Origin: Chloroflexota bacterium
Lineage (GTDB): Bacteria; Chloroflexota; UBA11872
DNA: 64,000 nucleotides
Reading direction: 5' to 3'
Assembly (NCBI GenBank): GCA_022824865.1
Contig: JAJDZD010000025.1
Coordinates: 1-64,000 of the forward strand
Position numbers and translations under genes: made by a program. Positions within the stretch are counted from its first letter, which is position 1. Each line of letters starts with the position of its first letter. The notes beneath the pieces were generated by a model, which did not search any database, had not been told where the DNA came from, and saw only the letters and a program-made list of their open reading frames with translations. Shown in pieces: positions 1-64,000 of this stretch.

Positions 1-47
1 TGACCGACGACCTCGGTACCCTCGACCTGCGGGAGCCCGCTTAAAAG

Positions 48-93
48 TGTTCACCATGTCTCCGAACACCTGTCCACCATGTGTCCGGTCTGG
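48..93. repeat. two adjacent imperfect 23-nt direct repeats (possible IS end / transposase-binding sites)
   Basis: TGTTCACCATGTCTCCGAACACC (48-70) followed directly by TGTCCACCATGTGTCCGGTCTGG (71-93), 16/23 identical by eye. Confidence 0.5.
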
Positions 94-136
94 ACACAGC
101 GGGAGAGGGTGGAGCGGGGGCCGGCATTGGCGTGGG

Positions 137-1441
137 TTACCAGGCGAGCTGGTCGGCGAAGTAGGCGCGCAGGTTGTCGGCGGCGACACGGTCCTGCCGC
201 ATGGAGTCGCGTTCGCGCACGGTGACGGTCTGGTCGTCGAGCGAGTCGAAGTCCACGGTGACGGCGAAGGGAGTACCAGCTTCGTCCTGGCGGGCGTAGC
301 GGCGGCCGATGGAGCCGCTGCCGTCGTAGAAGACCGGCCAGTTGGCGCGCAGGTCGTCGGCGATGCGGGTGGCCAGTTCCACCAGCGGCGGCCGGTTGCG
401 GGCGAGCGGGAATACGGCGACCTTGAACGGGGCGAGCCTCGGGTCGAGGTTCAGGAAGGTGCGCGGCTTGCCGGCGACTTCCTGGACGGTGTAGGCGTCG
501 GCGAGGAAGGCCAGGGCGGCGCGGTCCACGCCGGCGGCAGGCTCGATGACGTAGGGCGTGACGTGCCGCTTGGCCGCGTCGTCGAAGTACGACAGGTCGG
601 TGCCGCTGGCCTCGGCGTGGCGTTGAAGGTCGAAGTCGGTGCGGTTGGCGATGCCTTCCAGTTCGCCCCAGCCGAAGGGGAACTGGTACTCGATGTCGGT
701 GGTGGCCTTGGCGTAGTGGGCCAGCTCTTCAGGCGTGTGGGGGCGCAGGCGCAAGCGACGCGGATCCAGCCCCAGGTCCTGCCACCAGGCGAAGCGGGCG
801 TCGACCCACTCCTCGTGGGATTCGTCGTCCTGGCCGGGCTCGACGAAGTACTGCAGCTCCATCTGCTCGAACTCGCGGCTGCGGAAGATGAAGTTGCCGG
901 TGGTGATCTCGTTGCGGAAGGCCTTGCCGATCTGGGCGATGCCAAAGGGCATCTGCACGCGGGCGGTGTCGCGCACGTTTTTGAAGTTCACGTAGGTGGA
1001 CTGGGCGGTTTCGGGCCGCAGGTAGGCGACGGAGGCGTCGTCTTCCACCGGGCCCACGAAGGTGCGGAACATGGTGTTGAACATGCGGGGATCGGTGAGT
1101 TCGGTGCCGTCGTAGGGGCACTTCCCGTCGGGCACGTCTTCCACACGGAAGCGGCGGCCGCACTTCGGACACTCCACCAGTTGGTCGGCGAAGTGCTCAA
1201 TGTGCCCTGAGACCTCCCAGATGCGCGGGTGCATGAGGATGGAGGCGTTGAGGCCGACGACTTCGGGGCGCACGTGCACGACGCGGCGCCACCAGGCGTC
1301 CTTGATGTTGCGGATCAGCTCGGCGCCCAGCGGGCCGTAGTCCCAGGTGCTGGCGAAGCCGCCATAGATCTCGGAGCTGGGAAAAACGAAGCCGCGGCGC
1401 TTGGCCAGGGAGGTCAGGGTGTCAAGGTCAGGTGCAGGCAT
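137..1441 (-). CDS. glyS: glycine--tRNA ligase
   Basis: N-term RRGFVFPSSEIYGGFASTWDYGPLGAELIRNIKDAWW, FRNEITTGNFIFRSREFEQMELQYF: class II GlyRS (dimeric type). Confidence 0.97.
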   Translation of the reverse strand: MPAPDLDTLTSLAKRRGFVFPSSEIYGGFASTWDYGPLGAELIRNIKDAWWRRVVHVRPEVVGLNASILMHPRIWEVSGHIEHFADQLVECPKCGRRFRVEDVPDGKCPYDGTELTDPRMFNTMFRTFVGPVEDDASVAYLRPETAQSTYVNFKNVRDTARVQMPFGIAQIGKAFRNEITTGNFIFRSREFEQMELQYFVEPGQDDESHEEWVDARFAWWQDLGLDPRRLRLRPHTPEELAHYAKATTDIEYQFPFGWGELEGIANRTDFDLQRHAEASGTDLSYFDDAAKRHVTPYVIEPAAGVDRAALAFLADAYTVQEVAGKPRTFLNLDPRLAPFKVAVFPLARNRPPLVELATRIADDLRANWPVFYDGSGSIGRRYARQDEAGTPFAVTVDFDSLDDQTVTVRERDSMRQDRVAADNLRAYFADQLAW

Positions 1442-1505
1442 GGGTTTCCTCGTGGGTATCCAGGGTTATGGGGATGGCGTGCGGTGTGACGCCATGTCGA
1501 CGGCG

Positions 1506-2306
1506 TTACGCCCCGGGCGCTGGCCGGGGCGCGGAACCCGCGCCTGCCCGTTCCAGGATGTGGGCGGATGAGATGTCGCGTTCGACGACGGAGGTCGCGT
1601 AGGCGCGGAGGGCGGTGCGCAGTTCGGCGCGGGTGCGCGGGTCGGCGCGCAGCCGGGCCGCGCCTGCCAGTCCGTCGTGGGCGATGAAGCGCAGGGTCTT
1701 GAGCGTGTCGATGCCCAATGAGTGGCTGGCGTTGTCGTGCGAACAGTCCGAGCAAACAACCCCGCCCGTGCGCGGAGCGAAGGCGTGGGCCCCCGGCTGG
1801 ATAGCCGCACCGCACACCGTGCAGCGCCAGAGTTCGGGAGCGTAGCCGTGCTGGTCCAGCAGGTTGAGGGCGAGGGCGGACAGGAGTGGTTCGGGATCCG
1901 CCGTCCGCTGGTTCAGCGCGCTGAGGAACGCAGTCAAGGCCGAATAGGCGTCAGGCTCCGCCTCACCGTCTTCGCTCAGGCCGTCCAATAGCTCGACGGC
2001 CCAGCCGGCGGCGGCAAAGGCGGTCAGGTCGTCGCGGAAGCGGGGGTACGTCTCAAGGCTCTGCGCCTGCGTGAGCACGTCGAGATTGGCGCCGACGACT
2101 CCGACCAGGCGCACGCGGCTGAAGAGCTCGATGTGGGGGGCGAACTGACTGGTAGGTCGCCGACAGCCACGGGCCACCAGGCGGCGGCGCCCAAACTCGC
2201 GCGTGAAGAACGTGACGATACGGTCGGCGTCGCCCAAGTCGCGGCGGCTGAGGACGACGCCTTCGGCCTTGTAGGTGCTGGAGCGCTGAAGAATGGCCAC
2301 GGGCAA
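1506..2306 (-). CDS. recO: DNA repair protein RecO
   Basis: KAEGVVLSRRDLGDADRIVTFFTREFGRRRLVARGCRRPTSQFAPHIELFSRV; C-terminal CxxC zinc site. Confidence 0.95.
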   Translation of the reverse strand: MPVAILQRSSTYKAEGVVLSRRDLGDADRIVTFFTREFGRRRLVARGCRRPTSQFAPHIELFSRVRLVGVVGANLDVLTQAQSLETYPRFRDDLTAFAAAGWAVELLDGLSEDGEAEPDAYSALTAFLSALNQRTADPEPLLSALALNLLDQHGYAPELWRCTVCGAAIQPGAHAFAPRTGGVVCSDCSHDNASHSLGIDTLKTLRFIAHDGLAGAARLRADPRTRAELRTALRAYATSVVERDISSAHILERAGAGSAPRPAPGA

Positions 2307-2308
2307 GC

Positions 2309-3646
2309 CTAGCGCGGGCCGGTCGGTACGGATTGCGCTCCGGCCGCGGGCCGGCGGATCACGTCCACGGTCTCCAGCCGGGGGCCGCGGGTCCGTCGGA
2401 CTCGCAGTATCCAGCCGTCGTGTTGCACCGCGTCACCGGGATTGGGCACCGCGCCAAGCCGGTGCATGACATACCCGGCGACCGTGGCAAAGTCGCCCTC
2501 CGGCAGGCGACAGCCGGTGGCCTCGGCCAGGCGATCCGTGCGCAGCGTCCCGGACACCACAAATCTGTCGTGACCGAATTGCTGCACGTCTTCGAGCGGC
2601 GCATCGTGCTCGTCGCGAATCTCGCCGACGACTTCCTCGACCAGATCCTCCAGCGTGACGATGCCGGCCGGCGAACCGTGCTCGTCGACGACCAGGGCCA
2701 TGTGGGAGCGGTCGCGCCGCATGGCCACCAGCAGTTCGCCGACGAGGGCGGTGCCCGGCGTGACGTGCAGCGGGCGAATGGCGGTGGCCGGCACGGGCTC
2801 GTCCGTCGCCTTGGGATCGATAGCCAGCAGGTCCTTGACGTGCACGAAGCCGACGATGGTGTCGGGCGTATCGCGGTACAAGGGAAAGCGCGAATAGCCC
2901 GTCATGACGGCCTGGCGCTCGATTTCGCGCACCGGCATTCCGGCCGGCACCGCGTGGACCGCCGAACGGGGCGCCATGACGTCTTCGACCGGACGTGCGG
3001 CAAAGCGGAGCGCGCGATTGGCCAGTTGCTGCTGCGGTGCGCTGATGGCGCCGAGGCGCCGCAGCTCGCCGAGCATGGAGCCGATCTGGGCCGGTGTGTA
3101 GGCGGGCGCCAATTCGTCGCGCGGCGCCACGCCAAAGGCGCGGATGGTCAGGTTGGCCAGTTCGTTCAATACCCAGAGGAGACCGCGCATCGTGTTGGCG
3201 TACAGCCGGTACGGAAGGGCGAGCCATAGCAGCGTGCGCACAGGCTCGGCGATGGCGATGTTCTTGGGGGCCATCTCGCCCAGGACCATATGCAGGACGA
3301 CGACGATGCTCAGGGCAATAACGCTGGCCAGTGCGTGCAACGGGGCGCCGGTGAGGCCGATCCGATCGGCGAGGGCCGCTTCCAGCACATCGGCGATGGC
3401 CGGCTCGGCCACGAAACCCAGACCCAGCGAGGCCATGGTGATGCCCAGTTGCGCGCCGGTGAGCATGAACGAGAGTTCGCGCATGGAGGCCACGGCCAGG
3501 CGGGCGGAGCGACGCCCCTCGGCGGCCCGACGCTCCAGTTCGCCCCTGCGGCTGGCGGCGGCGGCCGTTATGGCGACTTCGGCGCCGACGAAGAAGCCGT
3601 TCACAACGAGCAGCAGCAGGGCTACCACCAGCAGGATCGGGGTCAT
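2309..3646 (-). CDS. CNNM/HlyC-CorC family transporter (DUF21-CBS-CorC_HlyC)
   Basis: FFVGAEVAITAAAASRRGELE, SRFPLYRDTPDTIVGFVHVKDLL, DEHGSPAGIVTLEDLVEEVVGEI. Confidence 0.93.
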   Translation of the reverse strand: MTPILLVVALLLLVVNGFFVGAEVAITAAAASRRGELERRAAEGRRSARLAVASMRELSFMLTGAQLGITMASLGLGFVAEPAIADVLEAALADRIGLTGAPLHALASVIALSIVVVLHMVLGEMAPKNIAIAEPVRTLLWLALPYRLYANTMRGLLWVLNELANLTIRAFGVAPRDELAPAYTPAQIGSMLGELRRLGAISAPQQQLANRALRFAARPVEDVMAPRSAVHAVPAGMPVREIERQAVMTGYSRFPLYRDTPDTIVGFVHVKDLLAIDPKATDEPVPATAIRPLHVTPGTALVGELLVAMRRDRSHMALVVDEHGSPAGIVTLEDLVEEVVGEIRDEHDAPLEDVQQFGHDRFVVSGTLRTDRLAEATGCRLPEGDFATVAGYVMHRLGAVPNPGDAVQHDGWILRVRRTRGPRLETVDVIRRPAAGAQSVPTGPR

Positions 3647-4965
3647 CCGACACTCCGTCGTGGCATGCCGGGTCGTTCCATGCGAACCCGGTCGACGCGT
3701 CGGCCATCCATTTCGGTCACGCGAAAGGTCCAGCCGCGAAACGAGACGGCGTCCCCGGCCCTCGGGATGCGTTGCAGGAGGGTCGTAACAAGGCCGGCCA
3801 GTGTTTCAAACCGACCCTCGGGCATCTCGAAACCTGTGGCTTCGCTGAGTTCGTCGCGTCGAATCTGCGCCGCCACGTCATAGGCGCCGTCGTCCAGTGG
3901 CGTGACCAACGCGGGTTCGGGCTTGTCGTACTCGTCCTCAATGCTGCCCAGGAGTTCCTCGACGATGTCCTCCAGCGTGACGATGCCTGCGGCCTGGCCG
4001 AACTCGTCATGGACGATCACCATGGCGTGTTGGGCGGCCTGCATTTCGAGCAGGAGCGAACGAAGGTCGCGAGCGTTCGGCACCGCGAGCGCCTCCTGGG
4101 CTTTGGCTGACACGGGGGTGGAGGCTCGGGCCGCGGCCGGAAGCGCCAGCACATCCTTGACGTGGGCGATGCCGACGAACTCGCGGCCATCCGCGTCCCG
4201 GATCGGAAAGCGCGAATAGCCGGTGTCCATCGACAGGCGAGCCAGGTCGGCTAGGTTGGCGGTGGACGAGATGGCGATGATCTGCGACCTGGGAACCATC
4301 ACGTCGCCCGCGGTGGTGCGACCAAGGCCCAGCGCGCGGTCGAGGACCTCGTACTCGATGCCCTCGATGGTGTTCTCGTGCGCCGCCCAACGCAGGGCTT
4401 CGTGCATCTCTTCCAGCGATTGAAATCCCTCAAGCTCTTCACGGGGGACCAGCCCGACCGCACGCATGGAGGCATTGGCCATGGCGTTGAGCAGTCGAAT
4501 CACCGGCGAGAAGACGGTATTCACGATCATCGCCGGTGGGACGAAGAGCCGGGCGGTGGCCATGGGGCGGGCGATGGCCAGGTTCTTCGGGCCCAATTCG
4601 CCCAGCACCATCTGAATCACGGTCGCCAGGACGAGCGCCAGCGCCGCGGTCAGGGCGACCAGCGATCCGTCTTCAATTCCTGGGATCCACTCAAGCGCAG
4701 GCCGCAGCAAGGGGCCGATGGCGTTATCCACCACGAATCCCAGGACGAGCGAACTGACTGTGATGCCCAACTGCGCGCCGGAGAGCTGAAACGACAACGT
4801 CTCGAGGCCCCGCCGAACGGTGCGGTCGCGCCGAGCGCCGCGGGCGGCAGCGGTCTCGACCTCGTAGCGGTCAACGGCAACCAGCGCGAACTGGGCGCCC
4901 GCGAACAGGCCGTTGATCGCGATCAGGCCAAGAAAGACCAGGAGACCGAACAGGATGTCGATGAC
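3643..4965 (-). CDS. CNNM/HlyC-CorC family transporter; N-terminus extends beyond the called TTG start at 4797, start codon unclear
   Basis: ORF 3643..4797 has CBS and CorC_HlyC domains; in-frame DUF21-like sequence (ILFGLLVFLGLIAINGLFAGAQFALVAVDRYEVETAAARG) continues upstream to a TAA. Confidence 0.85.
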   Translation of the reverse strand, partial: VIDILFGLLVFLGLIAINGLFAGAQFALVAVDRYEVETAAARGARRDRTVRRGLETLSFQLSGAQLGITVSSLVLGFVVDNAIGPLLRPALEWIPGIEDGSLVALTAALALVLATVIQMVLGELGPKNLAIARPMATARLFVPPAMIVNTVFSPVIRLLNAMANASMRAVGLVPREELEGFQSLEEMHEALRWAAHENTIEGIEYEVLDRALGLGRTTAGDVMVPRSQIIAISSTANLADLARLSMDTGYSRFPIRDADGREFVGIAHVKDVLALPAAARASTPVSAKAQEALAVPNARDLRSLLLEMQAAQHAMVIVHDEFGQAAGIVTLEDIVEELLGSIEDEYDKPEPALVTPLDDGAYDVAAQIRRDELSEATGFEMPEGRFETLAGLVTTLLQRIPRAGDAVSFRGWTFRVTEMDGRRVDRVRMERPGMPRRSVG

Positions 4966-5020
4966 GGGACTCCCCGGTTAGCTCGGGGTGCTCGGAGCGC
5001 GGGTCAAGGACGAGACGGCG

Positions 5021-6292
5021 TCAGGCGGCATTGCCGTCCTCGTCCAGGCGAGTGACCTCCAGGCGAGTTATGCGGGTTTCCTTGACCGCATGCACGCGCA
5101 GGACGGCGCCGTTCACGTTTACGGACTCGCCAACCGCCGGCACGCGACCAAAGGCGCTGAAGGCCAGGCCGCCCACGGTGTCCACGCCGTCGGCGGTAAG
5201 GGTGAGGCCAAGCTCGTCGTTCAGGTCCGAGATCGGCAGGCCGGCGTCCACGACCAGGCGGCCCGGGCCGATGGTCTCGATCAGAACGCCGGGAATGTCG
5301 TACTCGTCCTCGATCTCGCCGACGATCTCTTCCAGCAGGTCCTCGATGGTCACCAGCCCGGCGGTGTCGCCGTATTCGTTCACGACGATCGCCATGTGCA
5401 GGTTGTCGGCCTGCATCTCGCGCAGCAGCCGGTCCACGTACTTGGAGTCCGGCACGAACAGCGGTTCGCGCAGCAGCGAGCGCAGATCCGGGGTCTGACT
5501 GGGTTCCAACAGTTCCGCCAGACCGTCGCGGACGTGGATGATGCCGATCACGTTGTCCAGGTCGCCTTCGTAGACCGGCATTCGTGACAGGCCGCGCGCG
5601 TAGGCGGTACGCAACGCGCCGCGCAGGGACGTGTCAACGCTTACGGCCACGATGTCTGGGCGCGGGGTCATGACCTGGCGAACGACCCGGTCGCCGAGCT
5701 CGATCACGTTGGTGATCATCTCGATGTCGGTGGCGTCGATGGCGCCTTCGCGGGCGCCCTCCACGGCCTCGATCACGGCGGCGTCCTGTGGGTCGGGGCC
5801 GCGCCAGGCTTCCTGTTCCCGCGGCGACAGCAAGCGCTCAAACGGCAGGCTGGCCGGCAGGAAGACCACGTACTGGGCGTAAACCAGCCACCAGAAGCGC
5901 CGGGCAATACGTAGCGGATACCGCTGAGCAAGGATTCGTGGGGTCACGCGCGCCCCGCCAGCGTGAAGGACGGTTAGGACGGCAAGCGCCAAAACAACGC
6001 CGCCTGGGCGCGTTCCCAGCATCGTGCCAAGTTGATCGCCAACGGTGGTGGCGGCCAGGGCCGCCGAGGCGAAGATCAGCACGGCGGCGCCAATCCGGGC
6101 GCTGGCCCAGAAGCGAAAGCGATTGTCGAGCAGCAGTCGGAGACGACGCGCGGCGCGGGGTTCGGTGCTGTCCATCCTGTCGAGCGCCGTCTGCGACAGT
6201 TCCAGCGCGGCGTTTTCGGCCAGCACCAGCAGCGTGCTGATCACAGTCAGCACGAGTATGAGGGCAAGTCCTACCCAACTAACCGGATCCAA
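5021..6292 (-). CDS. CNNM/HlyC-CorC family transporter
   Basis: SRMPVYEGDLDNVIGIIHVRDGL, VNEYGDTAGLVTIEDLLEEIVGEIEDEYD. Confidence 0.93.
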   Translation of the reverse strand: MDPVSWVGLALILVLTVISTLLVLAENAALELSQTALDRMDSTEPRAARRLRLLLDNRFRFWASARIGAAVLIFASAALAATTVGDQLGTMLGTRPGGVVLALAVLTVLHAGGARVTPRILAQRYPLRIARRFWWLVYAQYVVFLPASLPFERLLSPREQEAWRGPDPQDAAVIEAVEGAREGAIDATDIEMITNVIELGDRVVRQVMTPRPDIVAVSVDTSLRGALRTAYARGLSRMPVYEGDLDNVIGIIHVRDGLAELLEPSQTPDLRSLLREPLFVPDSKYVDRLLREMQADNLHMAIVVNEYGDTAGLVTIEDLLEEIVGEIEDEYDIPGVLIETIGPGRLVVDAGLPISDLNDELGLTLTADGVDTVGGLAFSAFGRVPAVGESVNVNGAVLRVHAVKETRITRLEVTRLDEDGNAA

Positions 6293-6378
6293 AAAGGATC
6301 CACTCCCCTGCCGCGCGGCACAGTCGGGTGCTCACGCCCAGATGCCGGTCCCCGCTCGCATGCGGGGCCTCATCGCGG

Positions 6379-7383
6379 TCACTTGAACATCGCGGTGATG
6401 GACTCATCATTGTGGACCCGGCGGACCGCCTCCGCGAACAGGGTGGCGGTGCCGACCTGGGTGATTGTGCACGCCTTCGAGTCGGAATTCACGGGAACGC
6501 TGTCGGTGACGAAGGCTTGCGAAAGACCCGAGCGCTTCAGAATCTCCAGGGCCTGTCCGGAAAAGATGCCGTGGGTCGCGCACGCATAGACCGCCTTCGC
6601 GCCCCGTGCCAGCAGTGCACGGGCGCCCTCCGCCAGGGTGCCGCCCGTCGAGATCAGGTCGTCGACGATCACCGCCGTGCGCCCGCCCACTTCGCCGACC
6701 ACGGAGAGCGTCTGGATCTCGTCAGGGGCCATCCGGTCCTTGAAAATGACGGCAAGCGAGGAGTTCTCCAGGCGCTGGCTGAAGTCGTAGGCGCGTGCCA
6801 CACCGCCGGCGTCGGGCGACACCACGACAAGGTCGTCGGATGCAACGCGCCCGAGGGAATCCGCGAGCAGCGGTGACGCTTGCAGGTGATCGACCGGGAT
6901 ATCAAAAAACCCCTGCACGGCGGGCGCGTGCAGGTCCAGGGTAATCACGCGGCTGGCGCCCGCGGCTTCCAGCAGGTTGGCCACCAGCTTGGCGGTAATC
7001 GGCTCGCGTCCGGACGACTTCTTCTCCTGGCGGGCGTACCCGAAGTAGGGGATCACCGCCGTGATTCGTCCCGCCGACGCTCGGCGCAGGGCGTCGATCA
7101 TGATCAGCAGTTGCATCAGGTTCTCGTCCACCGGCGCGGAGGTGGACTGAATGACGAAGACATCGGTTCCGCGCACGTTCTCGTTAATCTGTACGCGGGC
7201 TTCGCCGTCGGGAAACTGCTCGAGCCTGACCGATCCCAGCGGCTGATCGAGACGCGCGGCGATGCGCTCGGCCAGAGCCCGGTTGCTCGAGCCGGCAAAC
7301 ACCTTGAGTTCGCCGTCCAGTGTCGTCGCCTTGTGCGGCCTGCCGTGCAGGGGCGCCGACCCCACACGCGCACTTTCGGTCAC
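6379..7383 (-). CDS. prs: ribose-phosphate pyrophosphokinase
   Basis: LKVFAGSSNRALAERIA...FPDGEARVQINENVRGTDVFVIQST, VVSPDAGGVARA, VIVDDLISTGGTL. ORF runs to 7662 but GTG at 7383 avoids overlap with the upstream gene. Confidence 0.95.
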   Translation of the reverse strand: MTESARVGSAPLHGRPHKATTLDGELKVFAGSSNRALAERIAARLDQPLGSVRLEQFPDGEARVQINENVRGTDVFVIQSTSAPVDENLMQLLIMIDALRRASAGRITAVIPYFGYARQEKKSSGREPITAKLVANLLEAAGASRVITLDLHAPAVQGFFDIPVDHLQASPLLADSLGRVASDDLVVVSPDAGGVARAYDFSQRLENSSLAVIFKDRMAPDEIQTLSVVGEVGGRTAVIVDDLISTGGTLAEGARALLARGAKAVYACATHGIFSGQALEILKRSGLSQAFVTDSVPVNSDSKACTITQVGTATLFAEAVRRVHNDESITAMFK

Positions 7384-7463
7384 ATGATATCCGGCCGGGC
7401 GCGAGCCGTTGCCGGGTTCCAACGGCGATGCCGCGGGTGCGCTGTGAGACTGAGCGCCGAGCG

Positions 7464-8222
7464 TCAGGCGCGCCGGCGAAAGGCCGCGTCGGCCGCCGCG
7501 AGACGCTCCAGGTCGTCGCAGCCGATGGTCTCGTCGAGGTCGGTGATCTGGTATCCGGCCACGCGCTCGCCGTCCTCGATGGCCAGATCGACGAGTTGCG
7601 TCAGGTAGCGCTCGCCAGAGGTCGGACTGGGCTGCACTCGCGGCAGGGCGCGGCGCAGCCAACTGGCGCGGAAGGCCGCCGGTCCCGCGTTGACGGTGGT
7701 CAGCGCCAGATCGTCCGGTGAAGCGTCTGCGGATTCCACGATTCCCTGCACCAGGCCGGTCTCAGCCAGGCGGACCCGGCCAAAAGCGCCCGGATCCGGC
7801 ACGTCGGCCCAGGTAATGGCTGCCACCGCGCCGGCTCTCTGGAGGGCGTCGATGACGCCTCGCACCGTCGCCGGACGAACCAGGGGGGAGTCGCCGTAGA
7901 GCGCCACGGCCACATCGACGTTCGTCGGAACGGCGCGCAGGCCGACTTCAACCGCGAAGGCGGTGCCGCGGCCGTCTGGGGGTTGGTGCACGGCGACCGT
8001 GCCGTCAGCCGCGGAACCAACGTCCATGCCTGGTCGAATCACAAGAACCAGAGGCTCCAGCCCGGCGGCCCGTCCGGTATCCACCACGTGGGCCAGCATG
8101 GGACGTCCGGCGACCCGGTGCATGACCTTGGGCACGTCGGACGCAAAGCGCGTGCCCTGGCCGGCCGCCATGACGATGCCGGCGGCTGCGCTTCCTGCGG
8201 ACTCAGTGTGTCCGGCGTTCAT
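7464..8222 (-). CDS. NTP transferase domain protein (GlmU N-terminal-like, no hexapeptide-repeat domain)
   Basis: GIVMAAGQGTRFASDVPKVMHRVAGRPMLAHVVD; stops before any left-handed beta-helix region. Confidence 0.88.
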   Translation of the reverse strand: MNAGHTESAGSAAAGIVMAAGQGTRFASDVPKVMHRVAGRPMLAHVVDTGRAAGLEPLVLVIRPGMDVGSAADGTVAVHQPPDGRGTAFAVEVGLRAVPTNVDVAVALYGDSPLVRPATVRGVIDALQRAGAVAAITWADVPDPGAFGRVRLAETGLVQGIVESADASPDDLALTTVNAGPAAFRASWLRRALPRVQPSPTSGERYLTQLVDLAIEDGERVAGYQITDLDETIGCDDLERLAAADAAFRRRA

Positions 8223-8225
8223 CGG

Positions 8226-8296
8226 CTGGGGAGGAAGGGTTCGAACCTTCGATCACGGATCCAAAATCCGTTGCCTTACCACTTGGCCACTCCCCA
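8226..8296 (-). tRNA. tRNA-Gln (anticodon TTG), CCA not encoded
   Basis: Minus strand TGGGGAG TG GCC AAGTGGTAA GGC A ACGGA TTTTGGA TCCGT GATC GAAGG TTCGAAC CCTTC CTCCCCA G folds as a 71-nt cloverleaf. Confidence 0.96.
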
Positions 8297-8334
8297 CAAG
8301 GAAAGCGTAGGCAGGCGCTGGGGGGCGGTCAAAG

Positions 8335-9198
8335 CTAGCCGTCCGTCGCATCGACGGGCGCCGCGAAGCGCGTCACCTGCGACCACCAGCCGTGTGGCCG
8401 CAGCCGGACCTGGGCGCGCTGAGCGGCCGACTTGGTTGGATACAGCCCAAAGCACGTGGGTCCGCTGCCGGCCAAAAGCGCCGGCGCGGCACCCGCAGCA
8501 TCCAGGGCGCCCAGTACCTCCGCGACTTCCGGGACCAGGCGGATCGCCGCGGACTGTAAGTCGTTGGTCACCAGGTGCGGAGACCACTGACCGCGGCGAA
8601 TGTCCTCGGCCTGCTCCAGCGTCGCGTCGCCGCCCGACCATTCGGCCGGGCGCAACTCGGTGTAGGCGTCACGCGCGGAAATCGTGGCCTCGGGCCGTGC
8701 CAACAGCACCCAGCGAGGCGGGGCGGGCGGCAGGACGTGCAACTCGTCACCGCGGGCCAGGCCCAGGGCGGTCCCCGGATCCAGAAAGAACGATACGTCG
8801 GCGCCCAGCGATCGGGCCGTTTCGGCTACCGCGCCCGCCTTTGCATTCCAGAGGCGGCGGAGCCCGAGGAGCACCGCGGCTGCATCCGTGCTGCCGCCGG
8901 CCAAGCCGGCAGCGACGGGGATGCGCTTGTCGATTCGGATTCGAACGCCCTGGGTCGTGCCAATTCGCGCTTGCAGTTCGTGGGCCGCTCGAAAGGCCAG
9001 GTCGTCGAAGGGATCAAGACCCGGAACGGCGCTATCGCCCGTGATTTCCCGCGCCGGTGCCAGGTGAATCGTGTCCCCGAACTCGAGCGCCTGGAAGATG
9101 GTGACGATCTCGTGATAACCGTCGTTACGCCGTCCGCGAACCTCGAGCCCCAGGTTGATCTTGGCCGGGGCGTGGACGACCAACGTAGTCGCGGTCAC
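8335..9198 (-). CDS. ispE: 4-diphosphocytidyl-2-C-methyl-D-erythritol kinase
   Basis: APAKINLGLEVRGRRNDGYHEIVTIFQALEFGD, KRIPVAAGLAGGSTDAAAVL. Confidence 0.95.
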   Translation of the reverse strand: MTATTLVVHAPAKINLGLEVRGRRNDGYHEIVTIFQALEFGDTIHLAPAREITGDSAVPGLDPFDDLAFRAAHELQARIGTTQGVRIRIDKRIPVAAGLAGGSTDAAAVLLGLRRLWNAKAGAVAETARSLGADVSFFLDPGTALGLARGDELHVLPPAPPRWVLLARPEATISARDAYTELRPAEWSGGDATLEQAEDIRRGQWSPHLVTNDLQSAAIRLVPEVAEVLGALDAAGAAPALLAGSGPTCFGLYPTKSAAQRAQVRLRPHGWWSQVTRFAAPVDATDG

Positions 9199-9689
9199 TC
9201 GACGGCCTGACGGGCGCGCGGCAACCCCACCGAAGCCATGACCGATTCCTCGATTCGCCGCATCTCGCGCTGGCGCGCATCGTCTTCGTGGCCCAGACCG
9301 GCCAGGTGCAGCAGCGCGTGGGTCAGCAGGTAGCCGAATTCGCGCTCGACCCTGTGTCCATAGGCGGCGGCCTGGGCCTGCACGCGCTCCAGCGAGATCG
9401 CCACATCGCCGGGACGCTGTGAGTCGCCGCTTGGAAACGCCAGGACATCGGTGGGAGCTGACTTGCCGGCAAAGCTGCGGTTGAGTTTGGCCATGTCCGC
9501 GTCGTCCGTCAGGCGAAGGGCAACCTGCCCGGTCAGTCCTGCTTTGTGCTCAACCGCGGCGGCAATCGAGTCCAAGAGCGGCTCCAAGTTGGAGGGCAAT
9601 GCCAATCCGTCGCCGGGAGCGATGCGCAGATTGGGCTCCGCGCCCGCGGACTGGTTAGCCCTGGTTGAGGAGTTCGCCAACGAGCGCAT
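9195..9689 (-). CDS. ybeY: endoribonuclease YbeY (rRNA maturation factor); start probably internal
   Basis: SFAGKSAPTDVLAFPSGD, GYLLTHALLHLAGLGHEDD. Confidence 0.92.
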   Translation of the reverse strand: MRSLANSSTRANQSAGAEPNLRIAPGDGLALPSNLEPLLDSIAAAVEHKAGLTGQVALRLTDDADMAKLNRSFAGKSAPTDVLAFPSGDSQRPGDVAISLERVQAQAAAYGHRVEREFGYLLTHALLHLAGLGHEDDARQREMRRIEESVMASVGLPRARQAVE

Positions 9690-10110
9690 TCACCGCGCGG
9701 CCGTCGACCGTTCCCTGTTCGCGCAGTCGAGCCATCAGGGGGCGCATCACCTTGCCCATATCCCGGCGGCTGGTGGCGCCGACTTCCTCGATTACCTCGC
9801 GGGCGATGGCCTCCATGGCGGCGCTGTCGATCTCGTCCGGCTGGTAGGCGCTGATGATGGCGCGCTCGGCTCGTTCCGTGTCGGCCTGCTCGGGGCGGTT
9901 GCCGTTGACATAAAGTTGGATGGCTTCGTCGCGCCGGCGGATGTCGCGCTGGATGACACGAACGACCAGGGCGTCGTCGGTGGATGCGCCGGATTCCTTG
10001 GCCTCGTACTTGATCTGGGAGATGAGGGTGCGCAACACACGGACACGATCGGCATCACCGCCGCGCTGCGCCGCTCGCAAATCCCCGGTGAGGCGGTCGA
10101 TTAACGCCAT
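9655..10110 (-). CDS. yqeY: GatB/YqeY domain-containing protein
   Basis: RVLRTLISQIKYEAKESG...VIQRDIRRRDEAIQLY, DMGKVMRPLMARL. Confidence 0.9.
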   Translation of the reverse strand: MALIDRLTGDLRAAQRGGDADRVRVLRTLISQIKYEAKESGASTDDALVVRVIQRDIRRRDEAIQLYVNGNRPEQADTERAERAIISAYQPDEIDSAAMEAIAREVIEEVGATSRRDMGKVMRPLMARLREQGTVDGRAVNALVGELLNQG

Positions 10111-10131
10111 GCGGGGCTGGAACTACGTTGG

Positions 10132-10347
10132 TTAAAGGGCGCGGGCCTCGGCTTCGGCCGCCTTCAGGGCCGCCCGCCGGGCCTTGCGGCGCTTGGTGGC
10201 TTCCTTCTTCTTGCGCAGCACGCTGGGCTTGTCGTACGCCTTGCGACGCCGGGTCTCCGTGATAATGCCCTCTTGCTGCACTTTCTTATTGAAACGGCGC
10301 AGGGCCGCGTCAAAGCTCTCGTTCGCGCCGATCGTGATATGAACCAA
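10132..10347 (-). CDS. rpsU: 30S ribosomal protein S21 (TTG start)
   Basis: VHITIGANESFDAALRRFNKKVQQEGIITETRRRKAYDKPSVLRKKK; start inside the longer ORF 10132..10563. Confidence 0.93.
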   Translation of the reverse strand: MVHITIGANESFDAALRRFNKKVQQEGIITETRRRKAYDKPSVLRKKKEATKRRKARRAALKAAEAEARAL

Positions 10348-10370
10348 TGAACCCCCCAATTCCGACGGGC

Positions 10371-10408
10371 AAAACGAAACCCGCCGTGCGGGCGGGTGCT
10401 GGCGGGTT
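10371..10408 (-). promoter_or_regulatory. GC-rich hairpin plus U-rich tail upstream of rpsU (terminator or leader attenuator)
   Basis: Minus strand AACCCGCC-AGCACCCGCCCGCAC-GGCGGGTT-TCGTTTTG; alternative 7-bp inner pairing ACCCGCC/GGCGGGT. Confidence 0.5.
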
Positions 10409-10538
10409 GGTCCACTGGGCCGCGCGATCTCGGTCAGGCGCCTCCTGGTGATGACCCGCCACCCCGCTAACTGGTTTGAGTATATGCGGCGCCGAAATAC
10501 CGGGTCAACAGGGACCGGTTTCGCGGTAGGCATCCGGC

Positions 10539-11552
10539 GTGGCTGATCTGAACTGGCTGGCACTGGCCATCGGCGCGCCGCTGGCGCTGGTCTTCACGCT
10601 GGGCGTTCGGACACTGGCCGCTCGGCAGGGCTGGATGGACCGACCGGGGGCCGCGCGGATTCACGCCGTGCCAGTGCCCAGGCTGGGTGGGGTGGCCATG
10701 TACGCAGCGTTCGTGATCACGGTGCTGGTGGTGGCGTGGCCGCTGGACGGGCCGACCCTCGGGTTGCTGCTGGGCGCGACGGTGCTTGTGGTCTTCATCG
10801 TGGTGGACGACCTCCGCGGGATGCGTCCGCGCGACAAGTTCCTGGCCCAACTGGCGGCGGCGGCGGTTCCGCTGTTGTTTGGGGTCCGCATCGACGCCGT
10901 AAGCAACCCCTTTGAGGCCGGAGTGGTGCTGCTGCACGTGGCCATCGTGATTCCGTTCACGCTCTTCTGGATCACCGGAATGATGAATGCCATCAACTTC
11001 GTGGATGGATTGGACGGGCTGGCCGGCGGGGTGGTGACGATCGCGGCCATCGTGCTGATTGCTCTTTCGTTGCGGCTGGGCCTGCCGGAGACCGCGACGC
11101 TGGCCCTGGTCCTGGTGGCCGTAGTCCTTGGCTTTCTGCCGTTCAACGCTTATCGCTCGAGCATCATCATGGGCGACGCAGGCTCCCACTTCCTGGGCTT
11201 TGCGCTGGCCGTAATCGCCATCATGGGCCCGGCCAAGCTGGCCACCGCGATCCTGGTCCTCGGCGTTCCGATTCTCGACATCGCCTGGTCCATCGGGCGG
11301 CGGCTGGCCAGCGGTCGCCGCTTTGCCGAACGAGACGCCGAGCACCTGCATCACCGGCTCTGGGAAGCCGGCGTGCCGCAGCCGGCCATCGCGCTGATGT
11401 ACTACGCGCTGGCGGGAGTGCTGGGCGTGATCGCGCTGCTGGTGGAACGTTTGGACAAGATCTTTGCGTTTGCGGGCCTCGCGGCGTTCCTCGGCGTGCT
11501 GCTGGCGGTGCTGAGCCGCGCGCCGCGCCGTCGCGGAATCCCCCGCCGCTAG
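10539..11552 (+). CDS. MraY/WecA-family undecaprenyl-phosphate sugar-1-phosphate transferase
   Basis: FVIVVDDLRGMRPRDKFLAQL, NAINFVDGLDGLAGG, MGDAGSHFLGF, ERDAEHLHHRL. Confidence 0.93.
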   Translation: MADLNWLALAIGAPLALVFTLGVRTLAARQGWMDRPGAARIHAVPVPRLGGVAMYAAFVITVLVVAWPLDGPTLGLLLGATVLVVFIVVDDLRGMRPRDKFLAQLAAAAVPLLFGVRIDAVSNPFEAGVVLLHVAIVIPFTLFWITGMMNAINFVDGLDGLAGGVVTIAAIVLIALSLRLGLPETATLALVLVAVVLGFLPFNAYRSSIIMGDAGSHFLGFALAVIAIMGPAKLATAILVLGVPILDIAWSIGRRLASGRRFAERDAEHLHHRLWEAGVPQPAIALMYYALAGVLGVIALLVERLDKIFAFAGLAAFLGVLLAVLSRAPRRRGIPRR

Positions 11553-11625
11553 CCCTGTCAAAACCCGTAGGGAAGTGGCGCGGCCGAACCTATACTAGAG
11601 CCGTGACCGACGGAGGCCCCGAACG

Positions 11626-11832
11626 TTGAACCCTGAAATCCATCCCGACTACATGGACTGCCGCGTGACCTGCTCGTGCGGCAACATGTTCGAAACGCGC
11701 GCAACGACATCCTCGATCCACGTGGACGTCTGCTCCAGTTGCCACCCGTTCTATACGGGTCAGCAACGGCTGGTTGACTCGACTGGCCAGGTGGAGCGGT
11801 TCGAGCGCCGCCGCCGCAGATCCCGCGGCTAG
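11626..11832 (+). CDS. rpmE: 50S ribosomal protein L31 (Zn-type; TTG start)
   Basis: IHPDYMDCRVTCSCGNMFETRATTSSIHVDVCSSCHPFYTGQQRLVDSTGQVERF. Confidence 0.95.
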   Translation: MNPEIHPDYMDCRVTCSCGNMFETRATTSSIHVDVCSSCHPFYTGQQRLVDSTGQVERFERRRRRSRG

Positions 11833-11871
11833 ATCGTCCCAAGGGCGGCTGAGCACCGCCGTGTTTCCCGG

Positions 11872-12852
11872 ATGAGCACCCCGATCGCGAGTTCCGCGTC
11901 GCCTGACGACAGCAACGAACTGCGTATCAACTACGGCGGCCAGGCCGTGCTGGAAGGTGTGATGATGCGCGGCCGCCGGTCGGCCGCCACGGCGGTTCGG
12001 CATCCGGCCGGGCACATCGTGCTCAAGGCCGAGGAGCTTGATCCCAACCGGCTCTCGCAGCGGCTGCGTCGCGTGCCGTTCGTGCGCGGGATGGTGGCGT
12101 TGTGGGAAATGCTGGCCATCGGCCTCCGGGCGCTCAACTTCTCGGCCAACGTGCAACTGGCCGAGGAGGAAGACCAGGACGACGGCCCGGGCGGAGCCGC
12201 CGGCGGAATGATGACCGGCAGCCTGGTCGTTGGCTTGGTCGTGGGCGTTGGGCTCTTCTTTGTGCTGCCACTGGTTCTGACGTCGTTCACGGACGGCCTG
12301 GTCGAGTCCGATTTCCTCAGCAACGTCATTGAGGGCGGCGTGCGGATGGCGGTGTTCGTGACCTACATCGCGCTGATCGGCCTGATGCCGGATATCCGGC
12401 GGGTGTGGATGTATCACGGCGCGGAGCACAAGACGATCAATACGCTGGAAGCCGGGGAGCAACTGTCCGTGACAAACGTGCGGCGATTTGGTCTGGCGCA
12501 TCCGCGCTGCGGGACGTCGTTCATCGTCACCCTAGTGGCGATCTCGATCATCGTGTTCGCGCTGCTGGGAAGGCCGCCTATGGCGATTCGCGTCGTGTCC
12601 CGCATCGTGCTGCTGCCGCTGATCGCAGGCGTCGGGTACGAGTACATCATGCTGACCGCCCGCTACCAGGGAGTCGCCATTGCGCGTTGGGCCTCCAAGC
12701 CCGGCATGTGGTTCCAGAAGATGACCACACGCGAGCCCGATGACGATCAGCTCGAAGTGGCCATCACTGCGATGGATCACGTGCTGGCACGCGAGGACTC
12801 GTTGGCCGAGCTGCGGCCGGCCGCTGTGAAGGCCGTCGTGGTCGATGATTGA
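11872..12852 (+). CDS. DUF1385 domain-containing membrane protein
   Basis: NYGGQAVLEGVMMRGRRSAATAVRHPAGHIVLK, YHGAEHKTINTLEAGEQLSVTNVRRFGLAHPRCGTSF. Confidence 0.93.
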   Translation: MSTPIASSASPDDSNELRINYGGQAVLEGVMMRGRRSAATAVRHPAGHIVLKAEELDPNRLSQRLRRVPFVRGMVALWEMLAIGLRALNFSANVQLAEEEDQDDGPGGAAGGMMTGSLVVGLVVGVGLFFVLPLVLTSFTDGLVESDFLSNVIEGGVRMAVFVTYIALIGLMPDIRRVWMYHGAEHKTINTLEAGEQLSVTNVRRFGLAHPRCGTSFIVTLVAISIIVFALLGRPPMAIRVVSRIVLLPLIAGVGYEYIMLTARYQGVAIARWASKPGMWFQKMTTREPDDDQLEVAITAMDHVLAREDSLAELRPAAVKAVVVDD

Positions 12853-13924
12853 CCGGCTGGCCGAGGCGCGTCGCCGCTACGACGAACTGACGGGCGAACT
12901 TGCGTCGGTCGGCGGGATGGTGGACTCGCGGCGGCTGGCGAGCGTGGGCCGGGAAATGGCCCAGCTGGAGCCGGCGGCCCGTCTGCACGACGAACTGTCT
13001 GAGGCGTGGGAGCGGCTGAACGAAGCGCGCGACCTGCTGGCGTCGTCCGACGCCGAGCTGGTTGAACTGGCGCGCGAGGAACTGGACGAGGTGCAGGCGG
13101 AGATTGCCGAAATCCAGGCCCGTGCCATTGACGTGCTGGTGAGCGACGATCCGGACGACGCGCGCAACGCCATCGTGGAAGTTCGCGCGGGCACCGGCGG
13201 GGAAGAGGCGGCCCTGTTCGCCGGCGACCTGCTGCGCATGTACTCGCGCTACGCCGAACAGCTGCGGCTCAAAGTGGAGCCGTTGACCCTCAATGGCACC
13301 GACCGCGGCGGCATCAAGGAGGGCATCCTGCGCGTGGTCGGCGCCCAGGCCTTTGGCGCTTTCAGGTTCGAGAGCGGCGTACATCGCGTGCAGCGAGTAC
13401 CCGTGACCGAGGCCGGCGGCCGCATTCACACCTCGGCGGCCAGCGTGGCGGTGTTGCCGGAGGCCGAGGAAATTGACATTGAGATTCCCGAGTCGGACGT
13501 CCGCGTGGACGTGTTTCGCTCCAGCGGTCACGGCGGGCAGAGCGTCAACACCACGGACTCCGCCGTGCGGGTCACCCACCTGCCGACCAATACCGTGGTC
13601 AGCATCCAGGACGAAAAATCGCAACTGCAGAATCGCGTAAAGGCCATGCAAGTCTTGCGTGCGCGTCTGCTGGAACAGGAACGCGACCGCCAGGCGGCCG
13701 AGCGCGGGCAGGCCCGCCGCGACCAGATCGGCAGCGGCGACCGCAGCGAGAAGATTCGTACCTACAACTTCCCGCAGGATCGGATCACCGACCACCGCGT
13801 GGGCCTGACCGTCCACAACTTGCCGTCGATCCTGGACGGAAACCTCGACCGGCTGGTCGACCCGCTGCGCCAGGCCGAGCGGGACCGCGAACTGGCGGGG
13901 CTTGCCGACGGCGGCGCTGGCTAA
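12845..13924 (+). CDS. prfA: peptide chain release factor 1
   Basis: FRSSGHGGQSVNTTDSAVRVTHLPT (GGQ), EVRAGTGGEEAALFAGDLLRMYSRYAE. Confidence 0.97.
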   Translation: MIDRLAEARRRYDELTGELASVGGMVDSRRLASVGREMAQLEPAARLHDELSEAWERLNEARDLLASSDAELVELAREELDEVQAEIAEIQARAIDVLVSDDPDDARNAIVEVRAGTGGEEAALFAGDLLRMYSRYAEQLRLKVEPLTLNGTDRGGIKEGILRVVGAQAFGAFRFESGVHRVQRVPVTEAGGRIHTSAASVAVLPEAEEIDIEIPESDVRVDVFRSSGHGGQSVNTTDSAVRVTHLPTNTVVSIQDEKSQLQNRVKAMQVLRARLLEQERDRQAAERGQARRDQIGSGDRSEKIRTYNFPQDRITDHRVGLTVHNLPSILDGNLDRLVDPLRQAERDRELAGLADGGAG

Positions 13925-14762
13925 CTCGCTCGCGGACGTGCGCCGCGCGGTCATCGCGCGGCTGCGCATGGCAGGCGTCGATACGCCGGCGCTGGACGCC
14001 AACGTTCTGATCGGGCATGTGCTTGGGATTACTCCCGAACAGGTTGTGCTGCGATCAGACGCTGAGCTCGGTCATGAGGATCTGCGAGCGATCGAGGCTG
14101 CGGCGCAACGGCGTGAGCGGCGTGAGCCGGTGGCCTACATCACCGGAACCAAGGCCTTCCGACGGCTGGAAATCTCAGTTAACCGAGATGTGCTGATCCC
14201 TCGGCCGGAGACCGAGTTGCTGGTCGAGGTTGGCCTGGACCTCTGGGACGCAAGCCCCGGCGCCAGGGCGGTTGATGTCGGGACCGGCAGCGGGGCCATT
14301 GCCCTGGCCTTGGCCGCCGAGCGGCCAGGACGGTGGGTGCTTGGTACGGACTGCTCGCCGGCCGCCCTGCGCGTGGCCGCAGGCAACGCGAAATGTCTCC
14401 GGTTGGCGGAGCGGGTGAGACTCTGCCTGACCGACGGCGCGGCGGGTGTGAATCTGCGGGGCGCGGTTGTGCTGGCCAACCTGCCCTACATTTCGTCAGC
14501 GGAGCTAAGCACGCTGCAGCCGGAAATCTCGTGCTGGGAACCCGGGGCGGCGGTGATCGCGGGGACTGATGATTTGAGTGTGATTCGCAAGGTCGTTGCT
14601 CAAGCTGGACGCGGCAAGGCAAGGGCGGCGGCGTTCGAGATTGGCTTGGGTCAGGCGGAATCGGTGGCGGCGCTGTTAATCGGCGCGGGATTCGGGCGGA
14701 CGGCTGCGCATCGAGACCTCGCGGGCCATCCGCGCGTCGTTACAGGCACCCGCGTAAGCTGA
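13902..14762 (+). CDS. prmC: peptide chain release factor N(5)-glutamine methyltransferase
   Basis: YITGTKAFRRLEISVNRDVLIPRPETELLVE, VDVGTGSGAIALALA, ANLPYIS. Confidence 0.95.
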   Translation: MPTAALANSLADVRRAVIARLRMAGVDTPALDANVLIGHVLGITPEQVVLRSDAELGHEDLRAIEAAAQRRERREPVAYITGTKAFRRLEISVNRDVLIPRPETELLVEVGLDLWDASPGARAVDVGTGSGAIALALAAERPGRWVLGTDCSPAALRVAAGNAKCLRLAERVRLCLTDGAAGVNLRGAVVLANLPYISSAELSTLQPEISCWEPGAAVIAGTDDLSVIRKVVAQAGRGKARAAAFEIGLGQAESVAALLIGAGFGRTAAHRDLAGHPRVVTGTRVS

Positions 14763-14786
14763 GCGCAGGCTGCGGTTTGTGGCCGT

Positions 14787-15455
14787 GTGCCAGGGAGGAT
14801 GTCGCGACGCGTGTCCCCTGCGAGAGATGAACCGCGCGGCGGCCTGCTGTTTCTCGTCACCGCGCCTTCGGGCGCCGGTAAGGACTCGGTTATCGGCGTA
14901 TTGCGCGAACGGGGCGTGGACCTGACCTTCGTCATCACGGCCTTGACGCGCGCCCCGCGCGAGGGTGAGCGCGACGGAATTGAACACTTCTTCCTGACCC
15001 AAGCGGAGTTCGAGAGACGACGGGCGAACGGTTGGTTCCTGGAGACGGCAATCGTCTATGGCCGAAGCTACGGCACCCCGATTCACCAGGTGCGCGAGCC
15101 GCTGCTCGCCGGTCGGGACGTGATGCTCCGCCTGGACGTGCAGGGCGCGCGCGAACTGAAGCGGCGCTATCCGGGCGCCATCGCCATCTTCGTGGAGCCT
15201 CCGTCCCCGGAAGAGGCCGAGCGCCGCATGCGATCCCGAGCTACCGAGTCCCCTCGGGAAATCGAGAGACGCATCGCCGCCATGCGCGACTACGAACTGT
15301 CATTTGCCAGGGAGGCCGACTTTCGCGTCGTGAACACCACCGGCGACCTGAGCCGCGCGGCCGACCAAGTCTGGGAGATCGTGACTTCGGTTTGCCGGAC
15401 CCCCGAGCGAACAGCGGTGGCGGCCGAGCTGAGTCCGGTTCGACTCCAGGACTAG
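14787..15455 (+). CDS. gmk: guanylate kinase
   Basis: LFLVTAPSGAGKDSVIGVL, TALTRAPREGERDGIEHFFLTQAEFERR. Confidence 0.95.
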   Translation: MPGRMSRRVSPARDEPRGGLLFLVTAPSGAGKDSVIGVLRERGVDLTFVITALTRAPREGERDGIEHFFLTQAEFERRRANGWFLETAIVYGRSYGTPIHQVREPLLAGRDVMLRLDVQGARELKRRYPGAIAIFVEPPSPEEAERRMRSRATESPREIERRIAAMRDYELSFAREADFRVVNTTGDLSRAADQVWEIVTSVCRTPERTAVAAELSPVRLQD

Positions 15456-15458
15456 CGA

Positions 15459-17897
15459 GTGAACGCGAAGTCGCCCGCCTACGCCGAAGTGATCGTGGCG
15501 GCCGGCGACGTGCGCGGGGACCAGACGTTTCACTACAGCGTGCCGGACGACCTGCGGGGCAGGTTGCGCCCGGGTCAGCTGGTGATGGTGCCGTTCGGCT
15601 CGCGGCAACTCCCCGGGATTGTGACGGCACTGGACACCAACTCGCCGGTCGAGGAAACACGCGACCTGCTGCAACTGGTCTGGGAACCGCCCTTGATCGG
15701 CTCCCGGCAACTGGTCCTGGCGCGCTGGGTGGCCGCGCGCTACGGAGCGCCGCTGCGGGCGTCGCTTGATCTCGTCGGGCCGCCGCGTCTCGCCAACCAC
15801 CTCCATGCCACCTTTACGGCGGTTAGCCCCAGCGAGCCGCCGCCGAACCTTGAGCCGAGCGAACGGCGGGTGTTTGACTTCGTGCACGAGCGTGGTCCCC
15901 TGTCCCAGGCCGCCCTGCGCAGCCAGCTCGGTAAGACCGCGGCCACGCGCGGCGTGGCTCGCCTGGTGCGCCTGGGACTGGTGGAGCGCCACGTCAGCCT
16001 GCGCCTGCCCGAGCCGGCGGCCGAGCGCTTTGCCGTTGCTTTGCCCCCGCCGAACGGTGAATTGCCGTCCGACTTACTCAAGCGCGCCCCCAGGCAGCGA
16101 GCGCTCTGGGAGCACCTCAGCCGCGCCGATGAACCTGTACCGGTGGCCCGGGCATTGCGCGCGGTCTCGGCTTCCGGACCATCGCTGCAGGGTCTGGTCG
16201 CGCGCGGCCTGGCGCGGATCGAGAAACGCTGGTCGGCCACGTACCTCGTGGATGGATCTGACGACGGGCTGCCTGCCGGCCAGACGCCCGAACCAGCGGC
16301 GTGGCCGCAGATTGCGGGGTCGCTGGAATCCGATACGACGGAAACGCTGGTGGTCCAGGTCGAGGAGACCGATCGCTGGATGCTCTACGCCGCCGCTATT
16401 GGTCGCATGGCCGCGCGGAAGCGCCAGGCCCTTGTCGTGGCGCCCGACGCGACCACCGCCGCCGAACTGGCCAAATGGCTGGCCGCCCGAGTGAACGCGA
16501 CCGTGGCCGACTCAACCCGCGCCCGCACGCCGGCTCAGCGCGTCTCGCTGTGGCGCTCGCTTCGGGCCGGTGAGATCGACCTGCTGGTCGGCACACGCGA
16601 GGCCACGTTCGCGCCGCTGACCCGCCTGGGCCTGGTGATCGTGGACCGCGAAGAGGACGCCGGCCATAAGAACCGTGTCGCGCCGAGATACCACGTCCCC
16701 GTCTGCGCCGCGAAGCTGGCCGCACTCTTCGGTTGTCCTCTGCTCCTGGGCACCGAAACGCCCCGCGTAGCTACATTTCATGCGCTGGAATCCGGCCAGG
16801 CGAAACTCGTCACCGTCGGGTCGCCGGTGCGACTCATGCGATTGCAGGACGACCCGGAGCGCCGCTCCGGAATGCGACGGTCATCGCGTGATGCGGAAAT
16901 CGTGGACACGCGCCGAGCGCCGACAGTGGGCCGATACGACGCAGTGTCGCGCCCACTGTATGAGGCGTTGCGTGAAACCCTCGCTGGGCAGGGCCGAGCC
17001 GTCCTCTACGTCAATCGCCGCGGCATGGCCGCGCTGACGATCTGTCGAACCTGCGCCCACGTCTTTGAGTGCCCGCGCTGCAGCACGGGCCTGGTGCAGC
17101 ATCGCCAGACGCGCCAGATCGTCTGTCACATCTGCAACTGGCGGGGCCCGGTGCCTCGCTGGTGCCCGGTCTGCGAGGGTGACCGCCTGCGCCTCTGGGG
17201 CTACGGCAGCGAAGCCGTGGCCGAGGCCGTCGCACACCTGCTGCCGCGGTCGGCGGTGGCCCGGATCGATAGTGACCGGCCGTCGCACGAGATGGACGCC
17301 GATGTGGCGGCATTCGGCGAGGGATCGGTTCAGGTGCTGGTGGGGACCCAGCGGCTGCTGGGGTACGGACAACGCCTGCGGGCCGACCTGCTCGGTATCG
17401 TGCAGGCCGACATCGGGCTGCAGTTTCCCGACTTCCTGGCGCCTGAACGGGTGTTTCTGACGTTGTCGCGTTTACGACATCTTGCGATCGGCGGCGAAGC
17501 CCGCGCACGTACCGTCGTGCAAACGATCATGCCCCACCACCACGTCATCCAGGCCTTGCAAACTGGAAGCTACACCCGTTTCTTCCAGACCGAGATGGAG
17601 CAACGCCGCGGCGAAGGTCTGCCGCCATTGCGCCCCCTCATCAAGGCGTCCTTCGGCCATGCCAGCGAGACGCGAGCCGAAGAAGAAGCAAGACGGGCGC
17701 GGCGGGAACTGAATACGGTCCTCGCCGCCGGCTCGCCACTCGACATCGACGTGCTTGGACCAGCTCCGGCCTTCATTTACCGGCAGCGTGGGCAGTACCA
17801 GTGGCAGTTGCTCTTGCAAGGCGCCGACGCGGAGAAAGCGCTCCCGCTCTTTCACGGCGGCTGGACACTGGACGCCGACCCGCTGGACTTGACATAA
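15459..17897 (+). CDS. priA: PriA-like primosomal protein N', apparently helicase-degenerate
   Basis: PriA N-terminal domain, Zn cluster CRTCAHVFECPRCSTG...CHICNWRGPVPRWCPVC and C-terminal domain present; Walker A and DEAH-type motifs not recognisable. Confidence 0.9.
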   Translation: MNAKSPAYAEVIVAAGDVRGDQTFHYSVPDDLRGRLRPGQLVMVPFGSRQLPGIVTALDTNSPVEETRDLLQLVWEPPLIGSRQLVLARWVAARYGAPLRASLDLVGPPRLANHLHATFTAVSPSEPPPNLEPSERRVFDFVHERGPLSQAALRSQLGKTAATRGVARLVRLGLVERHVSLRLPEPAAERFAVALPPPNGELPSDLLKRAPRQRALWEHLSRADEPVPVARALRAVSASGPSLQGLVARGLARIEKRWSATYLVDGSDDGLPAGQTPEPAAWPQIAGSLESDTTETLVVQVEETDRWMLYAAAIGRMAARKRQALVVAPDATTAAELAKWLAARVNATVADSTRARTPAQRVSLWRSLRAGEIDLLVGTREATFAPLTRLGLVIVDREEDAGHKNRVAPRYHVPVCAAKLAALFGCPLLLGTETPRVATFHALESGQAKLVTVGSPVRLMRLQDDPERRSGMRRSSRDAEIVDTRRAPTVGRYDAVSRPLYEALRETLAGQGRAVLYVNRRGMAALTICRTCAHVFECPRCSTGLVQHRQTRQIVCHICNWRGPVPRWCPVCEGDRLRLWGYGSEAVAEAVAHLLPRSAVARIDSDRPSHEMDADVAAFGEGSVQVLVGTQRLLGYGQRLRADLLGIVQADIGLQFPDFLAPERVFLTLSRLRHLAIGGEARARTVVQTIMPHHHVIQALQTGSYTRFFQTEMEQRRGEGLPPLRPLIKASFGHASETRAEEEARRARRELNTVLAAGSPLDIDVLGPAPAFIYRQRGQYQWQLLLQGADAEKALPLFHGGWTLDADPLDLT

Positions 17898-17902
17898 CGC
17901 GC

Positions 17903-18403
17903 ATGGCTGTTCTCACCGTCCTCCCCGTCGACCACCCCATGCTGCGCCGCAAGGCCAGCCGGGTACGGGGCGTATCGGCCGGCCTGCGAACGTTTGTGGA
18001 CGACATGTTCGACACCATGCAGGCCAATCGCGGCTCCGGGCTTGCGGCAACGCAGGTTGGGCGACCCTGGCGCGTCATCGTGGCCGACACCGGGGCCGAA
18101 CGCTTCGCACTGATCAATCCCGAGGTCGTGCGCGCCAGCGGCGCCGCCATTGTGGACGAAGGCTGCCTCAGCCTCCCCAACTGGTACGGGCCGGTGGAAC
18201 GTGCCACCGATGTCACAGTCAAGGGTCTGGGCCTGAATGGCAAGGCCGTACGCCGCCGCCTGCACGACCTTGCCGCCCGCGTGATCCTGCACGAGATCGA
18301 CCACCTGGACGGGGTGATCTTCACCGACCGCCTGGTAGATCCCGCGAAACTGCGCTTCGTCGATCCCCGCTCGCCCGAAGCGCAAGAGTTGCAGGCGTCC
18401 TAG
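17903..18403 (+). CDS. def: peptide deformylase
   Basis: GSGLAATQVG, DEGCLSLP, VILHEIDHLDGVIF; ATG at 17903 just after the priA stop. Confidence 0.95.
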   Translation: MAVLTVLPVDHPMLRRKASRVRGVSAGLRTFVDDMFDTMQANRGSGLAATQVGRPWRVIVADTGAERFALINPEVVRASGAAIVDEGCLSLPNWYGPVERATDVTVKGLGLNGKAVRRRLHDLAARVILHEIDHLDGVIFTDRLVDPAKLRFVDPRSPEAQELQAS

Positions 18404-18408
18404 CGGCC

Positions 18409-19362
18409 ATGCGCGTCGTCTTTTTCGGCACGCCCGAATTCGCAGTCCCATCTCTGCACAGGCTGGCTTCGGATTTCGACGTGGCGCTGGTGGTCACTCG
18501 CCCCGACCGTCCCGTGGGTCGAGGCGGAAAGCTAACGCCTCCGCCGATCGCAGCCGTGGCCCGCGACCTGAACCTGGACCTGTTTCAGCCCGCCAATCCC
18601 AACAAGCTGGAAGCCGTTGAGGCCATCGCGTCCTATGAACCCCAGGCCGTCGTCTGTGTCGCCTATGGACGTCTGCTGGGTACATTGCTCCGCCGACTGG
18701 CGCCACCCGGCATACTCAACGCGCATCCCTCATTGCTGCCTGCCTACCGCGGAGCGTCGCCGATCCAGGGCGCCCTGCTCGATGGCGCCAGCGAGACCGG
18801 TGTCACCCTTATTCGACTGGTGCGAGCGCTCGACGCCGGACTGATCGTGGCGGTGGAACGAACCGCGATCGAACCTCACGAGACGGCGGCGGACCTGCAC
18901 GCGCGGCTGGCCGAGATAACCGCCGACCTTCTGCTTCGCGTGCTGCCGGCTTGGGCGGCGGGACAGCTAGACGAACACCCCCAGGACGCGGGACGGGCAA
19001 CCCTCACCCGGCCGCTCGAACGCGCCGACGCCGAACTCGACCTCCGCCTCCCTGCCCGCGATTTGCACAACCGCTGGCGGGCCTTTCAGCCCTGGCCCGG
19101 GGCGCGCGTGCGTGTGGGAGACACCGTCTGCGGGCTGATGGATGTGGGCCTCAGCGCCGAGCAACTGGACCCCGGTCAGGCGCGCATGCGCGGTGACAAA
19201 CTCGTGCTCGGCTGCGGCACGGGCGCACTGGCCATTCGCGCCATCCAGCCTGCCGGACGCAAGCGCATGGACGCCGCGGCGTTTGCCCGCGGCTACCAGC
19301 GTCTGCTCGCCGCGCCGTGGGGGCATCCATACCCGCAGCCAAGGCCGCCGCTGATCGAGTAA
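18409..19362 (+). CDS. fmt: methionyl-tRNA formyltransferase
   Basis: MRVVFFGTPEFAVPSLHRL, NAHPSLLPAYRGASPIQGALLDG. Confidence 0.97.
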   Translation: MRVVFFGTPEFAVPSLHRLASDFDVALVVTRPDRPVGRGGKLTPPPIAAVARDLNLDLFQPANPNKLEAVEAIASYEPQAVVCVAYGRLLGTLLRRLAPPGILNAHPSLLPAYRGASPIQGALLDGASETGVTLIRLVRALDAGLIVAVERTAIEPHETAADLHARLAEITADLLLRVLPAWAAGQLDEHPQDAGRATLTRPLERADAELDLRLPARDLHNRWRAFQPWPGARVRVGDTVCGLMDVGLSAEQLDPGQARMRGDKLVLGCGTGALAIRAIQPAGRKRMDAAAFARGYQRLLAAPWGHPYPQPRPPLIE

Positions 19363-19459
19363 CTGGAAGCTCCACTACGGTGCCGATCCGGCGTGGTGCT
19401 ACGCTTGAATCCGAGACGCGGCGCGTACCGCAGCGACTGCGCGAAGAGGCTCGCCAATC

Positions 19460-20185
19460 GTGTTCTTCCCCTTCTTTGACCCGTTGTACCTCCTGCTCAT
19501 CGGCCCGGCGTTCATTCTGGCCATGTGGGCCCAGAACCGCGTCAAGGGGACGTACCGCAAGTACTCCCAGGTCATGTCCAGTTCTGGCATCCCGGCCCAT
19601 CTGGCGGCGCGGCGCCTGCTCGACGCCGTCGGCCTGTACAACGTCGAGGTCAAGCGGGTGCCGGGTGAACTGACGGATCACTACGACCCGACCAAGAAAG
19701 TCCTGCGCCTGTCCGACGGCGTATTCGACAGCAACTCCTTGGCCGCGGTGGCGATCGCCGCCCACGAGGCCGGTCATGCCATGCAGGACAAGATCCGCTA
19801 CCCCTTCCTGGTGCTGCGGACGGCCATGGTGCCCATCACCACGTTCGGGTCGCGCTTCGGCTACTTCATGTTGATCGGCGGGTTCCTGCTCGCCATGTTC
19901 ACGGGCGGCGGCGAACTGGGCCTTGCGGTGGCCTGGATCGGCCTTGCGCTCTTCAGCACGGCCTTTGTGTTCGCGCTGATTACGTTGCCGGTCGAGTTCG
20001 ACGCGAGCAAGCGGGCGCTGCATATGATGGAGAGCGTCTACGTCATCAGCGGAGCCGAGCGCTTGCACGCCAAGAAGGTGCTGGACGCCGCGGCCCTCAC
20101 CTACATCGCCGCGATGTTCATCGCCCTGATGCAGGTCCTCTACTTCGCTCTGCGCCTGCTCGCTCTTTCCGGCAGCCGCGACTAG
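19460..20185 (+). CDS. YugP-type membrane zinc metallopeptidase
   Basis: AVAIAAHEAGHAMQDKIRYPFLVLR (HEXXH), FALITLPVEFDASKRAL. Confidence 0.92.
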   Translation: MFFPFFDPLYLLLIGPAFILAMWAQNRVKGTYRKYSQVMSSSGIPAHLAARRLLDAVGLYNVEVKRVPGELTDHYDPTKKVLRLSDGVFDSNSLAAVAIAAHEAGHAMQDKIRYPFLVLRTAMVPITTFGSRFGYFMLIGGFLLAMFTGGGELGLAVAWIGLALFSTAFVFALITLPVEFDASKRALHMMESVYVISGAERLHAKKVLDAAALTYIAAMFIALMQVLYFALRLLALSGSRD

Positions 20186-20200
20186 CGTCCCGGCGCTCGC

Positions 20201-21265
20201 GTGAGCGGTCCTCCGGGCGCCACGACTGATCGTCCGCCAATCTCGGGAGCTTCGTCGCGCGCTCTGCATGAAGCTCTCTCTGGCGAACCGCGCTACCGAA
20301 TCGACCAGCTAAACCGCGCCATCTACCGTGAAGCGGCCACCGGCTTCGAAGAGATTCTTACGTTGCCGGCCGGCTTGCGCGCGGTGCTGGCCCAGCGCTT
20401 CAACTTCGAAGCGCTCGAAGCCGTCCGCAGCGAAACCTCGTCCGACGGCACGCGCAAGACCTTGTTTCGCACCACCGACGGCGCGGCCGTGGAAACCGTG
20501 CAAATGCCCACCGAGCGACCCGGCGCCACCACCATCTGCCTCAGTTCCCAGGCCGGCTGCGGCATGGGCTGCACCTTCTGCGCCACCGGCGCCATGGGCC
20601 TCACCCGCAATCTGACCGCCAGCGAGATCGTCGACCAGTTCCTCCACTTCCGGCGGCGCTCGAACGAGCGTCAGACACCCGACCGGGCGGTATTCATGGG
20701 GATGGGGGAGCCGTTGGCCAACCTGCGAGAAGTGGAGAGGGCCGTGCGCACGCTGGTGAATCCCACGGCCGTTGGGCTGAGCCCGCGCCGCGTGACCGTG
20801 TCGACCGTCGGCTTGACCAGGGGGATCCACGCCATGGCCGGCTGGGGGCTGCCCGTGAGCCTGGCGATCTCGCTCCATGCGCCGAACGACGATGTCCGAG
20901 CCGAACTTGTGCCCGTGGCTCGCCGATTCCCGCTCGGCTCCCTGCTGGAGGCCAGTCGCCGCTACCAACAGCAGGCTCGGCGACGGGTCACATACGAATA
21001 CACCTTGCTGTACGGTGTGAACGATTCGCTGTCGCAAGCCGCCGACCTGGCACGGCTGCTACGCCGCCAGCGATGTCACGTGAACCTGATTCCGTTCAAC
21101 GCCTATCCGGGCGCGCGTTATCGCCCTACGCCGCGTGACGGGGTCCGAGCATTTCGCGACGTCCTGCGCGAGCGTGGCCTGCGGGCCACCATTCGGCGAA
21201 CCCGTGGTCGCGACATTTCCGGCGCCTGCGGACAGCTGCACGCCGGAGCGCTGGCCGGCAAGTAG
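20201..21265 (+). CDS. rlmN: 23S rRNA (adenine(2503)-C(2))-methyltransferase
   Basis: SSQAGCGMGCTFCATGAMGLTRNLTASEIVDQ, FMGMGEPLANL, SLHAPND. Confidence 0.96.
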   Translation: MSGPPGATTDRPPISGASSRALHEALSGEPRYRIDQLNRAIYREAATGFEEILTLPAGLRAVLAQRFNFEALEAVRSETSSDGTRKTLFRTTDGAAVETVQMPTERPGATTICLSSQAGCGMGCTFCATGAMGLTRNLTASEIVDQFLHFRRRSNERQTPDRAVFMGMGEPLANLREVERAVRTLVNPTAVGLSPRRVTVSTVGLTRGIHAMAGWGLPVSLAISLHAPNDDVRAELVPVARRFPLGSLLEASRRYQQQARRRVTYEYTLLYGVNDSLSQAADLARLLRRQRCHVNLIPFNAYPGARYRPTPRDGVRAFRDVLRERGLRATIRRTRGRDISGACGQLHAGALAGK

Positions 21266-21436
21266 CGGGCGAGCCTGCCCACAGGAAACCCCGGCCGAGC
21301 ACTAACCGGGGGCGCGCGTTCAACCAGCTCGGCTAGTCTTCGGGGCGACGGCGGGCAGAAAGGCGCTGCATCTGGTGAACGACCGGACACTGCGGCCGGT
21401 GGCGACGAAGCGCCCGAATGCACAGGAGCGCCCTCG

Positions 21437-22102
21437 ATGAGCCAGGTCCTGATCGCTCCCTCCATTTTGTCGGCCGACTTTGCGTCGCTCGGAAGCCAGG
21501 TCCGCGAAGCCGAGGCCGGCGGCGCCGACTGGATCCACGTGGACGTCATGGACGGCCACTTCGTCCCGCAGATCAGCTTCGGCGAACCCATCGTCCGCGC
21601 CCTGCGTCCGGTCACAACGCTTCCGCTGGACGTGCACCTGATGATCGAGCCGGTGGACCCGCACCTGGAGACGTTCGCGGCGGCGGGCGCCGATTCCATC
21701 ACTATCCATGTCGAGGCAACGCCTGACCTGGCCCACACCCTCCGGACCATCCGCGACCTGGGCGTTCGACCCGGGCTCACCCTGCGGCCCGGAACTCCGG
21801 CCTGGGCCTTATGGCCTTACCTAGACCTTGCGGACATCGTGTTGGTGATGACCGTGGAGCCGGGACGAGGCGGTCAAGCCTTCATGCCGGAGATGCTGCC
21901 GCGAATCCAGCAGGTGGCCGAGCGGCTGGATGCGCTGGACGGCGAACGCTGGCTTCAGGTCGACGGTGGATTAAACGCAACAACCACCGGCGCGGCCGTA
22001 GTGGCCGGAGCGCAGGTCATCGTTGCCGGGTCGGCGATATTTGGAGATGCGGGAGGCGTCGCGGCCGCGATTGACGGCTTGCGCGGGGCGGCCGCAGGTT
22101 AG
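21437..22102 (+). CDS. rpe: ribulose-phosphate 3-epimerase
   Basis: IAPSILSADFASLGSQVREAEAGGADWIHVDVMDGHFVPQISFG. Confidence 0.96.
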   Translation: MSQVLIAPSILSADFASLGSQVREAEAGGADWIHVDVMDGHFVPQISFGEPIVRALRPVTTLPLDVHLMIEPVDPHLETFAAAGADSITIHVEATPDLAHTLRTIRDLGVRPGLTLRPGTPAWALWPYLDLADIVLVMTVEPGRGGQAFMPEMLPRIQQVAERLDALDGERWLQVDGGLNATTTGAAVVAGAQVIVAGSAIFGDAGGVAAAIDGLRGAAAG

Positions 22103-22305
22103 CCCAGACGGTCGACCGTACGAATACAGCGCGTGCAAATCTTCACGCGCTGATAGCGGCCATCGATCATCAGCCGCTTGCGCTGAACATTGACCGACCA
22201 CATCTTCTGTTTGCGTGGCGCTTTGCGTTCCCAGCGGCCAGACGCCGAGTGGCGAATGTGTCGGCCGAACTGGGGGCGAGCGTCGCAAACGTCACAGCGT
22301 GCCAA
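22099..22305 (-). CDS. rpmB: 50S ribosomal protein L28 (Cys4 type)
   Basis: MARCDVCDARPQFGRHIRHSASGRWERKAPRKQKMWSVNVQRKRLMIDGRYQRVKICTRCIRTVDRLG. Confidence 0.95.
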   Translation of the reverse strand: MARCDVCDARPQFGRHIRHSASGRWERKAPRKQKMWSVNVQRKRLMIDGRYQRVKICTRCIRTVDRLG

Positions 22306-22362
22306 GGACGCACCTACTCCGTTGACGCAATCCTGAACGCGTCTCTAAGATCAAGTTTCACC

Positions 22363-24033
22363 ATGCTAGCACCGCAAGAAGACGCCCCCAGCATGACACT
22401 GGCAGACTCCCACACCGAGGCCGCCGACCTGCGCGACGGCCGACGCTTCATGCACGCCTTTGAGTACAGCCTGCGCTGGCTGGAGATCAACGCCGAGGCA
22501 ATCGACCGACTCAACGTCTACCCGGTCCCCGACGGCGACACCGGCACCAACATGGTGCTCACCTTGCGCGCCGCCATCAGCGAGGCCACCGACAACCCGT
22601 CGAACAACGTGGATGTCGTTGCGGCAAACCTGGCCCGCGGGGCCCTGCTGGGCGCTCGCGGCAACTCCGGCGTCATCCTGTCACAGATTATCCGCGGCCT
22701 CGCCGAGGGGCTCGACGGCCACCGCGAGGTCGGAATTCCCGAATTCAGCACCGCCCTCGAACGCGCCTACCAGGTCGGCTACAAGGCCGTCACCAACCCG
22801 GTGGAAGGCACCATCCTCACCGTGGCGCGCGACGCCGGCGAGGCCGCCCAGGCGGCGCAGACGCAAGTCGATTCGGTTGAGGACCTCATCGCCCAGGTCG
22901 TCGACGCCACCCGCGAGTCCGTGGCCAACACCCCCAATCTGCTGGACGTCCTGGCCGAGGCCGGCGTCGTGGATGCCGGGGGCCAGGGTTTGCACGTGAT
23001 CTACGAGGGTTTGCTGCGGTCGCTGCGCGGCGAGCCCCTGCCGGAGACGGCCGACGTGGATCGCGCCACGGACGTCTTTGCCGTCTTCGCCGACATCCAC
23101 CAGGGCGACGAGCACGGCTTTTGCACCGAATTCGTGGTCCACGGCACAGACCTTGACGCTGACGCCATGAGGACCGAATTCGCCAAGATTGGCGAGTCGC
23201 TCCTGGTCGTGGGCGACGCCAGCCTCGTACGCGTGCATATCCACACCGAGCAACCCGGCGACGCCATCAACACGGCCATGTCATATGGCGAACTCGATCA
23301 GCTCAAGGCCGACAACATGGACCTGCAGCAGGCGCGCAACTTCGAGGGGGCGTTGGCCGAGGCGTCCGAACCACCGCCCCCGGCCAACGGCGTGATCGCC
23401 GTCGCCAGCGGCGATGGCCTGGAAGAGGTCTTCCGCAGCCTGGGCGTGGATGTCGTCCGCGGCGGCCAGAGCATGAACCCCAGCGCGGGCGAACTGCTGG
23501 AAGCCATCGACCGCACGCCTGACGACTGGGCCGTGGTGCTTCCCAACAACTCCAACATCTACCTCACGGCGCGGCAGGCGGCGGAGCAGTCCGAGAAGAA
23601 CGTGCATGTGATTGCCACGCGGACGCTCCCGCAGGGATTTTCCGCCGCCCTGGCGTTCAATCCCGCCGACGCCTCCGAGGACAACGCCGAGGCCATGAGC
23701 GAAGCCGCCGGCGACGTCACCACGCTGGAAGTCACCCAGGCCGTGCGCGACGCCGTGCTGGACGGCAATCCCGTCGCCGAGGGCGAGTACATGGGGCTGC
23801 TGGACGACAAGTTTGTGGCGCGCGGCGAGACGCCGCACCCGGTCATCATGCAAATGCTCGAACGTGTCGCCGACGACGAGCCGGAAGCGCTGACCATCTA
23901 CGTGGGGCAGGCCACGCCGGCCGCACAGGCCAGCGAACTCGCGTCCGAGATCAGCGAGCGCTACCCGGACATGGATGTACAGACGGTGGCGGGCGGCCAG
24001 GACCACTACGACTACATCATCGCGGCTGAGTAG
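22363..24033 (+). CDS. DAK2 domain fatty acid kinase-like protein (YloV/FakA family)
   Basis: INAEAIDRLNVYPVPDGDTGTNMVLTLRAA, GARGNSGVILSQIIRG; ORF runs upstream to 22249 but that overlaps rpmB. Confidence 0.93.
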   Translation: MLAPQEDAPSMTLADSHTEAADLRDGRRFMHAFEYSLRWLEINAEAIDRLNVYPVPDGDTGTNMVLTLRAAISEATDNPSNNVDVVAANLARGALLGARGNSGVILSQIIRGLAEGLDGHREVGIPEFSTALERAYQVGYKAVTNPVEGTILTVARDAGEAAQAAQTQVDSVEDLIAQVVDATRESVANTPNLLDVLAEAGVVDAGGQGLHVIYEGLLRSLRGEPLPETADVDRATDVFAVFADIHQGDEHGFCTEFVVHGTDLDADAMRTEFAKIGESLLVVGDASLVRVHIHTEQPGDAINTAMSYGELDQLKADNMDLQQARNFEGALAEASEPPPPANGVIAVASGDGLEEVFRSLGVDVVRGGQSMNPSAGELLEAIDRTPDDWAVVLPNNSNIYLTARQAAEQSEKNVHVIATRTLPQGFSAALAFNPADASEDNAEAMSEAAGDVTTLEVTQAVRDAVLDGNPVAEGEYMGLLDDKFVARGETPHPVIMQMLERVADDEPEALTIYVGQATPAAQASELASEISERYPDMDVQTVAGGQDHYDYIIAAE

Positions 24034-24048
24034 CGGCCTGTTGCGCGG

Positions 24049-26352
24049 ATGACCGCCGACCCCGAGCCGGCGCTGGCGCGCGAAGCGCGACGCTTGCTGG
24101 AGGCCGAGGCGGCGGCCGGGTTCGACGACTCTTCGACGCCCGGTGGGCTGTCGCGCTGGCTTGTGGCTCAGGGTCAGGATGCGGGTTCACTTGCCCGCTT
24201 GTCGCAGTACTCCCGGCTACGTCCGCGCACACGCAAGGATCTGGCGAGTACGGTGCTCTCAGAACTGGGTGCGCACGGGGCGACGCCCAGAGTCGGCCGG
24301 AATGCTGACGCCCCGGTCACCGTGCTGCCGGGGATAGGCTCGACGGCCGAGAAGCGGCTGGCCGCGTTGGGCATCCAGACGATCGGGGACCTACTTCACC
24401 ACCGGCCGCGTCGCTACATCGACCACTCGTCCGTGGTACCCATTGCCGAGGCGGAGCCCGGGCGCGAAGTCACCGTGATTGGCGACGTGGTTGAGATCAG
24501 GGCCCGCCCAGCGAGGTCGGGGCGTGTGCGCGTGGTCGAGGCGGCCATTGCCGACGAGACGGGGCAGATTCTGGCCGTCTGGTTCAACCAGGTTTACCTG
24601 GCCAAGACCCTGCGTGGCCGTCGCAACGTAGCGTTCGCAGGCCGCGTGGAATCAGCCGCGTACGACCGCCAGTTGACTAGCCCTGAGTACGAGCTTGACG
24701 TGCACCGCATGGTGCATGCCGGACGGCTCGTGCCGGTCTATCCGCTTACGCGCGGGCTCTCGCAGCGGCAACTGCGCCGCTGGATGTCGCTGGCGGTTGA
24801 CGACTACGCCGCGGCGATTCCCGAAACACTGAGCGTGCAACAGCGGCAAGCGCAGGCGTTGCCGGGCGTTGCCATGGCCATCCGGCATCTCCACTTCCCG
24901 GTGGATGCCGCCTCAGCCGAGGCCGCCGCGCGGCGCTTTGCCTTTGCGGAGCTTCTGGTCTATCAACTCGCCATCCTGCGCCGCCGTCGGACCTGGCGCG
25001 AGAGCCAGCCCGGCCGCCCGGTGCAAATCCACCGGGACGCGCTGGCGGCCTTCGGCGGACAACTGCCGTTCAGGCTGACGGACGGACAACGCGTGGCCGT
25101 GGCCGAGGTGCTGAACGACTTGCGGCGCGACCGGCCCATGAGCCGGCTGCTGCAAGGCGACGTCGGTTCCGGCAAGACCGTCGTGGCCGCTGGCGCGCTG
25201 CACGCCATCGTCGGCGACGGCTGGCAGGGCGCCATCATGGCCCCCACCGAAGTGCTGGCCGAACAGCACGCCGCCACTCTGCGCGAACTCCTGACGCCGC
25301 TGGGCGTCCGCGTGGAACTGGTCACCGGCAGCGTTCCGGCTGGCGAGAAACGGCGCATCTGGCGCGACGTGGAGCGCGGCGGCGTGCACGTGGTGGTGGG
25401 CACCCAGGCCATCATCCAGCGCAGCGCCAGGTTCGCGCGCCTGAACCTGGCGGTCGTGGACGAACAGCACCGGTTCGGGGTGCAGCAACGCGGCGAAATT
25501 CGCTCAAAGGGCTACAACCCCCACCTGCTGGCCATGTCGGCCACGCCCATCCCGCGCACGCTGGCGCTGACGGTCTACGGAGATCTGGACGTCAGCGTCC
25601 TGCGCGAGCTGCCCAAGGGGCGTCGACCGGTCAAGACGTCGTTCATCCCCAACCACAAACGCGGCGACGCCTACGCGTTCATTCGGCGCGAGGTGGCAGT
25701 TGGCCATCAGGCCTTTGTCGTGTTTCCGATCATCGAGGAATCGGAGAGCCTTAACGCCCGCGCCGCGACCGAGGAGCACAAACGGCTCACGCGCGGCACA
25801 TTCGCCGACCTGGCCGACGACGTGGGACTGTTACACGGTCGCATGAGCGCCGCGTCCAAGGAGCGCGTAATGCGCGCCTTCCGTGACGGTGAGATCAAGA
25901 TCCTGGTCAGCACCGCGGTGATCGAGGTGGGCATCGACGTCCCAAACGCATCGATAATCCTGATCGAAGGCGCCGAGCGCTTTGGGCTAGCGCAGTTGCA
26001 TCAGTTGCGTGGACGCGTTGGTCGCGGCGGCCAGGACTCGCACTGCCTGCTGATGAGCGAGACGACCGACCCCAGGGAAAACGCCCGGCTGCGCACGCTC
26101 CAGACGGTGCGCGACGGCTTTGCCCTGGCGGAGCGAGATCTGGAGTTGCGCGGGCCTGGCGATGTCATTGGGACGCGGCAGAGCGGGGCGCTGGGATTCC
26201 GCTTTGCGTCGGTCACCGATCTCCCGACGATCCAGTCGGCGCGCGTCGACGCCGAAGCCATGATTCGCGCGGACCCCGAACTGACCCGGCCCGAACAGGC
26301 CGGACTGGCCGCCGCCGTGGCGCGCTTGCTGCAACGCAACGAATGGAATTGA
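24049..26352 (+). CDS. recG: ATP-dependent DNA helicase RecG
   Basis: RLLQGDVGSGKTVVAAGALHAIV, VVDEQHRFGVQQR, MSATPIPRTLAL, FGLAQLHQLRGRVGRG. Confidence 0.97.
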   Translation: MTADPEPALAREARRLLEAEAAAGFDDSSTPGGLSRWLVAQGQDAGSLARLSQYSRLRPRTRKDLASTVLSELGAHGATPRVGRNADAPVTVLPGIGSTAEKRLAALGIQTIGDLLHHRPRRYIDHSSVVPIAEAEPGREVTVIGDVVEIRARPARSGRVRVVEAAIADETGQILAVWFNQVYLAKTLRGRRNVAFAGRVESAAYDRQLTSPEYELDVHRMVHAGRLVPVYPLTRGLSQRQLRRWMSLAVDDYAAAIPETLSVQQRQAQALPGVAMAIRHLHFPVDAASAEAAARRFAFAELLVYQLAILRRRRTWRESQPGRPVQIHRDALAAFGGQLPFRLTDGQRVAVAEVLNDLRRDRPMSRLLQGDVGSGKTVVAAGALHAIVGDGWQGAIMAPTEVLAEQHAATLRELLTPLGVRVELVTGSVPAGEKRRIWRDVERGGVHVVVGTQAIIQRSARFARLNLAVVDEQHRFGVQQRGEIRSKGYNPHLLAMSATPIPRTLALTVYGDLDVSVLRELPKGRRPVKTSFIPNHKRGDAYAFIRREVAVGHQAFVVFPIIEESESLNARAATEEHKRLTRGTFADLADDVGLLHGRMSAASKERVMRAFRDGEIKILVSTAVIEVGIDVPNASIILIEGAERFGLAQLHQLRGRVGRGGQDSHCLLMSETTDPRENARLRTLQTVRDGFALAERDLELRGPGDVIGTRQSGALGFRFASVTDLPTIQSARVDAEAMIRADPELTRPEQAGLAAAVARLLQRNEWN

Positions 26353-26359
26353 GGACGAC

Positions 26360-26956
26360 GTGGCGGCCCGCGGCCGTGGGCTGACGATTACCGCCGGCGT
26401 CCATCGGGGGCGTCGGTTGCGTGTCCCGCCCGGCATTCGCCCCACCACGGACCGGGTCAGGGCGGCTATCTTCGACGCATTACAGGGTCCGCCGCCCGAG
26501 CGTGTGCTGGATCTCTACGCCGGGTCCGGCGCGTTTGGCATCGAGGCCTTGAGTCGCGGCGCCGACCATGTTTGCTTCATCGAGCGCAGCCGCCGCGCCG
26601 CCACCGCAATCAGGCAGAACCTGGACCTCCTGGGTGTCCGCGAATGTGGCGAGGTTGTGGTCGCTGATGCGCGGCGGGTAGCACGGGCTCCCGGAGCGCC
26701 GTTCGGACTGGTCTTTGCCGACCCCCCCTACGCCGACGATCCGTGGGTGGCGCTGTTCGACGCCCTGGAAACGCCGGGTGTGCTGACGCCAGACGCCCTG
26801 GTTGTGACCGAGACCGGCAGCCGCGCCGGTCCGCCACTGGCGCCGTATGGATGGCGTTGCCTGAAGGAGCGCCGTCACGGCGACACGACGTTTGCGATCT
26901 TCGTCCGAGAGGCGTTCCTGAACGAGGAGCCTCGATCAGGGGAGCCGTCGCTATAA
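26360..26956 (+). CDS. rsmD: 16S rRNA (guanine(966)-N(2))-methyltransferase
   Basis: GRRLRVPPGIRPTTDRVRAAIFDAL, LDLYAGSGAFGIEALSRGA, FADPPYADD. Confidence 0.95.
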   Translation: MAARGRGLTITAGVHRGRRLRVPPGIRPTTDRVRAAIFDALQGPPPERVLDLYAGSGAFGIEALSRGADHVCFIERSRRAATAIRQNLDLLGVRECGEVVVADARRVARAPGAPFGLVFADPPYADDPWVALFDALETPGVLTPDALVVTETGSRAGPPLAPYGWRCLKERRHGDTTFAIFVREAFLNEEPRSGEPSL

Positions 26957-26984
26957 TGCGCGGGGTGTGTTGGAAGGACAGGCC

Positions 26985-27476
26985 GTGCGCGCGCTGTTTC
27001 CCGCGACCTTCGACCCGGTCACCAACGGTCACATGGACATCCTGAGCCGGACGGCCGGTGTTTTTGACACGGTTGTGGCCGGTGTGTTCGAAAACGAACG
27101 CGGCGACACGCTGTTCACGGCGGACGAGCGTCTGGCCCTGCTGAAAACCGCCGTGGCGCACCTGCCGAACGTTGAGGCGCGCATTTACTCCGGGCTGACC
27201 GTAGACTTTGCCCGAAAGACTGGGGCCAGTGTGCTGGTTCGAGGTCTGCGCGCCGTGTCAGACTTCGAGTATGAATTCGCGCTCTCAGCCATGAATCGAC
27301 GCCTGCATCCGGATATCGACACGATGTTTTTTCTCTCGGCGCCCGAGCACGCGTTTGTCAGTTCATCGCTCATTCGTGAGATCGGGGCGCTCGGCCGTTC
27401 GGTCGCGCCGTTCGTCCCGCCAAACGTCGCGGTCGCCGTCGGCGAGAAATTCGCCGTACCCCAAGGGCGGAGGTAG
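26985..27476 (+). CDS. coaD: pantetheine-phosphate adenylyltransferase (likely GTG start at 26985)
   Basis: RALFPATFDPVTNGHMDILSRTAGVFDTVV, SDFEYEFALSAMNRRL; GGAAGG upstream of the GTG. Confidence 0.95.
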   Translation: MRALFPATFDPVTNGHMDILSRTAGVFDTVVAGVFENERGDTLFTADERLALLKTAVAHLPNVEARIYSGLTVDFARKTGASVLVRGLRAVSDFEYEFALSAMNRRLHPDIDTMFFLSAPEHAFVSSSLIREIGALGRSVAPFVPPNVAVAVGEKFAVPQGRR

Positions 27477-27518
27477 TTCGCCATCGACCTCATAAACCTG
27501 ATTGAACGACTGGAAACG

Positions 27519-27962
27519 TTGCTGCGTCATGCCCAGCGCGTGCCGTTGACCCACAAGGTCATGGTCGACGAGCGCGCCCTGCTGACGGTCGTGGATGAGA
27601 TGCGAATACGCATTCCCGAAGAGATTCGCGAAGCGCGTCGAGTTATGCGCCAGCGTGACCAGATCCCGCAAGCGGCCCAGATGGAAGCCGAGAGTATCGT
27701 CCAGGAGGCGCGTGAGCAGGCCGAGCAGATGATTCGCGACGAAGAGATCGTGAAGGCGGCCGAGGCGCACGCCCTGCAATTGATCCAGGAAGCGGAGGAG
27801 CGCATGGACGCCTCCCGCGAGGAAATGGACCTCTATGCGCTGAGCATGCTGCGTGACCTGGAGAGCCGGTTGGAGTCCCACCTCACCAGCATCCGCCGCG
27901 GAGTGGCCGCGCTGGATCAGAGCGACACTGAACCCGTCGAGTTCGACGAAGAACCTGTCTAA
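27519..27962 (+). CDS. uncharacterised charged coiled-coil protein
   Basis: 147 aa rich in Glu/Ala/Arg: EIREARRVMRQRDQIPQAAQMEAESIVQEAREQAEQMIRDEEIVKAAEAHALQLIQEAEERMDAS. Confidence 0.8.
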   Translation: MLRHAQRVPLTHKVMVDERALLTVVDEMRIRIPEEIREARRVMRQRDQIPQAAQMEAESIVQEAREQAEQMIRDEEIVKAAEAHALQLIQEAEERMDASREEMDLYALSMLRDLESRLESHLTSIRRGVAALDQSDTEPVEFDEEPV

Positions 27963-28003
27963 GCCGAGTTGAACCGCTTGCGGGCCTGACCTGAAGGTCA
28001 CCT

Positions 28004-28525
28004 GTGGCCGATTACATCTTCAACGTCGCGCGCGTGCTCGCGCAGACCTCCGGGCCGAGCCGCGTGGTCGACGTGGTCGCTCCGGCATCCGTGTTGGACG
28101 TTCCGGAGCTCAGCGGGCCGGTGCGGGGCACGGCCCGGTTCACCCGGCTGTCCGACGCCGTCCTCGTCACCGGAGAGATGCAAGCTCCGGCGCGCCTGCC
28201 CTGCGCTCGCTGTACCGACGATGTGGACGTCAAGGTCGAGTTTGCGCTGGACGACCAGTTCGTGCCTCGTGTCGATCCGGTGCGGGGCGGTGTGATCGAT
28301 CCGGGTGACCGCTGGCATCTGGATCCGGGCCACAACCTCGATCTCTCCCAGGTGCTGGCCGAGGGCGCGATCAGCGCGCTGCCACCGCGCGTCATCTGTG
28401 CCGGGCCATGCGAAGCACCCTGGGATGGTCCGGCAATGAGTGAGCCGGCGATGGATCCGCGCCTGGCGCCGCTGGAACGCCTGCGCCGCCAAATGCTCCA
28501 CAAAGACTACGATTCTCATGGATAA
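28004..28525 (+). CDS. DUF177 (YceD) family protein
   Basis: Position before rpmF plus PARLPCARCTDDVDVKVEFALDDQFVP...DLSQVLAEGAISALPPRVICAGPC. Confidence 0.88.
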   Translation: MADYIFNVARVLAQTSGPSRVVDVVAPASVLDVPELSGPVRGTARFTRLSDAVLVTGEMQAPARLPCARCTDDVDVKVEFALDDQFVPRVDPVRGGVIDPGDRWHLDPGHNLDLSQVLAEGAISALPPRVICAGPCEAPWDGPAMSEPAMDPRLAPLERLRRQMLHKDYDSHG

Positions 28526-28534
28526 TGGCGGGTT

Positions 28535-28735
28535 ATGACTCCTCTGCCCAAACGTCGGCTCACCCGTTCGCGCTCGCGCGCTCGCCGCCATTCGGCTCGC
28601 GCGCGCCGACCGAACCTTGGGCGCTGTCCGACCTGTCATCGGTTGGTGGTCAGTCACCAGGTGTGTCCCCTGTGCGGGAACTACCGTGGCAATCTGGTCA
28701 TCGAGCCTTCCGAACAAGCCGTCAAGTACCGCTAG
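28535..28735 (+). CDS. rpmF: 50S ribosomal protein L32 (Zn-type)
   Basis: MTPLPKRRLTRSRSRARRHSARARRPNLGRCPTCHRLVVSHQVCPLCGNYRG. Confidence 0.95.
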   Translation: MTPLPKRRLTRSRSRARRHSARARRPNLGRCPTCHRLVVSHQVCPLCGNYRGNLVIEPSEQAVKYR

Positions 28736-28759
28736 CCGGGAGATCCGGTACAACCCACC

Positions 28760-29758
28760 ATGGCGCCTGAACAGGCCCGGGCCGCGTTTGTCTTTCCGGG
28801 CCAGGGTTCCCAGGCGCCGGGGATGGGTCGGGACTTGCGTGAATCCTCGGCCGCCGCCCGTGACGTCTGGCAGGCGGCCGATGCCAGCTATGGCGCATCG
28901 CTCAGCGAACTGACCGATGCGGCCAGTCCGGAAGTTATCCAGCCGACCGACGTTCAGCAACCGGCCATTGTCGCCGCATCCGTCGCCGCCTTCGCGGCCT
29001 TCAACGAGGTGCTTGGCGTCACCGGCGCTGCGGTAACGGCCAACGGCTATCCCGTGGACGTCGTCGCCCTTGCCGGCCACAGCGTTGGCCTGGTGTCTGC
29101 CGTCGTGGCCGCCGGCTGCACCGCAGTTGGCGAGGCCGTGGCTCTGGTTCGCGACCGTGGCCGCTTCATGGCCGCGGCGGCCTTCGAAAAGCCCGGCCGT
29201 ATGGCGGCTGTGCTAGGTCTTGACGCGGCCTCTGTCGAAGACGTGGTCTCCACAATCGGCGCGGAGATTCCTGGCAGCTATCTCGCCGTGGCCAACGTCA
29301 ACGCACCCGGTCAGGTGGTGGTTGCCGGCGATCTGGCCGCCATTGATCGTATCGTGAACGAAGGCCGCAAGGCCGGGGCGCGCCGCGTGATTCCGCTCAA
29401 CGTCAGCGGCGCCTTCCACTCCGTGGCGATGCTGCCGGCCCAAGCACAAATGCGCGAACGCCTGCTGGCCGTCGGAATCGATCCCCCGGCGGCGCCCGTG
29501 GTCAGTAACATCGACGCCACCCGACTCACGGACCCGTCGGCTATTCGGGCCGAGCTGGCGAATCATATCGCGGCTCCGGTCCGCTGGCTGGACGGCATCC
29601 GGGCAATCGAGGCGCTGGACGTGCGGCACATCGTGGAGTTTGGACACGGTTCGGTCCTTACCGGCATGCTGCGGCGCACCGTGAAAGGCATTTCCTTGCA
29701 TAACGTGAGCGACATGGACTCGGCCCACGCGGTGGCCGCTGCGCTGACCAATGGGTAG
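28760..29758 (+). CDS. fabD: malonyl-CoA--ACP transacylase
   Basis: AFVFPGQGSQAPGMGRDL, LAGHSVGLVSA, NVNAPGQVVVAGD, NVSGAFHS. Confidence 0.95.
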   Translation: MAPEQARAAFVFPGQGSQAPGMGRDLRESSAAARDVWQAADASYGASLSELTDAASPEVIQPTDVQQPAIVAASVAAFAAFNEVLGVTGAAVTANGYPVDVVALAGHSVGLVSAVVAAGCTAVGEAVALVRDRGRFMAAAAFEKPGRMAAVLGLDAASVEDVVSTIGAEIPGSYLAVANVNAPGQVVVAGDLAAIDRIVNEGRKAGARRVIPLNVSGAFHSVAMLPAQAQMRERLLAVGIDPPAAPVVSNIDATRLTDPSAIRAELANHIAAPVRWLDGIRAIEALDVRHIVEFGHGSVLTGMLRRTVKGISLHNVSDMDSAHAVAAALTNG

Positions 29759-30509
29759 CGACGGGCGCCTGACCGGGGCGCGCACGCTCGTCACCGGCGC
29801 TTCCGGCGCGCTTGGCCGCGCCTTTGCGCGCCGGCTGGCGGCCGAAGGCGCCGACCTGGTCCTGCACTACAACTCGAACGCGAAGCAGGCCGACGAACTC
29901 GCCTCGGAGATCCGCTCCAACGGTGGAAGCGCGGTCGTCATCGGCGCCGATCTGTCCACGGTCGAAGGTGCCGAGCTGATCGTCGACCAGGCCCGGGAAG
30001 CCCTCGGCGGTCTGGACGTCCTGGTGAACAACGCCGGCACCACCCGCGACAACCTGCTGATGCGTATGTCCGACGAGCAGTGGGACACCGTCATGAACAC
30101 CAACCTGCGCTCGGCCTTCGTCTGCTCGCGCCGCGCGGTCCGCGGCATGATCCGCCAGCGCAGCGGTCGCATCATCAACATCGCCTCGGTCGTCGGTCTC
30201 CGAGGCAATGCCGGGCAGGCCAACTATGCCGCCGCCAAGGCCGGCCTCATTGGCTTTACCCGCGCCCTGGCCCAGGAAGTCGGCAGCCGCGGCATCACCG
30301 TGAACGCCGTTGCCCCCGGCTTCGTCATTTCGCCGCTCACCGACGTCATTCCCGACAAACTGCGCGAGCAAGCGCTGGGCGCGATTCCCCTGGGTCGCTT
30401 CGCCGACCCGGACGACATTGCGGGAGCCGTAGCCTTCCTCGCATCTGACGACGGCGCCTATGTCACCGGTCACGTGCTGACGGTCGACGGCGGCCTCGCC
30501 ATGGGCTGA
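29751..30509 (+). CDS. fabG: 3-oxoacyl-ACP reductase
   Basis: LVTGASGALGRAFARRLA, NNAGTTRDNLLMRMSDEQWD, GNAGQANYAAAKAGLIGFTRALAQE. Confidence 0.95.
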   Translation: MGSDGRLTGARTLVTGASGALGRAFARRLAAEGADLVLHYNSNAKQADELASEIRSNGGSAVVIGADLSTVEGAELIVDQAREALGGLDVLVNNAGTTRDNLLMRMSDEQWDTVMNTNLRSAFVCSRRAVRGMIRQRSGRIINIASVVGLRGNAGQANYAAAKAGLIGFTRALAQEVGSRGITVNAVAPGFVISPLTDVIPDKLREQALGAIPLGRFADPDDIAGAVAFLASDDGAYVTGHVLTVDGGLAMG

Positions 30510-30512
30510 CCC

Positions 30513-31871
30513 TTGTTCGAAAAGGTGCTCGTCGCCAACCGGGGCGAGATGGCGGTCCGGATCATCCGCGCCTGCCGCGACATGGGCGTGCGTACCGTAG
30601 CTATCTATTCCGAAGCCGATGCAGAAGGTCTCCCCGTCCAATTGGCGGATGAGGCGGTTTGCATCGGGCCGGCCGCCGTCGCGGCCAGTTACCTCAACGT
30701 CCCCCACATTATTGCGGCCGGCCTCAACACTGGCTGCGACGCCGTGCATCCCGGCGCGGGCTTCCTGGCTGAAAACGCCTACTTCGCCGAAGCCTGCGAG
30801 CGTTACCGCATCACCTTCATCGGCCCCACGCCCGACAACATGCGCATGATGGGCGAGAAGACTCGCGCCCGGGAAGCCGCCCTGGCGGCCGGCCTGCCGG
30901 TCATCCCCGGCTCCGACGGTCCGGTGGCCGACGTCAACGAGGCCAAAACGATCGCCCGCGAGATCGGTTTCCCCGTCATGCTCAAGGCAGCCGGCGGCGG
31001 TGGTGGGCGCGGCATCCGTCGGGTTAGCGATGTCGACGACCTCGTCACGCTCTTCCCGCTGGCACAGGCCGAAGCCCGCAGCTCCTTTGGCAACGCCGAC
31101 CTTTACGTCGAAAAGCAGATCGAGCGCTCGCGTCACGTCGAAGTCCAGGTGCTGGGCGATGGTTCCACCGTGCTGCACCTCGGCCACCGCGAGTGCTCCA
31201 TCCAACGCCGCTTCCAAAAACTGATCGAGGAAGCTCCTGCCCCCAGCCTCGGCGGCCGCCAGGGCGACCGCGTGGCACGGGCCGCCGTTCGGCTTGCCGA
31301 GTCCATCGACTACCGTGGCGCCGGTACGGTCGAGTTCCTGCTCGACGATCAAAACCGCTTCTACTTCATCGAGACCAACACCCGCATCCAGGTCGAGCAT
31401 CCGGCCACCGAGGAAGTCACCGGCGTCGACATCGTCCGCGCGCAGCTCCGGATCGCTGCCGGCGAACCTACCGGCCTGCGCCAGCGCGACATCCGGCTCA
31501 CCGGTCACGCCATCGAGTACCGCCTGCTGGCCGAGGATCCCGAGCGTGACTTCCGGCCCGACGCCGGCACCGTCACCGACCTGCGACTCCCCGGCGGACC
31601 CGGCGTGCGCGTGGATACCCACCTCTATGCCGGCTGCGACGTCTCGCCCTTCTACGACTCCCTCCTGGCCAAGCTGATCGTCTACGGCGACACCCGTGAC
31701 GAAGCGATCAAACGTTCTCGCCGCGCACTGGCAGAAACGCGGATCGAGGGTCCCGCCACCAACCTCGATCTCCACCGCGCCGTCCTGCAAGACCAGCGCT
31801 TCGTCTCCGCCGAGTACGACCTGGGCTACGTCACGGGCACGCCCGTCCCGCTCGCGGAACCCGCCGGCTAA
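30513..31871 (+). CDS. accC: acetyl-CoA carboxylase, biotin carboxylase subunit
   Basis: FEKVLVANRGEMAVRIIRACRDMGVRTVAIYSEAD, MLKAAGGGGGRGIRRV, FYFIETNTRIQVEHPATEEVTGVDIV. Confidence 0.95.
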   Translation: MFEKVLVANRGEMAVRIIRACRDMGVRTVAIYSEADAEGLPVQLADEAVCIGPAAVAASYLNVPHIIAAGLNTGCDAVHPGAGFLAENAYFAEACERYRITFIGPTPDNMRMMGEKTRAREAALAAGLPVIPGSDGPVADVNEAKTIAREIGFPVMLKAAGGGGGRGIRRVSDVDDLVTLFPLAQAEARSSFGNADLYVEKQIERSRHVEVQVLGDGSTVLHLGHRECSIQRRFQKLIEEAPAPSLGGRQGDRVARAAVRLAESIDYRGAGTVEFLLDDQNRFYFIETNTRIQVEHPATEEVTGVDIVRAQLRIAAGEPTGLRQRDIRLTGHAIEYRLLAEDPERDFRPDAGTVTDLRLPGGPGVRVDTHLYAGCDVSPFYDSLLAKLIVYGDTRDEAIKRSRRALAETRIEGPATNLDLHRAVLQDQRFVSAEYDLGYVTGTPVPLAEPAG

Positions 31872-31875
31872 GCCC

Positions 31876-32322
31876 ATGGCCGCGCGACGGCGACGGCGTG
31901 GCCGGCGGTTGGCGCGCGAAACAGCCATGCGACTGATCTACGAGGCCGATATGGCTCAGCGCCTGCCACTCGAGTTGCTCGACATTCGGGAACGCGAGCT
32001 ACGCCTTGATGACGACACGGCCGCCTACTCGCGGGTGCTTGTGGATGCCGTAAGCGCGAATCGCGACCGACTCGACGCTACCATCGGACGCCTCACCCCC
32101 GCCTGGCCCGTCGACCAAATGGCCCGCCTGGACGTCGCCATCATGCGCATCGCCCTGGCCGAAATTGACGCCGGCGACACGCCGGTGGCCGTCGCCATCA
32201 ACGAAGCGGTGGAGCTGGCCAAGCGCTATTGCGCCGAGGGCGCCGCCCCAATGATCAACGGGGCGTTAGGATCGTACGTACGAAAGGGCGCGGCGTCCGC
32301 CGTGCCTGATCACCAAGGCTGA
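31876..32322 (+). CDS. nusB: transcription antitermination factor NusB
   Basis: RRLARETAMRLIYEADMAQ...DQMARLDVAIMRIALAEI...VAINEAVELAKRYCAEGAAPMINGALGSYVRK; ATG at 31876. Confidence 0.93.
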   Translation: MAARRRRRGRRLARETAMRLIYEADMAQRLPLELLDIRERELRLDDDTAAYSRVLVDAVSANRDRLDATIGRLTPAWPVDQMARLDVAIMRIALAEIDAGDTPVAVAINEAVELAKRYCAEGAAPMINGALGSYVRKGAASAVPDHQG

Positions 32323-32326
32323 CTGA

Positions 32327-33151
32327 ATGGCTGAAGCCGACCAGGCCCTGACCGACCCGACGCAACCCCAGGAAGAACTCGGCGGCGTCATGTCGCTGCG
32401 CGAGCACCTGGATGAGCTACGCAAGCGGCTCACCGTTGCCATTCTGGCGATCATCCTCGCCAGCTTTGTGGTCTGGCCGTTCAAGGACTTCGTCTTCCAC
32501 TTCGTCCAGCTGCCGCTCCCCCGCGGCGCCGTCCTTCAGCAAATCGCGGTAACCGAGACGCTCTTCACCTTCGTCAAGATCTCATTCATCGTCGGCTTCG
32601 GCCTGGCCAGCCCCATCGTGGCCTACGAAGTCCTCGCCTTCGTCGCGCCCGGCCTCTATCCGCACGAGCGCCGCTGGCTCTTCATGAGCATTCCCGCCAT
32701 CGCGCTGGCCTTCCTGGCCGGCGTGGCCTTTGCCTGGTTCATCGTGCTGCGGTTCACGGTCGGCTTCCTGGCCGGTTTCGCGCCCGCCACCATCAGCACC
32801 GAATTCACCGTCGACGGCTGGGTTTCATTCGTCTTACGCATCCTGCTGGCCGTCGGCCTGGCCTTCGAAACGCCGTTTATCATCTTTGCCCTGGCCAAGA
32901 TCGGCATCGTCACCGCCGATAGCCTTGCCCAACAGCGCCGCTACGCCATCGTCGCCATCGCCGTCATCTCGGCCATCATCACGCCAACGCCCGACCCATT
33001 CACCCAGGCTTCGGTTGGAATTCCGCTCTACGCCCTCTATGAGGTCGGCGTCGTCCTGGCCCGCGTGGCGGCACCGGCTGACCGGCCCGACGACGAAACG
33101 GAACCGGAACCCGACCCCGACGACGACGGCTCGGTACCCACCACCGCCTAG
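32327..33151 (+). CDS. tatC: Sec-independent protein translocase TatC
   Basis: MSLREHLDELRKRLTVAILAII, FVAPGLYPHERRWLFM, ISAIITPTPDPFTQ. Confidence 0.95.
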   Translation: MAEADQALTDPTQPQEELGGVMSLREHLDELRKRLTVAILAIILASFVVWPFKDFVFHFVQLPLPRGAVLQQIAVTETLFTFVKISFIVGFGLASPIVAYEVLAFVAPGLYPHERRWLFMSIPAIALAFLAGVAFAWFIVLRFTVGFLAGFAPATISTEFTVDGWVSFVLRILLAVGLAFETPFIIFALAKIGIVTADSLAQQRRYAIVAIAVISAIITPTPDPFTQASVGIPLYALYEVGVVLARVAAPADRPDDETEPEPDPDDDGSVPTTA

Positions 33152-34092
33152 CGCGCTCCCGGTCCTGAAGCCGGCGTGTCCGGCAGCGTGAGACCCAGGT
33201 CCGTTGCCGTGCGCTGAAAGTCCTCCGGCGGCGCTGCCGCCGCCAGCCAGCGTTCGCCCGCGTCGTCCTCGAAACCCAGCGTCCACGCGTGCAACATCAC
33301 CCGCACGCCCGGCGCCGGCCCGCCATACGTCGCGTCGCCCACGATCGGGTGACCCACAGCCGCCATATGCACCCGGATCTGGTGTGTGCGCCCAGTCACT
33401 GGACTGGCCTCCACCAGCGACGTGCCGCCTGAGAGGTTCAGCACCCGGTAATCCGTCACAGCCGGCCGTCCCCTCCGCGCCACCGCCATCCGGGTGCGGT
33501 GCGTCGGGTGTCGCCCGATCGGCGCGTCAATGCGTCCCCGTGGCGGATCCGGCGTCCCTCGCGCAATCAGCAGGTACCGCTTGCTCACCTCGCGGCGCTC
33601 GAACGCCCGTGCCAGGTGCGCGTACGTCGCCGGCGTGCGCGCGATCAGCACCACCCCCGACGTGTCCTTGTCCAGCCGGTGCACGACGCCCGGTCGCCGC
33701 GGGTGCCCCACGCCCGCTAGCTCCGGGTAGTGCGCCAGCAGCCGGTGCGCCAGCGTCCCGCTGCTGGCCCCCGCCCCCGGGTGCATCACCATCCCCGCCG
33801 GCTTGTCCACCGCCACGAATTCAGCGGTCGTCAACAGCCGATTCAACGCCCCAGGCTCCGGCTCAAGCTCCTGCGCCACCGCCGGTACCTGGCCCTGCAC
33901 GATGTCTCCGTCTCGCAGCCGCCGCGACGGCGCAGCCGCCCGGCCGTTCACCGTTACCTGCCCGTCCCGGATCAGCCGCGCCGCCCGGGAGCGCGAAACG
34001 TCCTCCACCGACTCCGCTACGAACGTATCCAACCGGACACCACGCGACGCACCGGCACAAATCAACTCAAAGCGGACCGCCTGCTCGCACAT
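33148..34092 (-). CDS. RluA/RluD-family 23S rRNA pseudouridine synthase
   Basis: S4 domain SRSRAARLIRDGQVTVNGRAA; PGVVHRLDKDTSGVVLIART; GRTHQIRVHMAAVGHPIVGDATYG. Confidence 0.95.
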   Translation of the reverse strand: MCEQAVRFELICAGASRGVRLDTFVAESVEDVSRSRAARLIRDGQVTVNGRAAAPSRRLRDGDIVQGQVPAVAQELEPEPGALNRLLTTAEFVAVDKPAGMVMHPGAGASSGTLAHRLLAHYPELAGVGHPRRPGVVHRLDKDTSGVVLIARTPATYAHLARAFERREVSKRYLLIARGTPDPPRGRIDAPIGRHPTHRTRMAVARRGRPAVTDYRVLNLSGGTSLVEASPVTGRTHQIRVHMAAVGHPIVGDATYGGPAPGVRVMLHAWTLGFEDDAGERWLAAAAPPEDFQRTATDLGLTLPDTPASGPGAR

Positions 34093-34189
34093 CGGAAAGC
34101 TCGACTACCCGGCCGGACGCGTTCTTCTCCCTCTCCGTGTGGCGACCTCTACGCACCGTCCCTCGTCCCCCGAACCGCGTCCGCTCTTG

Positions 34190-34292
34190 CTCCCTCTCCC
34201 TGTGGGAGAGGGCTGGGGTGAGGGTCTTCCGGGCAACGACCCCCGGGTTGTGCAAAGGTCTCCCGCGGAAGAGGGTTGGGGTGAGGGTCTTC
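34190..34292. repeat. intergenic palindromic repeat, two tandem tails
   Basis: CCCTCTCCC-TGT-GGGAGAGGG (34192-34212), then CTGGGGTGAGGGTCTTCCGGGCAACGACCCCCGGGTTGTGCAAAGGTCT, then GAGGGTTGGGGTGAGGGTCTTC. Confidence 0.8.
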
Positions 34293-34330
34293 GGACCGTG
34301 ATGGCCATGGCGAGTGCCTCGTTCGCCGAC

Positions 34331-35203
34331 CTATCCATCATTCTCCGCCCGCGACCGTACTTCCACTTCCCCGATCGACACATACCCCTCGTGGCCGCCG
34401 TTCGCCAGCAACCGCAGCACCACGTAGCGCGTCACCTCCGTCGGAATCTCAATCCGCACGCTCGGCGCTGGATCCAGCTCTGCCTGCCGAATGAACTTCA
34501 AGCCGCTGGGATCCTCTCGCGGATCCACCTCCCGCGAGGTAAACACTTGCACCCGCCGCGGATAACTGTCCGTCGGCTCGTCCGGGTGATTCATGATGTC
34601 GATCGTCGCGATCGGCGTCCGCAGATTCATCTTCAGCACCACGTCCTGCGGAAACACGGCATCGGCCGAGCGCCAGGCCGGAAAGTCTGCTTCGTTCAGG
34701 CCATCCACCAGCATCTCCGGACCGTGTCCCTCCTGCGCTCCCGCCGGCGAATGCGCCCGTCCCCCCACCGCCGAAGCCGACACCAGCGCCCCGCGGCTGC
34801 GATCCGCCCCATCGAACAGCAGCCGCATCTTCACCGCCAGGTCGCCTCGCAGGTCGCTCCCGTTCGACACGATGAACAGCTGCACCGCCATCAACAGCGA
34901 CAAGCCCAGCACAATCCCCACCGGCAGCCAGTTCCACGAAATAACGTTCCGGCGCAACGCCGTACGGTCCAGTTCGACTCTGCGTTCCAACTGCCCCTGG
35001 CAGACGTCGCACACGTAGCCCCAGTCCGAGTCGTTCAGCGCCTCGTCGCAAAACAGCCGCGCGCAGTGGTCGCAGCGCTGCGTGGCCACCCGCGTCGGGT
35101 ACACGGTGCACCGGTACAGCGCCAACTCACGCGCGCTCTCGGCAAAAATGCGACGGCTCGGTGGACGCTTCGCCGGCTCGCCAACTCGCATCGCTGGACC
35201 CAT
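34331..35203 (-). CDS. uncharacterised membrane protein: N-terminal B-box-like zinc finger, TM segment, F5/8 type C (discoidin)-like C-terminal region
   Basis: CTVYPTRVATQRCDHCARLFCDEALNDSDWGYVCDVC; NWLPVGIVLGLSLLMAVQLFIV; NLRTPIATIDIMNHPDEPTDSYPRRVQVFTSRE...RYVVLRLLANGGHEGYVSIGEVEVR. Confidence 0.75.
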   Translation of the reverse strand: MGPAMRVGEPAKRPPSRRIFAESARELALYRCTVYPTRVATQRCDHCARLFCDEALNDSDWGYVCDVCQGQLERRVELDRTALRRNVISWNWLPVGIVLGLSLLMAVQLFIVSNGSDLRGDLAVKMRLLFDGADRSRGALVSASAVGGRAHSPAGAQEGHGPEMLVDGLNEADFPAWRSADAVFPQDVVLKMNLRTPIATIDIMNHPDEPTDSYPRRVQVFTSREVDPREDPSGLKFIRQAELDPAPSVRIEIPTEVTRYVVLRLLANGGHEGYVSIGEVEVRSRAENDG

Positions 35204-35385
35204 CCGCCGCCATTCGTCTGCGCGTGTGAAGGAGTCCAGGACTCGGCATCCCGCCGGCGCGCGTGTGCTCCGCGCCGCAAACGCAGCCTTGCCTCAATAT
35301 ACTCGTGTCATCCAACTCGCCGCCGCCGCGAACACTTCGGTCGCCGGTTGCTTTGTCTGTACCCCGTCGCTCGAGGCGCCGTCTT

Positions 35386-35427
35386 TCCCCTCGCCCCGTG
35401 GGAGAGGGTTAGGGTGAGGGTCTTCCG
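35386..35427. repeat. second copy of the intergenic palindromic repeat
   Basis: CCCCTCGCCCCGTGGGAGAGGGTTAGGGTGAGGGTCTTCC. Confidence 0.75.
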
Positions 35428-35493
35428 AGAACCCAACGACGAGTGACCCCGGTCAGGCATTGCAGCCGCGTCGGCAATCTCCGCTGAGGCTCC

Positions 35494-36087
35494 ATGTTCA
35501 GCCGCAACAGCAACATCCTCCTCGAGATCGCCGAAACCGTCCTCCTCGCCGCCCTCATCTTCTTCGGCACCCGCCTGCTCGTGCAGAACTTCCTGGTCGA
35601 GGGCCCCAGCATGTCCCCCAACCTGGCCGACTCCGAGTTCCTGCTCGTCAACAAGCTCTCCTACCTGACCGAAGATCCACAGCGCGGCGACGTCATCGTC
35701 TTCCGCTCTCCCCGCAATCCCGACGAAGACCTTGTCAAGCGCGTGATCGGACTACCAAACGATGAGGTCGAAATCCGTGCCGGACACGTCTATGTCAACG
35801 GCCATCTTGTCGATGAGTCCAGCTACTTCCGCGGCCCGATCGGACGCGACACGCCGACCCGGCGCGTGCCCGAGGACTCCTACTTCGTCATGGGCGACAA
35901 CCGGCTGCAGAGCCGCGACTCCCGCGACATTGGCACGGTGCCCCGCGCCTCAATCGTCGGACAGGTCTGGCTCGTCTACTGGCCGCCCGGCAAATTCGGA
36001 TTTCTGCCTGACGCCGCGCCAGCCCTCGCGCCCGTCCCCGAGCGCCTCCCTCACATTGCGCCACCGGCCGGAGCTGTAGGCCCCTAA
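35494..36087 (+). CDS. lepB: signal peptidase I
   Basis: NFLVEGPSMSPNLADSEFLLVNKLSYL, PQRGDVIVFRSPRNPDEDLVKRVIGLPNDEVEIR, YFVMGDNRLQSRDSRDIGTV. Confidence 0.96.
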   Translation: MFSRNSNILLEIAETVLLAALIFFGTRLLVQNFLVEGPSMSPNLADSEFLLVNKLSYLTEDPQRGDVIVFRSPRNPDEDLVKRVIGLPNDEVEIRAGHVYVNGHLVDESSYFRGPIGRDTPTRRVPEDSYFVMGDNRLQSRDSRDIGTVPRASIVGQVWLVYWPPGKFGFLPDAAPALAPVPERLPHIAPPAGAVGP

Positions 36088-36590
36088 CTCGGCCAGGCCT
36101 CCACCAGCCGCCGCTTCGTCTGGTCCAGCGTCTCCGGCATCACCTTCACGTCCCCCGTCACCGGCATGAAATTCGTGTCGCCTGCCCAACGCGGCACCAC
36201 GTGAAAGTGCAGGTGGCTGGGAATCCCTGCGCCCGCCGCTGACCCCAGGTTCATGCCCACGTTGTAGCCGTCCGGCGCAAACGCCTCCTGCAGCGCCACC
36301 CGCGACTGCACCACCAGCGACATCAACTCGCCCGCCTCGTCCGTTTCCAGCTCGTCCAGGTCCGCCACGTGCCGGTACGGCAGCGCCAGCACATGCCCGT
36401 TGTTGTACGGATAGAGGTTCAACGTCACGTACCCCAGCCGCCCCGCATGCACGATCAGTTCCGGCAACTCCCTCGCCAACTCCACCGGCACGCAGAACGG
36501 GCATCCCCCATCGTCCCGCTTCTCGCCCCGCACGTATGCCATCCGCCAAGGACTCCACAATCGCTGCGAAGGCAAAACAGTCTCCGGCAA
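36084..36590 (-). CDS. HIT family hydrolase
   Basis: CPFCVPVE, YPYNNGHVLALPYRHV, GAGIPSHLHFHVVPRW (HxHxH). Confidence 0.93.
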   Translation of the reverse strand: MPETVLPSQRLWSPWRMAYVRGEKRDDGGCPFCVPVELARELPELIVHAGRLGYVTLNLYPYNNGHVLALPYRHVADLDELETDEAGELMSLVVQSRVALQEAFAPDGYNVGMNLGSAAGAGIPSHLHFHVVPRWAGDTNFMPVTGDVKVMPETLDQTKRRLVEAWPS

Positions 36591-36690
36591 GGAGCGCGGC
36601 CACCGGGCAGCCGCTCACATTGGCGGTGATCTTACCGATGGCGCCTGCAAGGGCCGCGCGACCACTTCGGCACAGCCGTCAAGTCCAGTT

Positions 36691-36951
36691 CTATGTCACC
36701 GGAGTCGTTCGACACCATGCCCAACCTGGCTTGGCCTTGCCTTGGGGACGCAGTGACTCTTGCGGGTCAGCCCCCGGTCCCGCCAGCCGATCGACGGCGA
36801 TGAGAATGCCCGTCGCCGCCGAAACCAGCAGCAACATCCATGCCGCCAGCGTGAACTTCAGATTGGCCAGGTCGGCTTTTGTTGCGTAGTGCCTGAGACT
36901 TCGGTCCAGTTCCTCACGCAATTCGGCGCGAGTGAGTGGTTCCATCGTCAT
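36691..36951 (-). CDS. small coiled-coil plus single-TM protein
   Basis: MTMEPLTRAELREELDRSLRHYATKADLANLKFTLAAWMLLLVSAATGILIAVDRL; GGAGGAAGTG immediately upstream of ATG 36951. Confidence 0.75.
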   Translation of the reverse strand: MTMEPLTRAELREELDRSLRHYATKADLANLKFTLAAWMLLLVSAATGILIAVDRLAGPGADPQESLRPQGKAKPGWAWCRTTPVT

Positions 36952-37129
36952 CACTTCCTCCCTGCACGAGGGTTCCCGTTCCGCGCAGTCGAGGCGACGG
37001 CGGGCCAGTACGTTGGCAACCAGTCCGCCCGCGCAATTGTACTGGCAGGGTACCAAGGGGCCATTACCTGACGTTGTAGGTGTCCGACATGCGCTCTTGG
37101 AGAACGACCGATGTGCGTGAGGCAACAGT

Positions 37130-37149
37130 AAGTGTGCGCGTGCGCACTT
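37130..37149. promoter_or_regulatory. imperfect palindrome upstream of the aminotransferase (candidate operator)
   Basis: AAGTGTGCGCGTGCGCACTT, 16/20 self-complementary; TACGAT -10-like hexamer at ~37152 and ATG at 37166. Confidence 0.4.
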
Positions 37150-37165
37150 GCTACGATTCGCTCCC

Positions 37166-38377
37166 ATGAGTCTGGAAGCCCACTACAGCCCCGTTGCCCA
37201 GGCGATGGAGCAGAACCCGCTGCGCCCCAGTTGGACCATGCAGCGGCCCGGCCTCATCAGCCTGGCCTACGGGTTTCCCGACTCGCAGAGCTTCCCTTAC
37301 GAAGAGCTGGCCGAGACCACCGCCGCGCTCATGGCCGACCACAACGCCGAGGCCCTCCAGTACGGCCCAGTCTCCGGCCCCGAACCGCTGCGCAGCTTCC
37401 TGGCCGAGTGGGTAAGCACCACCGAGGGCCTGGACGTCGGCCCCGACAACATCATGATCACCAGCGGGGCCTCCCAGGGCATCGCGCTCGCGGCTCGGCT
37501 GCTCGTACCGCCCGGTGGCACCGTCATCGTCGAGTCGCCCACCTTCATCGGCGCCCTCTGGTTCTTCCGCGGTCTGGGCATCAACGTCGTCGGCGTCGAC
37601 ACCGACAACCTGGGCATCGTCCCCTCCGCGCTGCGCGAAACGGTCACCCGCCAGCGCCAGGCCGGCGCCCACGTCTCCCTCGTCTACACCATGCCCACCG
37701 TCCACAACCCCGTCGGTTTCAACGCCCCGGTGGAACGCCGCCGGGCGCTGGCCGACGTCGGGGAGGAACTGGACCTGGTCTTCCTCGAGGACGACGCCTA
37801 CGGCGACATCATCTTCGAAGGCGACCGCCCCCCGGCCCTTTACTCCATTGCCGGCAAAGAGCGCGTCATCAAGCTGGGAACCCTCTCCAAGCTCGTCGCC
37901 GGCGGCATGCGCCTGGGTTGGGCCATCGCCGAGCCCGACGACATCTCCCGCATGTGCGGCCTCAAGGCCGACAGCGCCACCAGTCCCTTCGCCGCCTGGG
38001 TCACCGGCGCCTACCTGCAAAGCGGCGCGCTCGCCCGGCGCCTGCCCACCCTGCTGGATCTCTACCGCAGGCGCCGCGACGCCATGCTCCAGGAACTCGC
38101 GCCGCTCCGTGACATTGGCTGCAACTGGATCACCCCCGTCGGCGGCTTCTTCATCTGGCTGGAGCTACCCGAAGGCGCCGACAGCGAGGCCATCCGCGAA
38201 CGCGCCGAAGAGAACGGCGTCACCTACCTGGCCGGTCACCACTGCTTCGCCGACGACCTCAACCGCCGCTGCATCCGCCTCGCCTACAGCTACATCCCCG
38301 AAGACCAGCTCCGCGAAGGCACGCGCCGCCTCGTCCAAACCCTCCAGGCCGAACTCTCGCCCTCCGCCGCCAACTGA
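37166..38377 (+). CDS. PLP-dependent class I/II aminotransferase (2-aminoadipate transaminase-like)
   Basis: ISLAYGFPDSQSFP, ITSGASQGIALAARLLVPPGG, LEDDAYGDIIFEG, KLGTLSKLVAGGMRLGW. Confidence 0.93.
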   Translation: MSLEAHYSPVAQAMEQNPLRPSWTMQRPGLISLAYGFPDSQSFPYEELAETTAALMADHNAEALQYGPVSGPEPLRSFLAEWVSTTEGLDVGPDNIMITSGASQGIALAARLLVPPGGTVIVESPTFIGALWFFRGLGINVVGVDTDNLGIVPSALRETVTRQRQAGAHVSLVYTMPTVHNPVGFNAPVERRRALADVGEELDLVFLEDDAYGDIIFEGDRPPALYSIAGKERVIKLGTLSKLVAGGMRLGWAIAEPDDISRMCGLKADSATSPFAAWVTGAYLQSGALARRLPTLLDLYRRRRDAMLQELAPLRDIGCNWITPVGGFFIWLELPEGADSEAIRERAEENGVTYLAGHHCFADDLNRRCIRLAYSYIPEDQLREGTRRLVQTLQAELSPSAAN

Positions 38378-38406
38378 GCCCCGCCAGGCTCAACGCGCCG
38401 GGCGCG

Positions 38407-39642
38407 CTAGCTCGCGGACGGCGTGCGCAGCACCCGGTGCCCCAGGTTCTCCTCCGTCCGCTCGGCCACCGGCAGGACTTCGATCACCACGTGGGAAATT
38501 CCAACCACGTCCCCATTCTCGTCAAAGCTGTAGTCGTCGCCGATGGCCCCGCTCCAGGTCAGGCCATTCAGGCAATTCCGGAAACCCTCGACATCCTGAT
38601 CGTCATCGGTCTGCCGCAGGCATTCGGCGGCGATGTAGACGCCGTCGTAGGCCGAGCCCTGGAACCACGGCCACGGCGCAACCCCGCCGAAGCGATCCCT
38701 GAACTTCGTCAGGAACTCCGTGCCGGTCGTGGTGTTCAGCTCGGGATCCGGAACAATGGCTTTCAGGCCCGTCGCGTGCTCGCCGGCGATCTCCAGGGAG
38801 TTGGGCCCCGTGGGCACCACCTCGGAGTAAATGGGACCGTCATAGCCCAGCTCACGGGCCTGTTTGATGATCGTGCCGCCGGAGATTTCGCCTTGCGCGG
38901 CCAGGAACATCGCGTCAGCGTCGACACGCAGCAGTTTCGAGAGTTGGCTGCGAAAGTCGATCGCGTCCGAGGGATAGCTCTCCGCCGCCGCCACCGTGCC
39001 GCCCAGCCGCTCGAATTCCGCCACGGCCGCCCGACGACTCCCCTCCGCGTAGTCCGTGGCTTCGCTGATCGTCACGATCGTCCGCACCCCGCTGGCCCAC
39101 AGCAGGTTGCCGACGTCGGTGCCCGCCTTCTGCGAGCTGATGGCCGTCCGGTAGATGTAGTCGCCCGCCTCCGTGATGTCGGGGCTTGTCGAAGCCGGCG
39201 AAAACAGGATGACGCCGTCCTTTTCGGCCAGCGGAGCGGCGCCCAGCGTGGCCCCGCTGCAGGTCGCGCCAAGAATGATCTTGATCCCCTCCACGTCGGT
39301 CAGCCGCTGGTAGGCGGCAATCGCATCCGTGGACGTGCACTTCGAGTCCTCGATCACCAGCTTCAGCATCCGCCCATTGATACCGCCCGCCGCGTTGATC
39401 TCCTCCACCGCCAGCAGCTTGGATCGCGACAACGGAATCCCATACGACTCCCCAACCCCTGTCAACGAGTCCAGTGCGCCAATGACGAACGGTTCCTTCG
39501 ACGCGTCTGGCGCAGTCGTCGAGTCGGATTTCGTGGCGGCTGACTCGCCGGTGCCTTCAGGCGCACGATCCTCGCCGCACGCAATCACCAGCAGGGCGCA
39601 CAGACCGATCACGACCATTCGCGTCCAGCAACTGAGCTTCAT
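38407..39642 (-). CDS. branched-chain amino acid-type ABC transporter substrate-binding lipoprotein (LivJ-like)
   Basis: LCALLVIACGED lipobox; PFVIGALDSLTGVGESYGIPLSRSKLLAVEEINAAGGINGRMLKLVIEDSKC. Confidence 0.93.
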   Translation of the reverse strand: MKLSCWTRMVVIGLCALLVIACGEDRAPEGTGESAATKSDSTTAPDASKEPFVIGALDSLTGVGESYGIPLSRSKLLAVEEINAAGGINGRMLKLVIEDSKCTSTDAIAAYQRLTDVEGIKIILGATCSGATLGAAPLAEKDGVILFSPASTSPDITEAGDYIYRTAISSQKAGTDVGNLLWASGVRTIVTISEATDYAEGSRRAAVAEFERLGGTVAAAESYPSDAIDFRSQLSKLLRVDADAMFLAAQGEISGGTIIKQARELGYDGPIYSEVVPTGPNSLEIAGEHATGLKAIVPDPELNTTTGTEFLTKFRDRFGGVAPWPWFQGSAYDGVYIAAECLRQTDDDQDVEGFRNCLNGLTWSGAIGDDYSFDENGDVVGISHVVIEVLPVAERTEENLGHRVLRTPSAS

Positions 39643-39880
39643 GTATCCGTGCTAGCTGGCCGCGATCTGCCCGCGACTGATCATTCTATTGGGTGGACTG
39701 ACGACAGGAGCTTGCTCAGCTTCGCGGTCCAGGGCGCTCAAGCTCGCCATGTACGCTGCGAGCAACCGGCGCGTTGACGCCGGCACACACGCCTGGGAGT
39801 TGGCGCGCGCCTCAAGGCAGGCATGCTATCGCCAGCGCTCCTGGTGCGGCGCGGTTTCACATGGCGCGGAGGTGGCCTAC

Positions 39881-40477
39881 ATGGACACGGAAGCGGATGG
39901 CGTTCTCATCATCGTGGGCGACGCCACCGAGACGGTGGACACGCTCTACCCGATTCTGCGGCTGCAGGAGGACGGCTTTCGCCCGGTGGTCGCCGGGCCC
40001 CAGAGACGCCGGTACCAGATGGTCCTGCACGAAATCCCTCAATCCGGCTGGGAAATCACGCGCGAATACGAGGGCTACACCATCCAGGCCGACATGGCCT
40101 TCGCCGAGGTACAGCCCGAGGCGTACGTCGGGATCTTCTTTTCAGGAGGACGTGCGCCCGAGTACATCCGCTACGACCCTGACCTAGTCCGCATCACGCG
40201 CTACTTCTTCGAGCACGACAAGCCGGCGGCCTCCGTCTGCCACGGCGTGGAAATCCCTGCGTATGCAGGCGTCGTCGAGGGGCGCACGATGGCCTGCGTC
40301 CCGAAATGCAAGTTTGATTTGGAGGTCTGCGGCGGGATCTATGCCGAGGAGACCTGGGCAATCGATGGCAACCTCGTCTCTGGGCGAACCTGGCACGACC
40401 ACGGGCGGTACATGAAGCACTGGATTGAGCTGTTGAAGGCCGAGCGCCAACGCATGCTCGGGACAAAGGAAGCATGA
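39881..40477 (+). CDS. DJ-1/PfpI family protein
   Basis: ADGVLIIVGDATETVDTLYPILRLQEDGFRPVVAGP; nucleophile elbow ASVCHGVEIPAYAGVV. Confidence 0.9.
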   Translation: MDTEADGVLIIVGDATETVDTLYPILRLQEDGFRPVVAGPQRRRYQMVLHEIPQSGWEITREYEGYTIQADMAFAEVQPEAYVGIFFSGGRAPEYIRYDPDLVRITRYFFEHDKPAASVCHGVEIPAYAGVVEGRTMACVPKCKFDLEVCGGIYAEETWAIDGNLVSGRTWHDHGRYMKHWIELLKAERQRMLGTKEA

Positions 40478-41316
40478 GCCACGTGAAGTTGGGCGCGGGA
40501 ACCTACGCCTTTCGCGACGTCAACGTGTTAGAGGCCCTGCCGCGCGTGCGCCGGATCGGGTACGAGGCCATTGAGATCCTGGCCGGTCAAGGTTGGCCCA
40601 CCGCGCCGGCGCGTCTGAACCGGGACGATCGGACCCGGCTGTCGGATGCGATTCGGCAACAGGGTTTCGAGTCGCCGGCGATCATGTCTCTGCTGCCGCT
40701 GTGTGAGGAAGGCGGTGGTCAGCAGGCTGTCGACGCCGAGTTTCGCGCCGTCTGCCAGCTGGCCCGCGACCTCTCATTTTCGGATGCCCCCTCGGTTCTC
40801 AGCTCACCGATTGGGCACCAGAGTCCACCCTGGGACAGCGGCCGCGAAGGCATCGCCGACCGCCTGCTTGCGCTGGCTGACATCGCGCAGGAGCACGGGG
40901 TCATCCTGGCGGCCGAGCCGCACGTCGGAAACCCCCTGGACAGCCCGGAAAAGGCAGTCTGGCTCATGGAACAGACGAACCATCCCGCGCTGCGGCTCAA
41001 CTTCGATATGAGCCACTTTCACGTGCAGGGGATGGACCTGCGCCACTGCATCGAGGTCTGCCTGCCGTACGCCGCGCACATCCACGTCAAGGATGGCTAC
41101 ATCAACTCCGACGAAGAGGTCGTCTTCCAGCTTCCCGGCGAGGGCAGCCTGGACCTTGGCGAGTACTTCCGAATCCTGGCGGAGCACGACTCCACCATCC
41201 CGGTCACCGCCGAGGTCAGCGCCATGATCTGGCGCCGGCCCGACTACGATCCCTGGGTCGCGGCTGAACAATCATTCGCCGCCCTCGATGCGGCTCGCCG
41301 GGCCGCCAACACCTAA
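40474..41316 (+). CDS. sugar phosphate isomerase/epimerase (xylose isomerase-like TIM barrel)
   Basis: RIGYEAIEILAGQGWP, LAAEPHVGNPLDSPEKAVWLMEQTNHPALRLNFDMSHFHVQG, HIHVKDGYI. Confidence 0.9.
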   Translation: MSHVKLGAGTYAFRDVNVLEALPRVRRIGYEAIEILAGQGWPTAPARLNRDDRTRLSDAIRQQGFESPAIMSLLPLCEEGGGQQAVDAEFRAVCQLARDLSFSDAPSVLSSPIGHQSPPWDSGREGIADRLLALADIAQEHGVILAAEPHVGNPLDSPEKAVWLMEQTNHPALRLNFDMSHFHVQGMDLRHCIEVCLPYAAHIHVKDGYINSDEEVVFQLPGEGSLDLGEYFRILAEHDSTIPVTAEVSAMIWRRPDYDPWVAAEQSFAALDAARRAANT

Positions 41317-41353
41317 CCCACGCGCCTGTGACTACGAAAGACCTTTACATAAC

Positions 41354-41470
41354 CCTCTCGTCCTTAGAGGCGCGGCCTCTTGCCTCTCATGGGCGAGAGG
41401 CCGGCGCTGTCCCCAGCGACGGGTCAGGGGTCTTCCGCGCAACCACCTCCGGGTTACGCAAAGGTCTTCA
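41354..41470. repeat. diverged copy of the intergenic repeat family
   Basis: GGGTCTTCCGCGCAACCACCTCCGGGTTACGCAAAGGTCT matches 34222-34261 with few differences; flanked by CCTCTCG...CGAGAGG. Confidence 0.7.
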
Positions 41471-41538
41471 CGGGTCGTAGGTCCCGAAACGCCAGATCTA
41501 GCCTCGGCTGAGTGACAGCGTGCCGGGAGGCGGGATGC

Positions 41539-42423
41539 CTACGCGTCGAGCCGTCCGTTGGCCTGCAGCGTCAACAGCGCGTCGAGGGTGACGCTGCCGC
41601 GCCACTCCAACTCACAGGCGCGGCTTAGCGGTTCCCAGGTAATGTTCCATCCGACGTCCGGCTGCTGACCCGCCGCGAGCAGGTCCAAATTCGCCGCAAC
41701 ATCCTCTGGTCCAACGTGTGCTCGCAGCGGATGATCGGGCGTGGGAGCCCAGCCGAGAGGTTTGAAGACATAGCCTTCCGCATTGACATCGGCAACCAGA
41801 TCGCCGGAGAGAAGCTCGCCGACCACGCGCGCCAGCTCCGCATCGGCTCTTGCACGATCGGGGACGTTGTAGAGGAACGTAAGGACAACGCCCACCTCGT
41901 GAGGATCGGTTAGCTCCAGATCGGCGATCTTGGACCAGCAAAACGTCGTGGCGGCCTCCAGCCATTCGTGCCGAAAACTGTTCTGGTGCAGCAGGCCGGC
42001 AATGGCGGCCGTTGGATTCACGGATGCGGCAGGCGCGTCGTCGGTCTGCCACCAGGGCGCCCGCGGATACCTGAGCGCGGAAGGCAAGAGCCATGGCACA
42101 CCGCCTTCGGAGGTTGTGATGGTCAGCAGGTAGTCACAGGCATCCTTCACCATCTCGTAATCGACCCCAACAGTGCTGAGAATCTTGAGCGCGTGTTGCA
42201 CCGGCACCGGCTGGCTATCGGGACAGCGAATGTCCGGTTCGAGGGCGTTGCCGAATCCGCCGTCGGCGTTCTGATAGGGACGCAGCGCGTCCACCACCGC
42301 GGCTCGCGAGCCTTCCTTGAAGTGAAATTCAAACAGCCGACGCTCCAGAAGCCGAGCGTTCTTCCAAATGAACGCTTCGGCACGCTCCAGGATTGATCGA
42401 CCCATCGGGCCCTCCGAACTCAC
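41539..42423 (-). CDS. uncharacterised protein resembling alpha/alpha-toroid (terpenoid cyclase/prenyltransferase-type) fold
   Basis: DALRPYQNADGGFGNALEPDIRCPDSQPVPVQHALKIL; LLTITTSEGGVPWLLPSALRYPRAPWW; repeated helix and GGFG-type motifs. Confidence 0.65.
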   Translation of the reverse strand: MSSEGPMGRSILERAEAFIWKNARLLERRLFEFHFKEGSRAAVVDALRPYQNADGGFGNALEPDIRCPDSQPVPVQHALKILSTVGVDYEMVKDACDYLLTITTSEGGVPWLLPSALRYPRAPWWQTDDAPAASVNPTAAIAGLLHQNSFRHEWLEAATTFCWSKIADLELTDPHEVGVVLTFLYNVPDRARADAELARVVGELLSGDLVADVNAEGYVFKPLGWAPTPDHPLRAHVGPEDVAANLDLLAAGQQPDVGWNITWEPLSRACELEWRGSVTLDALLTLQANGRLDA

Positions 42424-42581
42424 AGGGCGCTGTCTGTGGGCCGAGCCACCGCTGGCATCAGGAGAGTCCAGTCACCCACGCGCCATGCTATCCCTACCGG
42501 ATTGAGTGGCGTTCGCAGGCGTTGGAATCGGCCTGCACGGCTCAATCATCCGCCTTGGATTTCCGTCCCACTACAGCGTCG

Positions 42582-43457
42582 TCAATCCCACGCATCAAGA
42601 CCCAGCAGCTTCCTGCCCAGGCCGGTCAAGTCGGCCGGCGACTGGGTCCGATGTTCCCGGTCGCGAGGATCGCGGGGCCAACCAGCCCCACCGCCTGGCG
42701 ACTTTGCCGGCCGGCGCTCCCGCCACGACTCGATGCGCAACTGCCTCAACTCTTCGTCGTCTTCCGCCGGCTGCATGGTGATGTACTGGGCCAGGCGCGG
42801 TTTGTCCGACCTGTTGTGACCGTTGCCGTGCGCCAGCATGCGGTCCCAGATAATCAGGTCGCCTGCCTTGCCGGCGATTGACTTGACCTCAAGTCCAGCA
42901 AGGTCGGGGTTCCAGGGATCGCGGTCGACGGGCTGTGTCTTTACCCAGGCGTCAAAGGCGCGGTGGAAGCCCGGAACGCACTGGAAACCGCCCTGGTCCT
43001 CCGCCGTGTCCGTCAGATACAGCACCCCCTGCACCCCAAACGGAATCGTCGGGCGCGACGTGTCCACGTCCCAGTGAATCATGCCCGTGTGCCCCCACTC
43101 CGGCCGGTCGGCTCGCACGGGCGGCTTCATGTTGACCCGGTCGAGCGACACCCACAGCCGCTCGCTGCCGAAGATCTGCGCAAAGGCCTGGTGCACCCGC
43201 GGGAACTGCCGGTTGTCCCACATCGCCTGGTGCTGGTACATCGACACCATGCCGGCCTCTGAAATCGGGGTCTGCGGATCGTTCCGGTCATACGGCGCCC
43301 ACTTGTACCAGTCGTCCGGGCTGTCCGGGTCCATCTCCAGGAAGTCCCAGATGGCCTCGACCAGCCTCGCCAGCTGCTCCCCCGGCACCGCATCGGACAC
43401 CACCACATACCCGTGTTCGTCCCAAAACGCCAGATCCCGTTCGCTCAGCACCCGCAT
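42582..43457 (-). CDS. phytanoyl-CoA dioxygenase (PhyH) family protein
   Basis: FWDEHGYVVVSDAVPGEQLARLVEAI, HTGMIHWDVDTS (HxD), DLIIWDRMLAHGNGHN. Confidence 0.92.
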   Translation of the reverse strand: MRVLSERDLAFWDEHGYVVVSDAVPGEQLARLVEAIWDFLEMDPDSPDDWYKWAPYDRNDPQTPISEAGMVSMYQHQAMWDNRQFPRVHQAFAQIFGSERLWVSLDRVNMKPPVRADRPEWGHTGMIHWDVDTSRPTIPFGVQGVLYLTDTAEDQGGFQCVPGFHRAFDAWVKTQPVDRDPWNPDLAGLEVKSIAGKAGDLIIWDRMLAHGNGHNRSDKPRLAQYITMQPAEDDEELRQLRIESWRERRPAKSPGGGAGWPRDPRDREHRTQSPADLTGLGRKLLGLDAWD

Positions 43458-43509
43458 GCCATTGCACCGCGTTGAATCTCCCGGTGCACTCTAGCGGCTG
43501 GGGAAACCG

Positions 43510-43860
43510 GATACCCCGCGCCTGTCCGGCCGGGCCAGGGCGGCGACCGGAACCCGGACGCCGTCACCTTCCCTTGGCAGGCTATGTACTCGCTCCGCAG
43601 AGCCCATTAGAATCCGGCGACGAGGCCTATGCCGTTCGGCGTCGAAACAATGAGCCTCTCAGCCAGGCATCGCGATCACTTCCTGCGTAAGGGCTACCTG
43701 GTCGCTGGGCACGTCTTCGGTCCTACTGAAGACCTCCGGTCGGTCGGCGGTGAGTACCCCGATGTCCTCGATCGCGGAGCCCGACGCCTGCACTCTGCCG
43801 GCGGATTCCGCGGTACCGGCGGCGACCTGCGGTTCGAGCAACGCGCCTATCCGCTGACCC
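43510..43860 (+). pseudogene. 5' remnant of a phyH gene plus upstream region (copy A of the module at 55 kb)
   Basis: MPFGVETMSLSARHRDHFLRKGYLVAGHVFGPTEDL...EYPDVLDRGARRLHSA...RFEQRA aligns without gaps to the 55268 ORF, about half identical, then similarity stops. Confidence 0.75.
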
Positions 43861-43909
43861 GGCGCGCACGGCCGAACAACGCCCTTCGGCAGCCCGACGG
43901 ACGTCGCTG

Positions 43910-45441
43910 ATGCCGGCCGCCTACCCGGAATCGGTCGTCCTGTCGAAGGCGCCGGGCCGCAGCGTCCTCTTCGCCGACCTGCTTGAGGTGGCCGAGATGC
44001 ACAACGCGAACCTGGTCGTGACCAGTGCCACCAAACACCCGGCGAATCCCGTACTCCCGGCCGGGCTGATCGGACGCTGGGATTCGATGCAGGCGTCGCC
44101 CTGGCAGGGGACCGTTCTCTGGGATGCCGAAGATGGCCAGTTCAAGTGCTGGTACATGGGCATTGACGCCCAGGAGGCCGGCATCCAGCGACCGCGCACG
44201 GGCTATGCCACGAGCGTAGATGGCATCGCCTGGCACCGTCCGGATCTTGGCATCTGCGAGTACAAGGGCTCCCGCGCGAACAACCTGCTCGTGGACAACA
44301 CGCCGCGTCGGACGAACGGCCCCTGCCTGAAGGACGTAGCGGACCCGAATCCCGATCGTCGCTACAAGCTCTTCCTTCCCGACGAAGACGAAAACAAGGA
44401 GATCTGGAACTCGCCCGACGGCGTTCACTTCACGCGCGAGGGGAAGCCGTGTCTAACGTCCGCTCGCACCACGGACGGCGCGTATCGCTGGCTCCCCGAT
44501 CCTGAAGCGTGGTTCGACGTGCACCAGGTGTTGTACGACCCCAGGACCCCGATCCACAGCGCCGCTACAAGTGCTACGGCCAGATCTCCGCGCCCAAGTC
44601 GCCGGATCGAGGCGGCTGGACGAGCCGAAAGGGCGGCATGGCGTACGGCCCGGACCCGTGGACGTGGACCCGCTCAACCCATAACCCCATCATCGATCCG
44701 GACGATGGCGAGGAGTTTCAAATCCACTTCATCTCGGTCTTCCCGTGGAAGGGCTACTACTTCATGCTCTACGAATTCGGGTGGATCGAGCCGCTGCTGG
44801 ATTCGTACGTGGGAGACGTGCGGCTCGCCGTCAGCAGGGACGGCGAGATCTTCAGGCGTGTGAACGCCCATGAGCCAGTGATTCGTCGCGGTGCCAGGCA
44901 CGAATGGGACAGCGGGTTCATCGTGACCTCCAGCGACGTGGTCGTATACGGCTCCGAGCTTCGCCTCTACTACTCCGGTCAGGCCGAGACCTGGACGATG
45001 TGGCCGCTCGGCGACCGGGTGGCGAAAAAAGTGGGATGGCCGCAGAGCGTGGGAAGCATCTACCCCGCCCAGATGGGGCTCGCCACGCTCCCGCTCGACG
45101 GTTTCACCGGCCTGGAGTCCCGAGATCAGGAGATGCCGGCAATCGTGACGACGATTCCGATCGAGACGTCGGCTTCAGCGGTTGAGCTTTCCGCAAGCGT
45201 GAGCCGCACTCTGGCGGCCCGCAGTTGGATCGACGTCGCCGTGCTTGGTTCGAACGGCGAGGAGCTCGAAGGATTCGGGCGTGCCAATTGCCATCACCTC
45301 AGCACCGATGGCGCCGATCGGCCGGTCCGCTGGATCGACACCGGGCACCTGCCGTCGGTCGCCGAGCCCGTGCAGTTGCGCTTCTGGATCTACGGCCAGG
45401 CCCGGCTGCACGGATTCACCTGTACGGATCGTTCAGAATGA
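43910..45441 (+). pseudogene. GH32/43-like beta-propeller glycosidase-type gene, frameshifted (ORFs 43910..44863 and 44509..45441)
   Basis: KHPANPVLPAGLIGRWDSMQASPWQGTVLWDAEDGQFKCWYMGIDAQ and DPQRRYKCYGQ...HNPIIDPDDGEEFQIHFISVFPWKGYYFMLYEFG; one extra C in the run at 44539-44542 restores VLYDPQDPDPQRRYK. Confidence 0.75.
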
Positions 45442-45499
45442 CACCTGATCGAACGCGTCGACCAACACCGAGTCGAGGACAGAACTGGAGGAGACCGCT

Positions 45500-46279
45500 G
45501 TGCTAATGACCCGCACCCTCAATCGCCTGACCGCATCGCAAGTCGGGATGTTCCACGACCAGGGGTTCCTGGTGCTTGAGGACGCTATCGCGCCGGCCGA
45601 TCTCGACGTCCTGCGAGCGTCGGTCGATGTGCTCGAGGCCTGGGCCCAGCACCATCAGCACCCGCACTTCGATGTCGAGAAAACCAGCACGGACGACCAC
45701 GTCGCCTTGCGCAAGATCCAGGCAATCCATCACCACGGCGGCGCGCCCTGGCGTGCGCTGATGACGCATCCGTTCACGCTGGATGTCTTCGAGGACCTGT
45801 TGGGCCCGGACCTCCGGTTCCACCACTCCAAGCTGATGATGAAGCCGCCGTTCGAGGGATCGGCCAAGCACTGGCATCACGACCTCTCCGAGGGCTTCGT
45901 CTCGCCGGCCGAGGTCAGTCGGCTCATTGAACAGGGCACCGATCTCACGCCGGAACGCGCGCCGGTGGTGGCGATCCAGTACTACCTGGACGACTCGTCG
46001 GCGGAGAACGGCTGCATCGAGGTCGTGCCCGGCAGTCACCGGCGTGGCCTGCACACCAACCCGCTGGCCCCGGAGTTATTCAGTCGCGACGAAGTGGTCC
46101 AGGCCGAAGTGCCGGCGGGCGGCGCCCTGCTCTTCCACTGCCTCACCTATCACTACTCCGCGCCCAATACTTCGCCGCACAAGCGCCGGGCGCCCGTCTA
46201 TGAGTATTTCGCCCCGACCGACGACGTGGCGTTGCTCCCGCGACAGCAGGACTACGGGCAGCCCGTCCGCACAGGCTGA
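45500..46279 (+). CDS. phytanoyl-CoA dioxygenase (PhyH) family protein
   Basis: MFHDQGFLVLEDAIAPADLDVLRASVDVL, KHWHHDLSEGF, YYLDDSSAENGCIEVVPGSHRRGLH. Confidence 0.92.
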   Translation: MLMTRTLNRLTASQVGMFHDQGFLVLEDAIAPADLDVLRASVDVLEAWAQHHQHPHFDVEKTSTDDHVALRKIQAIHHHGGAPWRALMTHPFTLDVFEDLLGPDLRFHHSKLMMKPPFEGSAKHWHHDLSEGFVSPAEVSRLIEQGTDLTPERAPVVAIQYYLDDSSAENGCIEVVPGSHRRGLHTNPLAPELFSRDEVVQAEVPAGGALLFHCLTYHYSAPNTSPHKRRAPVYEYFAPTDDVALLPRQQDYGQPVRTG

Positions 46280-46453
46280 GGATTAACTGACCAACACCCA
46301 GTCTTTGTAACCAGGACTGGTGCACGTCAGGCGACGGGCGCCGGCTTGGATTGGGCGGTGTTGACCGGCGCGGTCTCCGCGGGTTCGTTCACCTTCAAGG
46401 CGCCGCTGGGACATCCTCCTCGCGTGCGCGCAAGGTCACACCGGACCCGGCCG

Positions 46454-47302
46454 CTAAGTGGCCGCCTCCCGTTTCAATTCCTCCATCATGTGGCGATGCC
46501 GGCGCAGCATCTCCGCATCCTGCCCGGCCAGGTAGGCCCCCTCCATCTCGTTCGCAACGGTCGGCGCCGGCCACGCCGGGATGTCGATGCTCGCCGTGGT
46601 GATCCGATCGACGCCCCACGTGTACGCCACCACCTCACCCTTGCTGATGATCAGATTGACGCCCACGGCCGCCTCGACCACCGGCACACCGTTTTCCCGC
46701 GCCCGCGCCAGGACGGCCTCGTTCTGGGCGCGTTTTCGCGATCCGAACGATGGGATCAACAGCACTTGCGCGCCGTCCATGACCTGGGTCCGGGCGATGT
46801 GGGCGTTCCAGCGGTCATTGCAGATCAGCACGCCCACCCGCCCAATGGGGGTATCGGTGCCTCGCAATCGCCGCCCGACCCGATTGAAGTCCCACGACGG
46901 ATGCGTGCCCTCGGACAGTTGAGTCTTGCGATACGTCCCGCACAGCTCCCCGTCTGACCCGATGAAGGCGGCGCAGTTGTAGATCCCGTCATCGCGGCGC
47001 TCGGCGAAACCGAAACAGATGTTCCGCTTCAGAAGGCGCGCCACCGATTGAAAGCGCTGAATGTACGGCCCGTCGAGAGGCTCGGCCGGCGCGTGCATCG
47101 CTTCTGCCTTGGAGGGGTCGCGGACGACTTGCATGACCACGTATCCCTCGAGAAATCCTTCCGGCGCGACGATGACATCGGGCCGTTCGCGCGCCGCCTC
47201 GCGAATGAACGCCTCGAGCTTGTCGGCGTTCTCAGCCTTCTCCCACTTGGTCGGCTTAATGGAGAGCGCGCTCGCAACGATTGAGTGGTACATCAGGCTC
47301 AC
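46454..47302 (-). CDS. carbon-nitrogen hydrolase (nitrilase superfamily)
   Basis: Catalytic triad E (VAPEGFLEG), K (TYRKTQLSEGTHPSWDF), C (GVLICNDRWNA). Confidence 0.93.
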   Translation of the reverse strand: MSLMYHSIVASALSIKPTKWEKAENADKLEAFIREAARERPDVIVAPEGFLEGYVVMQVVRDPSKAEAMHAPAEPLDGPYIQRFQSVARLLKRNICFGFAERRDDGIYNCAAFIGSDGELCGTYRKTQLSEGTHPSWDFNRVGRRLRGTDTPIGRVGVLICNDRWNAHIARTQVMDGAQVLLIPSFGSRKRAQNEAVLARARENGVPVVEAAVGVNLIISKGEVVAYTWGVDRITTASIDIPAWPAPTVANEMEGAYLAGQDAEMLRRHRHMMEELKREAAT

Positions 47303-48420
47303 CCACTCGGTGAGGCCGAATCTGCGCCTGGCACTCCCATCAACCGCGCCGCGGTTCCACCGAGGATTGCGTCGCGGTCCTCATCCGCGAGAAATCCGCA
47401 GTGTCGGCCGATGAAGTCAATGTTCTGCCGGTAAGTCCAGAAGCGCATGACCATTGGCATATCCGTGCCCCAGATCAGGCGCCGGGCGCCGATTCGGCTC
47501 ACACACGTCTCGATGACCGGTTGCACTTCTCGCATCGGATAGTCCCAGACATTGCCCAATGAAATCGGAAACAGCAGCTGCAGATGCAGCCGCTGGTTTG
47601 CAAACGGTTCCCAGACGTAGTCCGGCAACGCAACGTGATCGCCATCGATGAACATCCGCCATGGAAACCCGTGGGTATGCACGACGGTGGTCTCCGGGTA
47701 TCGCTCCATCCAGCGTTCCAGGGTTCGCAGTTCGCTGCGATAGCTCTCGATCGCCGGATCCCGTCGCGCGAGCAGCGTCAGGTAGACGGGCACGCCCAGA
47801 GCCGCAACGGCATCCCAGAACGGTCGATACTCGGGCCCATCCCACGCCTCGTGGTGCCCGTACAGGTCCATCTGATACGGCATGAATTGCAGCCCGCTGA
47901 GCTTGAGTTCGGTAATCGCGCGCGTCACTTCGGCGATCGCTGCATCGGGGTCGTCGGCGACGCGCCATTCGGCGACATGCGCCAGAGCACCCAGCCGCTG
48001 TGGGAATCCCCGAACACAGGCGGCCATGTAGTCGTTCGTCGTTCCTTGGAACTTGTGCAGCAAGGCCCATTCGACATCGGCGTAGTCCATCTCGGCCACC
48101 AGCCGCTCCGGCGGGTAGGCCATGTCCTGCATGGACGGCGGCTGATACTGCTTGGCGATAACTTCGTCGCCGCTCCGCCACTCGAAGCGCCCGAACCCGG
48201 CCGCGCGAAAGTCAGCGTCCTTGAGCGAGTCGAGAGTCGCCCAGCGCCCGAGATCGATCAGCGCATCGACACCCGCCGGCGCACGGTCGCGCGTTCGCCA
48301 GGCCGGTTGATGATGAATGCCCATTTCCCGCTGGAGGTGTCGCAGCGGGTCCTCCTCGCTTGGCGGATCCAGCCGCTCGTTCGGACTCGGAAAGCAATAC
48401 GCATGTCCATCAACGATCAT
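47299..48420 (-). CDS. amidohydrolase (amidohydrolase_2 family)
   Basis: MIVDGHAYCFPSPNERL; VVHTHGFPWRMF; RRLIWGTDMPMVMRF. Confidence 0.88.
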   Translation of the reverse strand: MIVDGHAYCFPSPNERLDPPSEEDPLRHLQREMGIHHQPAWRTRDRAPAGVDALIDLGRWATLDSLKDADFRAAGFGRFEWRSGDEVIAKQYQPPSMQDMAYPPERLVAEMDYADVEWALLHKFQGTTNDYMAACVRGFPQRLGALAHVAEWRVADDPDAAIAEVTRAITELKLSGLQFMPYQMDLYGHHEAWDGPEYRPFWDAVAALGVPVYLTLLARRDPAIESYRSELRTLERWMERYPETTVVHTHGFPWRMFIDGDHVALPDYVWEPFANQRLHLQLLFPISLGNVWDYPMREVQPVIETCVSRIGARRLIWGTDMPMVMRFWTYRQNIDFIGRHCGFLADEDRDAILGGTAARLMGVPGADSASPSG

Positions 48421-48448
48421 CGCCGCCCTCCAGTCCGGGCGCTGGCGT

Positions 48449-49930
48449 TCATCGATCCCGCCGCCGTGGCGGACCCGGATCGGACGCCATCGCCGTGGCA
48501 TCGAAACTGCGCGCGATCAGATCCGACTTCACGTCCCGAAAGTCGGGATCGCTCCAGCGATCCACAAACTCCCAGGGATCGTCGTCCAGGTCGTAAAGCT
48601 CGCCCGTGCCGTGGTTGTGGTACACCACCAGCTTCCAGCATCGATCACGGTACATCGTGGCAAAGCTCGCGCCCGGTGGCCGTCCGCGCGCCCCGTAATA
48701 CTCCGTGCGAACATAGTCCCGATGCGCCTCGCCATCGTCATCTCCGCGCTCAATGACGCCTGCGAGCGACCGGCCCTGCATGAGCGGTGGGATCGACTGT
48801 CCGGCGAATTCCAGGAGCGTCGGGGCGACATCGGTCAACTCGACGAGCGAATCACAGCGACGCCCCGCGGGGATACGGCCCGGCCATGCCATCAGGAGCG
48901 GAACGCGCACCATGCCCTCGTAGAACCGGCAGCCTTTTTCCAGCAAACCGTGATCGCCCAGCATCTCGCCGTGATCGCTCATAAACACAACGACTGTATT
49001 GCGGAGCTGTCCGGTGGCCTCCAGGTGCTCGACGATTCGTCCGAATTCCGCATCGATGAGCTCGATCATCGCGTAGTACGCGGCCCGGACGCGCTTGGCG
49101 TCCATGTCGGACGGACGCGTGGGCACTGGCCTCCGCGCCCGCCACTCGACGTCCGCGAGACGTTCCTGGTGTTCGAGGTCGCTCTCCCGAAAGTAGGGAT
49201 CGGACAGCGAGTCGAGGTCGTAGCGTCGGTAGTACTCCCACGGCGGATCGAATGGCGGATGTGGATCATTCACGTTCACGCACAAGAGCCACGGCTCTCG
49301 CGCCTGCTCGATAAACGCGATCGCGCGCTCGCTGCACCACGTCGTCTGGTGCAGCGAGTAAGGGATGTTGTCCTGATCCGGCGTCGGCGCATATAGCCGA
49401 TTCGCCGAGGTTGGCCGGCGCGCGAATACAGCTGACGGCTCGTGCCCCTTCGCGCGAATCCAGTCGGCGTAGCCATGCACACCCGGCGCCCAATCGTCGT
49501 GCGCACCCAGGCTCCAATCGAACCACCCAAACCCATCGTTCACGCGAGGCTCGGTCGCCTGGGGATCACCGTGACCGTCAGCCAGGTGGAGCTTTCCAAC
49601 CAGCCCGCAGTCGTAGCCCGCCTCCGCCAGCAGTCGGCTGACCAGCGTGGACTCTGCAGCCGGCGGAAAGTAATCGAGCGCGTTGTAGTTGACGTGGACG
49701 GCGCTCGGATAGCGACCGGTCATGAAGCTCGCTCGACTCGGACAGCACAACGGGCTCTGACAGTACGCATGAGTAAACGCCGCTCCCCGACGAACCAGCG
49801 CGTCGAGGTGCGGCGTCCGAATCTCCGGGTTTCCCAGGGCCGCCACCGTGTCGAACCGTTGATGGTCGGTGCAGTACCAGAGGATGTTTGGCGGCCTGTG
49901 CGGTGCGGCGGTCAAGGGATCGTCTGCCAT
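48449..49930 (-). CDS. sulfatase (arylsulfatase-type, Cys subtype)
   Basis: PPNILWYCTDHQRFDTVAALGNPEIRTPHLDALVRRGAAFTHAYCQSPLCCPSRASFMTGRYP (CxPSR formylglycine motif). Confidence 0.95.
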   Translation of the reverse strand: MADDPLTAAPHRPPNILWYCTDHQRFDTVAALGNPEIRTPHLDALVRRGAAFTHAYCQSPLCCPSRASFMTGRYPSAVHVNYNALDYFPPAAESTLVSRLLAEAGYDCGLVGKLHLADGHGDPQATEPRVNDGFGWFDWSLGAHDDWAPGVHGYADWIRAKGHEPSAVFARRPTSANRLYAPTPDQDNIPYSLHQTTWCSERAIAFIEQAREPWLLCVNVNDPHPPFDPPWEYYRRYDLDSLSDPYFRESDLEHQERLADVEWRARRPVPTRPSDMDAKRVRAAYYAMIELIDAEFGRIVEHLEATGQLRNTVVVFMSDHGEMLGDHGLLEKGCRFYEGMVRVPLLMAWPGRIPAGRRCDSLVELTDVAPTLLEFAGQSIPPLMQGRSLAGVIERGDDDGEAHRDYVRTEYYGARGRPPGASFATMYRDRCWKLVVYHNHGTGELYDLDDDPWEFVDRWSDPDFRDVKSDLIARSFDATAMASDPGPPRRRDR

Positions 49931-50185
49931 GGGGCCCCGTCAGGCCTGTCGACGGAATCCGCGCGGACGCTTTCGAGAGCGTCGTCCAGGATCATCCATG
50001 CGGACCACCGTACTCGCTGCCGCAACCGCGCGACGACTGCGCCGGCTCACGTCGCGCCGGCTCCACCACAGCAGGAACCATCCTTCGCCACCAGCAGCCG
50101 TCCGGCGAGATGCGCCACATTCGGCCTCACCTAGGAGCTATTGCCGCACGGGCGCTGGCGGCAAGCATGAGTCCGTCGACCTGGG

Positions 50186-51868
50186 CTAGCCAAACTCCCC
50201 GGGCTTGATCGGGTTCGGGCGCTCCTGCCACCAGTTGCGGAGCTCTTGCCACGACTCGTGGGACTGTTCCAGGGCACGATCTGCCGATCTCAGCGTCTGC
50301 TCGATGCCGTCATCAATGCTGAACTCGCCGAGCAGGATTGCCGACAGATTCTGGATGCGCGGACTTCCGCCGCGCTGCCAATCGCGCCACGCGGGATGCG
50401 CCATCTGCGCCGACCGCGCGTCCGGCTGGTCGAAGAAGTCCTTCATCATGGCGTGGTTCTCCGGCGGTCCCGCCGCGTATTCCGGCGATGCCAGGACGTC
50501 CTTCCTGATCGGCACCGATCCCCGATCGATAGCGACCCGTCCTTGGACTTCCCGGCCGGCAAAGAATAAGCAGATCTCCACACACGCTTCCAGGTTGCCG
50601 CGCGTCTCGGCAGAATTCGTCACGAGGTGCGGTTGCATGGTCATGGCGTATGGCGCGGGCCCGCGCGGGCCTTCCACCGTTGGCATTCGCGACCACCGAA
50701 ACCGGTCCTTGATCCGCGTCGCGAAGGTGCCAACCGATCCCGCCGACCTGACCATCACGCGTCCGGCGGAGAACGGATCGCCAAACTCACCGGCCAGCTC
50801 CCTCGTCTCGGAAACCTGCGGCGCCGCGCCATGGGTATGGATCAGGTCATTGACAAGGCGGATCCCGGCGTCACCCCCGCTGTCCCACATCGTCGTCCGC
50901 AAGCCGTCGGCCGATCGGTAATGCAGATTGGGATCGTCGGCAAGCGCCCACCCCCACGAGTTCCACATCCCGTACCAGCTCCCGTTCGCAAGCAGCCCCC
51001 ACTGCTGCGCTTCGGGGTCGGTCGCCTTTTGGAGTGCCTCCAGGAATTCTGTCTGGATTCCCCACCGACCCGGCGTCGGCCACTCGATTCCGGCCTGCTC
51101 CATGATGTCAAGGTTGATGATCTGGGTATTCAGATTGCCCTGGTAGGGCAGACCGAACATGGGACCCCGAAGGCCGTCCAGGTGCCCGATGGGCAGGGTG
51201 TCGGTAAACGTCAGATCGTTCGTATCCGGATAGAAGTAATAGTCGTGCGGATTGAACGTGTCGAACTTGCGAACGACGTCATCGATCTGCAGGAAGCCGC
51301 CTGACGCCTGGAAGCGCGACTTGAACCATCCGGATAAGAGCGCTAACTCGCCCGCCGTGCCGGCGACCATCTGAATACTGAAGGATTCCTCGTAGGTGTG
51401 AGGCTAAGGCACAAACTTGATATGGATGTGGGGCACCGTCTGCGCAAATCGGTCCAGGCCCCATCCCATCGCGGCGCCGCGCGGACCCGACGTGTGGTCG
51501 TGTACGAATACGACGGTTACGGGCGGACGCTGCGCCTCGACCTCGACGACTTTCTCGACGACTTTTTCTACTTCCTTGGTGACGACCTTTTCGACAACCT
51601 TCTCGACCGGGACCTCGACAACCTGCTTGACCTCAACCACCTTCTCGATTGGAACTTCCTCACGGACGACATTCACGACCTCTTGGGTCACGACTCGCTC
51701 GACCTGCTGCGTGACGATCTTCTCGACCGGCACTTCCTTCACCACAACTCTTTCGACTGGAACTTCCTTGGTAATGATCTTCGGCTCAGCCTCGCCTCAG
51801 GCCGCCAGCGCCGCGACGCCCGCCGCGCTAATGCCCAGTCCACCGGCGATGAAGCACCGCGCACCCTA
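50186..51868 (-). pseudogene. extracellular solute-binding protein copy with three in-frame stops (copy B)
   Basis: One frame throughout: TAG 51866-51868, TGA 51797-51799 (lipobox Cys position), TAG 51404-51406 (aligns to Gln). Aligns to the intact SBP 53295..54953 (DHTSGPRGAAMGWGLDRFAQTVPHIHIKFVP*). Confidence 0.85.
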
Positions 51869-51998
51869 GGGAAGCCGCCGGACAATGTCAGTCCCGTCCC
51901 TCTCCGCCCCTGCCAAGTCGACTCCCTGAACCCCGAAGCTACCCCGCGCCTGCCCGACCGGACCACAGCGGCCATCGGGACTCGGACGCCGCCGGCTT
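51850..51998. repeat. intergenic module copy B
   Basis: TGAAGCACCGC...GGAAGCCGCCGGACAATGTC...GGACCACAGCGGCCATCGGGACTCGGACGCCG matches 55061-55212. Confidence 0.85.
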
Positions 51999-52045
51999 CG
52001 CGCCCATGGCATGTCGCGTGGAGCGCTGGATCTGACCCTTGTCCG

Positions 52046-53230
52046 CTAGTGATCCGCGCCGATTCGGGCCAGTTCCTGTGGAAGCCACTCCGGATAGCGT
52101 AGGTCCATCGGCGCCGGATCCGGCTCACCCAAGCCGGCCTGCGTCCGCGCCTGCAGCAATGGATGTGCGCCCCGACGCATCGGAAATCGCACTCGGCGCT
52201 CGGTGAAATGCGATTCCCACGCCCCGAGCAGCATCTCCATCACGGCCAGGCCCTCTTCGCCGCTGTTCTCGTGCGGTCGATCTTGATCGAGCGCATGGAC
52301 CGTCTCATCGGCCATCCACAAGTCGCCTCCCGGCTCATCCAGGTAGTCCACCCCGTGCAGGATTCGGTCGGCGGGCGTAAGCGCCAGCAGTTCCCAGTTG
52401 ACGTCCTCAACCCGCCAGTCGCGCCCGCGGCGCACCTGCATGTTCATTTGGTTGTAGAGGCAGATGGCGCCGTCTTCGCCGTAGATCTTGATGTGGCCCC
52501 AGCCGCGGTTGGACTCGCTGCGCCGGTGAAACTCGGCAAATACGGTCCCGCCACCTTCAAAGTCATACACCGCCGAGATGTTCTCGCCCGCAATCCACCC
52601 AAAGCCGTACGGTCCGGCGATCACGCCTTCCGGGCCGGTGGGTTCGCCAGCGGTGGTGCAGATGGCCGAGACGCTGCGCGCCCGGCCAAGGAAAGCGCGC
52701 GTGCCATTCAGGCGGTGGGTCCCGATGTTCATGAGGTCATAACCGCCGTAGTAGCCCTTGCCCCGGAGCTTGATCGTCGTGATCGGTCCGATCTCACCGG
52801 CCTCGATCATGCGCCTGGCTACTCGAAAAGGTGGCGTACAGCGGAATTGATGGTGAACGGCCAGCAGCGTGCCGGTTCGAGCCGCCGCAGCCACCATCCG
52901 ATCGGCATCGTCGAGACTGGTGGCCATCGGCTTTTCCACATCGATCGCGCGCGGCGGTCGGTGCGCCAACACCCCCATCGTCAACGGCGCATGCAGATCG
53001 GTGCGTGTGGGAATGCTGACGATGTCGGGGTCCTCCCGGTCGAGCATCGCTCGGTAGTCACCATACGTCCGGTCCACGCCGAGTTCCTGCGAGGCGTGCG
53101 CCAGCCGTGCGGCGTCCATGTCACACAGCGCCACGAGGTCGATACGTGGATGCTGACGATAGGCGCGGCCGTGCTTGAGGCCACGCGGGCCAACACCCAG
53201 GATTGCCGCACGATACGTCGCCATTACCAC
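52046..53230 (-). CDS. Gfo/Idh/MocA family oxidoreductase
   Basis: YRAAILGVGPRGLKHGRAYRQHPRIDLVALCDMDAARL, DVEKPMATSLDDADRMV. Confidence 0.93.
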   Translation of the reverse strand: MVMATYRAAILGVGPRGLKHGRAYRQHPRIDLVALCDMDAARLAHASQELGVDRTYGDYRAMLDREDPDIVSIPTRTDLHAPLTMGVLAHRPPRAIDVEKPMATSLDDADRMVAAAARTGTLLAVHHQFRCTPPFRVARRMIEAGEIGPITTIKLRGKGYYGGYDLMNIGTHRLNGTRAFLGRARSVSAICTTAGEPTGPEGVIAGPYGFGWIAGENISAVYDFEGGGTVFAEFHRRSESNRGWGHIKIYGEDGAICLYNQMNMQVRRGRDWRVEDVNWELLALTPADRILHGVDYLDEPGGDLWMADETVHALDQDRPHENSGEEGLAVMEMLLGAWESHFTERRVRFPMRRGAHPLLQARTQAGLGEPDPAPMDLRYPEWLPQELARIGADH

Positions 53231-53294
53231 ACCTCCAGGTCACAACCTGGACCTACCAGCGGATCAGGTCGAGCCCGTCGCGGACCGCTGCCGA

Positions 53295-54953
53295 CTAGCG
53301 CGGCACGTCGCCCTTGTCGAGCTGCTCTTGCCAGCGGGCCAGCATGCGGTTGACCTTTTCCGCCGCATCGAGCATGGACTGAACCGGATCGGCTTCACCG
53401 ACAAGCGCTTTGTCCAGAACCGGCCGCCACTCGGCGCGCAGCTCCAGAAAATTGCCGCCCGGCACGTACCACTGGTCGTGCCGCACGTGGGGCGACGCGG
53501 GGTAGGTGAACAGATGGTGCATTCCTTCGGGCGGTGGCGCCGTGGCCGCCGCGTCGTCCGCCACGGCCTTGAAGCACGGCATGTGGCCACGGTCGATCCC
53601 CACACGGCCTTGCACTTGCGGCCCGGCGAGGAAATGGGCCCAGGCCACGGCCTGCTCTTCCACGCCGGTCGTGGTGGCGGACCGCGCCACCAGATGCGCC
53701 TGGTCGTTCAGCACGAAGTTGGCGTGATCGGTCACATTGCCCCAAACCATTGGACCCAGTGACCACCGGAACCGGTCCCGGATCCGCGGAATCGCAAACC
53801 CGGTGCTGTAGACGCGCCCGCCGATCCAGAAGACCTGATTGCCGGCCGCGAACGGACTGCCGAACTCGCCCGCCACGTCGGGCCGTTGTTCGGGAGTGAA
53901 GGACACCCCATGCTCGTAGATCAGATCGACAATCCACTTCCACCCCTGCGGGCCGTCGCCCAGCGCCGGTCCCCACACCTGGGCGCCATCGTTGCCCCGG
54001 GGGCGCTCGGCTTGGTTGTTGTAGCCAAACGCGGCCGGAAATACGTAGAACTGCTCGCTACGATCCGAGTTGATACCGTAGACCCCTGTGTCAGGGTCGG
54101 TTACGCGCTTCGCCGCTTCTAAGAGGTCGTCGTAGCGCCAGCCCTCCACCGGCTCATCCACGCCCGCCGCCGCCAGCGCGTCGATGTTGTAAAGCATCCC
54201 GCCGATCACGGTCTGGAACGGCATCCCATGCTGCGGCCCGTGCATCGTGCGATCGTACGGGTATGACTCGTCCTTGTTATCGGAGTACGAGTCCGGGATG
54301 AACCAATAATTGTCCGGATCGTGGTCGTCGCGTTTGTCCAGCAGGTCGTTGATAAGGAGCCACGATTCACCTTCGATGTGCCGCTGATACGTGCCGCCGT
54401 TGAGCAGGTTCACCTCAGACAGCGTCCCTGCGGCCGCCTCGATCGCAATCTTCTCGTAAAAAATGGTGTTCTGTGGGATGAACTTGATCTTGATGTCGGG
54501 CCGCTCAACCGCAAATCGCTCGATTCCCCACTGCATCGCCTTCCCACGGGGACCGGACGTGTGATCAGTGGCGAATTCAATCTTCACGGTTCGCTGTTCG
54601 GGCTGGGCCTCCACCATGACTTGAACTTCGCGGGTGACGACTTTTTCGACGACCGTTTCGCGTTCGACGATCTGTGTCACCACGCGTTCGACCGGCACCT
54701 CGACCTGCTGGGTCACGACCTTTTCTTGCGTCACGATCCGTTCAACTGGGACTTCCTTGACCTCGGTCCTTGTAACCACGGTCTCGACCGGGACTTCCTT
54801 CACCACAATCTTCTCGACGGGGACTTCCTTCGTAACGATCTGAGGTTCGGCCTCACCGCAGGCCGCCAGTGCCGCAATGCCCGCTGCGCTCACTCCCACC
54901 CCGCCGGCGATTCGCAGCAACTGACGCCGGGTCATTCGCGAGTCCTTGCGCAT
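53295..54953 (-). CDS. extracellular solute-binding protein; Tat-like signal plus lipobox and long VEKVV-type spacer
   Basis: MRKDSRMTRRQLLRIAGGVGVSAAGIAALAACGEAEPQIVTKEVPVEKIVVKEVPVETVV...; GGGGGAGG before ATG 54953; ORF track calls 55073 as start. Confidence 0.92.
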   Translation of the reverse strand: MRKDSRMTRRQLLRIAGGVGVSAAGIAALAACGEAEPQIVTKEVPVEKIVVKEVPVETVVTRTEVKEVPVERIVTQEKVVTQQVEVPVERVVTQIVERETVVEKVVTREVQVMVEAQPEQRTVKIEFATDHTSGPRGKAMQWGIERFAVERPDIKIKFIPQNTIFYEKIAIEAAAGTLSEVNLLNGGTYQRHIEGESWLLINDLLDKRDDHDPDNYWFIPDSYSDNKDESYPYDRTMHGPQHGMPFQTVIGGMLYNIDALAAAGVDEPVEGWRYDDLLEAAKRVTDPDTGVYGINSDRSEQFYVFPAAFGYNNQAERPRGNDGAQVWGPALGDGPQGWKWIVDLIYEHGVSFTPEQRPDVAGEFGSPFAAGNQVFWIGGRVYSTGFAIPRIRDRFRWSLGPMVWGNVTDHANFVLNDQAHLVARSATTTGVEEQAVAWAHFLAGPQVQGRVGIDRGHMPCFKAVADDAAATAPPPEGMHHLFTYPASPHVRHDQWYVPGGNFLELRAEWRPVLDKALVGEADPVQSMLDAAEKVNRMLARWQEQLDKGDVPR

Positions 54954-55060
54954 ATCGAACGCCTCCCCCTCCACGCGCCGCATCCACTCGACGCCGTAAG
55001 CCAAACTACGATGCGGGCACGAAAACTTCAACCACGAATCTCCCGGTCCCCAATCACCCC

Positions 55061-55290
55061 TGAAGCACCGCACGGCATTGGGAAGCCGCCGGACAATGTC
55101 GGTCTCTTCCGTCTCTCCCCCTGCCAGATCGACTCCGTGAACCCCGCAGCTAACCCGCGCTCGCCCGACAGGACCACAGCGGCCATCGGGACTCGGACGC
55201 CGTCGGCTTCTCTCACGAGGCTCTGTACTCGCTCGACAGAGCAGACTAGAATCCGGCGACGAGGCCTATGCCCTTCGGTGCCGAATCAAT
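55061..55290. repeat. intergenic module copy C between divergent SBP and phyH
   Basis: Shares its 5' half with 51850-51998 and its 3' half with 43510-43650. Confidence 0.85.
55224..55252 (+). promoter_or_regulatory. putative sigma70-type promoter for phyH
   Basis: TGTACT - 17 nt - TAGAAT, conserved with the same spacing at 43585-43613. Confidence 0.5.
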
Positions 55291-56257
55291 GAGCCTCACT
55301 CCCGAGCAACTCGATCACTTCCAGCGTGAAGGCTACGTGGTGGCCAGGAACGTGCTTGTTCCTGACAAAGATCTTCAGCCCGTTATCGATGAGTACGCTG
55401 AAGTCCTTGATCGGATGGCTCGGCGCATGCACGCCGCCGCCGAGATCCGGAGCACCTATGCCGAGTTGCCGTTCGAGCAGCGCGCGATCGCCGTCGTCAA
55501 GGACGCTGGCGCCTTGGACCAGCAAGCTTTCGACATCAGCTTTCCAGCTCACAGTGCATTGAAGCCCGACACCGGGTTCCACTTTGGACCGGCGATCTTT
55601 GGCCTGCTCCGCAATCGGCGGATGCTCGACGCGGTCGAGTCCATCATCGGACCGGAAATCACGTCCAATCCGATCCAACACGTGCGCATGAAGGTGCCCG
55701 AGCACCTCATTCATCCCGACAAGCGCACCAGCCTGAACGCGCAGACCGGGTGGCATCAGGACAACGGGGTGGTGCAAACCGAGGCGGATAGCTCCGACCT
55801 GCTGACGGTCTGGTTTCCGCTCACCGAGTCAAGCCTGCGCAACGGTTGCCTCATGGTTGTGCCGCGCAGTCATGTCGAGGGGCTGCGCGTCCACTGTTCC
55901 GATTCGCGCCAGAGCCAGATTCCGGACCAGTTGATCCCGAAGGAGCGCATTCGGCCGCTCCCCATGGCTCCGGGCGACGTCCTCTTCATGCACCAGCGCT
56001 GCATGCACGCCTCGTTGGCCAACGTCAGCAACGAGATTCGCTGGAGTCTCGATATCCGGTACCACCCGACCGGCCAGCCGTCCGGGCGTGACTACTACCC
56101 CAGCTTCGTCGCGCGCAGCCGAGCCAACCCCAATTCCGAGCTACGCGACCCCGACGCCTGGCGTCAGAGCTGGCTTGACGTCCGTCGGCGCATCCTGGCG
56201 GTCAACCAGCCGCTGGGTTTCGATCGCTGGGACGGAACGCACGAACTCTGCGCCTAG
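55268..56257 (+). CDS. phytanoyl-CoA dioxygenase (PhyH) family protein
   Basis: LDHFQREGYVVARNVLVPDKDLQPVIDEYAEVLD, TGWHQDNGVVQTEAD (HxD), NGCLMVVPRSHVEGL. Confidence 0.93.
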   Translation: MPFGAESMSLTPEQLDHFQREGYVVARNVLVPDKDLQPVIDEYAEVLDRMARRMHAAAEIRSTYAELPFEQRAIAVVKDAGALDQQAFDISFPAHSALKPDTGFHFGPAIFGLLRNRRMLDAVESIIGPEITSNPIQHVRMKVPEHLIHPDKRTSLNAQTGWHQDNGVVQTEADSSDLLTVWFPLTESSLRNGCLMVVPRSHVEGLRVHCSDSRQSQIPDQLIPKERIRPLPMAPGDVLFMHQRCMHASLANVSNEIRWSLDIRYHPTGQPSGRDYYPSFVARSRANPNSELRDPDAWRQSWLDVRRRILAVNQPLGFDRWDGTHELCA

Positions 56258-56363
56258 ACGCGCCGGCCGTTCACCTGTAGGCGCAGTAGAGCCCTCTGGA
56301 CTCCCGCAGAAACGAACGGTCCGACTGACCCCAACTGGCGCGGGTCCTGAGGTCGGACCGGCG

Positions 56364-57653
56364 CTAGCGCCCGATCAAAGCCTTCCGCTGGTCCCAGACC
56401 TTGTGGAAGGCATCCAGGTACTGGTCGATCAGCTCGGATTGGTCGCCTCGCAAAGCGGCCGCCCCCATGACTTCCAGTTCACTGGTCGCGCAGCGTGCTT
56501 CAGCCACCGGGCAATCGCCCGCGTGGTACAGCTCAGCGGAGCGCTCGTTCAGCGCCCAGGGCATGCCTTCGCCGTAGAAATAGTGCCGCTCCTGGAATCG
56601 CGCTCGCAGGTGAATTGGCGTTCGCACGTACCCCAGCGTTATCTGCACGCCCTCGGCGGCGACGGCCTCCACGAAAGCCTCCCTCATCAGTCCCTCGGCT
56701 TCCTCGGGAACGAATGACGGGCAGTACTTGTGATAGCAGTGCTCGGCGCCCTGCAGCTCAACCACGGGGCTGATGCAAGGAATGTCGCTGAGTCCGTCCG
56801 AAAGCCGGTGATGATTCGCGCGCCGCGCCAGGTTCCAATCGGGCAGAAAGTCCAACTGCCGGTTCACGATGACGGCTGCCATCGGGTGCATGCGGAACGT
56901 GTAGGTCAGGTTGTTCATGTAGCGCGCCACCTCGGGGTCCGAGATGTCGCGTTCCTGGCGCCGTTGATGCGAGCCGATTTCGATCAGGCGCTGCCACATC
57001 GCGTCGTCGTCCGTAACCACGCAGCCGCCATCGCCGCCGATAATCTGCTTGCCGTTGCCGAAGCTGAAGCACGCCAGGTCGCCCAGCGTCCCAACCTCGC
57101 GGCCGTGGTAGAACGCGCCCATCGCCTGGGCGCAGTCTTCGATCACCGGAAGGCCGTGCCGACGCGCGATCGCAACAATCGGGTCCATGTCAGCCGGATG
57201 CCCATAGATGTGGACGACCAGGATGGCCTTCGTGCGCTCGGTTATCGCCGCTTCGATGGTGTCCGGACGCATGGTGAATGAGTCAGGATCGATATCGGCG
57301 AACACGGGCGTTCCGAGTTGATGCAGAACCGGCGACACCGTTTGCGGCCACGTGTATGGCGACACCACCACCTCGTCCCCAGCGCCCACGCCTGCCGCGT
57401 ACAACGCCATCTGGATCGCGGCGGTGCATGAGTTGCTGGTTACCGCATGTTGGCGACCCAGGTAGTCGCTGATGTGGGCTTCAAGTGAGGCAATTGGACC
57501 TCCGGCGGGCATCGAATCGAGATATGAGACATCCGTCTGCGACGTCCGGATTGCCTCGTGCAGGTCGCGGATCTCCGGCTCGCCGATATGCGGCCAGAGC
57601 GGACGTTCAATTGTTACGGAGGGCTCGCCGCCCAGCACGGCCAGTTCACTCAT
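56364..57653 (-). CDS. DegT/DnrJ/EryC1/StrS family aminotransferase
   Basis: QHAVTSNSCTAAIQMALYAAGVGAGDEVVVSPYTWPQTVSPVLHQLGTPVFADID, IEDCAQAMGAFYHGREVGTLGDLACFSFGNGKQIIGGDGGCVVT. Confidence 0.93.
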   Translation of the reverse strand: MSELAVLGGEPSVTIERPLWPHIGEPEIRDLHEAIRTSQTDVSYLDSMPAGGPIASLEAHISDYLGRQHAVTSNSCTAAIQMALYAAGVGAGDEVVVSPYTWPQTVSPVLHQLGTPVFADIDPDSFTMRPDTIEAAITERTKAILVVHIYGHPADMDPIVAIARRHGLPVIEDCAQAMGAFYHGREVGTLGDLACFSFGNGKQIIGGDGGCVVTDDDAMWQRLIEIGSHQRRQERDISDPEVARYMNNLTYTFRMHPMAAVIVNRQLDFLPDWNLARRANHHRLSDGLSDIPCISPVVELQGAEHCYHKYCPSFVPEEAEGLMREAFVEAVAAEGVQITLGYVRTPIHLRARFQERHYFYGEGMPWALNERSAELYHAGDCPVAEARCATSELEVMGAAALRGDQSELIDQYLDAFHKVWDQRKALIGR

Positions 57654-57816
57654 CGCGCCTCACCTTTCGCCTGGTGACTGTTCGCCCTCGAATCATCGTC
57701 GACCCAATCTTCCGCGCTCGCCTCAATACCGGCAAACGCGAGCCGTGAGTCCGTCCTCCTCCGCGAGTTCGAGTCAGTCGCCAACGCTCGACAGCGAGCG
57801 ACGACTCGAACATCCA

Positions 57817-59532
57817 TCAGAGCGCCACGGCTGCGGTCCGGTGCAGATTCGAAGTTCCGCTGCGGTAGCCGCGCTCACCGGCAAGGACTTCAATCGCCAC
57901 CGGGCGGCCAAAGAACGGGGAATGGAAGGTCTCATCCACAACCTGGATCTCATGCCCGAGCGACCGCAACTCGCGCAGCACGTCCTTGCCAACTCGAACA
58001 TCCACCCACGCGTCACCCGTCTCGCAATGCACGCGCGGCGCCTCGATCGCCTCCTGCGCGCTCATTCCGAAGTCGAGCATTCCGCAAATCACATGGACCT
58101 GGCAGCTGATCGTGGTCCGACCGCCTGAGGCCCCGAACGCCAGCCACGGCTTCCCGTTCCGAAGGACGATGACATTGGGCGAAAAAGCCATCACCCGACG
58201 ATTCGGACGGATGGAGTTTGCTTTCCCGGGCTCCGGATCGAACGAGATCATCGCGTTATTTAGCACAATGCCCGTGCCGGGAACGGTGACGCCCGACCCG
58301 AACGCTCCGCCGTGCGTAATGTTGAAGCTTGCGACGTTGCCATCCGTGTCGGCGGCCACGACCTGGGTCGTACCTGGGTTGTCGACGCCGCGTGAAAACT
58401 CGCGCCAACCCTTCGGACGCTGCTGTCCGGTGATGCGCGTTTCATGCGCCCAAGGATCGACCGGCTGCACCTTGCCGCTCGCCCGCCGCACGTCGATGCG
58501 ATCGGCAATCTCCGCCGCGTACGCCTTGCTCCACAAGCCATCGATTGGCGAGGGCATCATGCCCGGATCGGCCAGATGCTCAAGAACTGAGGTAAACGCG
58601 TAGCGCATCGTCTCGATCATGAGGTGCCGATACGCCGGGCTGTCAGGGCCAAGAGACTTCGGATCGAAGTTCTCGAGGATGTTGAGCATCAGCGGAGCGA
58701 AATAGCCGTCGGCCCATACCAGTTCGAATCCCCGATACGTGAACGGCCGCTCCTGGGAATCGATGCGCACCGGCAGGTCGCGAAGATCCCGAGCGGTCAG
58801 GATCCCGCCGATGGACGCGAGGTATTGCTCGACCCGTTCGGCCAGTTCACCGCCGTGGAAGACGCCGGCGCCGTCTCTGGCGATTCGCTGCAAGGTCCGT
58901 GCCAGGTCGGATTGGACAATCATTGAGCCAGCCTGGTGCGCGCTGCCGGGACTCGGCGGTACGCCGCCGGGCGCAAAGATCTCGGCCGTCGGCGGATACC
59001 GCACGATCTCGTCCAGGTGGCTGCCAATGGTCAGGGCCGTGTAACCGTCGACGGGAAACCCATCTCGCGCGTAGGCGATGGCCGGTTCCAGCAGGCGCGC
59101 CAGCGGGAAGCTGCCGTAGCCCTCGAGCACCGCGCTCATCCCCGCGAGCGCGCCTGGCGTCGCGATGGACCGCGGGCCGTGCATGTTGGCGTCGTCCTTA
59201 ACCTTGCGCCAGCGTCCCCAGGGGTCGAGTCCCGACTCCAGCTCGAACATGTCATCCGTCGCGGCTGTCGGAACCCCGCGCACCGGGAAGAGCACGCTGG
59301 TCTCACCGCCAGACGCCAGGTGCATCACACCCTGAACGGTCCCGCCGATCCCACACATCTCGGGCTCGACCACCCACGACGTGAAGACGGCGGCGGCCGC
59401 CGCGTCGATCGCATTGCCGCCGTCCGCCAGGATCTGCGCCCCGACATCCGCCGACAGGCGATGGCCTGTGCAGATCATCCCGATGGACGAACGGACGGCG
59501 CTCCTGGAGACGCTGAGCTCAGCGCGTCTCAC
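57817..59532 (-). CDS. ggt: gamma-glutamyltransferase
   Basis: GHRLSADVGAQILADGGNAIDAAAAA, NPGTTQVVAADTDGNVASFNITHGGAFGSGVTVPGTGIVLNNAMISFD. Confidence 0.92.
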   Translation of the reverse strand: MRRAELSVSRSAVRSSIGMICTGHRLSADVGAQILADGGNAIDAAAAAVFTSWVVEPEMCGIGGTVQGVMHLASGGETSVLFPVRGVPTAATDDMFELESGLDPWGRWRKVKDDANMHGPRSIATPGALAGMSAVLEGYGSFPLARLLEPAIAYARDGFPVDGYTALTIGSHLDEIVRYPPTAEIFAPGGVPPSPGSAHQAGSMIVQSDLARTLQRIARDGAGVFHGGELAERVEQYLASIGGILTARDLRDLPVRIDSQERPFTYRGFELVWADGYFAPLMLNILENFDPKSLGPDSPAYRHLMIETMRYAFTSVLEHLADPGMMPSPIDGLWSKAYAAEIADRIDVRRASGKVQPVDPWAHETRITGQQRPKGWREFSRGVDNPGTTQVVAADTDGNVASFNITHGGAFGSGVTVPGTGIVLNNAMISFDPEPGKANSIRPNRRVMAFSPNVIVLRNGKPWLAFGASGGRTTISCQVHVICGMLDFGMSAQEAIEAPRVHCETGDAWVDVRVGKDVLRELRSLGHEIQVVDETFHSPFFGRPVAIEVLAGERGYRSGTSNLHRTAAVAL

Positions 59533-59629
59533 CCGCCGCCTCCCCGGCCGATGACTACACCTTCACGCCCGGCATCCCACGGCGTGCGCGCGGACTGCGG
59601 GATTTGGGCGCCACGTATCGCCGTACCGC

Positions 59630-60502
59630 CTAGTTCTCAGCCGATAGCAACACCGAGTCCACGTAGAAGAAGCAGCGCCGGTCCGCATCGGCTTCCACCG
59701 CAAAGGCCAGGTTCAACAGATTCGATAGATTCGACTCCGCCTCACCCGTCACAGGTGGATAGCCGCGCAAGTCGTATACCCGGTCATTGCACTGGAATTC
59801 CAATGAGTGCAGCCCGTCCAGGTCAACCAGCCAGCGCACGTAGTGCCAGTTGATCTTGGTGGCCACCTCGTTGTAGCAAAGCGGTTGGTAAGCGTCCGGA
59901 ATGTCGTCGAACTCGTCGGATCGCAGCGCATGCGTGGATCCCGCCGACGCCTTGTCGCTGGGACCCGTGCGCACTTTCGGACGCATGTATTTCGACCTGA
60001 TCTGCCAGACGCGTCGAAGTTCCCCATCCTGTGAGTTGTGGTAGCGAAGGGACGGTATGGCCCGGCGTCCCCGGTCTTCGAATCCGTCCTGAAGGTCCAT
60101 CTGAATAGTGAACGCGCGCAGGTCCTCATCGCCCAACGTAAGTCGCGACGCTTCCACGGTATAGGTAATGAACGCCTCCAGCTGAATCACCCCGAGACGC
60201 TGCCAGGTCATCCGTTTCACCGCATAGGCGAAGTGCCCCGGTTGGCCCCGCGTGGCGATCTTGAGCGAATACGTGCCATCCATGGCCCCGTGCGATCCGA
60301 TGTCGAACATCGGCACGGATGACAGCATCGGCGCCCGCGTATCGTCGGAATTCCTGATGTTGTCCAGCGTCTTCTCGTAGTTCCCCACCAACTGCGTCCA
60401 GCCGCACACGCCGTGGTCGAAGTCGTCGTACGAAATGATCCGTGGCAGCGGACTGAACTTGCTAAGCGCGGGGTTTCCGTGGCTCGCGACATGCGAGTTC
60501 AT
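59630..60502 (-). CDS. uncharacterised protein, 290 aa, possibly beta-sandwich
   Basis: Complete ORF in operon context: ISYDDFDHGVCGWTQLVGNYEKTLDNIRNSDDTRAPMLSSVPMFDIGSHGAMDGTYSLKIAT. Confidence 0.8.
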   Translation of the reverse strand: MNSHVASHGNPALSKFSPLPRIISYDDFDHGVCGWTQLVGNYEKTLDNIRNSDDTRAPMLSSVPMFDIGSHGAMDGTYSLKIATRGQPGHFAYAVKRMTWQRLGVIQLEAFITYTVEASRLTLGDEDLRAFTIQMDLQDGFEDRGRRAIPSLRYHNSQDGELRRVWQIRSKYMRPKVRTGPSDKASAGSTHALRSDEFDDIPDAYQPLCYNEVATKINWHYVRWLVDLDGLHSLEFQCNDRVYDLRGYPPVTGEAESNLSNLLNLAFAVEADADRRCFFYVDSVLLSAEN

Positions 60503-60589
60503 CTAAGCAGCCCTCCTGTCGACAAGGTCTGAGCGCACCGCGTCGTAACGCGTCGGCCCGTCAGGTCCCGGCACGATTCCATTCGCAGG

Positions 60590-60922
60590 CTATTTGAGGT
60601 CCCACGAAAAGATCACCTTCAGTCCTCCCGTGGTACGTCCGACGACGCGAAGCCAGCTACCAAAGTGCGTAACGCTCACAAAGTGCACGCCCGGATCGAG
60701 CGAACCGCGCAGAGCGGCCCCGTGGTCGGCCCAGTGGATCCCGTCCGACGATATCTGCACTCGCAGGTCAATTCCGGGACTCTCGCCATCCGTCTCCAGC
60801 ACGTGCAGAAATCCGATTGCTTCCGACGCCCAGCCCGCCTCATAGGGCTCGACGTCGAAGTCCCCGCGCCACCAGACATTCCGCTCGACGACCGCGATAT
60901 GGCTGCGGCGAATCATGGCCAA
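60590..60922 (-). CDS. uncharacterised small beta-rich protein, 110 aa
   Basis: DVEPYEAGWASEAIGFLHVLETDGESPGIDLRVQISSDGIHWADHGAALRGSLDPGVHFVSVTHFGSWLRVVGRTTGGLKVIFSWDLK; operon context. Confidence 0.72.
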   Translation of the reverse strand: MAMIRRSHIAVVERNVWWRGDFDVEPYEAGWASEAIGFLHVLETDGESPGIDLRVQISSDGIHWADHGAALRGSLDPGVHFVSVTHFGSWLRVVGRTTGGLKVIFSWDLK

Positions 60923-60929
60923 CCCTCCC

Positions 60930-62042
60930 TCATCCCTTGATACCTGATAGGGAAATCCCGGCGATGAAGTACCGCTGGAATAGCAGGAAGAGAATGAAGA
61001 CCGGCAGCGTCACCAGCACGCCGCCGGCCATCCCGTACTGCCACTGGATCGCGCTTTCGCCCTGGACGCTCCGAAAGCTGGACAGCCAGATCGACAGCGT
61101 ATGCAGGTCCACCTTTCGGAGGAAGATCAGCGGCTCGATGAACGCGCCCCATGAACCTTGCAGGCTCAGAATCGCCACGGCAACCATCGCGGGTGTCGCC
61201 TGCGGTAGGACGATCCGCCGCCAGATAGCGAATTCCGACGCCCCGTCCACCCTTCCGGCCTCGATCAGCTCATGTGGAATGGTCAGGAAGTACTGTCGCA
61301 TGATGAAGATATACAGTGCGCTGCTTCCCGCGGCGCCAAAGAACTCAGGCACCACAAGCGGCAGGTACGTATTCTGTGCCCAGCTTCGCGACTCGAAGAA
61401 GATTGTCCAGCTGAAGACTTGGCCGAGTTGATCCTGCAAGATGTACGTGTTTCCGGAGAACAGAACGAACAGCGGAATGATCCGCACGATAAACGGCACC
61501 ATCAGGCTGCTGAGCACCAGCATGAAGAGCAGATTTCGCCCCGGGAATCGCAGCCGCGCGAAGCCGTAGCCAACGAACGCCGCGATTCCGACATTGGCCA
61601 CCAGGTTGACGACCGTCATGAGACTGGTGTTCTTGAATAGCTGCAGGACATTGAATCGCTCGAACGTGAACAGGAATGGATAGTTCCCCCACTGCGGCTC
61701 GCGTGGCAGCAGCAAATATGGCTCGACTTCATAAGTCTCCGGCAGCGTCTTTAGTGAAGTGGACACCATCCAGAAAATGGGGATCAGCGCCAGCACGCTG
61801 ATTCCGATCATCAACTCATACCGAATGACCGCCGCCAGGCGCCGTTGCAGCCGTGGCCCACCCCACCTCGGAATGCGCGGCGACAGCATCCACGCGACGC
61901 CTGAAATATCCAGGACCCAATTGCCCGCAATCACAACCGTCCACAGCAGTTCGCCCGAGGTCACGCCAAACGGCGTTGCCTGCTCGCCGATGGAACGTCC
62001 GCCGAAGACCACGAGTCCCAGCCACAGAATGGTCGCGATCAT
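60930..62042 (-). CDS. carbohydrate-type ABC transporter permease (MalG family) with N-terminal extension
   Basis: ALIPIFWMVSTSLKT core and EAGRVDGASEFAIWRRIVLPQATPAMVAVAILSLQGSW (EAA loop). Confidence 0.92.
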   Translation of the reverse strand: MIATILWLGLVVFGGRSIGEQATPFGVTSGELLWTVVIAGNWVLDISGVAWMLSPRIPRWGGPRLQRRLAAVIRYELMIGISVLALIPIFWMVSTSLKTLPETYEVEPYLLLPREPQWGNYPFLFTFERFNVLQLFKNTSLMTVVNLVANVGIAAFVGYGFARLRFPGRNLLFMLVLSSLMVPFIVRIIPLFVLFSGNTYILQDQLGQVFSWTIFFESRSWAQNTYLPLVVPEFFGAAGSSALYIFIMRQYFLTIPHELIEAGRVDGASEFAIWRRIVLPQATPAMVAVAILSLQGSWGAFIEPLIFLRKVDLHTLSIWLSSFRSVQGESAIQWQYGMAGGVLVTLPVFILFLLFQRYFIAGISLSGIKG

Positions 62043-62974
62043 GATTCGGGCTGCTCATAGTGCACGAGTCGGCGTGAAACCCAGAACGAGAGGGCCGTAA
62101 GAAACATGATGATGATGAAGAGAATAGTGGCAAGCGCCGACGCGTAACCAAATTCAAATGATACGAACGCCTTACGCCACAAGTAGAGAACGTAAAACAG
62201 CGTCGAGTCCAGCGGACCCCCCTGAGTCAACACGAACGCTGTTGTAAACACCTGGAACGAGTTGATAATCCCGATGATGATGACCAGGAAGATCGTCGGC
62301 GAAACCAGCGGAATCGTGACGTGGATCAACTTGCGCAGCGGACCGGCGCCATCGATTTCCGCGGCTTCGTATAGGTGCGGCGGGACCGCCTGCAGGGCGG
62401 CCAGGAAGAGAATCATCTGGACGCCAATGCTCGACCAGACGGTGAGAATCACAATCCCGGGCTTCGACCAATATTCGTCAACCATAAACCGCGGAGTCGG
62501 GATCCCCATCGTGTCCTCAAGCAGGAACTTCAGCAATCCAAGCTCCGGCTGCAACACCCATGCCCAGACAATCGAGGCGACAACCAGCGGCATGATTGTT
62601 GGCAGAAAGTAGAACGCGCGAAACAACGCGGCCATGGGCAACTTGGTGTTCACCAGCACGGCTAACAGGAATCCGATCACGACCTGACACGGTACAAGCA
62701 GCCCAACGTATATCGCGGTATTAGCGAGTGACTTGAGGAACTTCTCGTCCTCCGTAAATATCTCGATATAGTTTTCTAAGCCTGCGAGTTTAGGCGCTTG
62801 CAAGATATCGTATTCGGTAAACCCCCATGCGATGATCGCCACCATGGGCCCCAGGCTGAAGATCAGGAACCCAAGAACCCACGGTGAGATGAAAACGAAA
62901 CCCCACACGGCCTCCCGACGGCCGATGGTCCAGCGCGGGGCTCGCACAGCCAGGTCCGGCCGTGCGAGCCTCAC
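62039..62974 (-). CDS. carbohydrate-type ABC transporter permease (MalF/UgpA family)
   Basis: GFVFISPWVLGFLIFSLGPMVAIIAWGFTEYD; YEAAEIDGAGPLRKLIHVTIPLVSPTIFLV (EAA loop). Confidence 0.93.
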   Translation of the reverse strand: MRLARPDLAVRAPRWTIGRREAVWGFVFISPWVLGFLIFSLGPMVAIIAWGFTEYDILQAPKLAGLENYIEIFTEDEKFLKSLANTAIYVGLLVPCQVVIGFLLAVLVNTKLPMAALFRAFYFLPTIMPLVVASIVWAWVLQPELGLLKFLLEDTMGIPTPRFMVDEYWSKPGIVILTVWSSIGVQMILFLAALQAVPPHLYEAAEIDGAGPLRKLIHVTIPLVSPTIFLVIIIGIINSFQVFTTAFVLTQGGPLDSTLFYVLYLWRKAFVSFEFGYASALATILFIIIMFLTALSFWVSRRLVHYEQPES

Positions 62975-62979
62975 CGGCC

Positions 62980-63021
62980 AGTCAGGCTCGCTCGCCTGCG
63001 AGATCCCCCGCGAGCCTGACT
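62980..63021. promoter_or_regulatory. perfect 12-bp inverted repeat in the SBP-permease intergenic gap
   Basis: AGTCAGGCTCGC (62980-62991) - 18 nt - GCGAGCCTGACT (63010-63021). Confidence 0.8.
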
Positions 63022-63034
63022 GCCTCGCTCCTGG

Positions 63035-64000
63035 CTAGAGGCTATCGAAGAACTCATCCAGGAGTTCGCGCGTCTGACCGGCCATCGATGCCAGGGTCTC
63101 TTCAGGCGACTGTTTCCCGGCCATCATCAGTTCCATCTCATCCTTGAGCAACTGGTCGATGTCCGGGTTGACGGGCGTAATGGGCGATGCCTCCACCAGC
63201 GGAAGGACCGACTTCAGGTCGTTCCACAGCGGTTCGGTCTGGTACAGCGGGTCTTCGTTGAACTTCGGAACCGACGACGGGCGCTTCAGGTTGCCCATGA
63301 AGTCCAGGTTGCCCTGGTCCGCCGTCAGGTACCGCAGCCACTCCCAGCCCTCTTCCAGGTTCTGTGCCCCCTTCGGCATCCCGTAGGACCAGCCGTCGTC
63401 CGAAATCGAGCGCGGCTTTGCGTTCGGGTTGGTGTCGTCATACGGCATGTGCGTCACACCGGCGTTGATGTCCGGCGCGTCTCGGCGCATCACGCCCAGG
63501 AACCACACCCCTTCCACGCGCATGGTCAGCAGGTCGTTGTAGAACGCGGTCCGGGAGGCGCCCACGGCGTCCATGTACCCCTGGATGTTGTCCCAGCCGT
63601 CGTTGAGCTTCTCCACCATGTCGAGCTGCCACGTGACGTTCCGAAGCCCGATCGCGTCGTCGAACAGCACCTGCTTGGCGTCCTCGGTGAACATGTGGCC
63701 GCCAGCCGGGAATTGCCAGCCCTTGAAACTGGCATCCGTGCGCGCGCCCTTGATCATCTCCGGCACGAACATGCCGTGGCGCGTGATCTCGCCGCCTTCG
63801 CGAACCGTCGTCTTCAGCGCCATCTCCTCCAGCTCGGTCCACGTCGTCGGCGGCGTGTCCGGATCCAGGCCTACCTCTTCGAACGTGTCTTTGTTCCACC
63901 AGAAGAGGTACCAGGCGCCCGTGTTGTCCAGGGGAAGCGCGTACTGAACACCCAGCCAGCTTCCCTTGGGCCACTCGCCCGCGTAGAAGATCTCGGACAG
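63035..64000 (-). CDS. extracellular solute-binding protein, 5' end beyond the window
   Basis: Frame stays open to the window edge: LSEIFYAGEWPKGSWLGVQYALPLDNTGAWYLFWWNKDTFEEVGLDPDTPPTTWTELEEMALKTTV... Confidence 0.92.
   Translation of the reverse strand: MSEIFYAGEWPKGSWLGVQYALPLDNTGAWYLFWWNKDTFEEVGLDPDTPPTTWTELEEMALKTTVREGGEITRHGMFVPEMIKGARTDASFKGWQFPAGGHMFTEDAKQVLFDDAIGLRNVTWQLDMVEKLNDGWDNIQGYMDAVGASRTAFYNDLLTMRVEGVWFLGVMRRDAPDINAGVTHMPYDDTNPNAKPRSISDDGWSYGMPKGAQNLEEGWEWLRYLTADQGNLDFMGNLKRPSSVPKFNEDPLYQTEPLWNDLKSVLPLVEASPITPVNPDIDQLLKDEMELMMAGKQSPEETLASMAGQTRELLDEFFDSL

Follow-up and report, generated by a model that had tools for sequence, protein, structure and literature searches.

A probable young pseudogene of a solute-binding lipoprotein in a recombining catabolic-cassette locus of a Chloroflexota bacterium

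Introduction

Pseudogenes that arise in bacteria by disruption of a native gene, and the early stages of their decay, have been reviewed (PMC11078800). Low dN/dS in bacterial frames that contain in-frame stop codons has also been argued to reflect readthrough (Belinky et al. 2021, PMC7918605). Both descriptions bear on a gene that we call SBP1, found in a 64,000-nucleotide stretch (the window) of contig JAJDZD010000025.1 from a single draft genome (GCA_022824865.1; 80 contigs, ~92% complete) of a Chloroflexota bacterium that, judging from the names of its relatives, is probably sponge-associated.

SBP1 resembles early-decay pseudogenes (PMC11078800) in that it has intact orthologs and private lesions, its dN/dS is low because inactivation was recent, and other genes of the same cassette are decaying too; it differs in that its lead lesion is replacement of the 5' end by a gene module, which goes beyond point changes. 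With the readthrough cases of Belinky et al. (PMC7918605), it shares in-frame stops within a frame whose dN/dS is well below 1, but the stops of SBP1 are conserved in no ortholog and its start codon is missing. Like lipoproteins of the SBP_bac_8 family (PF13416), the orthologs of SBP1 have an arginine-rich n-region, a LAAC lipobox, an EVPVEK-rich linker and a binding domain, whereas the copy in the window lacks the start, the n-region and the lipobox Cys. We conclude that SBP1 is very probably a recently formed and quite ordinary pseudogene of a solute-binding lipoprotein, in a locus of recombining catabolic cassettes.

Results

An earlier note on this DNA, made from the sequence alone, had described an in-frame copy of ~1.7 kb interrupted by three stops. 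Translation of the minus-strand frame at 50186-51868 agrees with that description: TAG (51868-51866), TGA (51799-51797) and TAG (51406-51404) are all in frame, and the 3' part of 394 codons is open and ends at its own TAG. However, the first of these stops lies in a noncoding repeat of ~160 bp (R2), outside SBP1, and corresponds to nothing in the gene, leaving two stops inside SBP1.

50186 to 51849, minus strand: SBP1 pseudogene; linker and solute-binding domain kept, start codon and signal-peptide n-region gone (alignment with the intact orthologs L040 and L041)
51797 to 51799, minus strand: TGA at the lipobox Cys codon, TGC or TGT in orthologs (ortholog alignment)
51404 to 51406, minus strand: TAG at a Gln codon, CAG in L040, L041 and L042 (ortholog alignment)
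51850 to 52010, minus strand: repeat R2, noncoding, holding TAG 51868-51866 and lying directly upstream of the SBP1 remnant (84-87% identical to 55061-55221)

The open 394-aa part of the window copy scores 23.9 bits for Pfam SBP_bac_8, below the cut-off of 27 bits, with the orthologs of SBP1 left unscored. Three congeneric MAGs carry orthologs of this part, with identities of 97% (L040 in G011), 95% (L041 in G009) and 91% (L042 in G008); of 13 genomes in the genus, only 4 have the gene. These three orthologs, instead of the neighbouring paralog SBP2, form the proper reference set for SBP1. L040 and L041 are intact from MGTNSHMTRRRLL through to the same terminator as the window copy. Where the assembled window sequence has its two stops, both have sense codons: TGC or TGT, encoding the Cys of LAAC, at the TGA, and CAG at the TAG. 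Both stops, together with the 5' junction, are private to the window genome by comparison with L040 and L041. In L042, SBP1 is broken independently: its linker contains a TAA, and single bases have been inserted at two places.

Judged by these alignments, the main lesion of SBP1 is structural and is not the stops. SBP1 lacks its start codon, its first 8-14 codons and ~250 bp of native upstream sequence, and the frame meets R2 at ~51850. L040 and L041 share 85.6% identity over the ~250 bp that run up to and include the start. Nothing homologous to this segment is present in the window, where the frame opens at about ortholog codon 15 (codon 9 if the start is MTRRRLL). The claim that SBP1 has decayed with no indel holds for the retained ~1.66 kb, which aligns to the true orthologs with zero indels, but not for the 5' end, where the start codon, the n-region and the native upstream sequence have been replaced by the repeat. 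With start codon and lipobox lost, SBP1 would give no protein product.

Comparison with L041 points to an extra block as the probable source of this lesion. Two segments of the window, 59425-55200 and 51848-45193, are colinear with L041, and the window has an additional 3.35 kb between them. This block contains R1, SBP2, a Gfo/Idh oxidoreductase gene and R2, none of which is present here in L041.

55061 to 55221, minus strand: repeat R1, between SBP2 and a divergent PhyH gene (sequence comparison with R2)
53295 to 55073, minus strand: SBP2, an intact solute-binding lipoprotein paralog, true start probably in the MRKDSRMTRRQLL region (Pfam SBP_bac_8, 45.4 bits; 94-97% identical in five congeneric genomes)
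52046 to 53230, minus strand: Gfo/Idh/MocA oxidoreductase, intact, part of the SBP2-Gfo module (Pfam PF01408, 80.9 bits; homologs of 96-98% aa identity in eight congeneric genomes)

The SBP2-Gfo module occurs, whole or in part, in eight congeneric genomes at 92-98% DNA identity, mostly in other contexts, and in four of these genomes the sequence 3' of Gfo runs ~50-60 bp into R2. By alignment, the module and the R repeats occupy the site of the upstream region, start and n-region of SBP1 in relatives. On the simplest interpretation, recombination brought the module to the front of the SBP1 cassette, where it took the place of SBP1's own promoter and start. A single such event may also have taken the 5' end and left the gene untranslatable, and nonsense changes would then have accumulated at no cost; the order of these events is likewise the one that we consider most plausible.

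The match to R2 upstream of the intact SBP2 extends over 55061-55210 (87%), and partial R copies are found at contig positions 64744-64827 and 43512-43571. The KAS III gene lies beside the third R copy, at 64.8 kb of the contig, in the window genome and beside SBP1 in L040, and R-type repeats may therefore be recurrent recombination points. A short sequence, GAAGCCGRCGGCGTCCGAG, is located at window positions 55192-55210, 51981-51999 and 43553-43571, which are the edges of R1, R2 and the third site. Gene orders of relatives diverge at GAAGCCGRCGGCGTCCGAG sites, and several arrangements split beside the short GAAGCCGRCGG; it is possible that these sites are a recombination hot spot.

The intact neighbour SBP2 had been proposed as the copy to which SBP1 aligns without gaps around each stop. 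The binding domains of the two proteins share only 34% aa identity and the full-length DNA alignment has several gaps, so by this comparison SBP2 is an old paralog of SBP1 and not its parent; at 34% aa identity it is also unsuitable as a reference for dN/dS. Only at the 5' end are the two highly similar: the signal peptide and linker match at 81% over 130 bp, and the noncoding sequence upstream of them at 84-87% over ~160 bp. A 5' module of ~400 bp, comprising the upstream region, signal peptide and EVPVEK linker, is common to SBP2, SBP3 and SBP4 at 76-90% DNA identity (window 54745-55164, L093 4429-4848 and L094 2104-2510), despite no or weak mutual similarity of their binding domains, which suggests that SBP genes exchange 5' modules. 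Published work on this locus, or on exchange of SBP 5' modules in sponge Chloroflexota, gave general context only. SBP2 is itself broken in three relatives: G005 and G004 have lost ~0.9 kb from within the gene, and G002 has a 5' truncation plus frameshift (L136 9176-11439, L138 8412-10243 and L140 9002-10093). The window genome has 29 matches to SBP1 at 30-46% identity, representing SBP paralogs or pieces of them. With ~30 such genes and fragments available, loss of one SBP is unlikely to be costly.

We computed dN/dS for SBP1 against the orthologs. The values for the window copy, 0.095 with L040 and 0.103 with L041, are far from 1 and match that of the intact pair L040-L041 (0.118), which indicates that inactivation of SBP1 was recent. 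Parsimony counts assign 42 synonymous changes, 12 nonsynonymous changes and one scorable nonsense change to the window branch (dN/dS 0.11), although L042 agrees with the window at three of the 12 nonsynonymous positions, so that these changes probably belong to L040/L041. Relaxed selection, with dN/dS moving towards 1, is thus not seen in SBP1, a result that bounds its age and not its class. The young pseudogene suggested in the earlier note is borne out by the intact orthologs, the private stops and this unrelaxed branch.

Depending on the functional dN/dS assumed, at most about 7.5-18.5% of the window branch can have been neutral. Over that share 0.44-1.1 nonsense changes are expected, with a probability of 0.07-0.30 for two or more. 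Hence, two nonsense changes, zero retained indels and few missense changes are slightly above expectation for so short a neutral period, and a striking excess of nonsense changes can be rejected at these probabilities. The expected counts are compatible with a young pseudogene, which therefore suffices as an explanation; the frame looks kept because little neutral time has elapsed.

SBP1 heads a catabolic cassette that continues with genes for a sulfatase, an amidohydrolase, a C-N hydrolase, PhyH and a 510-aa protein.

48449 to 49930, minus strand: sulfatase, the next cassette gene after SBP1, intact (Pfam PF00884, 158.9 bits; full length in G009 and G008)
43910 to 45441, plus strand: second broken cassette gene, its frame shifted by one base near 44540 (the intact G009 version encodes 510 aa)

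The 510-aa protein has no Pfam match. In G008 its gene carries two nonsense codons without a frameshift, and the cassette amidohydrolase of the same genome carries one stop. Decay of the cassette in two lineages, including decay by nonsense changes only, makes the finding in SBP1 ordinary. The view that nonsense-only decay is unusual is not supported, given the G008 gene, and SBP1 has a structural 5' lesion in addition to its stops.

Discussion

SBP1 might still have a use as a silent reserve in a domain-swapping system, its promoterless domain being re-expressed through recombination with a 5' module, but we consider this improbable. The related proposal that SBP1 is a source for gene conversion found no positive evidence: we detected no near-identical recipient with converted tracts, the nearest paralog in the genome being 46% identical at the aa level and SBP2 34%.

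It is very unlikely that the 394-codon 3' part functions as a shorter gene that starts at an internal ATG at 51370. This part is open and its dN/dS is low, but its product would have no signal peptide and would lack the beginning of the domain, and by eye we saw no close Shine-Dalgarno-like sequence. Nonsynonymous/synonymous substitutions number 9/13 in the 5' part and 17/49 in the 3' part, against 12/17 and 12/56 between the intact orthologs. Since the 5'/3' contrast equals that between intact orthologs, SBP1 shows no shift of constraint towards its 3' part, and we rejected a selected ORF with an internal start.

Equally hard to sustain is an artefact of assembly or binning, in which a mixture of strains, or an assembly error at the R repeats, would have generated both junction and stops. 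The genome is a draft, and R1 and R2, which are 87% identical, flank the extra block. Nonetheless, R2 differs from R1, the 3' flank of SBP2-Gfo runs on into R2, a continuation also seen in four other genomes, and a further cassette gene is also broken. Moreover, to our knowledge, base substitutions that create stops are not a usual assembly error.

Least probable of all, and extremely so, is that the full protein is still made, for example with UGA read as selenocysteine at the lipobox and UAG suppressed. The low dN/dS of SBP1 fits such recoding, in-frame stops with low dN/dS have been so interpreted in bacteria (PMC7918605), and the genome encodes tRNA-Sec and SelB (above cut-off), making UGA recoding possible in principle. 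The tRNA-Sec gene (L091 2045-2141; G000:C59:133547-133640) lies about 0.3 kb from another SBP paralog, in divergent orientation, and SelB is located on contig C36. Against recoding, there is no in-frame ATG, GTG or TTG between TAG 51866 and TGA 51797, the n-region is lost, and the orthologs have TGC/TGT and CAG in place of the stops. Folding of the sequence after the TGA was weaker than that of shuffles (z +1.03), so no SECIS-like fold was found there despite the machinery, and we rejected the TGA as a selenocysteine codon given that it also lacks conservation and a start. In this ~92% complete genome, ARAGORN assigned neither a CTA nor a TTA anticodon to any of 47 tRNA-family hits (candidates were collected via Rfam hits, the weakest of which, C22, was not called a tRNA). 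With amber and ochre suppressor tRNAs not found, and single TAGs in three paralogs being their terminators, suppression of TAG or a non-standard code was rejected as well. The readthrough or suppression raised in the earlier note thus finds no support, and the low dN/dS of SBP1 is better explained by recency.

As a young pseudogene, SBP1 provides a clean caution: the 5' end and the true orthologs should be checked before stops and low dN/dS are read as readthrough. Of modest interest is the surrounding locus, whose recombining catabolic cassettes and SBP 5' modules bear on the variation of uptake genes in these Chloroflexota.
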